Assembly (NCBI GenBank): GCA_002683655.1
Contig: NYTS01000003.1
Span: forward strand, 20,764 to 61,115
DNA from: Deltaproteobacteria bacterium
Lineage (GTDB): Bacteria; SAR324; NAC60-12
Direction of reading: 5' to 3'
DNA: 40,352 nt
The position numbers were made by a program, and so were the translations under genes. Shown here one piece after another: positions 1 through 40,352 of the stretch. How positions within the stretch are numbered: position 1 is the stretch's first letter; every line of letters begins with the position of its first letter. Under the pieces are notes generated by a model, which saw only the letters and a list, made by a program, of their open reading frames with translations, ran no database searches and was not told where the DNA came from.

Positions 1-924
1 GGAGCTCCAACGGTTCTGCTTGAAAAAATCCCATCTGGCGAGGAGGTGCTGACTGCTTTTGGTCAATTGCAGGAATACTTGGGAGAACGGGCCTGGGGGA
101 CAATGCCAACGGAAGTAGGAGGTATCAACTCGACCATTCCACTGTTTGTGGGCGCGCGCTGTGGAGTACCAATTATTGATGCAGATGGGCAGGGGCGTGC
201 TTTCCCAGAACTCCAGATGGAAACCTTTGCTATTGAAGGTGTAGCTGGAACTCCCATGACAATTGCTAACGAGCAAGGGGATTTTGCAGTCATCTCTACT
301 GACAGCCACTCTCGGATGGAAAACATTGCCAGGGGCATTACCATTCGCTTCGGAGGCACAGCCTATTTCTCAAATTACCCAATGCGGGGTCATGAGGTTC
401 GCAGAGCATCTGTCCCCAATACACTCAGCTTGGCTCTGGCATTGGGACAGATCATTCACAATGCCAGAGTTCAACGCCAAGATCCTTTTGAGGAATTGCT
501 GCGTCATCTTTTTGAAAAGAGTTCTTATAAGGGTGGACGTGTGATTTTTTCTGGAAAAGTTGTTGATGTCCGGCGAGAAACTCGTGCTGGTTTTATGTGG
601 GGTACGATTCGTATCGAAGGACTAGGACCTCACCAAGGGGAATGCCAGTTGGAATTTCAGAACGAAAATTTGATAGCCAGTTGTGATGGTGAATTGTTAG
701 CTATTGTTCCAGATATTATCGCAATTCTTGATGCAGAGACTTCTGTGCCGATCACGAATGAAACCCTGCGTTTTGGACAGCGTGTAAAAGTAATGGCAAT
801 CACGGTCCCTGATATCATGAGCAGCCCTAAAGCACTAAACCAGTTTGGTCCACAAGCCTTTGGGCTAAAGGAAACGTACAGGCCAGCTACTAATGGATCC
901 CTTTATGGCCATCAGCGTCTTTGA
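1..924 (+). CDS. DUF917 family protein (3' part, cut by window start)
   Basis: The frame is open from base 1, so the N-terminus lies outside the window. A GTG at 46 is an internal codon, because the frame upstream already reads as family-like sequence ([15 protein letters not shown]). The protein resembles the DUF917 / S-methyl-thiohydantoin desulfurase-like family: an N-terminal block with EVGGIN, then [18 protein letters not shown], and a C-terminal block with [11 protein letters not shown] and a closing GPQAFG motif. Family members are usually about 350-370 residues, so roughly 50 residues are missing. They are often found with hydantoin or amino-acid catabolic genes. The 3' end overlaps the start of the serine dehydratase gene, which suggests one transcript and translational coupling. 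The family is assigned by eye with good confidence; the substrate is unknown. Confidence 0.8.
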
Positions 925-2254
925 TCTCTTCAAAATTGGGATTGGTCCTTCCAGCTCCCACACCGTAGGCCCAATGAAGGCTGCAGGCCTATTCCTCCAG
1001 CACTTGCCTCTCCCAAAAGTCAACCGAATACAAATCGACCTCTACGGCTCTCTTGGACTCACTGGGAGGGGGCATGGCAGTGACAAGGCTGTTCTGCTTG
1101 GACTAGAAGGAGAGCAGCCTGAAACTGTAGAAATTGCTAACATCCTCTCCCGTCTCCGGCAAATCGAGGAACAGCAGTTACTCCGCCTGAATCAACAGCA
1201 TCCGATCTCTTTTCATAAAAAGCAGGACCTGATCTTTCATCGGCAGCAGAATCTACCTCTCCACGAAAATGGTCTGCATTTCCAAGCCTGGGATGAGGAC
1301 GGACAATTGCTTGTAGAAAAGACCTATTATTCGATTGGTGGAGGCTTTGTCCTCGAAGGGAAAGGGGACACCTTGGCGGTTGTGGAGGACCAAATGGAGC
1401 TACCTTTTCCTTTTAAAAAAGCCTCCGAATTGCTCGAAATCTGCCGGCAGCAGCAATGTTCGATCAGCCAAATCGTTCTAGCTAATGAGCAGGTCTGGCA
1501 TTCAACAGAAGATATTTACCGACGTCTCTTGGAAATCTGGGAGTTGATGCAGGAATGCGTACGATTGGGCTGTGTCAATGAGGGTGTACTACCTGGTGGG
1601 TTGAAGGTGACACGTCGTGCTCCGAGTCTTCATCGCAAATTACAGCAGGAAGATGATCCCACAAACCTGATGGTCTGGGTCAACTTGTTTGCATTGGCGG
1701 TCAATGAGGAGAACGCTGCGGGAGGACGAGTGGTAACGGCGCCGACAAATGGTGCAGCAGGCATCATCCCGGCAGTACTGCACTACCTGATGCGCTTCAC
1801 CAGTTACTACAGCGAGGAGCAGGTAGTCCGTTTTTTGTTAACTGCAGCAGGCATCGGCATGCTCTACAAGGAGAATGCTTCAATTTCTGGAGCTGCAGTG
1901 GGGTGTCAAGGAGAAGTCGGCAGTGCCTGTTCGATGGCAGCTGGTGCCTTGGCTGAATGCCTGGGAGGAACACCGGCCCAAGTAGAAAATGCCGCAGAGA
2001 TCGCAATGGAACACAACCTCGGATTGACCTGTGATCCAATCGGTGGGCTGGTTCAGATTCCCTGCATCGAACGTAACGCCATAGCTGCGAACAAGGCGAT
2101 CAATGCCGCACAACTGTCACTAAGAACCGATGGGCAACATCATGTCTCGCTGGACAAGGTCATCCGTACCATGTGGCAAACTGGTCGGGACATGGATTCC
2201 AAGTACAAGGAGACCGCCCGTGGTGGTCTCGCTGTCAACATCGTGGAGTGCTGA
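893..2254 (+). CDS. sdaA: L-serine dehydratase, single-chain iron-sulfur type
   Basis: Converts L-serine to pyruvate and ammonia in the cytosol. The 453-residue chain has the usual single-chain order: an N-terminal beta domain ([17 protein letters not shown] near the start) and a C-terminal alpha domain. The three cysteines expected to bind the oxygen-labile 4Fe-4S cluster are seen as [10 protein letters not shown] (Cys338), LTCDPIGG (Cys380) and IPCIERNA (Cys391). Their spacing of 42 and 11 matches the family. The start at 893 overlaps the upstream DUF917 gene by 32 bases. A second ATG at 905 gives MAISVFDLF, closer to the usual family N-terminus, so it is a credible alternative. No clear ribosome binding site precedes either, fitting coupled translation. 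No other serine or glycine catabolic gene is seen downstream. Confidence 0.95.
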
Positions 2255-2340
2255 CTTCCTCCTTCCTTTGCCAGTCTGATTTGTCTTTTTCATGGCACGA
2301 GCGAAAAGTACTATTTCCTGTTGTTTTAAAAGCTCTAGGG

Positions 2341-2368
2341 CCTGTCATTAATTTAGCGAAATGACAGG
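2341..2368. terminator. Inverted repeat after serine dehydratase
   Basis: CCTGTCATT (2341-2349) pairs perfectly with AATGACAGG (2360-2368) around a 10-base loop. It lies 87 bases after the serine dehydratase stop and faces the end of the small minus-strand gene at 2429. There is no T-run on either side, so it may be a rho-assisted or processing hairpin rather than a classical terminator. Confidence 0.35.
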
Positions 2369-2428
2369 GGCTACCCTGGGAAAACCTCTGGAAAATCACA
2401 GGCACGCTGATCGTAACGGATGGCAATC

Positions 2429-2650
2429 TCAACTCTCCAATGGTAAATTAATTCCAGGATTATCTCTCTTTAGTTTCTCAATTTCTTCTGCTCTACGTGC
2501 AGCCAGTCTTCTTTCTTCCTCCACCTTCATCTCCAGCGTGCGACGATCCTCAATCGTTCGTCTTTGAATCCCCAGATCACGCCTTGCGGCTTTTCTTCTT
2601 TCAATGGCGACAATGATAGAAGTAAGCCTGCGATCTCCTCTGTGTCTCAT
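2429..2650 (-). CDS. Small charged coiled-coil-like protein (hypothetical)
   Basis: An unrecognised 73-residue protein. It is extremely rich in Arg, Glu, Ala and Lys with heptad-like spacing in the second half (for example RRTLEMKVEEERRLAARRAEE), which suggests one long helix or coiled coil. There is no signal peptide or membrane segment. The first half is basic (MRHRGDRRL). Only a weak purine stretch (AGAGA) precedes the ATG. It stands alone between two plus-strand genes. I keep it because its composition is that of a real helical protein, but an accidental ORF is possible. Confidence 0.45.
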   Translation of the reverse strand: MRHRGDRRLTSIIVAIERRKAARRDLGIQRRTIEDRRTLEMKVEEERRLAARRAEEIEKLKRDNPGINLPLES

Positions 2651-3022
2651 AGTTCGTCTCTAGTTGGATGGATTGCTTCATCAGGAGTTGATTTTGACAT
2701 GTCAAACCTACACCCACTCCATTCGTGCAGTGAACAACGATCGAGAAAAACTCGCCAATGGTAGTCTTTGATATCCTACTATAGTTTTGTTGTCCAGCAT
2801 GCTGAGATGCTGTTCGTCAACACAAACGAAATGAATAAACCTACGATAATTCAGTAAGTTTATCTTTGTAACAAGATTGATAGCTGAAAAAGCTTCACAA
2901 TTGCTCTGATAGAAATTGAGCAGCAGGATTCGTCAGAAATTTGTGAATTTGGCTATTTACGCTTACCCTGATTGACTTCCAAGAATATTGCGTTCTCTTT
3001 CCGGTCTACTGAGGAGTTTCCG
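2651..3022. other. Intergenic stretch before phosphodiesterase gene
   Basis: About 370 bases between the small minus-strand ORF and the glycerophosphodiester phosphodiesterase. No convincing ORF or strong hairpin was seen. It should carry the promoters of both divergent genes, but I cannot place -35/-10 boxes with confidence. The GAGGAG ribosome binding site of the next gene is at its right end (3011-3016). Confidence 0.4.
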
Positions 3023-4234
3023 ATGAAACAAGGACTAAAGTTGATTATGTGTTGTTTGATCTGTTTCGGCGCAGTCGAGTTGCTGGCAGTTGAGTCGATT
3101 CACCTTGGGCCCCGCCCTTTCTTCTTGGTGGAGGATATGGACAAGGGCCCATTGAAAGAGAAATTGAGTCAATGCTCAGGAACACCTGTTAGCAAGCGAG
3201 CGTTCTCCATTGGCCATCGGGGAGCTGCTTTGCAGTTTCCCGAGCACACGCGTGAATCCTACTTGGCAGCAGCACGGATGGGCGCTGGTGTCATCGAATG
3301 TGACGTGACCTTCACCAAAGATCGCCAGTTGGTCTGTCGGCATTCACAAGCAGATTTGCATACGACCACTGACATCTTGGCCCATTCTGATCTGGCGGCC
3401 AAGTGTACAGTACCTTTCGAACCGGGAGATCCAGCCAACGGTAAGAAAGCCAAGGTAGAGTGCCGTACATCAGATCTAAGCTTGGCTGAATTTAAGCGGT
3501 TGCAAGGAAAGATGGATGCAGCCAATCCATTTGCTACAACTCCTGAAGAATACATGGGAGGTACTGCGAATTGGCGTACAGACCTCTACGCTACACGTGG
3601 TACCTTGATGACCCACGCAGAGAGTATCGCGTTGTTCAAGGAACTTGGTGTGAAGTTCACTCCCGAGTTGAAGTCAGCCAAGGAGGAGATGCCCTACGAA
3701 GGCGAGTTCAGCCAGCAGAATTATGCCCAAAAGCTGATTGAGGAATACAAAGCTGCTGGAGTCGCACCTAGTGATGTGTATCCTCAGTCCTTCAGTCTGG
3801 ATGATGTCCTTTACTGGATTGAGCAGGAACCAGAGTTTGGCAAGCAGGCGATCTATCTAGATGGTCGGACTTATCGTCCCAGCTTTCGCTCGTCGCTGGA
3901 AGATATGGAGGAGTTGGCAGAGCAGGGGGTACGTATTCTGGCACCACCAATTTATGCTTTGCTTGATCTTGAAGGTGGAGAAATTGTGCCCTCAGCCTAT
4001 GCACGTCAAGCCCAGCAGGTAGGAATTGATTTGATCACCTGGACGCTGGAGCGCTCCGGACCATTAACTGGAGGTGGTGGTTGGTACTATCAAACGGTGA
4101 AGGAAGCGATCAACAGTGATGGGGATGTGATGAAGGTTTTAGACGTGCTTGCGCAGCAGGTTGGAGTGATCGGAGTCTTCAGTGATTGGCCCGCAACGAC
4201 GACGTACTACGCTAATTGCATGGACCTTCCATAG
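3023..4234 (+). CDS. glpQ: Glycerophosphodiester phosphodiesterase, exported (GlpQ-like)
   Basis: Hydrolyses glycerophosphodiesters from phospholipid breakdown to glycerol-3-phosphate and an alcohol, here probably in the periplasm. I choose ATG 3023 (403 residues) over the longer frame from TTG 2972 because GAGGAG sits seven bases upstream and the protein then begins with a signal peptide ([25 protein letters not shown]). Catalytic and metal residues of the GDPD fold are visible: His65-Arg66 in [14 protein letters not shown], Glu92 and Asp94 in [10 protein letters not shown], and His107 in CRHS. It is longer than minimal GDPDs (about 250) and matches the periplasmic GlpQ-like size. A likely terminator hairpin follows at 4249. 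The gene stands alone, so it is probably regulated by itself, perhaps by phosphate, which the sequence does not show. Confidence 0.88.
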
Positions 4235-4248
4235 TTGCCCAACTCGCT

Positions 4249-4273
4249 GATTTCTCTAGGCAAGAGAGATTTT
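4249..4273 (+). terminator. Probable rho-independent terminator after phosphodiesterase
   Basis: GATTTCTCT (4249-4257) can pair with AGAGAGATT (4263-4271) around loop AGGCA, with two G-U pairs, and is followed by a short T-run. It lies 15 bases after the stop of the phosphodiesterase, in front of the convergent pentapeptide-repeat gene. The stem is weak in G+C. Confidence 0.45.
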
Positions 4274-4338
4274 GGTGTTGCCCTCGGGGGGAGTCTTCAA
4301 AAAGATTTTCCCCAATTTTATCAGATTTTATTTTCTTT

Positions 4339-5028
4339 TCAGCAATCCCGAACAGTTATCTCGCCATTTGGTAGAATCGTTCCGCAGAGCTTTGCGTAGT
4401 TCAGATCGGTTCCTTCCATCTTGACGTTGGTCAGGTTGGTACGCCGCATCTTGACTCCACGCAGGTCGGCTGCGTTGAGGTTCACTCCGGTCAAATTGGC
4501 TTCTTCCAAATTGGCTTCAAACAAGACGGCTCCGCTGAGATCGGCTCCTTCCATGCGAGTATCCCGCAAGCTTGCTTCCTCCAGAGAAGCGCCTCGAAGC
4601 TTGGCGCTTCTAAGGTTCGAGTTCCACAGTTCTACACCACGCAGATTGGCTCCGGTCAGCTGAGCACCCTCCAAATCTGTTTCTTCCAAGTTGGCGTCCA
4701 ATAGGTCTGCCCCACTGAAATCCGCCTCGGTTAACTTGGCTCCACGCAGTCGTGCTCGGCGTAGGTCGGTGCCTCGCAATCTAGCCCCTTGGAGATTGGA
4801 AAAACTGAGGTCACTTCCTTCGAGACTCATTCCACTAAGATCGGCGCCAACAAGATTACAGCCTGGGCAGTCCTTGTTCTCTATCAACTTCACGAGATCG
4901 TCTTGATCCAGAGTTAGGGGTTGTTGAAGGAAGCTGCTCTGGCAAGCTCCCAGACTGACACTGATGATGCCAAAGCAACTTAGGATCATTGGGCAAATTC
5001 TGTGTTGCCAACTTTTGGTGACAACCAT
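4339..5028 (-). CDS. Pentapeptide-repeat lipoprotein with cysteine caps (PRP1)
   Basis: A 229-residue protein. The N-terminal hydrophobic stretch ends in VSLGAC, a canonical lipobox, so it is predicted to be a lipoprotein. Then comes the N-cap NKDCPGCNL and about 30 A(D/N)LxX-type pentapeptides (GADLSGMSLEGSDLSFSNL and onward), which fold as a right-handed quadrilateral beta-helix. The C-cap is LCGTILPNGEITVRDC, ending in a terminal Cys. The helix body has no Cys, so the four mature-domain cysteines apart from the lipidated one are all in the caps. AAGGAGGTG at 5034-5042 is a near-perfect ribosome binding site. Three further pentapeptide-repeat proteins occur in this window; two share these caps. 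No enzymatic motif is present. Similar capped repeat proteins are known in other bacteria, with mostly unknown roles. Confidence 0.88.
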   Translation of the reverse strand: MVVTKSWQHRICPMILSCFGIISVSLGACQSSFLQQPLTLDQDDLVKLIENKDCPGCNLVGADLSGMSLEGSDLSFSNLQGARLRGTDLRRARLRGAKLTEADFSGADLLDANLEETDLEGAQLTGANLRGVELWNSNLRSAKLRGASLEEASLRDTRMEGADLSGAVLFEANLEEANLTGVNLNAADLRGVKMRRTNLTNVKMEGTDLNYAKLCGTILPNGEITVRDC

Positions 5029-5254
5029 TAGTGCACCTCCTTCTCTTTGAATCTTGCGAGTCTTTCAAATGAGTTTGGTTTATTTTTCATGATGATGACT
5101 GAGGAGCGCATAACCGTCAATGGATTCCAATCAATAAACTGTTGAAACGGATCTATACAGATTGGGACAAGGGGTGGTATTTGAGGGAAATTCCTGTTAC
5201 ACCTGCGCATTATCGACAAGACACCCTGATCGCAGCCGATAAGAAAAGGTACGT

Positions 5255-6247
5255 ATGAACTTTCGAATTGATGCCCTGCAGTACGCCAACTGGTCCGAGA
5301 AGATCTTTCGTCAACTCCACGAAGGCCGGCTAGATGGAATCCACGTGACGATCACCTACCACGAAAACTTTCGGGAAACCGTGCTGGTGATGGAAGCGTG
5401 GAATCGATGGTTTGAGCGCTACCCAAATTTGATTTTCCAGGGATTTGACTCCAGTGACTTGGAGAAAGCCCAACAGAGTAATCGAACGGCGATCTTTTTT
5501 GGATCACAGAATCCAAGTTGCATGGAAGACGACATCGGTCTGGTGGAGATTCTTCATCGCTTAGGTCTGCGCTTCATGCAGCTTAGTTACAATAATCAGT
5601 CACTGCTGGCGACCGGTTGCTATGAGCATGAAGATCCTGGTTTGACGCGGATGGGACGCGAAGTGATCAAGGAAATGAACCGGGTGGGTCTGGTGATCGA
5701 CATGAGTCACTCTGCGGACCGCTCAACTCTGGAGGCAATTGAACTTTCAAGCCGACCAATCGCCATTACGCACGCTAACCCAACCTTTTGGCATCCGGCA
5801 CTGCGTAACAAGTCCGATCAGGTATTACGTACTCTCGGTGAATCCGGTGGGATGCTTGGTTTCTCACTTTATCCACATCATTTGAAAGAAGGGACTAACT
5901 GTACTAGAAGATCCTTCTGCGAGATGGTGGCCAAGACCGCTGAGTTGATGGAAGTGACCCAGATAGGGATAGGCTCGGACCTCTGTCAGGATCAACCGGA
6001 CGTGATTGTGGAGTGGATGCGCAACGGACGCTGGACTAAATCCTTGGACTACGGAGAAGGAAGCGCAAAGGCCCCTGGGTTCCCACCGATGCCAGAATGG
6101 TATCCAGACAACCGCACTTTTGGCAGCTTGGCAGAGGGCTTGCGGGAGGTAGGCTTTGCAGAGGAGGAGATCGTCGGCATTTTAGGGAACAACTGGGCAA
6201 GGTTTTTTGCGGAGAGCTTCTCTACAAGAACGGAGGATGTCACGTGA
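5255..6247 (+). CDS. Peptidase M19 (membrane dipeptidase-like) with incomplete metal site
   Basis: A 330-residue TIM-barrel protein of the renal dipeptidase (M19) superfamily. Later ligands are seen: His152 in VIDMSHSAD, His173 in IAITHANP, Arg184 in ALRNKSD and Asp242 in IGSDLCQD. The N-terminal His-x-Asp pair is replaced by RIDALQYANWS, and the bridging Glu motif by FFGSQNPS, so a normal binuclear zinc site is unlikely. Canonical members hydrolyse dipeptides, including D-amino-acid ones; here the activity may differ. There is no signal peptide, so it is cytosolic. Its TGA overlaps the GTG start of the next gene (GTGA), and that gene overlaps a DUF3726 gene, so all three form a tight operon. 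The start ATG 5255 is preceded by AAGAAAAGG. Confidence 0.8.
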   Translation: MNFRIDALQYANWSEKIFRQLHEGRLDGIHVTITYHENFRETVLVMEAWNRWFERYPNLIFQGFDSSDLEKAQQSNRTAIFFGSQNPSCMEDDIGLVEILHRLGLRFMQLSYNNQSLLATGCYEHEDPGLTRMGREVIKEMNRVGLVIDMSHSADRSTLEAIELSSRPIAITHANPTFWHPALRNKSDQVLRTLGESGGMLGFSLYPHHLKEGTNCTRRSFCEMVAKTAELMEVTQIGIGSDLCQDQPDVIVEWMRNGRWTKSLDYGEGSAKAPGFPPMPEWYPDNRTFGSLAEGLREVGFAEEEIVGILGNNWARFFAESFSTRTEDVT

Positions 6248-7914
6248 AGCCAATCGAGCAACCAGTTCCAGCAAGGTTCTATCGCTCTCCTGGACAGGTG
6301 ATGCGCCTTACACGAATGGGCTGTAGTCACCCAACACGTCTCTCCTTTCTGCGTCAATTGCTGCGACGTTTGAAGAAAGAAAATTGGAGCTTTGACCGTC
6401 CAGTCTGGCAGATCAATCATGAAGGGGTTGGTCACGCCGTTTACTGGGCGCAAGGCCCTGAACGCTGTTACAGCTTGGTAGCCTTCGCTCATAATCTTCC
6501 AGAAGAGATGCGCTCAGATAGGGTGATTGCAACTGCTTGGGATGCCACGTTCACTCTATTTGATGGCACTCCCAGCACTGCTGATATCGAACGGTTAGAA
6601 CGCAATGTTCCTCTTCAAGAAGCAGGACGTATTTCAGCAAAGGAGCTATCGCTGAGTCGGGCTAATCGTTCTGTACGACTCTTTGAGTATGTGGTGAAAG
6701 AGTTAGCTCAGGGACGTCAGCCCGAGCGTGGTCGTCTGGAGCAGACGGGCTACCTGATGCGTACTACGGCGGTTTATGGGACTGGTAAGTTTGGTGCAGC
6801 CGATCGGGGTAATTTGGTAGGTCGACCAGAGATGCAAGCACCTTTTCAAGCAGAAATGCTCTCTGTCTGGTTGACCCGAGCGTTCACGGTAGATCTTGTC
6901 GAGCATTTGGCAGCAGAGCAAGGAGGAATGCAAGCTGTGAAGCTTGATCCTGCATTACGAAGGTTGTTGGGAGTGGGCAACTCGACTGGCTTGGGCATGG
7001 CTCCGTTCCTAGTACGTCATCCGGCGCTGATTCATCATTGGTTTGCAGCTCGTGAAGAGGCGCTTGCTCGGGTACGCTCCCAACCCAAGCTAACTTCAGA
7101 AACAATTGATCAATTTTTTGAAGCGTTCAGGGCAGCACAGGAAAATGTGGTGCAGTGGCATAGTGAACATCCACTTCAGGTAGCCAAGTTGAAAGAACTA
7201 CGAGAAGGCTTGAGAAAGCTGCAGATATTTGTTCATGAAGGGTGGGATGTAGCGCAAGTCTACCCATGGGACGCACTCTGGCAATGGGGTGAACTTGAAC
7301 TGCCGATGGAAGCACAAGAGGCACTGCTGGCCTTGCTCTTGGAGCCACATTGGGAGTTGGTTGATGATTTAGGAGATCAGATGGCCACAGACGAAGAAGT
7401 GACTTTCAAGGTCGATGGTTGTCAATCGATTGGTGAGTTGAGAAAACATTTGCATAGTCACTTTGCCTGGGCGTTAGGGATGGATTATCAACAACCAGAA
7501 CAATGCGCCCGCTTTTGGTATGTGTCAGAAGAAAAGCTGGAACCTCGCCTTGGCGAACGGTACTGTGAACCTGGTGCCGAACTTGAACAACCTCTGGACA
7601 TTGGCCGCCAGGTAGCTGAACTCTGCGATGTGCTTAAAAAATGGTCTGACAGGACTCCAGTGGCTCACCTATTGTTGGTGCGTCCTGAGTTTCGTTCCAT
7701 TGTCCGTCGGGTTCAACTTTCTGCCCACTATCCTTTTGCTGAAATTCAGGAAAATCTCATTTCTGCTGAGATGCTGCCCATCGACCTCTTACGTAGCAAA
7801 CTAGCTTTTTTTGGAGCAACTCGATTTGATCCTCGTTCTGATCGCTGGGTGCGAATCAGCTTGTTTCAAGGGGAACCTTACCCAGATGAATTGAACAATA
7901 CAGATGTCTCCTGA
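6244..7914 (+). CDS. Conserved-looking protein of unknown function, 556 residues
   Basis: I do not recognise a named domain. The open frame extends back to 6097, but the first 49 codons overlap the dipeptidase-like gene and read as low-quality Arg/Gly-rich sequence. GTG 6244 is the better start: it overlaps the upstream stop (GTGA) and has GGAGGA seven bases before it. The protein is soluble, with no signal peptide or membrane segment. Visible landmarks are a WQINHEGVGHAVYWA block with two His, AWDATFTLFDG, a TAVYGTGKFGAADRGN block and a LLGVGNSTGLGMAPFLV glycine-rich stretch. The latter half is Glu/Leu-rich and helical. It overlaps the next gene by 11 bases. The operon suggests that it works with the M19-like protein and the DUF3726 protein, perhaps as subunits or sequential enzymes (inference). 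Confidence 0.75.
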   Translation: MKPIEQPVPARFYRSPGQVMRLTRMGCSHPTRLSFLRQLLRRLKKENWSFDRPVWQINHEGVGHAVYWAQGPERCYSLVAFAHNLPEEMRSDRVIATAWDATFTLFDGTPSTADIERLERNVPLQEAGRISAKELSLSRANRSVRLFEYVVKELAQGRQPERGRLEQTGYLMRTTAVYGTGKFGAADRGNLVGRPEMQAPFQAEMLSVWLTRAFTVDLVEHLAAEQGGMQAVKLDPALRRLLGVGNSTGLGMAPFLVRHPALIHHWFAAREEALARVRSQPKLTSETIDQFFEAFRAAQENVVQWHSEHPLQVAKLKELREGLRKLQIFVHEGWDVAQVYPWDALWQWGELELPMEAQEALLALLLEPHWELVDDLGDQMATDEEVTFKVDGCQSIGELRKHLHSHFAWALGMDYQQPEQCARFWYVSEEKLEPRLGERYCEPGAELEQPLDIGRQVAELCDVLKKWSDRTPVAHLLLVRPEFRSIVRRVQLSAHYPFAEIQENLISAEMLPIDLLRSKLAFFGATRFDPRSDRWVRISLFQGEPYPDELNNTDVS

Positions 7915-8602
7915 GAATCAGCAAGTCTCGGAGGATTTTTGTACTTCTAGTCACCTTTGGTTTTCTCAGTCTGAACTCCAGCAACTGGTAGTTAAGGCTG
8001 CTCGGGGTGCTGGTTATAGCTGGAGTGATGCGGAGGAAATTGGCTGGGCAGCTGCTTGGTTGAGCAAGTTTGGTTTGCCCGGTGGAGATTTTATGTTGAG
8101 CTTGATGCAGTCGAATGACCTGCAAGCTCCAAGACCAGCTGCTCTACGTTGGAAAGGTAACAGTCACCCGCACTGTCCGTTGCGCTGTGGACTAGCATTG
8201 ATGGATTTTGCACAATTGCCTGAAGGATTGGGGGCTTCCTGCCTGGTAATTGAGTCTATGACGGGTCTACCCTGCTTTCTAGCATTTGCAGCACGAACTG
8301 CTCGACAGATTCAGCATCCGCTGCAAATTCAGTGGGAGGAACAGTCCCTGTTCGTACATGAGGACGCTTGGCCTAGCGTAGAGATTGATCAGGTTTCAAT
8401 GGAATTTGGGAAGACAGTGGATGTGAGGATTACGCGTTCTAACTCGGACATGGTTTCTATCGAGACAAAAAATCCCCAATACTGTGTGCGTGTGTCTAAG
8501 CAATTTCTTGAACAGTTGGAGGCCTTCGCTCATCAGACCTTGGTTCCTGCCACAGATTTATCGCGACTCCGAGCTGGTAGTCATGATGATCCCACCTCTT
8601 GA
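7904..8602 (+). CDS. DUF3726 domain protein
   Basis: A 232-residue soluble protein. The N-terminal region FSQSELQQLVVKAARGAGYSWSDAEEIGWAAAWL matches what I recall of DUF3726, a family with no established function (in pieces: KAARGAGYSW, AEEIGWAAAWLS). The rest has RCGLALMDFA and a Ser-rich middle, with no catalytic motif that I recognise. ATG 7904 lies inside the upstream gene (11-base overlap), so translation is probably coupled. No separate ribosome binding site is visible. It ends the three-gene operon that begins at 5255, and the following 320 bases are non-coding. Confidence 0.7.
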   Translation: MSPENQQVSEDFCTSSHLWFSQSELQQLVVKAARGAGYSWSDAEEIGWAAAWLSKFGLPGGDFMLSLMQSNDLQAPRPAALRWKGNSHPHCPLRCGLALMDFAQLPEGLGASCLVIESMTGLPCFLAFAARTARQIQHPLQIQWEEQSLFVHEDAWPSVEIDQVSMEFGKTVDVRITRSNSDMVSIETKNPQYCVRVSKQFLEQLEAFAHQTLVPATDLSRLRAGSHDDPTS

Positions 8603-8924
8603 ACTAGATTGCTAACCGTTTTGTTTGCCCCAGTATTTGTGGTAGTGGATTTCTGTTCTATGGAAGTAAGTATTGCTCAGAATTCCTGATCAAAATTGAT
8701 CTTGTGGGAACTCAAAGGGAGCGAATTTACTTGACTCAGTTATTGATTCAATGGCAAAAATATTTGTTATCTTGTCAAGATTGTTAAAAATAATAATTTA
8801 ACTCCAACAATCATGGGATTGTGAGGCAACCTCTTCAACAGAAATTGAAGAAAAGACCCAAAACATTGCAAATTCAATCAGTACGACAAGCCTCCATTAA
8901 ACAGCTATAGTCAGAGAAAAAAAG
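8603..8924. other. Intergenic region upstream of PilZ gene
   Basis: About 320 A+T-rich bases without an ORF. A TTGTCA at 8772-8777 followed by TAATAATTTA around 8791-8800 might be a sigma-70-type promoter for the PilZ gene, but the spacing and -10 match are poor. No strong hairpin was seen. Confidence 0.25.
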
Positions 8925-9320
8925 ATGCAAAACCATGAAGTGAGATTTGTTGATAGCAAGCACTATCGAGGCGACTGTCGAAGGCATCACAAACGCTATC
9001 CGGTCGTGCTACCTGCAACACTCCTGTACAACGAGAATGATGGAGTCGTGAAGGTTCTTGATATCAGCATGGGAGGATGCAAGATGGTTGCGAATAGCCA
9101 CTGCAGTCCTCATGCGAAAATCAGCATGACTTTTTACATTCCCTCAGAGGCCAATGCAGAGGAGTTAGTCGCCTGCTCACCTATTCATGCATTAGTGGTG
9201 CGCTCCCATCACACATCAAACGATCACTACATCATCAATGTGGATTTTCGTGGTGCTCTGTTCCATGAGCATGGAGTTGAAAAACTGATTGAAATCCATA
9301 AGCACAAGATACATCATTAG
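8925..9320 (+). CDS. Single-domain PilZ protein, predicted c-di-GMP receptor
   Basis: A 131-residue cytosolic protein. The PilZ c-di-GMP motifs are both intact: Arg20-x3-Arg24 in RRHHKR and Asp46-x-Ser48-x2-Gly51 in LDISMGGCK. Such proteins bind cyclic di-GMP and adjust motility, secretion or polysaccharide output by contacting partners. The remainder is the beta-barrel core (STFYIPSE-type strands) and a His-rich C-terminal tail (EIHKHKIHH), which is unusual and could bind metal by chance. ATG 8925 has only a weak purine-rich leader (GAGAAAAAAAG). The gene stands alone and converges on a pentapeptide-repeat gene. A second, membrane-bound PilZ protein occurs at 28865. Confidence 0.85.
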   Translation: MQNHEVRFVDSKHYRGDCRRHHKRYPVVLPATLLYNENDGVVKVLDISMGGCKMVANSHCSPHAKISMTFYIPSEANAEELVACSPIHALVVRSHHTSNDHYIINVDFRGALFHEHGVEKLIEIHKHKIHH

Positions 9321-9399
9321 AGTTGCACAACCTACCTCAGCCCTTCCCTTTCTGCTGATCGTTTTTGACACTTTCAAAAGCGGTCACCGTCTTCTCTAG

Positions 9400-10110
9400 T
9401 CAACAATCCTTGTGAATCATATTCCCGGCTGGCATCCGAGTTCCACAGATCTGGGCACCAGCCATTTCTGCATCGGTCAGATCCGCCCCACTGAGGATTG
9501 CCTCATGGAGCTTAGCACCTTTGAGATTTGCCCCCTTTAGGTTTGCACGACTTAGGTTGACTACAATCAGGTGAGCGCCCTCCAAATTGGCGTTGCTGAG
9601 GTTTGCTTCACCAAGCATTGCTCCAGTTAGATTTGCTCCACGTAGGTCAGCACCCTGAAGATTGGCCTTGTAGAGATTGGCTAAACCCAAATTAGCGTTT
9701 TCCAACGAGGCTCCTGCAAGGTTAGCCCACTGTAGATTAGCAATTTCAAGATTGGCCTCAAACAGGTCTGCCCTATCCAAGTCAGCCCCCTCTAAATCTG
9801 CACCGACAAGCTGAGCGTGAATCAGTGAAGCTTCTCGCAGCTTTGCATCTACTAGATTTGCCGAGAGAAGTCGGGCTCCAGCTAATTTGCTTCCAACAAG
9901 GTTCGCTTTCTGAAGATTAGCTTCAAATAGATTCACGCCTAGTAATTCACGTCCTTGAAGTTGGGCAAATTTAAGATCGCAGCCTTGGCATTCCCCCTCC
10001 TTCAGCTTTTTCAGATCTTTTGAATCCACGGCATAGAGGGTAGTACCAATGAGCAAGACTACTAAGATTGATAGGAGGGCTTTGGAACTAGCGTAAAACG
10101 GTAGGTACAT
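9400..10110 (-). CDS. Exported pentapeptide-repeat protein with cysteine caps (PRP2)
   Basis: A 236-residue protein counted from ATG 10110, which has GGAG a few bases upstream. The longer frame to 10176 lacks a ribosome binding site at its starts. Residues 1-30 form a signal peptide or membrane anchor (SILVVLLIGTTLYAVDS). Then come the N-cap KEGECQGCDL, a long uninterrupted A(N/D)L pentapeptide helix (for example GANLGLANLYKANLQGADL) and the C-cap ICGTRMPAGNMIHKDC. The only cysteines of the mature domain are the four in the caps, the same arrangement as PRP1 (4339) and PRP3 (14901), which suggests disulfide staples or metal binding in the periplasm. It converges with the PilZ gene. The cellular role is unknown. 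Confidence 0.87.
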   Translation of the reverse strand: MYLPFYASSKALLSILVVLLIGTTLYAVDSKDLKKLKEGECQGCDLKFAQLQGRELLGVNLFEANLQKANLVGSKLAGARLLSANLVDAKLREASLIHAQLVGADLEGADLDRADLFEANLEIANLQWANLAGASLENANLGLANLYKANLQGADLRGANLTGAMLGEANLSNANLEGAHLIVVNLSRANLKGANLKGAKLHEAILSGADLTDAEMAGAQICGTRMPAGNMIHKDC

Positions 10111-10352
10111 GGTTGAATTCTCCATCGAGTTGAGAGCTGTGCATATTGATTGTGAACAAAAAACAGCACGAGACAACAGAGGCAGGGGGTGATTCGAGTT
10201 GGTTCGGCACGTCCCCCTTCCGATGGTGGCGATTGAAGCCGCAGTGAATTCCTGCCATAATGATTCAAAGTTGTTACCGATGCATACCCTTGACCGGAAA
10301 GGGAGTCAAAAGGAAATTACATAGACTCTCCCCCTAAACCAATCGAGGTTGA

Positions 10353-11423
10353 ATGTCTAAATTGACGAATTCCCCAAATTGGATGTACTGGAAACGCTAT
10401 GGGGTTTCTGCAGGGGTTTCTACCATTGGCACTGCCCATTGGTGCCTGGTATCGTATGGAAACAACTGACTCGGGAATCTTCGCTTGGTTGCCTTTGGTG
10501 ATCATCTTCGGGATGTTCCCCTTTGTAGGTCGCTGGATGGCCAACGATCTGAACAATTTTGAAGGTGACGTAATTTTTTCTCTGGGAGAAGATCCTTATT
10601 ATAGCTCACTACAGGTCGTAGTTGTGCCATTGCAGTTGGCTCTGATTTTCTGGGGTGTGGGTGTTTTTGTGAATGGTAGTCTGGGCTGGATACTTTCAAT
10701 GGGTGTGGTGTTGAGCACCGTTGGCATTACGGTCGGTCATGAACTTGTGCACCACAAATCTAGATTTGAGCAAGCCTGTGGTGGAATTCTACTGGCCAGT
10801 GTGCAATGGAAGCTTCAAAATCGAACATGTGCGAGGACATCATCGGTATGTTGCGACCCCATTAGATGCCTCCTCGACCCCAATGGGAGTCAGTGTCTAT
10901 CAGCAAATTCCCCACGCAATAACTAGCAATTTCCAAAGCGCCTAGAAACTTGAATCAGAAAGACTGCAGAAGTTAGGACTCCCTTTTTGGCACATGCGGA
11001 ACGAACTACTAGGCTGGTCTTTACTCTCTTTGTGTATGCTGTTCGTGATCACTTCACACTACGGGCCTTGGGGGGCTTTGGGTTTTCTATGCCAGAGCCT
11101 GGTTGCGATTGTACTGCTGGAGATCGTCAACTATCGAGCACTACGAACTGCAGCGTAAACAGCTACCCAATGGTCGTTACGAACCAGTGACAGAAACTCA
11201 TTCCTGAGGCTCTCCAGCTTTACTGACGAATTGGCTACTGTTTCAATTGCAGTGGCATTCGGACCATCATCTCTATGCCTGAAGATCGTATCAACTATTA
11301 CATCATCGTGAAAATGCACCTCAACTTCCCTATGGATATGGGGTTATGGTTATTCTAGCATTGCTTCCACCGGTTTGGTTCCGATTGATGGGTCCTAAGG
11401 TTAAAGCATTAAATGTTGATTAG
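10353..11423 (+). pseudogene. alkB: Alkane 1-monooxygenase (AlkB) pseudogene, multiply disrupted
   Basis: The product would be a membrane di-iron enzyme that hydroxylates alkanes. Homology runs through nearly the full length in four frame segments. It starts at ATG 10353 (WMYWKRYG), shifts frame near 10400 and near 10810, meets TAG at 10943-10945, shifts again near 11133, and meets TGA at 11205-11207 and 11280-11282 before the natural end at 11421. Each in-frame stop sits where a Trp codon is plausible. All three His motifs are still readable: HELVHHK (10738-10758), EHVRGHH (10823-10843) and HSDHH (11256-11270). The gene therefore decayed recently. Sequencing error seems unlikely with six lesions but cannot be excluded. 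The shorter frames inside it are fragments, not genes. Confidence 0.88.
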
Positions 11424-11501
11424 TTTTGGAACATTTATTACAGAGCACCTCCTACTTTGGTTGTTTGAGAATTATGCAAATTTACTTTCTGTGAGGACAA
11501 C

Positions 11502-11976
11502 ATGGGTTTTCTGGATAAATTAAAATCGGTTAAACAACACACTCATCGATGGTAGTGCCGAAGTTAATCTTTTGGCCACTGCAAGGAAGGATTTTTTCGG
11601 TTATGAGTATGAAATCACTGTGAAAGTCGGTGATGCTGATTTGAAGGCCGAGGATGTCTATGTGATTACAAAAAAAGAAGTCGAAGAAGTTGAGGTGCTA
11701 GATGCAGATATCCTCTATGACCGCCAAGGTGAAGTTGATTTTCGTCTAGACTTGGTCCGAGCATCCCACACTTCTTCTGAGTTGAGAAATGTGATCGAGT
11801 TGGAGTAAAAGGTACTCAGTGCAAATGAGACCTCTGCTTGGCAGATTGAGGTAGAGTTGCCAGAAAATGCGCAATCTCCTTTCCGTGGCAGATTTTGCCA
11901 GTTCAGTCATCTTGTGCAGGCAGGTGTTTCTTGCTTTGGCAGTGATCCAGATTCTGGTTGGATTGAGATCGGCTAA
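11502..11976 (+). pseudogene. Spo0M-like (arrestin-fold) protein pseudogene
   Basis: Begins with ATG 11502 (MGFLDKLKSV), shifts frame by one base near 11535, continues as NTLIDGSAEVNL and KVGDADLKAEDVYVI, and is broken by TAA at 11806-11808. It then reads on in the same frame through WQIEVELPENAQ, FRGRFCQFSHLVQAG and the typical ending GSDPDSGWIEI to TAA at 11974. The pattern of VRASHT, ELPENA and DPDSGW resembles sporulation-control Spo0M family proteins, which also occur in non-sporulating bacteria and are thought to have an arrestin-like fold. The 78-codon open segment at 11572-11808 is only its middle. It lies directly after the alkB pseudogene, so the two form one decaying locus. Confidence 0.7.
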
Positions 11977-11986
11977 ACAAGATTGA

Positions 11987-12013
11987 AATCTATGTGGGTA
12001 TTTCACATAGATT
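11987..12013. terminator. Hairpin between converging Spo0M pseudogene and MATE gene
   Basis: AATCTATGTG (11987-11996) and CACATAGATT (12004-12013) form a perfect 10-base-pair stem with a 7-base loop. It lies just after the end of the pseudogene and before the end of the minus-strand MATE gene, so it could stop transcription from both sides. There is no T-run. A second, imperfect hairpin (GTCTGC/GCAGAC) follows at about 12028-12047. Confidence 0.45.
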
Positions 12014-12053
12014 CAATGCCGAGCGAGCGGTCTGCTAAGAGATGCAGACTTGC

Positions 12054-13415
12054 TCATGTTTGGGCATAATGTAGCTCTGGAATCCGCACTTGGGAGAGTA
12101 AGTAAAATCTTAGACCATGAAGGATAGCTGCTACGCTTAATCCTGCGATCAGACCACCCCAGATACTGATTACACCCCACTCCAAAACAAATCCAAAAAG
12201 ATAAGCCAATCCCATCCCCACAAGCCAGTAAGAGAATAAATTGGTCAGCAGGGGAATGCGGGTGTCTTTCAGTCCTCGCAATGCGCTCATTGAAGAGACC
12301 TGTAAGCCATCAGAGAGTTGAAACAAGGCCGCCATCCAAAGGATGTTTATTGCTAAGTCAGTGACAGTACTATCACTAGTGTAGAGCCCAATGATTACTT
12401 TTGGAAATAGGATGAAGATACTGGCGGTCAGACCCATGACACCAACGCAAACTCCCACTCCTAGCCATCCACGAAAACGCACTTCTTTCCAATTCTTTTG
12501 ACCAACTGCATTTCCTACACGCTGAGTGATCGCAGCTGAAATTCCCATGGGAATCATGAAGGTCAGTGCTGCCACGTTAATAGAAATTTGGTGGGCGGCA
12601 AGGGCGGTTACTCCAAACTTACCCATCATGAGAGCCACAACGGTGAACATACAGACTTCTGCCCCAAAACTGAGCCCACTTGGAATGCCAATCCTCAAAA
12701 TCTCTCGCCAATAGTTCCAGATAGGCCAATCAAAGCGGCTGAGAAAGCGAATAGTTCCAGTTCGTTGACTAGATTGAAGATAGATGAGTGCCCCAATCAG
12801 AATGACCCAGTGTGCAATGGTCGTTGTCCATCCTGCCCCCACAGCCCCCATTCTTGGGAAGCCGAAATTTCCAAAGATCAGAGTGTAGTTGCCAATGATA
12901 TTGACACCCAGCCCTAAGAGAGTCAGGTACATACAAGGCCGGGTGATGCCAAGACCATCAAGACTATGTCGGATGGCTAGAAATGCAAAAGCTGCGGGTA
13001 GTCCCCAAATGATTGCCTCCAGATAGTCATCCGTGATGCTGACAACCTCTGGTTCATAGTCCATCCACCGCAATAGAGAATCCAAATGAGGAAGCACCAG
13101 CATGCTCAGCAAGGCTAGCAGCATGCTGATCCAAATGCCTTGTCGAACACTGGTGCCAATTTTTCTGATGCGGCCCGATCCTTCCAGTTGAGCGACGATT
13201 GGGGTCAGGGCGACCATCACCCCGATTCCTAGGCAAAAGATCGGATGGAACAGGGCGCTGGCTGAAGCCACTGCAGCCAATTCATTTGGGCCAGCATGCC
13301 CAGTCATAACAGTATCTACGAACTGCATGGAGAGGTTGAGCACTCCTGAAATGACAACGGGTAATCCGATGCGTAGCAATACTCGGCTTTCCTCAATGAT
13401 AGGAGTAGCGTTCAT
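12054..13415 (-). CDS. MATE family multidrug efflux transporter (NorM-like)
   Basis: A 453-residue inner-membrane protein with about 12 hydrophobic segments in two similar halves, the normal MATE size. N-terminal landmarks are LLRIGLPVVISGVLNLSMQFVDTVM and GHAGPNELAAVA, where the VDT..GH pattern is typical of NorM-type MATEs. The second half repeats it (LRIGIPSGLSFGAEV, TALAAHQISINVA). The C-half glycine-rich HQI region and RVGNAVGQ are also family-typical. It would export drugs or metabolites in exchange for Na+ or H+. It stands alone, divergent from cysteine synthase across a 257-base spacer. The substrate cannot be read from the sequence. Confidence 0.93.
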   Translation of the reverse strand: MNATPIIEESRVLLRIGLPVVISGVLNLSMQFVDTVMTGHAGPNELAAVASASALFHPIFCLGIGVMVALTPIVAQLEGSGRIRKIGTSVRQGIWISMLLALLSMLVLPHLDSLLRWMDYEPEVVSITDDYLEAIIWGLPAAFAFLAIRHSLDGLGITRPCMYLTLLGLGVNIIGNYTLIFGNFGFPRMGAVGAGWTTTIAHWVILIGALIYLQSSQRTGTIRFLSRFDWPIWNYWREILRIGIPSGLSFGAEVCMFTVVALMMGKFGVTALAAHQISINVAALTFMIPMGISAAITQRVGNAVGQKNWKEVRFRGWLGVGVCVGVMGLTASIFILFPKVIIGLYTSDSTVTDLAINILWMAALFQLSDGLQVSSMSALRGLKDTRIPLLTNLFSYWLVGMGLAYLFGFVLEWGVISIWGGLIAGLSVAAILHGLRFYLLSQVRIPELHYAQT

Positions 13416-13672
13416 AAGAGCTAAAACTCAAACTCAACTGATGTGTAAAAGCGCGGTGTGTGAAAAGGAGGAGCAAAATTTCTTGCAGGAAGAAAAATCC
13501 AAGATGAAGAGCCCCTGTGGAAAGTCCAGTCAAATCCAGCTAGTTCTTCTTTTGTCACTAGAGGAAATGGTTTTGCAAGGAGGTGTCAAGAATTGTGCTT
13601 GCTTCCCGTTCGTCTTGTTGTTACCAACTTTGTCAAATAAAGCTTCATCACTTTCATTGAGAGGAGAATTTC

Positions 13673-14758
13673 ATGGCAATTAATAATAAACGAAGTACTA
13701 ACGGTCAGGGACGGCTCTATGATTCAATTGTTGACACGATAGGCAATACTCCCTGTATTCGAATCAACAAACTAGCTCCGGAAGGAGTGCGGCTCTATGT
13801 AAAAGCGGAAGCCTTCAATCCGGCTGCTTCCGTTAAGGATCGCTTGGCGATCAGTATCATCGAAGAAGCTGAAAAGCGGGGTGAGCTGAAGCCAGGACAA
13901 ACTGTGGTGGAGGCAACCAGTGGGAATACTGGGATTGGCCTTGCGATGGTGTGTGCGGCCAAAGGCTATCCCTTGGTAGTGACAATGGCGGATAGCTTTT
14001 CCATTGAACGACGGAAGCTGATGCGTTTTCTGGGAGCAAAAGTTGTTCTTACACCGAGAGCGCAGAAAGGCTTCGGAATGTATAAGAAAGCAGTGGAACT
14101 CGCAGAAGCCAACGGATGGTTCCTGGCTCACCAGTTCGAGACCAAGGACAACGCTGATATCCATGAAAATACAACGGCCCGTGAGATCATAGCTGATTTT
14201 GCTGGAGAGCGTTTGGACTATTGGGTCACTGGGTATGGTACCGGTGGAACGGTCACTGGTGTTGCTCGGGTAATGCGCAGAGAACGTCCGGAAACGAAAA
14301 TCATCCTTAGTGAGCCGGCCAACGCTCAGATTGTTGGTAGTGGGTATGTTCAACAACGTGATGCAGATGGCTCTCCTGCTGTGAGTCATCCTCACTTTGA
14401 ACCACATCCAATCCAAGGTTGGACACCAGACTTCATCCCACTGGTACTACAAGAATCGATCGATAATAAACTGTTTGATGAATTGATTCCCGTTGCTGGG
14501 GCAGCAGGAATTGAATGGTCTCGTAAGCTAGCTGCCCAGGAAGGAATCTTCACTGGGATTTCAGGTGGTTCATCCTTTGCCGTTGCGATTCAGATTGCTC
14601 AGCAAGTAGAGTCTGGATCTGTCATTCTCTGCATGCTAGCGGATACTGGAGAGCGGTATCTTTCGTCTCCACTTTTTGAAGGGATCAGTGAAGATATGAC
14701 GGAGGAGGAGGTTGCTCTTTCAAAGTCTACTCCCAGTTACCAGATGCCTGAAGTTTGA
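13673..14758 (+). CDS. cysK: Cysteine synthase / PLP-dependent beta-synthase
   Basis: Makes L-cysteine from O-acetylserine and sulfide using pyridoxal phosphate. Lys55 in FNPAASVKDR is the cofactor lysine. The phosphate- and substrate-binding loops are ATSGNTG (82-87), GTGGT (189-193) and TGISGGSS (near 295). At 361 residues it is longer than typical CysK (about 310). The extra length is an N-terminal dozen residues, an insertion around 225-255 (HPHFEPHPIQGWTPDF) and a C-terminal tail. This could indicate a cystathionine-beta-synthase-like or CysK2-type relative, so the symbol is tentative. GAGGAGAA lies just before ATG 13673. There is no other sulfur gene nearby. The neighbours are an unrelated MATE gene and PRP3. 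Confidence 0.88.
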   Translation: MAINNKRSTNGQGRLYDSIVDTIGNTPCIRINKLAPEGVRLYVKAEAFNPAASVKDRLAISIIEEAEKRGELKPGQTVVEATSGNTGIGLAMVCAAKGYPLVVTMADSFSIERRKLMRFLGAKVVLTPRAQKGFGMYKKAVELAEANGWFLAHQFETKDNADIHENTTAREIIADFAGERLDYWVTGYGTGGTVTGVARVMRRERPETKIILSEPANAQIVGSGYVQQRDADGSPAVSHPHFEPHPIQGWTPDFIPLVLQESIDNKLFDELIPVAGAAGIEWSRKLAAQEGIFTGISGGSSFAVAIQIAQQVESGSVILCMLADTGERYLSSPLFEGISEDMTEEEVALSKSTPSYQMPEV

Positions 14759-14900
14759 AAGGATTACTGATCTTGAAATCAGCATTGCTCTGTTATTCTG
14801 GGGGAGATAGGTTTGTTCTTTGCTCGCTCGCCACAGAACTGAAATCGCAGGTTTCTGACGCGGTGCAATCCAACAATTTATCCATTCAACAGGACATCTA

Positions 14901-15380
14901 ATGAAAAGGACAATCCTTGTTTTCCTTAGCTTTTGGTTGGGTACGATAGCCTGGGCCTTCAATCAGTCACACTTTGATCGGTTGATGCAGACCAAACGCT
15001 GTCTAGAATGTGATCTTTCAGACCTGAATTTGAGAAATGAGAATCTGAAGGGCGCCGTGCTGGTTGATAGCAACCTGCAGCGTGCAAACCTGTGGGATGT
15101 GGATTTGCAGATTGCTTTCCTCCAACGAGTAAACTTTCAGAAGAGTTATTTGCAAGGTGCCAAGCTGATGGGAGCCGATCTGCAGAATGCAAATTTTCAG
15201 GGAGCCGATCTACGTGGAGCTGATTTACAGGGGGCCAATCTTCAGGGGGCGAACTTTGATGGTGCCAACTTGGAAAGAGCAAAACTTACCGGGGCACTCA
15301 TGCTAGGTGTCAAGTTATGCAACACTATTCTCCCAAATGGTGCTGTGGAGTACAGTGGTTGTGTGCTGAACAATCGCTAA
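14901..15380 (+). CDS. Exported pentapeptide-repeat protein with cysteine caps (PRP3)
   Basis: A 159-residue protein with an N-terminal signal peptide (ILVFLSFWLGTIAWAF). It has the N-cap KRCLECDL, about 20 pentapeptides including GADLRGADLQGANLQGANF, and the C-cap LCNTILPNGAVEYSGC followed by a short VLNNR tail. As in PRP1 and PRP2, the only mature cysteines are the four cap cysteines. ATG 14901 is preceded by a short AGGA six bases before. It is the shortest of the four repeat proteins and is monocistronic. The function is unknown; the beta-helix usually mediates protein contacts. Confidence 0.87.
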   Translation: MKRTILVFLSFWLGTIAWAFNQSHFDRLMQTKRCLECDLSDLNLRNENLKGAVLVDSNLQRANLWDVDLQIAFLQRVNFQKSYLQGAKLMGADLQNANFQGADLRGADLQGANLQGANFDGANLERAKLTGALMLGVKLCNTILPNGAVEYSGCVLNNR

Positions 15381-15456
15381 TCAGAATATTTGATCTTAAA
15401 ACTTGAATTACTGATGAAGCAAGGTGCCCCCATCATCATTTGAAAGGAATCATCAA

Positions 15457-15583
15457 ATGGAATACCGCCCATTTGGCCGGACAAGCCTTCATGTTTCAAC
15501 AATCTGCCAGTGCGCTCCCCGTTGAGTATCCCGCTTGGATGGAGACTTTTCAGAACCGAGATCGTATGGTGATTCCAGACTAA
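15457..15583 (+). pseudogene. Vestige of an aldo/keto reductase (two ends only)
   Basis: ATG 15457, with AAAGGA about ten bases upstream, starts MEYRPFGRTSLHVSTI, the standard N-terminus of aldo/keto reductases. Very soon after, in another frame, SALPVEYPAWMETFQNRDR reads to TAA 15581 and resembles the C-terminal end of the same family (the ALPxEYPxWM..RQ pattern). The roughly 300-residue middle is missing. The simplest explanation is a large internal deletion plus frameshift. The C-terminal match is from memory, so confidence is moderate. Confidence 0.5.
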
Positions 15584-15650
15584 AGTTGGTGAATTCACTC
15601 GCCTACCACATGTGGCCCCAGAACCTCTGTGGCCACACCGATAGTATTCT

Positions 15651-15983
15651 TCAACCAAGGAGTGATTTGACTAGTCCCTGCCAGCGAATCTTCCCATAAG
15701 GCAGTCCAATCAGTCGGGCTAGCCAATTTGGTTGTTCCTCCGGAGACAAGGAAGCGATTTCTTGCTGAGCGATCGAGACCCGAATTGGTAGCCGCAGTAC
15801 GTCCAAGTTGAGCGCCATTGCCTGACGGTGTTGCATCAGGAACTTCCAGGAAGGCTGAAGTTTACGAAGAGTGGCCAACCTTGTGAACTGGAGATGAATC
15901 CCAGACCCTTCGCCGACAAGAATCAACTGATCCTGTTCACTTTCCACGATTTCGATCCGGCCTTCAAACTCCAGATGACTCAT
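15651..15983 (-). CDS. Hypothetical small protein, second gene of a two-gene operon
   Basis: A 110-residue soluble protein that I do not recognise. It starts MSHLEFEGRIEIVESEQDQL and contains a likely beta-rich half (QLILVGEGSGIHLQF) followed by a basic helical half (LARLIGLPYGKIRWQGLV). There is no signal peptide. Its ATG overlaps the stop of the upstream 67-residue gene in an ATGA junction (15980-15983), a hallmark of coupled translation. This is the main evidence that both are real. The C-terminus LVKSLLG is followed by a region with the aldo/keto reductase remnant on the other strand. Confidence 0.65.
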   Translation of the reverse strand: MSHLEFEGRIEIVESEQDQLILVGEGSGIHLQFTRLATLRKLQPSWKFLMQHRQAMALNLDVLRLPIRVSIAQQEIASLSPEEQPNWLARLIGLPYGKIRWQGLVKSLLG

Positions 15984-16183
15984 TGCTTCACATCACGGGT
16001 ACGGATTTTCAGGGTTCCATTGATCTTCCAGTGTCCATGCTCTGCATTTTTGCCCACTCCGCTGGGAGCCCAGACTTCCATATTCTCAAATTCATAGGTG
16101 ATTTCTGCGTTGCGGCCGGTCAACTTGTCGTAGAGATCAATTGCCAGTTCTGCCCATGATTGTGTGTGTTTCGATTCTGCCAT
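15980..16183 (-). CDS. Hypothetical small protein, first gene of a two-gene operon
   Basis: A 67-residue soluble protein beginning MAESKHTQSWAELAIDLYDK. It is predicted as an N-terminal helix and then strands (ITYEFENMEVWAP, HWKINGTLKIRTRDV), so a compact alpha-beta fold. An AAGGAG ribosome binding site lies about six bases before ATG 16183, and the stop overlaps the next start by four bases. The family is unknown to me. The pair of small, coupled, cytosolic proteins could be a complex, but no toxin-antitoxin signature is visible. Confidence 0.7.
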   Translation of the reverse strand: MAESKHTQSWAELAIDLYDKLTGRNAEITYEFENMEVWAPSGVGKNAEHGHWKINGTLKIRTRDVKQ

Positions 16184-16538
16184 GACGCTCCTTGCGTTGA
16201 GGTGACTAGGTTTGGGTCATCGAAGGCCAAAATCACTGGCTTCCTACGATGTACCAGTTCTGCTGCGTTATAGTACGAAACAGTTTTCACAAAAATGATA
16301 GCGACCAAGATGTTTTTCTTCAATCTTTAAGGGATGTAGGGTCTTCAGAAATAAGACGAATTACTTTCTCCGAAAGAAATTTGAAACTCCTAGGTGGTGG
16401 GAAACACGTTGATTTTGCCTTCTTTTATCCCAGCTACCTTCTGTAGATTTTCAGAATTTATCTTGTTCTCTGAAAAACGATCAGACTACACTCACCCAAA
16501 ATAATCTCTCTACAATCTCTGTCTCATCCTCAATATTT
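16184..16538. other. Intergenic region between divergent operons
   Basis: About 355 bases holding the start regions of the minus-strand pair and the plus-strand desaturase operon. Overlapping short ORFs here look random. A TATAGT at 16269-16274 could be a -10 box, but I see no matching -35. No strong hairpin was seen. Confidence 0.3.
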
Positions 16539-17504
16539 ATGTCGGAAACTAATCCGATCAACGAATGGAGCCTTGGGAACTCTCATCGTCGTCCAAACCA
16601 GTTGATTAGCCTCGAAGTTCTCAAACCACTCCAGAAGCGACAGGATGTCCGTGGGCTGCTTTTCCTATTTGCGCACCTGGGATTGCTTGGTCTAACGGGG
16701 TACATTCTACATTTAATGATAGAAACTCCATGGCTGGTTTTTGGATTAGCTCTACATGGAGTGGTTCTGGTGCACCTCTTCGCGCCCTTCCACGAAGCAA
16801 CTCATCAAAGTGCTTTTTTGACTCGTTGGTTGAATCAGGCAGTGGCTTGGTTCACCGGGCTCGTAATCATGATCCCACCGCTATACTTCAAGCTAGAGCA
16901 TGCAGCTCATCACACCTATACCCAGCATCCTGAAAAAGATCCGGAAAGCATTCCACAAGCACGGAACTTCTGGGGATATTGGTACTACCTCACGGCAATT
17001 CCCTACTTTAAGGGAGTGTTAAAAAATCTGGTACGCCATCCACAAGGTCAATTTTCTGACCTGGAACAGTCTTTTATTTCAGAGCGCCTTCGCAAAAAAG
17101 TGCGGCGCGAAGCACAAGGGATGTTACTGTTCTATCTATTGCTGCTGGGTGGAAGCTTGCTTTCAGGCAGCGCTCTACTGTTCTGGTACTGGCTTTTCCC
17201 GAGAATTCTTGCAGAATCTGTGATGCGCTTGATCCGGATTTCAGAGCATGGAGGCTGCCCTTGGATTGCTGATCTGCTACGGAATACTCGGACAACATTG
17301 ACTCTGTATCCGATACGCTTGCTCGCCTGGAACATGTCCTTTCATGCAGAACATAACGCTTTCCCCAACATTCCGTTTCACGCACTGCCAGCTCTGCATC
17401 AACATCTAAAATCACATTTGGAAAACGTTGATCAGGGATACTTGTTCAGCCATCTAAAATTAATCCAGCAACTGTATCGACAAGAACACTCTCCTGTAAT
17501 TTGA
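16539..17504 (+). CDS. Membrane fatty acid desaturase
   Basis: A 321-residue di-iron membrane desaturase/hydroxylase superfamily protein with four or so hydrophobic segments. The histidine boxes are in order: HEATH (85-89), HAAHH (121-125) and HAEHN (269-273), plus His237 in ISEHGG. Such enzymes introduce double bonds or hydroxyls in acyl chains or carotenoids, using electrons from a ferredoxin or cytochrome. The substrate is not readable. It is the first gene of a plus-strand block, and only 19 bases separate it from the next oxygenase gene, so they are likely co-transcribed. ATG 16539 has no strong ribosome binding site, so the start is chosen by homology of the N-terminal length. Confidence 0.85.
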   Translation: MSETNPINEWSLGNSHRRPNQLISLEVLKPLQKRQDVRGLLFLFAHLGLLGLTGYILHLMIETPWLVFGLALHGVVLVHLFAPFHEATHQSAFLTRWLNQAVAWFTGLVIMIPPLYFKLEHAAHHTYTQHPEKDPESIPQARNFWGYWYYLTAIPYFKGVLKNLVRHPQGQFSDLEQSFISERLRKKVRREAQGMLLFYLLLLGGSLLSGSALLFWYWLFPRILAESVMRLIRISEHGGCPWIADLLRNTRTTLTLYPIRLLAWNMSFHAEHNAFPNIPFHALPALHQHLKSHLENVDQGYLFSHLKLIQQLYRQEHSPVI

Positions 17505-17523
17505 AACCAATCTCTACGTCTCT

Positions 17524-18513
17524 ATGAGCTACGCAGCAGCTAAAACGATCACAATTGACGAAATCCCAGTAATTGACGTACACCCGTTGCGATCTGGCAA
17601 CCGTCAAGCGATGCAGAAGGTTGCAAGAAAACTTCGCCAAGCAGCAGAGGGGATTGGCTTTTTTTACATCCGCAACCATTGCATTCCTTCTCAGGTGATC
17701 CAGCAGGCATATGCAGCGACAAAAAAGTTTTTTCAACAGCCGAAAGATTGGAAAAACCAGCTGAGGATTAACCATAACCACCATGGATTCCTAGCAGTCG
17801 GCCAAGCTAAGATGGAAAAGGCCACAAGAGTAGATTTGAAAGAGAGCTTCGTCTGGGGATTGGATCTACCAGATGGACACCCCGATCTAACGGAGGAAAA
17901 TCCTTTCTTGGGAAGAAACCAATGGCCTTCACAAATGCCTGAATTCAGAGCATCTGTTTATCCTTTTTTTGAAGCAGGTCTAGAATGTGGGAGAAACATG
18001 ATGCGAGCTTTTGCCCTGAGTCTTGATCTACCAGAAGAAGTTTTTCTGCAAGCGACTAATCGACCAATCACCCGTAGTTCTGTGATTTACTATCCGCCTC
18101 AACCGTCAGACCTTGGTGAAACTCAGTTTGGTGTGGCACCACACACAGATTACGGATGTCTGACTTTACTCTGGCAGGATTCAGTGGGTGGTTTGGAAGT
18201 GCAGACTAGGCAAGGAGAGTGGGTCACAGCTCATCCATTAGAAGATACTCTAGTGGTCAACGTGGGAGACCTGCTTTCTCATTGGACGAACAACGCCTTT
18301 CAGTCCACGCTGCATCGCGTGATCAACCGAAAAAATATAGAGCGCTACTCAATGGTGATTGCCTGGGATCCCAACTTCGAAACACTGGTTGATCCAGCAG
18401 AGGTTTTTCCAGAATCGAATTCGGTGCAGTATGAGCCTGTAGAATGCGGAGATTATGTGTTGTCGCGATTCAACACTTCCTTCAGCTATCGAAAGGCAGT
18501 GCAGTCAGTATGA
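17524..18513 (+). CDS. Isopenicillin-N-synthase-type Fe(II)/2-oxoglutarate oxygenase
   Basis: A 329-residue cytosolic oxygenase. The N-terminal non-haem dioxygenase domain starts IPVIDVHPL and has GIGFFYIRNHCIP. The Fe2OG domain has the iron ligands His207 and Asp209 in VAPHTDYGCLT and His264 in TLHRVIN, and the 2-oxoglutarate-binding Arg274-x-Ser276 in ERYSM. The intact R-x-S favours a 2-oxoglutarate-dependent enzyme over IPNS itself. Its TGA overlaps the ATG of the following permease gene (ATGA), so oxygenase and transporter are translated together. This suggests that it acts on the imported compound or on a derivative (inference). Confidence 0.9.
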   Translation: MSYAAAKTITIDEIPVIDVHPLRSGNRQAMQKVARKLRQAAEGIGFFYIRNHCIPSQVIQQAYAATKKFFQQPKDWKNQLRINHNHHGFLAVGQAKMEKATRVDLKESFVWGLDLPDGHPDLTEENPFLGRNQWPSQMPEFRASVYPFFEAGLECGRNMMRAFALSLDLPEEVFLQATNRPITRSSVIYYPPQPSDLGETQFGVAPHTDYGCLTLLWQDSVGGLEVQTRQGEWVTAHPLEDTLVVNVGDLLSHWTNNAFQSTLHRVINRKNIERYSMVIAWDPNFETLVDPAEVFPESNSVQYEPVECGDYVLSRFNTSFSYRKAVQSV

Positions 18514-19325
18514 GCGAACTTCGCAAACCACCCTTCCGTTCGGTCAAATGGTGGAATTCTCGTTGGTTTGACATCAGTCAGTTAGTGCTATTCTTCGGTG
18601 CTCTGATCTGGCTCACGCTCAATGGTGCTGCCCAGATGGGCTACAACTGGCAGTGGTACCGGCTCCCCAAGTATTTTTGGAAGGTCATTGACGGTGAGTT
18701 GATCTGGGGGCCTCTGATGGATGGTCTCTTCGTAACCCTGGAGATTGGGCTCTACGGCATCATCATTACTTTGCTGATTGGACTAACGACCGCCATGTTG
18801 CGCATGTCCCAATCCTGGATTGGGAATCTGGTTGCACAAGTCTATCTGGAGGTGATTCGTAATACACCGTTACTTGTGCAGATGTATGTGTTCTACTTTG
18901 TCTTTGCTCCGATTCTGGAGATTCCCAGATTCTGGGTTGGAGTTCTCTGCATCTCTTTTTTCGAGGGAACCTTCGCTTCAGAGATCATCCGAGCGGGTAT
19001 CCTGAGTGTGCACAGAGGACAATGGGAGGCCAGTACCAGCATTGGACTATCCCGCTGGAACACCTATCGATATATTGTACTGCCGCAAGCGGTGCCATTG
19101 ATGTTGCCTCCATTAACTGGAGTGTTGATCAACTTGATCAAACATTCAGCCATCGTCAGCGTCATTGCTGTATTTGACTTAACGACTCAGGGACTAGACA
19201 TTATTGCGGACACCTTCATGAGTTTTGAGATCTGGCTAACGATAGCTGCCATGTATCTGGGAATCACGATTGTGCTCTCTCTGTTGGTGAGCGTTCTCGA
19301 ATGGAGAGTTCGTGGTCGTCACTGA
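18510..19325 (+). CDS. Polar amino acid-type ABC transporter permease (first)
   Basis: A 271-residue inner-membrane permease of the HisM/GlnP type. ATG 18510 is chosen because it overlaps the upstream TGA; the open frame extends to 18444 but runs antiparallel to good coding. About five transmembrane segments follow a cytosolic N-terminus. The EAA loop that contacts the ATPase reads ASTSIGLSRWNTYRYIVLPQA. A strong terminator follows (19362), so this permease may be made separately from the binding protein, second permease and ATPase that follow. The other permease (20385) is presumably its heterodimer partner. Confidence 0.9.
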   Translation: MSELRKPPFRSVKWWNSRWFDISQLVLFFGALIWLTLNGAAQMGYNWQWYRLPKYFWKVIDGELIWGPLMDGLFVTLEIGLYGIIITLLIGLTTAMLRMSQSWIGNLVAQVYLEVIRNTPLLVQMYVFYFVFAPILEIPRFWVGVLCISFFEGTFASEIIRAGILSVHRGQWEASTSIGLSRWNTYRYIVLPQAVPLMLPPLTGVLINLIKHSAIVSVIAVFDLTTQGLDIIADTFMSFEIWLTIAAMYLGITIVLSLLVSVLEWRVRGRH

Positions 19326-19334
19326 ACCCAGGCG

Positions 19335-19389
19335 GCTTGTGGTTTAACAAGCTTCCTGAGAGCTTTCGTACGTTGCGAAAGCGTTTTTG
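19335..19389 (+). terminator. Rho-independent terminator inside the ABC transporter cluster
   Basis: GCTTTCG (19362-19368) and CGAAAGC (19376-19382) form a perfect seven-base-pair stem with a seven-base loop, followed directly by GTTTTTGT. A smaller hairpin (GCTTGT/ACAAGC, 19335-19352) precedes it. It lies 36 bases after the first permease and 90 bases before the binding-protein gene. Confidence 0.8.
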
Positions 19390-19478
19390 TAGCGGGCTTC
19401 CTGGGGAGAGTAGCCTATCTCCAGATTCGTTGACAGATTGCCTGACAACGATTTAACCACTCTTTTAAAAGAGGACGA

Positions 19479-20321
19479 ATGAAAGTCTTGAAAACTTCAC
19501 TAACTCTTCTGTTAGGCCTATTGCTGATGCTACCTGCATATACAGGTGCTTTGGCTGGAGAGACTCAACAACAACTGACTTCTGAAAGCGTTATCGAGAC
19601 GATCAAGAAGCGCGGCAAGTTAATGGTTGGCATGTCCACCTTTGTGCCCTGGGCGATGCGCAACAAGCAGGGTGAATTGATCGGTTTTGAGATTGATGTT
19701 GCCAAGAAGGTTGCTGAAGACATGGGCGTTGACATTGAGTTTGTACCCACACAGTGGTCCGGTATTATTCCCGCGCTAATTGCTGGAAAATTCGATGTGA
19801 TCATTGGTGGAATGAGTGTCACTCCTCAGCGTAATCTCACCATCAACTTCACCACTCCCTATGCTCACTCTGGGATGGGAATTGCTGCCAGTAAGAAACT
19901 AGCTGGTGATTTTGCTTGGCCAGAAGGGTTCAATCGCTCTGATGTGATCTTTGTTTGTCGACGTGGGGTCACGCCATGTACAGATGCAGTTGAGAAAATA
20001 TGGCCGAAAGCCAAGATTCGGCAGTTTGACGACGATACGATGGCCTTTCAGGAAGTTGTGAACGGGAACGCTCACGCCACGCTCTCCAGCCATCCAAAGC
20101 CAGTAAAGTTTACTTATCGTTATCCTGACGCACTCTACATGCCGACCACGGAAAACCTGTCCAAGGGAGATGAGGCCTTTGGAATTCGCAAGGGTGATCC
20201 AGATGCGCTGAATTTCTTCTCTAACTGGATTATGGTCAACACCAGTAACGGATGGCTCGAAAAGCGCCATCATTACTGGTTCAAGACGATGGACTGGGCA
20301 GATCAAGTCGATCAACAGTAA
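19479..20321 (+). CDS. ABC transporter substrate-binding protein, family 3
   Basis: A 280-residue periplasmic protein with a clear signal peptide (TLLLGLLLMLPAYTGALAG). Features of family-3 polar amino acid binders: a first lobe around FEIDVAKKVAEDMGV, the Arg118 of SVTPQRN that normally holds the ligand carboxylate, and TTPYAHSGMG. The second-lobe position where an Asp usually holds the ligand ammonium group reads NAHATLSSHPKP, without Asp. This suggests a ligand without a free alpha-amino group, or an unusual binder. Cys160 and Cys167 (VCRRGVTPC) could form a disulfide. GAGGACGA precedes ATG 19479. It is followed closely by the second permease. Confidence 0.9.
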   Translation: MKVLKTSLTLLLGLLLMLPAYTGALAGETQQQLTSESVIETIKKRGKLMVGMSTFVPWAMRNKQGELIGFEIDVAKKVAEDMGVDIEFVPTQWSGIIPALIAGKFDVIIGGMSVTPQRNLTINFTTPYAHSGMGIAASKKLAGDFAWPEGFNRSDVIFVCRRGVTPCTDAVEKIWPKAKIRQFDDDTMAFQEVVNGNAHATLSSHPKPVKFTYRYPDALYMPTTENLSKGDEAFGIRKGDPDALNFFSNWIMVNTSNGWLEKRHHYWFKTMDWADQVDQQ

Positions 20322-20384
20322 TTTATTGAACTCCGGTGGGGGAAGATCCTATAGGAAGCTTCTCCCGCCAGTGTATTTGATCGC

Positions 20385-21275
20385 ATGTCTCGATTTACCT
20401 CGCGCTATCGCTGGTCTTGGGTGGACTCAGTCGTTCTGTTGGGAATTATTGGGTTTTTTGGTTTCATCGGCTACCGGGTCAACACCGTGTTGGTCTACCA
20501 ATGGGAATGGGGCTTCCTACCCGGTTACTTGTTCCGCTGGGACGAAGAAACTCAATCACTGCTGCCAAATTTATTGGTCAAGGGCCTGCTGACGACACTT
20601 CGGTTGGCCTTCTGGAGTATCATCCTGGCGACACTAATCGGTTTCGTCACTGGCATGATGCGAACCAGCCGTCGGCTTTTTCCCCGGGCCTTCAGTCGGC
20701 TCTACGTTGAGTTGATTCGGAATGTTCCTCCCATTGTTTTCATCTTCGTTTTTTACTTCTTCATCAGCAGCCAGATCATCCCACTACTCGGCTTAGATAC
20801 CCTTGATCAACGCCTGGGTCCTAGTGGTCAAAGTGTGGTGGAGTTTCTCTTCGGTCCAGTTTCTTTGCTCTCAAACACTTTTTCAGGAATCTTTTGTCTC
20901 GCCCTCTTTGAAGCCGCCTATATAACAGAGATTGTGCGCTCTGGAATTCAATCCGTCTCAGTTGGTCAACGAGAAGCCGCGATGAGTATTGGCCTGAGTC
21001 GCTGGCAACAGATGCGCTATGTTGTTTTGCCCCAGGCTGTTCAACGGGTAATTCCTCCCTTGGCAGGTCAATTCATTATCCTGATCAAGGATTCTTCGAT
21101 TGTCTCATTGATCTCCATCCAAGAGCTGACTTTTTTGACGCTGGAAGTGGCCAACTCCACACAGCGTGTCTTTGAAGTCTGGGTTTTTGTAGCTGGGGTT
21201 TATTTTGTTTTGTGCTACTCCTGCGCGCTGATTTTTCGTCGTCTTGAAATGCGACTTGACTCATCACGTATTTAG
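20385..21275 (+). CDS. Polar amino acid-type ABC transporter permease (second)
   Basis: A 296-residue inner-membrane permease of the same family as the gene at 18510, with an N-terminal cytosolic segment, five or more membrane spans and the EAA loop AAMSIGLSRWQQMRYVVLPQA. It is a little longer, with an extra extracytoplasmic loop around residues 30-60 (GYLFRWDEET) and another near 135-150. With the first permease it would form the heterodimeric channel. It is 63 bases from the binding-protein gene and 20 from the ATPase gene. The start ATG 20385 lacks a strong ribosome binding site; translation could be re-initiated from upstream. Confidence 0.9.
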   Translation: MSRFTSRYRWSWVDSVVLLGIIGFFGFIGYRVNTVLVYQWEWGFLPGYLFRWDEETQSLLPNLLVKGLLTTLRLAFWSIILATLIGFVTGMMRTSRRLFPRAFSRLYVELIRNVPPIVFIFVFYFFISSQIIPLLGLDTLDQRLGPSGQSVVEFLFGPVSLLSNTFSGIFCLALFEAAYITEIVRSGIQSVSVGQREAAMSIGLSRWQQMRYVVLPQAVQRVIPPLAGQFIILIKDSSIVSLISIQELTFLTLEVANSTQRVFEVWVFVAGVYFVLCYSCALIFRRLEMRLDSSRI

Positions 21276-21295
21276 AACTAGGGGTTCACCTTGCC

Positions 21296-22048
21296 ATGAA
21301 TGAGAATACTCCAAATCCAATAATTGAGATGTCTGGGGTCAGTAAGTGGTTTGATGACTTTCAGGTACTCAAAGATGTGAGTCTGCAAGTTTTCTCTGGG
21401 GAGCGAGTTGTTGTCTGCGGACCTTCTGGATCTGGCAAGTCCACACTGATTCGTTGCATCAATCGGTTGGAGGAGCACCAAGAAGGACGGATCGTTGTTG
21501 ATGGTATTGAACTGGATCAGGATACTCAGCACATCAACAAGGTTCGTAGCGAAGTAGGGATGGTCTTCCAGCAGTTCAATCTCTTTCCACACTTAACGGT
21601 GCTGGAGAACTGCACGCTGGGCCCCATGAAAGTCCGTGGACTCAGTAGAAAAGATGCTGAGGCCTTAGCGATGGAATATCTGCAGCGGGTTCGAATTCCA
21701 GAGCAAGCTGCTAAATATCCGGGGTCACTCTCTGGAGGGCAACAACAACGGGTAGCGATTGCTCGATCTCTCTGCATGCAGCCGCGGATTATGCTTTTTG
21801 ACGAGCCTACCTCTGCTCTTGATCCAGAGATGATCAAGGAGGTACTCGATGTGATGATCGACCTTGCTGAGAGTGGCATGACGATGATCTGTGTCACTCA
21901 TGAAATGGGTTTTGCCCGCACGGTGGCGCACCAAATGGTGTTTATGGACGAAGGTCGCATTATTGAGCGATCACCGCCAGGAAAATTCTTTTCAGAGCCA
22001 GAGCACGAGAGGACCAAGCTGTTTCTGAGTCAGATCCTTTCACACTGA
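21296..22048 (+). CDS. ABC transporter ATP-binding protein, polar amino acid type
   Basis: A 250-residue ATPase, GlnQ/HisP size. All motifs are intact: Walker A GPSGSGKST (42-50), Q-loop VFQQFN (Gln92), signature LSGGQQQR (145-152), Walker B MLFDEPTSALDPE (166-178) and H-loop VTHEMG (His202). It powers uptake through the two permeases (18510, 20385) with the binding protein at 19479. It is followed after 36 bases by the HD-domain gene in the same direction, so transport and the downstream chemistry may share a transcript. Confidence 0.93.
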   Translation: MNENTPNPIIEMSGVSKWFDDFQVLKDVSLQVFSGERVVVCGPSGSGKSTLIRCINRLEEHQEGRIVVDGIELDQDTQHINKVRSEVGMVFQQFNLFPHLTVLENCTLGPMKVRGLSRKDAEALAMEYLQRVRIPEQAAKYPGSLSGGQQQRVAIARSLCMQPRIMLFDEPTSALDPEMIKEVLDVMIDLAESGMTMICVTHEMGFARTVAHQMVFMDEGRIIERSPPGKFFSEPEHERTKLFLSQILSH

Positions 22049-22084
22049 GTTGATTTTGCACAATTCGATTTTGCTTCTGAGACT

Positions 22085-22771
22085 ATGCAACCGAATTTTG
22101 ATGAATTTCTAGATTCTCCAAGTATTCCCAAGGATGTGATTTTCCTGCAATCAGACGGACTCCTGCATCAACCTTCCCCGGTTTTGCCAGCTTACGAGCA
22201 TTTGCCAGAGAGCCGAACTGCCATGGAAGAGTTGACCTCTGGGGAATGGAATGATCTGAATGCATACCGAGCTCGTTACAACCAAGAACAGCAGGCAAGA
22301 CAGGCTTTGGACATGCTTGCTGCTTCCAAAAACTCTCCGAGTTACGGATTTCGTGTAAACAATTACCGCCACTGTCTGCAGTGTGCAACGATGCTGTGTC
22401 AGGATGGAGCAGACGAAGAAACAATTGTCTGTGGGTTGTTCCATGATTTGGGCTTCATCGTCTGTCCAGACAACCATGGTGAATTCTCAGCTACGTTGCT
22501 TGCCAATTACATTTCCGAAAAGAATCTCTGGATGCTAAGGCACCATGCCTTGTTTCTTGACCATCATGCCAGTGGAAATTTGCAGTTGGATGCGAATGCA
22601 CGTGAGAGTTATCGAGGGCATCCCTATTTCGAGTATACTGCAGAATGGGTTGCTCGCTATGATCAAACCGCCATCCAAACCCAATACGAAACTGCTCCCT
22701 TGGAGTTCTTTGAGTCAATGGTCTATCGGGTCTTCACTCGCCCTTCTAAGGGTGTAAAGGTTCATTACTGA
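22085..22771 (+). CDS. HD-domain protein, PhnZ-like mixed-valent di-iron oxygenase candidate
   Basis: A 228-residue cytosolic protein. The HD metal ligands run His96 (NYRHCLQC), His120-Asp121 (GLFHDLG), His131 (DNHGE), His153 (RHHALF) and Asp193 (ARYDQ). This six-ligand H-HD-H-H-D order matches the di-iron site of HD oxygenases such as PhnZ, MIOX and TmpB-like enzymes more than ordinary phosphohydrolases; the inter-ligand spacing is my reading by eye. Those enzymes cleave C-C or C-P bonds of hydroxylated substrates. It lies directly behind the ABC transporter and is followed 9 bases later by an AhpD-like gene. The substrate is unknown; an organophosphonate or related polar compound is possible (inference). 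Confidence 0.7.
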   Translation: MQPNFDEFLDSPSIPKDVIFLQSDGLLHQPSPVLPAYEHLPESRTAMEELTSGEWNDLNAYRARYNQEQQARQALDMLAASKNSPSYGFRVNNYRHCLQCATMLCQDGADEETIVCGLFHDLGFIVCPDNHGEFSATLLANYISEKNLWMLRHHALFLDHHASGNLQLDANARESYRGHPYFEYTAEWVARYDQTAIQTQYETAPLEFFESMVYRVFTRPSKGVKVHY

Positions 22772-22780
22772 GAAATTTCA

Positions 22781-23356
22781 ATGAGTGCGTGGATTCACAT
22801 GGTTCCTCTAGAGGAAGCGACAGGGTCTGTTAAGGATGCCTACGAGCTTGCGAAGACCCCCAGTGGGACTGTCGACAACGTAATGCGGGCTCACAGTCTG
22901 CGTCCCCACACCATGGTGGGACATCTCAAACTATATCGAAGTGTTCTGCACCATCCTGAAAACAGTTTGCCCCTCTGGTTTCTTGAGGCTGTTGGCGTAT
23001 ACACCAGCTTGCTCAACGAATGTGTCTACAGCTACACCCACCACTTTGCCAACATGCAGCGTTTGTTGGAAGATCCTCAGCGGTCAAAAGTAATTGAAGA
23101 AGCACTGCGTGACCAAATGCCAGAGAAAGCTTTCTCTGGTAAAGAGCTAGCGTTGATCCATTACACCGGTAAATTGACTCTCACCCCTAGCAAAATCTGT
23201 GAGCAAGATCTGTTGGATGCACGTGAAGCAGGAGCTTGTGACGGAGAAATTCTGGAAGTCAACCAAGTCTGTGCTTACTTTTGTTACTCCAACCGAACTC
23301 TCAATGGCCTGGGTGTGCAGCTTGGTGTAGATGCCATTGGTTTCTACAAGGAATAA
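22781..23356 (+). CDS. AhpD/carboxymuconolactone-decarboxylase-like protein lacking CxxC
   Basis: A 191-residue all-alpha protein of the AhpD-like (peroxidase-related) family. The active-site region reads NECVYSYTHHFANM: Cys81 and the His87-His88 pair are kept, but the usual second Cys of the CxxC pair is Ser84. A standard dithiol peroxidase cycle is therefore not available, and it may act as a non-redox relative. It has no signal peptide. It starts 9 bases after the HD-domain gene and is the last gene of the transporter block. The C-terminal half (LNGLGVQLG) carries the second repeat helix typical of the family. Its partner role with the HD protein is unknown. Confidence 0.8.
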   Translation: MSAWIHMVPLEEATGSVKDAYELAKTPSGTVDNVMRAHSLRPHTMVGHLKLYRSVLHHPENSLPLWFLEAVGVYTSLLNECVYSYTHHFANMQRLLEDPQRSKVIEEALRDQMPEKAFSGKELALIHYTGKLTLTPSKICEQDLLDAREAGACDGEILEVNQVCAYFCYSNRTLNGLGVQLGVDAIGFYKE

Positions 23357-23533
23357 GCGGAGGATCAAAGATTTCCAAAAAGAGATAGATTTTTAGATAA
23401 CCAGCACATCAAAATCTCTCCTTAGACAACACGTCACTTTCGACACATTTTTCTGTGGTACGCTCCCCTGCATCCCCTCTGATTTTCCCTTCTAATCGCT
23501 TATACTCAAAGCATTCAATAGGATCGTCGGTTC

Positions 23534-23567
23534 AAAAAAGCCGTTGGGGAATCCAGTGGGTTTTTTT
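23534..23567 (+). terminator. Terminator hairpin just upstream of PRP4
   Basis: AAAAAAG precedes CCGTTGG (23541-23547), which pairs through two G-U pairs with CCAGTGG (23553-23559) around a GGAAT loop. It is followed by seven T (23561-23567). The A/T flanks make it bidirectional. It lies 178 bases after the AhpD-like gene and only about 6 to 41 bases before the PRP4 start, so it may end the transporter transcript or act in the PRP4 leader. A TATACT at 23501-23506 upstream could be a -10 box. Confidence 0.7.
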
Positions 23568-23572
23568 AGGCT

Positions 23573-24112
23573 GTGCACTCCTTTACTAATCAGCTTTCAG
23601 AGGCAGGCATGAATCCAGATGACTTAAAAAAACTTAAGGTGACAGGCAGTTGCGCTATGGGGGATTTGCAGGATGCGGATCTGCAGGGTATAGACTTGCG
23701 TGGTGTGAATTTGTTGGTTGCCAATCTAAGTGGGGCCAACCTCAGTGGGGTAGATCTTCGAAATGCTAACCTCAGTGGCGCTAACTTGCGCAACGCCAAT
23801 CTAAGTGGGGCAAACTTGTCAGAGGTGAATTTGCGGGTCGGTATCTTCCGCCACGAATACATGATGGATGATGAACTCTGCGCTGATTGGATTTATCATG
23901 AAGCAAATCTACGAGGCGCTAACCTAAAGGAAGCGAATCTCTCCGATGCTTTGCTCAATGAAGCGAACTTGGAAGGAGCCAATTTGCAGGACGCCAACCT
24001 GACAAATACGAATTTTAGTGAGGCAATTCTGAGTGAAGCGAACTTGGAAGGAGCCCTCCTAGTTGGAACTATCTTTGAAGATGCAGAAATGCCAGGGAAC
24101 AAAATCTTTTGA
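23573..24112 (+). CDS. Pentapeptide-repeat protein without signal peptide or caps (PRP4)
   Basis: A 179-residue protein from GTG 23573, or 167 residues from ATG 23609 (MNPDDLKKLKV), which I slightly prefer because AGAGG lies just upstream. The frame has a stop directly before 23573. No signal peptide is present, so it is probably cytosolic. Pentapeptides such as GANLSGVDLRNANLSGANL form two runs, separated by a 25-residue non-repeat insertion (residues about 88-112, with HEYMMDDELCADW). The cysteine caps of PRP1 to PRP3 are lost: the N-cap is SCAMGDL and the C-end EDAEMPGNKIF. It is clearly related in layout (KKLK..G.C) to the exported ones. Its function is unknown; a protein-binding or DNA-mimic role is possible but not shown. 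Confidence 0.82.
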   Translation: MHSFTNQLSEAGMNPDDLKKLKVTGSCAMGDLQDADLQGIDLRGVNLLVANLSGANLSGVDLRNANLSGANLRNANLSGANLSEVNLRVGIFRHEYMMDDELCADWIYHEANLRGANLKEANLSDALLNEANLEGANLQDANLTNTNFSEAILSEANLEGALLVGTIFEDAEMPGNKIF

Positions 24113-24154
24113 GTGGTTTGAGGTGAGATTTCGGTGTAATGAAAAGATTCGACT

Positions 24155-25144
24155 CTAGAGCCTCATTTGAGGAAAAAGTTTTGGAGGCAGGGAAAGTCTT
24201 GAGCATTCATTCATGTGATAACGATCCATCAACTCAATCTGGGTTTTTGTAAAAATCTCTGGCCAACTCCCACTTTTCCCTTGGCGGATGTGGTTCTTTT
24301 TGATGCGATCTTCTTGGCCATTGGTTAACTTCTTGGCATCTTCTTCATTAAAAGCCTGCTTCATCGCTTGAAAATTGCTGGCTGTCAAAACTCCTTTTAC
24401 CAGTTCGGTAGTCGGTTCCAATCCGATGAACTCAGTGACTCGGCCAATGCTCTTTTCGGGTTCACTGAGCAGCTCTTCGTAACTGATCCAAAGCAAATCT
24501 AGTGAGCCCAATTGATAGACTTCCCACCATGAATGGTACCATTCCCAGAATGAGCCTGACTCAACTCTGCCTGGAATCCACAGCTTGGTCAGGAAGTGAT
24601 CCCAGTTACCGTTATACTGAAAGCAGTGAGGCAGGTCGATGGTATGGTGATAGTGGCTGACAGCAGCATCCTTCGGGTTGCGCACAACAACGATTATCCG
24701 TGCACCATTCATGGCCTCACGTCTTGTTCCTCCTGTCCAAGGCGCCAGTTGGGCTGGAGCATGGGTTTTCAGTACTCGTCTGGGTGGACACCATTCAGAC
24801 TCAAGCGAGATGTTGAGGCCATTCCATCCGGTCTGCTCAGGATGCCACGATTCAAAAGCCTCTAATCCTTTGTCGGAAACCCATGCTTCTAGCCATGGAG
24901 ACATGTCCATTGGTCTCCGCACCTTCGAACCATCCCCATCAGCCAGCAGAGTCAGTACGATCTGCTGCATCCAGGTTGTTCCACATTTTGGAAACGTTGC
25001 GATGACAATGTCGCTGGATCGTAGGATGTGCTTTTCTCTCAACTCGTTTAGGACCTCTGTCTTGATGAACGGTGGATAAACAACTCCTTCATATATCATG
25101 GATTGATAATCCAGACTGAGATTTTCATGATTTTCTGATCCCAT
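24155..25144 (-). CDS. Sulfotransferase, PAPS-dependent cytosolic type
   Basis: A 329-residue enzyme that would move sulfate from PAPS to an alcohol or amine acceptor. The 5'-phosphosulfate loop is FPKCGTTW (51-58), and the catalytic His128 lies in LKTHAP. The 3'-phosphate binding region is RNPKDAAVSHYHH (155-167, with Arg155 and Ser163). The C-terminal loop near 282-296 (IRQGKSGSW) corresponds to the family R-x-G-x-x-G-x-W motif. It is a normal-length, soluble enzyme with no signal peptide. The acceptor is unknown. It converges with PRP4 and diverges from the SnoaL-like gene across about 190 bases. No PAPS synthesis genes are nearby. Confidence 0.9.
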   Translation of the reverse strand: MGSENHENLSLDYQSMIYEGVVYPPFIKTEVLNELREKHILRSSDIVIATFPKCGTTWMQQIVLTLLADGDGSKVRRPMDMSPWLEAWVSDKGLEAFESWHPEQTGWNGLNISLESEWCPPRRVLKTHAPAQLAPWTGGTRREAMNGARIIVVVRNPKDAAVSHYHHTIDLPHCFQYNGNWDHFLTKLWIPGRVESGSFWEWYHSWWEVYQLGSLDLLWISYEELLSEPEKSIGRVTEFIGLEPTTELVKGVLTASNFQAMKQAFNEEDAKKLTNGQEDRIKKNHIRQGKSGSWPEIFTKTQIELMDRYHMNECSRLSLPPKLFPQMRL

Positions 25145-25331
25145 CGTTTTTGCTCAATCGATTGAGGTGGTTGGAACATCAAATGTTTTAGATAGTTGAT
25201 ACCAGTCCAGACACCTTGGTTTCCAGTTTTTTAAACAGGCAACGGACTGCTGCATTTGCTTAATTTCTCTGGTGGATTTGGAGATCATTTAGTGACACTT
25301 AGCTTTTCAACCTTTCTGTAGGCCGACAGCA

Positions 25332-26339
25332 ATGCATTCCTATGCTCTTCCAAAGTACCGTGTTCTGGACTTCTACGCTGCTCTCAACACAGCCGACTCA
25401 AAATCAGTGACCAAAATCTTGAAGTCTCAGCTAGTTCCTGATTTTCAGTGGTATGGAGTTTATCCTTTCGATGAACAGCATGGGCCTGAAGCAGTGGCAG
25501 AAGCATTCTGGATCCCCTTCCTCAATTCTTGGAAGAATGTCCAGCGTCGGCAGGATATCTTTCTGGCTGGAACCAATGAGATTGACCAGACAGAGTGGGT
25601 GATCAGTATGGGACACCTGATGGGGTTGCTGGATCAGGACTGGCTGGGAATGCGAGCCACGCGAAAGTTGGCTTTCCTGCGCTATGCTGACTTTTACTGT
25701 GTTCAGGAGGGACAGTTGGTCAGAGGAGCCTTTTTCTGTGACCTGATCGGAGTAATGCACCAGTTGGATCTCTCCCCACTCCCTCTACAAACGGGAGCTT
25801 CTTTTTTGTATCCCGGACCACGCACCCACGATGGGTTGTTGTTTGAAGATCAAGACAATGGAGAATCCAAGAAGACCTTGAATCTGGTTAATCGCATGAT
25901 CGCAGATCTCACGGCACTGAATATTTCTGGAGATGACCTGCCTCCCCCAGAGTATCTTGCCAGAACTTGGCACAAAGATATGATTTGGTACGGTCCAGCT
26001 GGAATTGGAGCGACCTACACGATTCCACGCTACCAAGCACAGCACCAATATCCGTTTCGTACTGGACTGCAAGGAAAGCGCTTCAATGGCCACCTTTGTC
26101 GGCTGTCTGAAGGAACATATGCCGGTTTTTTTGGCTGGCCGAATCTGACGAATACAGCGGTTGGTGGATTCCTTGGGCTTCCAGCGAGTGACCGAGCCGC
26201 AGATATGCGAGTTGTGGATATCTATCGCAGAGAAGGAGAGAAGCTGGCTGAAAACTGGGTGCTGATTGATTTGCCCTGGTGGCTTAAGCAGCAAGGAGTT
26301 GATATCTTGAAGAGAACAGAACAGATTATTCGCACCTAG
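25332..26339 (+). CDS. SnoaL/NTF2-like protein with two tandem domains
   Basis: A 335-residue soluble protein made of two NTF2-fold (SnoaL-like) halves. The N-half (VLDFYAALNTADSKSV through ISMGHLMG) has the usual fold for ligand-binding or polyketide-cyclase-like families. The C-half (LNLVNRMIADLTALN through YRREGEKLAENWVLIDLPWW) carries the common SnoaL ending. Family members include cyclases and small-molecule isomerases, but most bacterial ones are uncharacterised, so I give no reaction. It starts at ATG 25332 with little ribosome binding site and is followed after 170 bases by a PhyH-type dioxygenase in the same direction. The two may serve a common small-molecule pathway (inference). 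Confidence 0.72.
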   Translation: MHSYALPKYRVLDFYAALNTADSKSVTKILKSQLVPDFQWYGVYPFDEQHGPEAVAEAFWIPFLNSWKNVQRRQDIFLAGTNEIDQTEWVISMGHLMGLLDQDWLGMRATRKLAFLRYADFYCVQEGQLVRGAFFCDLIGVMHQLDLSPLPLQTGASFLYPGPRTHDGLLFEDQDNGESKKTLNLVNRMIADLTALNISGDDLPPPEYLARTWHKDMIWYGPAGIGATYTIPRYQAQHQYPFRTGLQGKRFNGHLCRLSEGTYAGFFGWPNLTNTAVGGFLGLPASDRAADMRVVDIYRREGEKLAENWVLIDLPWWLKQQGVDILKRTEQIIRT

Positions 26340-26506
26340 GAGAATTACCCAATTGAGCTTGGTGGATCTCCAACTGATCTGAAGTTTTAGTTGGCTCTAT
26401 TTCTTTGGTCACAGCAGATATCTCAAAATTCCTTTAGTAGCCAGTTTGGTCCGCAACCTTCCATCTTCATCATGTTTCGGTTTGACCTCAGTCTGTATTT
26501 ATCTAT

Positions 26507-27367
26507 ATGAGAATTAAGCCTATCGTATCATCTGACACAGTCTCAGAGAAATTTTTTGAAAAGGGGTATTTGGATGCCATCCCGATTCTTTCTCAAGATG
26601 AAGCGCAAGGAATTTGGGAAGAGGTGAGCGGATCTTTGGAACTAGATGGTCCCAAGCGTTTTAAAACACACCTGCTACTGCCCGTCTTGGATGATGTGAT
26701 AAAAAATACTGGCGTCATCCACGTGGTTTGTAGTGTTCTGGGAACTGAAGATATTCTCGTTTGGTCCTCAGATTGGTGTATTAAGAAAGCCCAATCATCG
26801 GGCTTCTATAGTTGGCATCAAGACTCGACCTACGCTGGTATGGCTATGCCTGAGAAAGCAGTCACAGTATGGCTGGCGTTAACACCATCAACACCAGCAT
26901 CAGGATGCTTACGTGTGGTTCCCAGATCACATAAATGGGGTCAACTTGCACATGAGTTCAAGCCCTCAAATGAGAATATGCTAAGTCGCGGGCAGCATAT
27001 TGTTGTCGGTGAGAAGATCGCTGATTTTACAAATGAGGCGATTGATTTAAGATTGCAACCTGGTGAGATAAGCTTGCACAGTTTTCGATCTATTCATGCT
27101 AGTGGGCCAAACCAAACCGATTATCCAAGAATCGGTTTTGCCATCCGCTATTGTGCCGCTGATCTTCAACGCGCGTCTCGCATTACTGAGAAAGAATCTG
27201 CAATACTGGTTTCTGGGGTCGAGCCAGAAAACTGCTCATTCATCATGGAATCTCCTCCAAATCGAGCAATGGGTGTTGAAGAAGTTTTAGAATGGAAGCG
27301 GGCAGTTGATCGTGAAAACAAAAATTACTTTCAAGACAACCCTGTACGCCAGACGTACCATAGATGA
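26507..27367 (+). CDS. Phytanoyl-CoA dioxygenase (PhyH) family protein
   Basis: A 286-residue Fe(II)/2-oxoglutarate oxygenase. Iron ligands: His104 and Asp106 in YSWHQDSTYAG and the distal His197 in IHASGPNQT, with Arg208 nearby in YPRIGFAIRY for 2-oxoglutarate. The PhyH family hydroxylates acyl-CoAs, amino acids, phosphonates and many small natural products, so the substrate cannot be assigned. There is no signal peptide. A middle segment (SGCLRVVPRSHKWGQL) is family-typical. It follows the SnoaL-like gene and has no close downstream gene on the same strand. Confidence 0.88.
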   Translation: MRIKPIVSSDTVSEKFFEKGYLDAIPILSQDEAQGIWEEVSGSLELDGPKRFKTHLLLPVLDDVIKNTGVIHVVCSVLGTEDILVWSSDWCIKKAQSSGFYSWHQDSTYAGMAMPEKAVTVWLALTPSTPASGCLRVVPRSHKWGQLAHEFKPSNENMLSRGQHIVVGEKIADFTNEAIDLRLQPGEISLHSFRSIHASGPNQTDYPRIGFAIRYCAADLQRASRITEKESAILVSGVEPENCSFIMESPPNRAMGVEEVLEWKRAVDRENKNYFQDNPVRQTYHR

Positions 27368-27485
27368 GAGAGGATTGAATTTTGGTTTGCCTCTGATTCT
27401 AACTATTCCCGAGTGACCTAACAGCATCTGGATCAGTTAGCAAAGAAAGCGAAAATTTAACTCATGCAAACTGAAAGTGAACTAT

Positions 27486-27650
27486 CTACTCTTCAGCATC
27501 TTCTTTCATTGGTAACACAAAAAGAATTCCTAAAGCTGCTACTAAACCTGTGATTAGCAACGTGTTAAGATCAAATGTTGCCCCCCCTAAAAACAGTAAA
27601 ACAATAATTGCAAATAAAAAGTAAACCAGAATTTTGTACTTTGAATTCAT
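27486..27650 (-). CDS. Small two-span membrane protein, 54 residues
   Basis: A short gene below normal length cut-offs. It reads MNSKYKILVYFLFAIIVLLF and then GGATFDLNTLLITGLVAALGI and FVLPMKEDAEE, ending at TAG. It has two hydrophobic segments separated by a short polar turn (FDLN), with a basic N-terminus and an acidic C-terminus, which is a sensible membrane hairpin topology. The ATG is preceded by a weak GAAGAA. I do not know the family; the clean TM pattern and charge ends argue that it is real. The gap around it holds no other gene. Confidence 0.6.
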   Translation of the reverse strand: MNSKYKILVYFLFAIIVLLFLGGATFDLNTLLITGLVAALGILFVLPMKEDAEE

Positions 27651-27966
27651 GTTAATTCTTCAAGTAAATATCTTTTTGATCCCTCAAATAAGTTTCAAAT
27701 CCAACTGTTGAACCGCTCGTCTGTAATCCAGATCCCAGACATAATGAGTTCAATGATGCAGAAATTTGTTTGAAATTTCATTGATAAGTCCTCCCAGGTC
27801 AATCCTTAAATATTGTTTGAAAACTCTTCTCAGGTTGAATGTAGCAAAGTGTCTAACCAAAACAACTTTTTTACTTTGGGGTAAATTTTTTGCTGAACAC
27901 CATGTATGACGAATTTTTGATTGAGAATCGCAGCATATCGAGGGGCTAACCCTCTCCTATGGAACC
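27651..27966. other. Intergenic region, no gene recognised
   Basis: About 315 A+T-rich bases between the small membrane-protein gene (minus) and the plus-strand gene at 27967. I see no ORF, no strong hairpin and no clear promoter boxes. It presumably holds the two divergent promoters. Confidence 0.3.
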
Positions 27967-28788
27967 ATGAAATTGAAAAATGATTTCGAGCCTGCAGGCT
28001 CACGAGCATATCTTGGGGAACTCAGTGAGCACGAACGTGCGAGCCTTTATCCCTACATGGCACCTGAAGGTGGCTATTTGTTAGCAAAGGGAAGGCTGTT
28101 TCAACTCAATCAACGTGACTTGGAGGAGGGCAACCTAGTCCAGGCTGCCCCCTTGCTTTTTGGAAGAACGCCCGTACTAGCTGTTGGTTCAAACCGCGCT
28201 CCCTATCAACTGCTCCGTAAGTTTGGCTCGGAAGCAATCGTACCCGTCACACCTGCTCGTTTGCATGATTGTGATGTGGTGCACACGGCCTTGGTCAGCT
28301 ACTACGGAGCAATACCTTGCACGGCTTTCCCATCATCGGGAACGATCACGGAATTGAAGGTCGTTTGGTTGAATGAGGAACAACTCCTCCACATGCACAA
28401 TACAGAGGGGATTGGGATCGCTTATGACTACGTTGAAATGCAGGGTGTGGAACATCAACTAAAAGTGCCCGCTGGTCCTGTTTTTGGCTATGCAGCCTGT
28501 TTGGGAGTATTGGCTTGGGAGGATACGCAGCCTGCAGGTCTTGCAGCTATTGCTGCTCAAGCCCGCCAATTCAAGACGGTCAGCCAGGGAGAAGTAGTTC
28601 AACGTGTCTGCAAACTTACCAACCTTACTAAAGCTTGCCCAGTTGAGCAGTTCATCACCACAATGCAGGCTGATAAAACCCTACGTGAGGAGGTGATCGG
28701 TCAACTCCAAACACATTCTATCCAACTAGATCAACCACCCTGGCGAGTGATTCCAGTTTCAATGGACGGAATTGACGATTACCTGTGA
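27967..28788 (+). CDS. Conserved-looking soluble protein of unknown function
   Basis: A 273-residue cytosolic protein that I cannot assign. A central block PVLAVGSNRAPYQLLRKF has a GSN element that recalls the YGSN substrate loop of gamma-glutamylcyclotransferases, and later IVPVTPARLHDCDVVHTALV and YYGAIPCTAFPSSGT would fit a small beta-barrel fold. However, the acidic catalytic residue is not evident, so this is only a suggestion. It has no membrane segment. It converges with the tandem-PilZ gene, with a 76-base gap. ATG 27967 follows a weak leader (CTATGGAACC). Confidence 0.7.
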   Translation: MKLKNDFEPAGSRAYLGELSEHERASLYPYMAPEGGYLLAKGRLFQLNQRDLEEGNLVQAAPLLFGRTPVLAVGSNRAPYQLLRKFGSEAIVPVTPARLHDCDVVHTALVSYYGAIPCTAFPSSGTITELKVVWLNEEQLLHMHNTEGIGIAYDYVEMQGVEHQLKVPAGPVFGYAACLGVLAWEDTQPAGLAAIAAQARQFKTVSQGEVVQRVCKLTNLTKACPVEQFITTMQADKTLREEVIGQLQTHSIQLDQPPWRVIPVSMDGIDDYL

Positions 28789-28864
28789 AGTTTCAGAGCA
28801 TTGGGAAGGTGAGGGCTGGAAGAGCCTACACTGTGTGCAGACTCAAAAGCGTTCGTAGAGATGA

Positions 28865-29929
28865 TTATGCAGGTGAAGCAGACATCTTTTTCTCTGGAAC
28901 CGTAGGCCCATAATTTTTTCTGAATTTTGTGACCATCATGCTGACTTCATCCAGATGACTTGTGAATTTGACACCGATTCCTTGGGGGATTTTTTCGTCA
29001 CCTGCTGAGACCCAGATAACTTGAGCTGTGAGATTGATTGGCTCAAGAAGCTTGAGATTCAGTTCCAGTTGCTGTCCAGCCTCGTACGGATAATCCGTGA
29101 TCAAAAAGCATCCGGAGACAGAGACATCAAAAGTCTTGGCGTTGATTTGCTCTGTAACACCACTTTGCTGAATTTGAGCATCCAACTGGAATGGAAAGCG
29201 CTCCGCTTTGCTATACTTCTCTTTGAATCGATCCACTTGAGTTGCGATCTCCTTGAAATTGCTGATAAATCGAATACCAATTCCTTTTGGAACATTCTCA
29301 ACGCCAGGACAGACCCAGACCACTTCGGCTTGGAGATCAACTGGATCTATAAGCTTAATGTTGAGATCGATTTTCTGACCAGTTTGGTACTCCAAATCCG
29401 TAGTCAAAAAGCAACCCGAAACGGAAATATCAAAGGTTCTGGAACTGATTTTTTCCTCACCTCGCTCACTTTTTAGAAGGGCATCCAGCTTGAAGGGAAA
29501 TCGTTCCGCGGATTCCCACCATCGCATCTTTGGATTGAAGTACGGAGCCATGATTTCTTTTCTGACCACGTATACCAGAATAGCTAAGACTCCGGTCAGT
29601 GAGTAGAGACTAGCAGAAAAATTGGTTACCACTTCGGAAGAGTACGCAATGTAAAAGTTTACGAAGATGGTTGCTCCACAATAGAGCATGAAACTGATCC
29701 AGCCAATTGCCTTGACCGAATGCACCGCAAGCCCAACCAGTGGCGATGAGAGAATGACTACCAATTTGAGTGGCCCATGCGGCAAAGTGAGCAATTGCTC
29801 GATCAACACCACTAAGGACCAGCGCTGCCATTGCAAAGCCGTGGTTACATAGTATGCAATTGGGGCCAAGATCAACGCCCAACCCACCAATTGTATGATC
29901 AATGGTTTTTTTACCTGGTTTCTGGTCAT
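28865..29929 (-). CDS. Membrane protein with two PilZ-like domains
   Basis: A 354-residue protein. The first 125 residues hold about four hydrophobic spans (for example LVGWALILAPIAYYVTTAL and ASLYSLTGVLAILVYVV). Two copies of a PilZ-like domain of about 100 residues follow, near 140-235 and 240-335. Each starts AERFPF(K/Q)LDA and has the D-x-S-x2-G motif (FDISVSGCF and FDVSVSGCF). The Arg-rich c-di-GMP entry motif is degenerate: AERFPF lacks the R-x3-R pair, so nucleotide binding is doubtful. The duplication is internal and recent-looking. It could bind c-di-GMP weakly or be a structural domain pair. It is monocistronic. Confidence 0.85.
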   Translation of the reverse strand: MTRNQVKKPLIIQLVGWALILAPIAYYVTTALQWQRWSLVVLIEQLLTLPHGPLKLVVILSSPLVGLAVHSVKAIGWISFMLYCGATIFVNFYIAYSSEVVTNFSASLYSLTGVLAILVYVVRKEIMAPYFNPKMRWWESAERFPFKLDALLKSERGEEKISSRTFDISVSGCFLTTDLEYQTGQKIDLNIKLIDPVDLQAEVVWVCPGVENVPKGIGIRFISNFKEIATQVDRFKEKYSKAERFPFQLDAQIQQSGVTEQINAKTFDVSVSGCFLITDYPYEAGQQLELNLKLLEPINLTAQVIWVSAGDEKIPQGIGVKFTSHLDEVSMMVTKFRKNYGPTVPEKKMSASPA

Positions 29930-30165
29930 GGCTGAATCTTTGTTTGATGTTGGTTGTAAATTAATGATTTTGAATCATCGAAGACTAGATTTTTGTCGTA
30001 AATAATCAAGGAGTAAAACGCCCAAAATGAAACATTTATGGCACTATTTTTTTGTTTGAGGAATCAGTGTTATTGATCTGACTTCAGGGACTAGCAGGAG
30101 AAATATTACGTGAGGTCCAACGTTTAGTATAGGTAGGTCTGAATTAATGTACGAAGGTACCTTAC

Positions 30166-30567
30166 CTAACAGCGAAATTGTATAATTAAGTCAGTAAGAG
30201 ACTTACCATCAACAAAGACTCTTGTGGCATGGTTGCCTTTGAATTTACCATTGATTTCTAGGTGCAGTGAGGTAGCACCTTGGAGCTGGGTTTTGGCGAA
30301 TTCCCACTTGCTATGCCTCGAGACAGCTCGACAAGCAAATTGATCCGCCTCATTGATGTCTAAAATGCGGATGCGTAGGATCGGCTGGCTGAGTTGGCTT
30401 TCCCGCCAGCCTCTAGGCAGTTCACTGGGATTCATGACCTGCACGTCACAGTATCCCAGAATGAAGCAGTGCTTGATTTTTGCTGAGTCAACTTTCACGC
30501 TTTTCGCCGCAAGCGTTGTCTGGGTTGCAGTAAGAATCAATACGATTCCAAGAAACAGCGATTTCAT
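30166..30567 (-). CDS. Small secreted protein, unknown, with four cysteines
   Basis: A 133-residue protein with a clear N-terminal signal peptide (LFLGIVLILTATQTTLAAK). The mature part has four Cys (HCFILGYC, FACRA and the C-terminal FRC), consistent with two disulfides in the periplasm. It is rich in strands (SLHLEINGKF, TRVFVDGKSL). I do not recognise the family. It lies 62 bases beyond the stop of the molybdopterin dehydrogenase gene, on the same strand, so it might be the last gene of that transcript. Its start ATG 30567 has a weak AGAGA before it. Confidence 0.6.
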   Translation of the reverse strand: MKSLFLGIVLILTATQTTLAAKSVKVDSAKIKHCFILGYCDVQVMNPSELPRGWRESQLSQPILRIRILDINEADQFACRAVSRHSKWEFAKTQLQGATSLHLEINGKFKGNHATRVFVDGKSLTDLIIQFRC

Positions 30568-30629
30568 TCTCTGCTTTTTGACTCAGGGCATTTCTGTCAT
30601 TGTCGACACCGCTTCCAAATTCATTATGA

Positions 30630-32924
30630 TCAGGAATTCATAGCCTTCCAGAGAGCTTGGGGCCGAATGGGTAATTGCTCAAAGCGCACCCCAGTGACCT
30701 CTCGCACTGCGTTGGCTACCGCAGCCCCACCCGGGACAATCGGTGGTTCACCCACACCACGGATTCCTAAAGGACCCAGTGGAGAGGGATTTTCAACCAG
30801 CACTGCATCAACGAATACGGAATCATCTGCTCTGGGCATAGCATAGTCTAGAAAATTTGAGGCCAACAACTGGCCTTGTGCATCGTAAGGCATTTCTTCC
30901 CAAAGACCCCAACCGAGCCCTTGCAAGACGCCCCCTTGAACCTGTCCCTCAATCAACATCGGGTTGATCGCAAAGCCTACATCCTGAACAGCAATGTAGT
31001 TTTTCGGCGACACCTTACCAGTTTCCAAATCCACCACCACCTTTACAGCGTGAACAGCAACAGCAGGTGCATTTTCTTGGATAGAATTGCTGGATGTGGC
31101 AATCACTGGACCTGCACCGCCTTTGCGAGATTCAGCCTGACTGGCCAGTTCCGCTAACGAGATAGCTTTGCTCGGCAAACCGTTGACGTGTACGGAACCC
31201 TCCTCAAACACCAAATCCCGTTCAGCAGCTTCAAAATGTTCAGCAGCCAACTTGGCAAGCTGATCTTTGACGTTTCGCGTAGCCCCTGAAATGGCTCCCG
31301 CTAGACTGTAGCTGACTTGGCTACCACCACTTGGTGGAGCCACTGGACCTGCATGTGAATCAACCTGGATAATCTCCACCTTCGATGGGTCTATAGAGAG
31401 AACTTCCGCAACAATCTGTACGAAACCACTATTGATTCCAGAAATATCCACGGATCCCACCTGCACCTGAACATTCCCATTGGGCAACATTCTGCAGACT
31501 GCTGACGCCGGTGAAACACCACAAGGCCACAAGCCGACAGCTATGCCCCAACCTTCGTTTTCATTGGTTTGGCGCTGCTGCCAGAGTTCACTCTCCTTGA
31601 GCGTAGTGAGACACTCTTTGAGTCCTAGACTCGGCCAGGGATTCCCGTTACTCATCAAGTCACCTGAACCCGCTGCGTTCTGTAAGCGGAACTCCAGCGG
31701 GTCCAGCTTTAGGCTGCGGGCCAACTCATCCATGTGAGACTCCATGGCAAAACTAGCAGTCTGAGCAGTCGGAGCCCTATAAGCTCCGGCCATGGGTTTG
31801 TGAGTGACCACCTCACGACAATCAATTTTCAGGTGAGGTGTTCGATATCCACTTGTCATTAGCTGGGCCAGTAGACCACTCCACCAGGCAGCTGCAAAGA
31901 CTCCATTGTCCACGTCAATCCGAGCTTGAATCGCGCAGATGATTCCATCCTGCTTGACTCCCATTTTGAGCCAGACCTCAGCGGCAGGTGCTGGCATGGA
32001 GGTCATGAAATCTTCCGTGCGAGTCAACTCCAATTTAACTGGTGCTTTCATCTCCAATGCTACCGCCGCAGCCAAGGGTTCAAGCATCCCGTGCTTTCCA
32101 CCAAAGCCACCACCAATCACCATTGGTACAACCTTCACCTTCGTATGAGGTAAATCAAGCAGTCGAGATACATCTTTATGTACTGTCCTGGGGCCCTGAG
32201 TACTTGTATAAATTGTCATGATCCCCATCGGATCTGGACTGGCCACGCAGACTTGAGGCTCCATGTAGCCCTGATGAACAATCCCTGTGCGGTAGTTCCG
32301 TTCCAGCACCACATCAGCTTCTGCGAATCCTTCTTCCACTTCACCCCGTGTATACGAGTTCATGGAATGGACGTTGGGTGGAAGACTAGCTGCGTCAGAT
32401 TCACCTTTTTCGACAGCTCCATGATCTCCACTGACATCTGATTCGTCTCGGGGTATCCCATTTGGCCAAACAAGCGGTGCGCCTGATTTTAGTGCGGTTT
32501 GGATATCAGCGACAACGTCCAACTCTTCATAATCCACATCAACCACAGAGGCTCCGTCCCAAGCTGCCTGGGGAGTTTCGCCGACGACCACCGCTACGGG
32601 GTGACCTTGAAACATCACTTCGTTTCGTGCCAACAGTGCTCCCACACGAGAGGCCGCTTTTTTTCTCCAATGAGTTAAGTCACTAGCATCGAGCACAGCG
32701 CGAACTCCCGGCACCGCGAGAGCTGCTTCCTTGTCAATTGAAACGATACGTGCGTGGGCATGCGGACTAAGGACTGGTCGTAGATGCAACATGCTGGGCA
32801 GCTGAAGATCTGCGGTATAAAGTGCTTGCCCCTTGAGCTTTTCGGGAGCATCAATGGTTCCCCGAGGTTTGCCAATGTACTTGAACTGAGAAGGCGCATT
32901 CTCACCAGAAATGGATTTGCTCAT
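30630..32924 (-). CDS. Xanthine-dehydrogenase family molybdopterin-binding subunit
   Basis: A 764-residue large subunit of a molybdenum hydroxylase (XdhA/CutL/CoxL superfamily). The N-terminal a/b-hammerhead region reads YIGKPRGTIDAPEKLKGQALY. The molybdopterin domain has GGGFGGKHG and AYRAPTA (not the AYRCSFR of form I CO dehydrogenase), and the conserved catalytic Glu is in GIRGVGEPP near the C-terminus. Such enzymes oxidise aldehydes or N-heterocycles and normally need small [2Fe-2S] and FAD subunits. Neither is seen on either side, so they must be encoded elsewhere, or this protein works alone. The start ATG 32924 follows a divergent spacer. The substrate is unknown. Confidence 0.9.
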   Translation of the reverse strand: MSKSISGENAPSQFKYIGKPRGTIDAPEKLKGQALYTADLQLPSMLHLRPVLSPHAHARIVSIDKEAALAVPGVRAVLDASDLTHWRKKAASRVGALLARNEVMFQGHPVAVVVGETPQAAWDGASVVDVDYEELDVVADIQTALKSGAPLVWPNGIPRDESDVSGDHGAVEKGESDAASLPPNVHSMNSYTRGEVEEGFAEADVVLERNYRTGIVHQGYMEPQVCVASPDPMGIMTIYTSTQGPRTVHKDVSRLLDLPHTKVKVVPMVIGGGFGGKHGMLEPLAAAVALEMKAPVKLELTRTEDFMTSMPAPAAEVWLKMGVKQDGIICAIQARIDVDNGVFAAAWWSGLLAQLMTSGYRTPHLKIDCREVVTHKPMAGAYRAPTAQTASFAMESHMDELARSLKLDPLEFRLQNAAGSGDLMSNGNPWPSLGLKECLTTLKESELWQQRQTNENEGWGIAVGLWPCGVSPASAVCRMLPNGNVQVQVGSVDISGINSGFVQIVAEVLSIDPSKVEIIQVDSHAGPVAPPSGGSQVSYSLAGAISGATRNVKDQLAKLAAEHFEAAERDLVFEEGSVHVNGLPSKAISLAELASQAESRKGGAGPVIATSSNSIQENAPAVAVHAVKVVVDLETGKVSPKNYIAVQDVGFAINPMLIEGQVQGGVLQGLGWGLWEEMPYDAQGQLLASNFLDYAMPRADDSVFVDAVLVENPSPLGPLGIRGVGEPPIVPGGAAVANAVREVTGVRFEQLPIRPQALWKAMNS

Positions 32925-33162
32925 GCTTTGAACCTGTTGAAAGTCGTTAAGGCATATAATGATATCATCAGTATGACAGCGGTGGATTGGGATGCAAGCA
33001 GAGAATGATGTCTTCGCATCTCTCAGCTATATCTAGAGGGCATCTCTCCCCCAGTTCTCCTCCCCAAACAAAATTGGCTTTGATAAACCATTGGTCATTG
33101 CACAAGGCGATATTGTCATAGTCCCTCGCCATTAAAATTAAATTATGTCTAGGAGAGATCCA

Positions 33163-33291
33163 ATGGCCACAAAGAAAAAGCATGTTCCAAAGTTCAAGAC
33201 CTTCACAGCTTTTCTGTCAAATTTTCGTGAGACCCTTCAAGAGAAAGTACGTCTGAAGCACGACGCTGCAGGACAACAATCCGTTAGCTGA
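33163..33291 (+). CDS. Tiny basic protein (hypothetical), possibly frameshifted
   Basis: An ORF of 42 codons, MATKKKHVPKFKTFTAFL then SNFRETLQEKVRLKHDAAG, with an ideal AGGAGA site seven bases before ATG 33163 (33151-33156). The charge pattern is a basic N-terminus then an amphipathic helix. In another frame after 33270, a further 30-odd codons (NNPLADRYAVSQSSW) read on, so a single frameshift could have truncated a slightly longer protein. It lies alone between the molybdopterin gene (divergent) and the M48 gene. The good ribosome binding site is the main support. Confidence 0.45.
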   Translation: MATKKKHVPKFKTFTAFLSNFRETLQEKVRLKHDAAGQQSVS

Positions 33292-33311
33292 TCGCTACGC
33301 TGTCTCTCAAA

Positions 33312-33348
33312 GCAGCTGGACCAGACTAATTCACTGGCTCCAAGCTGC
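33312..33348 (-). terminator. Imperfect hairpin after M48 protease gene
   Basis: GCAGCT (33312-33317) pairs with AGCTGC (33343-33348), with an inner CCAG/CTGG stem. It lies 35 bases after the M48 stop on the minus strand and is followed there by a short TTT. This is a weak terminator candidate. Confidence 0.3.
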
Positions 33349-33382
33349 CTCCTCTCAAGTTTTTTTACTTCTTAGAATTAAT

Positions 33383-34207
33383 TCAAAAAATAGTTTCTCC
33401 AATCCCATGCTTTTGTGGTGCTTTTTCATAAAGTGACTTGGTTTCAGAGAGCCATTGAGAGAGTTGCTGCTTGCGATTTTCATTGCTGGGATGGGTAGAC
33501 ATAAATTCTGGACCACCTTTGCCACCCGTCGCCTTGGCCATACGTTCCCAGACTTCAATCGCCTCTGCTGGATCATAACCAGCCTTGGCCATGTAGATTT
33601 GACCTATACGATCAGCATCGGTCTCGTCATCACGACTAAACTTACGCTCAAAGAAAGCTAATCCCATCGCACCGGCGGCTCCCCCAATCGTTGCGAGAGC
33701 CTTGCACTCCTGCGATTCACAGTAGAATTCTGCGGCCAGCACTGCGATTCCAGCCACTGCAGCGGTTGCTAGCTGATTTTCGATAGCTTGTGCGTACCCA
33801 TTCATTCCATGACGTCTAGTGGCGTGAGCAACTTCATGACCGATCACTGCTGCCAAAGCGCCCTCGGTCTTTAGGACTGGGAGGATTCCCGTGTAGATCG
33901 CCATCTTGCCTCCTGGCATACACCAAGCGTTGAGTTCAGGACTCTCGATCAGCTCGATCTTCCAGTCAAAAGGCTCACCGGAAGCTTTCGCAATCCGCAT
34001 TCCTACCCGTTTGACCATTTCTACCAAGCGCTTGTCTTTGGAAAGCTTCGATTCTGCGATGACTTGCCGATAAGACTTGTTGGCTTCGAGGTTGATACGT
34101 TTTTCATCCACGGTGTCCGGTGCCAAGGTCCGTACTACTTTGCCAGAACAGCCAACCAACATTAGGCCGGTAATTAATCCGATGATCATTCTCTTCAACA
34201 TTTTCAT
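33383..34207 (-). CDS. M48 family zinc metalloprotease lipoprotein
   Basis: A 274-residue protein. The signal sequence ends with a lipobox LVGCSG (Cys20), so it is anchored by lipid to a membrane, as in the LoiP/YcaL group. The zinc motif is HEVAH (124-128) in AAVIGHEVAHATRRHG, and the third ligand Glu195 lies in DDETDADRIG. Such proteases handle outer-membrane or envelope protein quality control under stress. Two internal Cys (FYCESQECKA) may form a disulfide. The gene is monocistronic and diverges across a 575-base spacer from the tandem mini-proteins at 34783. Start ATG 34207 could equally be the internal Met3, a small difference. Confidence 0.9.
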   Translation of the reverse strand: MKMLKRMIIGLITGLMLVGCSGKVVRTLAPDTVDEKRINLEANKSYRQVIAESKLSKDKRLVEMVKRVGMRIAKASGEPFDWKIELIESPELNAWCMPGGKMAIYTGILPVLKTEGALAAVIGHEVAHATRRHGMNGYAQAIENQLATAAVAGIAVLAAEFYCESQECKALATIGGAAGAMGLAFFERKFSRDDETDADRIGQIYMAKAGYDPAEAIEVWERMAKATGGKGGPEFMSTHPSNENRKQQLSQWLSETKSLYEKAPQKHGIGETIF

Positions 34208-34782
34208 TTTTCTCTGAAGGGGAAGCGAAGGTGAGGATGAACTAGGAATTTCTCAAACTAAGACAAATTCATTGATATGACAAGATTGGGTTTGCGCAAT
34301 TAAAGCGAATAGACAGGTCTTTTTTTCGGATAGAAAGACAATGCTCAAATTCAAAATTTAGAAGGTAAGTTCAGATCTTGGTTTAACCCTGAATTCTAAG
34401 TAAACCAACCCAATTCCTAGAATGTAAATCCGTTCAAAAGAGAGTGGTGATCCATTAAAGACTTCATCAAAGGTTTTATTGCTTTGCTTACTGCCATCTC
34501 AATTTTTGGATACAGATGTATTTATAAATTTGCACCTCGCTTCCGATAGAATTTAATAGAATCTGTCATCTCTGAAAGTATGCTTTGGGCGCAAACAAGA
34601 TTTGCTTAAGGAATAGCTAAGGTCTAAATCCCCAAACACAGACCCCTAACGATGGCTAGTTTTTTAGATTGTTCCCAAATATTCAACTTAGATAGATTTG
34701 GAAAGGTTTTTGCTTGATACAGTTTTATCTTATTTCTCTTCTAAAAAACTTGTTGACCAAATAACAAGGAAACGAGGATGCG
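34208..34782. other. Long intergenic region between M48 gene and mini-protein pair
   Basis: About 575 A+T-rich bases. I see no convincing gene. A 33-codon hydrophobic open stretch (34451-34546) lacks a normal start. The divergent promoters of the M48 gene and the pair at 34783 must lie here, but no clear boxes stand out. The GAGGA ribosome binding site of the first mini-gene is at 34775-34779. Confidence 0.35.
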
Positions 34783-34914
34783 ATGAAAATAATTCTATTC
34801 TGTGGCACTTTGCTAATCTTAGGATTGCAAGCTGGTTGTACTAAAACCTGTTCTGAAAAGCACTGGTTTGACGGACGCGCTTTTAGCGAGTGTGTGAGAC
34901 TTGGTGGCGGATGA
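34783..34914 (+). CDS. Tiny exported Cys-rich protein, tandem copy 1 (43 residues)
   Basis: A 43-residue protein. A short hydrophobic leader (IILFCGTLLILGLQAGC) resembles a signal sequence ending in a lipobox-like LQAGC, although a Gln at -3 is atypical. The mature part is CTKTCSEKHWFDGRAFSEC followed by VRLGGG. It is preceded by GAGGA at 34775. The last four bases are the start of copy 2 (ATGA at 34911-34914). Copy 2 shares a core of 13 identical residues (EKHWFDGRAFSEC) with only synonymous differences at five codons, which strongly supports both as real genes. I recognise no family. Three cysteines in the mature part could form a disulfide plus a lipid anchor. Confidence 0.8.
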   Translation: MKIILFCGTLLILGLQAGCTKTCSEKHWFDGRAFSECVRLGGG

Positions 34915-35060
34915 AGATTATTTTCTTCGCTGTACTTCTGATGCTGTCATTGCAAGCTGGATGCACAAAGAATTGTGCAGAAAAACACTGGTTTGACGGG
35001 CGTGCTTTCAGCGAATGTTTGCGATTAGTTGATAAATATGATTGGACAAGACGCTTGTAG
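34911..35060 (+). CDS. Tiny exported Cys-rich protein, tandem copy 2 (49 residues)
   Basis: A 49-residue protein: leader MKIIFFAVLLMLSLQAGC, mature CTKNCAEKHWFDGRAFSEC, then a basic/acidic tail LRLVDKYDWTRRL that copy 1 lacks. Its ATG overlaps the stop of copy 1 (ATGA), so the two are translated from one message. The lipobox-like site (LQAGC) and the C-x3-C and terminal Cys pattern are the same as in copy 1. Together they look like a duplicated envelope mini-protein. No enzyme motif is visible, and the function is unknown. Confidence 0.8.
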   Translation: MKIIFFAVLLMLSLQAGCTKNCAEKHWFDGRAFSECLRLVDKYDWTRRL

Positions 35061-35296
35061 AGTTAAGATTAGTAATTCGTATCAATTTTAATTACTATGC
35101 TGAAGGCATGCGTAGTCAAGATTGTCGCCACATCAAATAATTGCTAACTTTAAATTTGGTCTCAGAAATCAAAAATATCTCTGCACCCTGCTGCTATTAA
35201 AGTCCTCTCAATTCTCTTCGAAATTCCATCCTAAACTTTATACTAAAAATAGCTTAATCACTATTAATCCGAACCTCGTTTTGGATTTATAAAGTG

Positions 35297-36484
35297 TCAG
35301 TAGATACAAGGATTGTCCTGCATTTGTAAATGTAGACCCTCACCTTCAAACGGATTTGCCCTAGCCAACTCCTCATCGACCTCGATACCCAATCCAGGAG
35401 CTTGTGGAGCACTGACAAAGCCTTCATTGATCTGAATTGAACTCCGAATCAAACCCTCATGAAACTTGGTCTCAATCGTCTCTACCATCAATAAGTTGGG
35501 AATTGAGACTGCCAACTGTAGATTGGCCACCCACTCGATAGGCCCGGCATAAAGATGAGGAGCAAGCTGGGCGTTAAAGACTTCGGCGATTGCTGCAATT
35601 TTCTTAGCTTCCCAAATCCCTCCAACACGACCAAGAGCTGGTTGCAGGATTGAGGCACCTCCAGTCCTTAGCAAGCTGCCGAACTCAGTCTTGGTACAGA
35701 GTCGCTCTCCCGTAGCTACTGGAATCCTGATCGACTTAGCAACCTGCGCAAACTCTAGCAGATTGTCCGGTGGAATGGGCTCCTCGAACCAAAGGGGGCA
35801 ATATGGTTCCAATTCCTGACCAAGACGAATAGCACCAGCGGTTGTGAACTGACCATGGGTTCCAAACAACAGGTCGGCTTGATCCCCAACCGCTTCTCGC
35901 AAAACTTTACAAAACTCCACAGACCGAGAGATATCATCCAAGGATGGCATGTGTGCCCCCCGCATCGTGTAGGGGCCAGCTGGGTCAAACTTGAGCGCGG
36001 TATAACCTTGCTTCACCAATTCCAGCGCACTCTCTGTGGACATCTCTGGTGAATGCCAAAAGGCATCTTGATCATGATGTGGTAGTGGATAGAGATAACT
36101 GTAGAGCCGAATCCGCTCATTCAACATTCCTCCGAGCAAGGCCCAAACTGGGCGCTCCCGGTGCTTCCCTACAATGTCCCAACAGGCGATCTCCAAGCCT
36201 GAGAAAGCTCCCATCACGGTCAGATCAGGCCGTTGGGTAAACCCTGAGGAGTAAGCTCGTCGAAAGAGTCTCTCAATGTTCTCTGGGTTTTCATTCAGGA
36301 AGTAACGTTCAAAGACGTCTCGAATGACTGCTTTCATCGCCGTTGGACCCACACTCGAGGCATAGCACTCCCCCCATCCAATGAGTCCATTGCTGGCCGT
36401 CAGCTTGGTCAGGATCCAGTAACGCCCACCCCATCCAGGTGCTGGAGGCGCCGTGACAATGATGTCCAGGTCCGTCAGTTTCAT
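35297..36484 (-). CDS. Mandelate racemase/muconate-lactonizing-type enolase family enzyme
   Basis: A 395-residue enolase-superfamily protein, probably a sugar-acid dehydratase of the galactonate-dehydratase type. Capping domain at the N-terminus, then the barrel with Lys165 in ALKFDPAGPY. The metal region reads FGTHGQFT (207-214): where many relatives have the first ligand Asp, here is Gly208, with His210 kept. The other ligands are Glu234/235 in WFEEPIPP and Glu260 in ATGERLCTK. The base His310 is in LAPHLYAG. The metal site may therefore be altered, or this belongs to a subgroup with such a motif. It is 12 bases downstream of the alcohol dehydrogenase gene, same strand, so they form an operon for sugar-acid catabolism (inference). 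Confidence 0.85.
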   Translation of the reverse strand: MKLTDLDIIVTAPPAPGWGGRYWILTKLTASNGLIGWGECYASSVGPTAMKAVIRDVFERYFLNENPENIERLFRRAYSSGFTQRPDLTVMGAFSGLEIACWDIVGKHRERPVWALLGGMLNERIRLYSYLYPLPHHDQDAFWHSPEMSTESALELVKQGYTALKFDPAGPYTMRGAHMPSLDDISRSVEFCKVLREAVGDQADLLFGTHGQFTTAGAIRLGQELEPYCPLWFEEPIPPDNLLEFAQVAKSIRIPVATGERLCTKTEFGSLLRTGGASILQPALGRVGGIWEAKKIAAIAEVFNAQLAPHLYAGPIEWVANLQLAVSIPNLLMVETIETKFHEGLIRSSIQINEGFVSAPQAPGLGIEVDEELARANPFEGEGLHLQMQDNPCIY

Positions 36485-36496
36485 GGGATCCCCATT

Positions 36497-37582
36497 TCAA
36501 TCGAAAACAATCACGTTGCGTCGGGCATTACCAGACTTGGTATCAGCGATTGCCTCGTTGATTTGCTCCAACTGCCAGCGTCCTGAAACCAGTTCATCCA
36601 GTTTAAGTCGTCCTTGTTGATAAAGATCAACCATCCACGGAATGTCTCTTTGAATCACCACATTGCCCATCTTGGAACCAACCATTCCCTGGTTGAGGGA
36701 AGCCATTGTTCCAGGATCGTAGCTCGAGAGATCATCTGATCTTGGCATTCCAACCATCACTAGTTTGCCAGTTGGTGCCAGATACTGTGGAGCAGTTTCA
36801 TAAGCAGCGGCTGCTCCCACGGTGACGAAGACGGCATCCGCTCCACGACCCAAGACCTGCCGAGCTAGCTGCCAGGGTTCTGGATCGGTGGCAAGGACGA
36901 CATCCGTGGCTCCAAATTCCTGGGCGATCTGTAACTTCTGCTGAATTTGGTCCACAGCGACGATTCGGCGAGCTCCAGCAATCCTTGCTCCCTGGATTGC
37001 GTTGAGGCCCACCCCACCGGTTCCAATCACAACGACGTCCTGGCCTGCCCGTAGTTGAGCAGAATGCACAACCGCCCCGACACCCGTGATCACTCCACAC
37101 GCCAGCAGACAGCCAACCTCAAAAGGAAGTTCTGCTGGAATCTGGACCACCTGACTCGCATTAACAACGACCTTTTCGGCAAATGCTCCACAGGCCATTC
37201 CCTGTTGCAGGATTTGTCCCCTCTGGTCCTTTAGTGGACTGGCTGAGGCGTCCTGAGGCGTCTCACAACTTGTGGGTTGACCCGCAGCACAGCTCACACA
37301 ATGACCACAGGCTCGAATCAAGGTGACGACTACATGATCCCCAATAGAGATACCATTCACAGAAGCTCCAACCTTAGCTACTACTCCTGCCGCTTCGTGG
37401 CCATAGACTGCAGGCAAAACCCCACCCCAAAGCCCTTCTGCAAAGGCAATGTCTGAGTGACAGATCGCTACAGCCCCCAGCTTGACCTCAATCTCATTGA
37501 GAAGGTGTGATCTCAGTTCGACCGTTTCAATCTGTAGAGGTGCTGTAAATTGATGACAAACGGCGGCTTTGATCTTGGACAT
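36497..37582 (-). CDS. Zinc-dependent alcohol dehydrogenase (MDR family)
   Basis: A 361-residue NAD(P)-dependent medium-chain dehydrogenase. Catalytic zinc ligands Cys41 (CHSD) and His62-Glu63 (GHEAAG). Structural zinc cysteines Cys92, Cys95, Cys98 and Cys106 (ACGHCVSCAAGQPTSC). The Rossmann loop is GTGGVGLNAIQGARIAGA. The arrangement resembles class III-type alcohol dehydrogenases. It would oxidise an alcohol or sugar-acid intermediate to an aldehyde or ketone. It is the upstream partner of the enolase-type gene. The ligase gene at 37785 lies about 200 bases further up on the same strand. Confidence 0.9.
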   Translation of the reverse strand: MSKIKAAVCHQFTAPLQIETVELRSHLLNEIEVKLGAVAICHSDIAFAEGLWGGVLPAVYGHEAAGVVAKVGASVNGISIGDHVVVTLIRACGHCVSCAAGQPTSCETPQDASASPLKDQRGQILQQGMACGAFAEKVVVNASQVVQIPAELPFEVGCLLACGVITGVGAVVHSAQLRAGQDVVVIGTGGVGLNAIQGARIAGARRIVAVDQIQQKLQIAQEFGATDVVLATDPEPWQLARQVLGRGADAVFVTVGAAAAYETAPQYLAPTGKLVMVGMPRSDDLSSYDPGTMASLNQGMVGSKMGNVVIQRDIPWMVDLYQQGRLKLDELVSGRWQLEQINEAIADTKSGNARRNVIVFD

Positions 37583-37784
37583 TTGTGTTGGTTGAGCTTG
37601 GGGCAGCAGAATCCAGTTTCAGTGCTTGAGAAATTCAGCAAAAAATTCAGGAGGCCATTCTGAAGGATCGGTGGGCTTTGGCAAGTTTTGGGAATCGACC
37701 TCAATTTAATCCAGCAGCTCATGGCAAGATTAAAACGATTACTGTTTTTGGTAGCTGTGCAAATTAAAATAATCCCAACAAACA

Positions 37785-39329
37785 TCATTCTTGGGACTGA
37801 AAAACGTCAGCATACTGATCCCGCAACACATTCTTCTGGACCTTGCCCATTGTATTGCGGGGAAGTTCTGGGAGGACAAAGAGCAGCTTGGGTTGCTTGA
37901 AGCGGGCGATCTTTGAGTAGATCGCCGTTGAGATAGCTGCGGTATCCAGAGTGAACCCAGGCTTGGCAACTAGAACTCCAACAACACCCTCACCAAAGTC
38001 AGGATGTGTCACCCCAATCACAGCGCTCTCCAACACACCTTCCTGTTCATCAAGTAGCAACTCAATCTCTTTTGGATAGATGTTGTAGCCACCAGAAATG
38101 ATCAAATCCTTTGAACGTCCCACAATCTGAACGTAGCCAGCCTCGTCCAGCTGCCCTAGGTCTCCTGTGATGAAGAAACCATCTTCTTGGAATTCTTCTG
38201 CGGTCTTCTCTGGCATATTCCAGTAACCAGTGAAGATGTTCGGCCCCTTCACCTCAATCATACCAATTTCACCATTCTGAGTAGGGACTGCTGTATCTTG
38301 ATTGGTGATGCGGACTTCCACTCCTGGCAAAGGATGTCCCACGGTACCTGCACGACGATCGGCATCATAGGGGTTGGAAGTGATCATGTTGGTCTCGGTC
38401 ATTCCATAGCGCTCCAAGATACGGTGTCCCGTTCTTTCCTCAAAAGCCACGTGAGTTTCAGACAACAGAGGTGCGCTTCCCGAGATGAACAGCCGCATGT
38501 GTTGCACCAAGTCACGATTAAGCCGAGCATCATCCAGCAGGCGAGTGTAAAAGGTAGGAACTCCCATCATCGTGGTGGACTTAGGAAGATGATCGATGGC
38601 CTGCTGCACCTTGAAACTGGACATGAAGATCATCGAGGAGCCAGCTAGGAAGGTAACGTTCGAAGCGACGAAGAGTCCATGGGTATGGAAGATCGGCAGG
38701 GCATGAAACAACACATCACTGGATGTGAAGCGCCAGGTTTCAACCAGTGCTTTGGCGTTGGAGAGTAGATTGACCTGGGTGAGCATTGCGCCCTTAGATC
38801 GACCGGTTGTGCCTGAGGTGTAAAGGAAGGCAGCGAGGTCATCGATGGAGCGCTCGATGGTTGGGAAAGTCTCTGGATGTTTGGCTGAGAGTTCCGCAAA
38901 GCTGCCTTCTCCGACTGCATCCAGTGTTTCGAGTTGTACGCTGTGGTTTTCACAAATGGATTGCAAGCCACCGCTGTTCTTGGGATCACAGATCATCAAC
39001 TTGGGCTGAGCGTCTCCAACGAAGTAATCCACCTCATCAGCCGTGTAGCCTGTGTTCAAGGGAACTATCACTGATCCACTCTGAACGCAGGCGGCATAGA
39101 CGGCCAAGGCTTCTGCTGATTTTGGAACCTGAAGTACCACTCGATCTCCTGGCTTCATCCCACAAGTTACCAAGGTATTTGCAAAACGGGCCGCGATGTC
39201 CAGAAACTTACGATAGCTGAGCTGACTCCCATCCTCACGAATCATCAGTAGGGCTTCGCTGTCTCGGTGCCGTTGGAAGAAGCTTTGGTAGAGAGGATTA
39301 GTCATCGGGGTTCTCAATTGGTAGCTCAA
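37785..39329 (-). CDS. matB: Malonyl-CoA-synthetase-like acyl-CoA ligase (ANL family)
   Basis: A 514-residue adenylate-forming ligase that would join an acid to CoA using ATP. The phosphate loop is YTSGTTGRSKG, the aromatic motif RYGMTETNM, the C-terminal hinge/GD region FFITGDLG, and the catalytic Lys in RNTMGKVQKN. The stretch after the aromatic motif (TSNPYDADRRAGTVGHPLPG) closely matches malonyl-CoA synthetases as I know them, so MatB is the best symbol, with the substrate tentative. It is cytosolic. It lies within a minus-strand block with dehydrogenases and an enolase-type enzyme and is separated from the ADH gene by 202 bases, so it may have its own promoter. Confidence 0.85.
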   Translation of the reverse strand: MSYQLRTPMTNPLYQSFFQRHRDSEALLMIREDGSQLSYRKFLDIAARFANTLVTCGMKPGDRVVLQVPKSAEALAVYAACVQSGSVIVPLNTGYTADEVDYFVGDAQPKLMICDPKNSGGLQSICENHSVQLETLDAVGEGSFAELSAKHPETFPTIERSIDDLAAFLYTSGTTGRSKGAMLTQVNLLSNAKALVETWRFTSSDVLFHALPIFHTHGLFVASNVTFLAGSSMIFMSSFKVQQAIDHLPKSTTMMGVPTFYTRLLDDARLNRDLVQHMRLFISGSAPLLSETHVAFEERTGHRILERYGMTETNMITSNPYDADRRAGTVGHPLPGVEVRITNQDTAVPTQNGEIGMIEVKGPNIFTGYWNMPEKTAEEFQEDGFFITGDLGQLDEAGYVQIVGRSKDLIISGGYNIYPKEIELLLDEQEGVLESAVIGVTHPDFGEGVVGVLVAKPGFTLDTAAISTAIYSKIARFKQPKLLFVLPELPRNTMGKVQKNVLRDQYADVFQSQE

Positions 39330-39500
39330 AAGTCAGGGATCACTCACAAACCCTCATCCAGTTTGGGAGAGGGGAACCTTCACAGACGGTGGGAGGGGAT
39401 TTTACTGAGCGTAAAGATAGGGGGGGATATTTGGGCAGTTCAACCAGACCATAGTAGAGTCGTTACTTCTCAATGCTGAATCACTATAAATGGTAAATTT

Positions 39501-40352
39501 TCAGGAGGCCATGAGTGCCTGCATTACCGCTTCGGTACAACTTGCTGTGGTGGCGGTTCCTCCAAGATCTTTAGTTCTGGATTCGGGGCCAGCGATCAGT
39601 ACGGCTTCCATTGCTGCCTCACAGGCTTGAGCTGCTTCACTCTCACCGAGATGCTCCAACATCATCGCGAGGGTCCAAATGGTGGCGATGGGGTTGGCAA
39701 TTCCTTGTCCTGCAATGTCTGGAGCTGAACCATGAACAGGTTCAAACATCGAGGGATAGGTCCCCTTGGGGTTGATGTTCGCTGAGGGAGCGATGCCAAT
39801 TGAGCCAGCAATGGCTGGACCGAGGTCACTTAGGATATCCCCAAATAAGTTCGAACCAACGACCACGTCAAACCAGTCCGGGTGGAGGACAAAGTGAGCG
39901 GTGAGGATGTCAATGTGGAACTGGTTCACCTCGATGTCTGGATACTCACTGGAGATGGCTTTCACTCGTTCATCCCAGAAAGGCATCGAGTGAATGATGC
40001 CGTTAGACTTGGTTGCCGAGGTCAGCTTACCCGCACGTTTTTTTGCTAAGTCAAAAGCATAGCGCAGAATTCGATCTGTTCCATGACGGGTGAAGATAGA
40101 CTCCTGCAGGACAATTTCCTGCTCAGTTCCCGCATAGATCCGCCCTCCTGACTCCGAATACTCCCCTTCACAATTCTCACGGACAATCACGAAGTCGATA
40201 TCCTCCGGACCTCGGTCTGCCAATGGAGACTGGATGCCCTTGAGTAAGCGAACAGGGCGAATGTTGACATACTGGTCAAAGTGGCGCCGAATCGGAATTA
40301 ACAATCCCCAGAGCGAGACATGGTCTGGGACACTAGGCCAACCAACTGCTCC
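39501..40352 (-). CDS. Tartrate dehydrogenase / isopropylmalate dehydrogenase family (5' part cut by window end)
   Basis: An NAD-dependent decarboxylating beta-hydroxyacid dehydrogenase. The frame is open to the window edge: GAVGWPSVPDH and VSLWGLLIPIRR precede the nominal TTG start at 40304, which is internal. So the N-terminus lies outside the window, and about 70 residues are missing of a usual 355 or so. Landmarks are ENCEGEYSESGGR, TKSNGII, and NLFGDILSDLGPAIAGSIGIAPSAN with the metal Asp residues. The GAVGWPSVPDH and ENCEGEYSE pattern fits tartrate dehydrogenase/D-malate dehydrogenase rather than LeuB. It lies in the minus-strand catabolic block, with 171 bases before the ligase. Confidence 0.88.
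   Translation of the reverse strand, partial: GAVGWPSVPDHVSLWGLLIPIRRHFDQYVNIRPVRLLKGIQSPLADRGPEDIDFVIVRENCEGEYSESGGRIYAGTEQEIVLQESIFTRHGTDRILRYAFDLAKKRAGKLTSATKSNGIIHSMPFWDERVKAISSEYPDIEVNQFHIDILTAHFVLHPDWFDVVVGSNLFGDILSDLGPAIAGSIGIAPSANINPKGTYPSMFEPVHGSAPDIAGQGIANPIATIWTLAMMLEHLGESEAAQACEAAMEAVLIAGPESRTKDLGGTATTASCTEAVMQALMAS

Follow-up and report, generated by a model that had tools for sequence, protein, structure and literature searches.

Two very short open reading frames, placed end to end on the forward strand of a 40,352-nucleotide stretch of bacterial DNA (the window), raise the question of whether they are genuine genes and, if so, what kind of protein they specify.

Two overlapping frames under selection on protein

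ORF1 (positions 34783-34914; 43 aa) and ORF2 (34911-35060; 49 aa) share an ATGA stop/start overlap (34911-34914, forward strand) that is present in the alignment of all five genomes carrying the pair, and that likely couples the translation of the two frames. The complete product of ORF1 is MKIILFCGTLLILGLQAGCTKTCSEKHWFDGRAFSECVRLGGG, divided into a predicted signal peptide, MKIILFCGTLLILGLQAG, and a mature part, CTKTCSEKHWFDGRAFSECVRLGGG; that of ORF2 is MKIIFFAVLLMLSLQAGCTKNCAEKHWFDGRAFSECLRLVDKYDWTRRL, with MKIIFFAVLLMLSLQAG and CTKNCAEKHWFDGRAFSECLRLVDKYDWTRRL as the corresponding parts. The two proteins are paralogues with 78% identity over 40 residues (BLASTP, E 1e-22), and a core of 13 residues, EKHWFDGRAFSEC, is identical in both. 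Within this core, the codons of ORF1 and ORF2 differ at five third positions, all synonymously: Lys AAG/AAA, Gly GGA/GGG, Arg CGC/CGT, Phe TTT/TTC and Glu GAG/GAA.

The tandem pair, its frames intact and its ATGA overlap preserved, was found in five of the six genomes of the genus (its own genome and the relatives searched), and its recurrence in five species rules out chance ORFs. Selection was evaluated by re-placing the observed nucleotide changes at random and counting the codons whose amino acid changed. For ORF1, the comparison of G025 with G026 gave four such codons against 12.7 expected, none of 4000 shuffles yielding a count as low, and three changes were observed against 10.5 expected between G026 and G023. 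The corresponding figures for ORF2 were 17 against 24.3 (G000/G026; P about 0.00025) and 16 against 25.5 (G025/G026), the close pair G027/G023 not being significant alone (P 0.10). This deficit occurs in frame 0 of both ORFs and is absent from the two other frames. Pairwise dN/dS is about 0.02-0.12 for ORF1 (pairs with a defined dS) and 0.13-0.32 for ORF2, which places ORF1 under the stricter constraint. Pairwise identity is 0.67 and 0.70 at third codon positions, compared with 0.95 and 0.90 at second positions, and conservation in the five-genome alignment ends sharply at the stop codon of ORF2. Both ORFs are coding and evolve under purifying selection at the protein level, in the annotated frame only.

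An earlier note on this DNA had described two ORFs of this size joined by an ATGA, with an exact common core and only silent third-position differences, and had taken them as real genes under purifying selection on protein. Its description of the sequence was accurate, and its conclusions on the genes and on the selection were correct; the frame-0 deficit, the low dN/dS and the occurrence in five species bear them out. The contrary signs that it named (frameshifts, stop codons, an excess of amino-acid changes) were looked for in the five intact loci, and none was found. Its statement that the ORFs belong to no known family also stands, but its remark that they are too short for ordinary gene callers was overstated, since common callers take genes from about 90 nt.

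A chromosomal locus confined to one genus

Searches of the genomes of the phylum and of GTDB contigs returned no relative of the pair beyond the genus, and a profile search found it in none of the 46 other genomes of the phylum. Viral contigs, phages and plasmids contained no match either, hence no hint of a phage or plasmid gene, and Pfam, NCBIfam, PHROGs, PADLOC and PDB yielded only sub-threshold, mutually inconsistent matches, none of them significant. The profile matches outside the genus had E values of 0.001-0.1 and were rejected as chance: those in G002, G008 and G016 lie inside a conserved long ORF resembling TldD, and those in G022, G038, G039 and G029 are unrelated or contain stop codons. 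The pair is therefore a small orphan family, confined to one genus of uncultured bacteria. The sixth genome of this genus, G024, has no copy of the pair; its assembly is 68% complete and is also devoid of the genes on either side of the pair, those for the M48 protease and the enolase-family protein, so that a true loss was rejected and this genome is uninformative on the pair.

In a nucleotide tree, the ORF1 copies and the ORF2 copies form separate clades (support 99/99), pointing to a single duplication older than the split of these species. The locus comprises, in order, a PilZ protein, a molybdopterin oxidoreductase, an M48 lipoprotein protease, the pair, an enolase-family protein and a dehydrogenase. 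This order is common to the other genomes of the genus up to contig ends, except downstream of the pair in G027, and marks the pair as a vertically inherited chromosomal locus. In G027 (contig C276; L019:4479-4688), the conserved order is abandoned just downstream of the pair and gives way to an ORF that looks like the N-terminal part of an IS1-type transposase and has no Pfam match. The adjacency of the M48 protease is not evidence for a common task, because the entire region is syntenic. This peptidase (window 33383-34207) has an ordinary lipobox, LVGC, and is 94-96% identical inside the genus and about 33% identical to the nearest proteins in the family's other genera; like the pair, it is genus-restricted.

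A third, partial copy is present in the genome that contains the window (G000:C2:11864-11992; L016:4856-5010) as a 155-bp match with 84% identity. ORF1 is followed in it by six codons, the first ones, of ORF2; the hydrophobic core has gained Pro and Arg, the lipobox reads QAQC instead of QAGC, and the copy is most likely a decaying duplicate. The integrase and reverse-transcriptase RNase H domains encoded on another contig of this assembly (G000:C65; L089:2-1321) belong to a Ty3-type retroelement, and are probably eukaryotic contamination.

A conserved block on the forward strand, 33-107 bp 5' of the pair (34676-34750, ends approximate), is a candidate promoter region. Mean pairwise identity across the five genomes is 0.87 at 34670-34750, a conservation equal to that of the two genes, versus 0.68 farther upstream and 0.59 downstream of ORF2. 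The block has a single full copy in its own genome and is probably the pair's own promoter. It contains TGGAAAGGTTTTTGCT (34699-34714, forward strand), a sigma-54-like -24/-12 element of the form GG-N10-GC whose GG and GC are invariant in the five genomes, with the consensus TGGAA(A/G)G(G/C)TTTTTGCT. The spacing is fitting and a sigma-54 gene is encoded in the genus; nevertheless, the pattern is not enriched genome-wide in the genus (18 versus 16 in the reversed control), and the assignment of this putative sigma-54 promoter element is therefore tentative. A sigma-70 scan of the block gave no match. GAGG stands a few bases 5' of ORF1 in most genomes, Rfam had no match at the pair, and the fold of the 5' leader is unremarkable (z -1.2).

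Export signal, conserved core and competing readings

All ten proteins begin with Met-Lys, followed by a hydrophobic stretch and a Cys at residue 18-19, as lipoprotein signal peptides do. A lipobox-like Gln-Ala-Gly-Cys occupies codons 16-19 of ORF1 (34828-34839) and 15-18 of ORF2 (34953-34964), both on the forward strand; its Gly-Cys is invariant in the ten-protein alignment, and its Cys is presumed to carry the lipid anchor in both proteins. Set against the pattern [LVI][ASTVI][GAS]C, the residues at -2 (Ala, Ser or Thr at position 16 of ORF2), -1 (Gly) and +1 (Cys) agree, whereas -3 is Gln in all ten. This Gln, which lies outside the usual lipobox, speaks against lipoproteins, and QAGC after a hydrophobic residue is absent from all other exported-looking ORFs of the same genome. 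Ala, Ser or Thr suits position -2 of a lipobox, and Thr is poor at -1 of a signal peptidase I site; signal peptidase II thus fits the invariant Gly-Cys better, and both proteins are likely lipidated, judging from these residues. The gene for this peptidase, lsp (PF01252), scores above cut-off in five of the six genomes of the genus, including the one that contributed the window. The signal peptide and the atypical Gln at -3 that the earlier note pointed out were recovered in every protein, and its view that they are lipidated is probably right.

The positions common to the ten proteins (ORF2 numbering) are M1, K2, L10, L12, Q15, G17, C18, T19, C22, E24-F33 (EKHWFDGRAF), E35, C36 and R38; the invariant Cys are thus three, C18, C22 and C36. 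They delineate a Cys-x-EKHWFDGRAF-x-E-Cys segment at 34849-34893 in ORF1 and 34974-35018 in ORF2 (forward strand). The ORF1 protein stops shortly past this core, and a conserved tail, DKxDWTxRL, is found in ORF2 only. Lipidation of Cys18 would leave an even number of Cys (two) in the mature part, able to pair, and these may form one disulfide. The AlphaFold model consists of two helices predicted with low confidence (pLDDT 60, pTM 0.25), and therefore lends such a loop no structural support.

We consider it rather probable that the two genes form an operon for tiny lipoproteins of the envelope, ancient paralogues that are co-translated and closed by one disulfide. A single mRNA starting in the upstream block would carry both ORFs, and re-initiation at the ATGA would translate ORF2, resulting in matched amounts of the two proteins. 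Following Sec export, Lgt and Lsp would lipidate them and cleave between Gly and Cys, releasing lipopeptides of 25 and 32 residues that the +2 rule of E. coli (Thr, not Asp) would direct to the outer membrane. A Cys22-Cys36 disulfide would then close a loop displaying EKHWFDGRAF, and the two lipopeptides would be partners in the envelope, with a layout like that of entericidin-type tandem small lipoproteins. The same presence and order in five species, the two well-supported clades and the conserved upstream block are consistent with such an operon, and the decayed third copy, in which both the lipobox and the hydrophobic core are broken, is consistent with lipoproteins. The more ambitious version is doubtful: the pair would found a new family, restricted to one genus, of outer-membrane lipopeptides that occur in twos, are looped by a disulfide and have a -3 Gln lipobox, and that serve the envelope as an obligate two-component element, either as partners or as an antidote pair, under a dedicated, possibly sigma-54 promoter.

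By layout, the nearest known system is the entericidin pair, homology being absent. EcnA and EcnB of E. coli (PF08085), 41 and 48 aa long against 43 and 49 aa here, are lipoproteins encoded by paralogous genes in tandem; in both systems, a signal peptide precedes some 20-32 mature residues, and the tandem arrangement of small paralogous lipoprotein genes is an entericidin trait that the pair shares. However, entericidins have neither a second Cys nor EKHWFDGRAF, and ecnA and ecnB are 110 bp apart whereas the genes of the pair overlap. The Entericidin profile, above cut-off for E. coli EcnA and EcnB, did not match the pair up to E 10, and a profile comparison reached a probability of 5% in the signal peptide region only; membership in this family was rejected. 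An opposed pair, in which one lipopeptide would be membrane-active or lytic and the shorter paralogue its antidote, would accommodate the likeness in layout, the stricter constraint on ORF1 and the tail restricted to ORF2, but it is quite unlikely given the missing sequence relation and a core that is identical, not opposed, in the two proteins. Moreover, whether EcnAB acts as toxin and antidote is itself a matter of dispute (PMC7296081), so that the analogy carries light functional weight.

Other readings concern the anchor and the cysteines. Cleavage by signal peptidase I between LQA and GC would produce secreted or periplasmic disulfide peptides bearing no lipid, and an uncut product would be a one-pass membrane peptide. 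The unusual -3 Gln and the short n-region with one Lys are in keeping with this, as is LQA itself, xQA being a frequent ending of signal-peptidase-I sites. We nevertheless hold it to be improbable, since the Ala/Ser/Thr followed by Gly-Cys suits signal peptidase II, an odd number of Cys would stay in the peptide, and the adjacent genes include none for peptide modification, a processing transporter or immunity. Were Cys22, His26, Asp29 and Cys36 ligands of a metal or haem and not part of a structural disulfide, the invariance of C22, H26, D29, E35 and C36 across the ten proteins would be explained; yet Trp, Phe, Gly, Arg and Ala show the same invariance, the adjacent genes include none dedicated to metal uptake and the AlphaFold model offers no structural support, making such envelope peptides very unlikely. 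Type I toxin peptides of the Hok, Ldr and Ibs kinds are likewise tiny, possess a hydrophobic stretch and are at times found in tandem. The pair resembles them in size and hydrophobic stretch, but differs by its stable core locus, its vertical inheritance and its conserved hydrophilic exported part, and it matched nothing in Pfam.

Significance of the pair

Among small-protein families of at least three members, more than half are genus-specific and about 94% are without a known domain (PMC11364881). Genus-restricted, domain-less small proteins being common, the general lesson is modest, although the pair differs from such families of the global microbial smORF catalogue (GMSC, PMC11364881) by its tandem duplicate, its strict common core and its export signal. 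It represents a well-supported case of coding genes overlooked by domain libraries: two exported proteins of 43-50 residues, sharing an invariant ten-residue motif, have been kept in five species. If they are lipidated, the accepted lipobox would widen to include Gln at -3.
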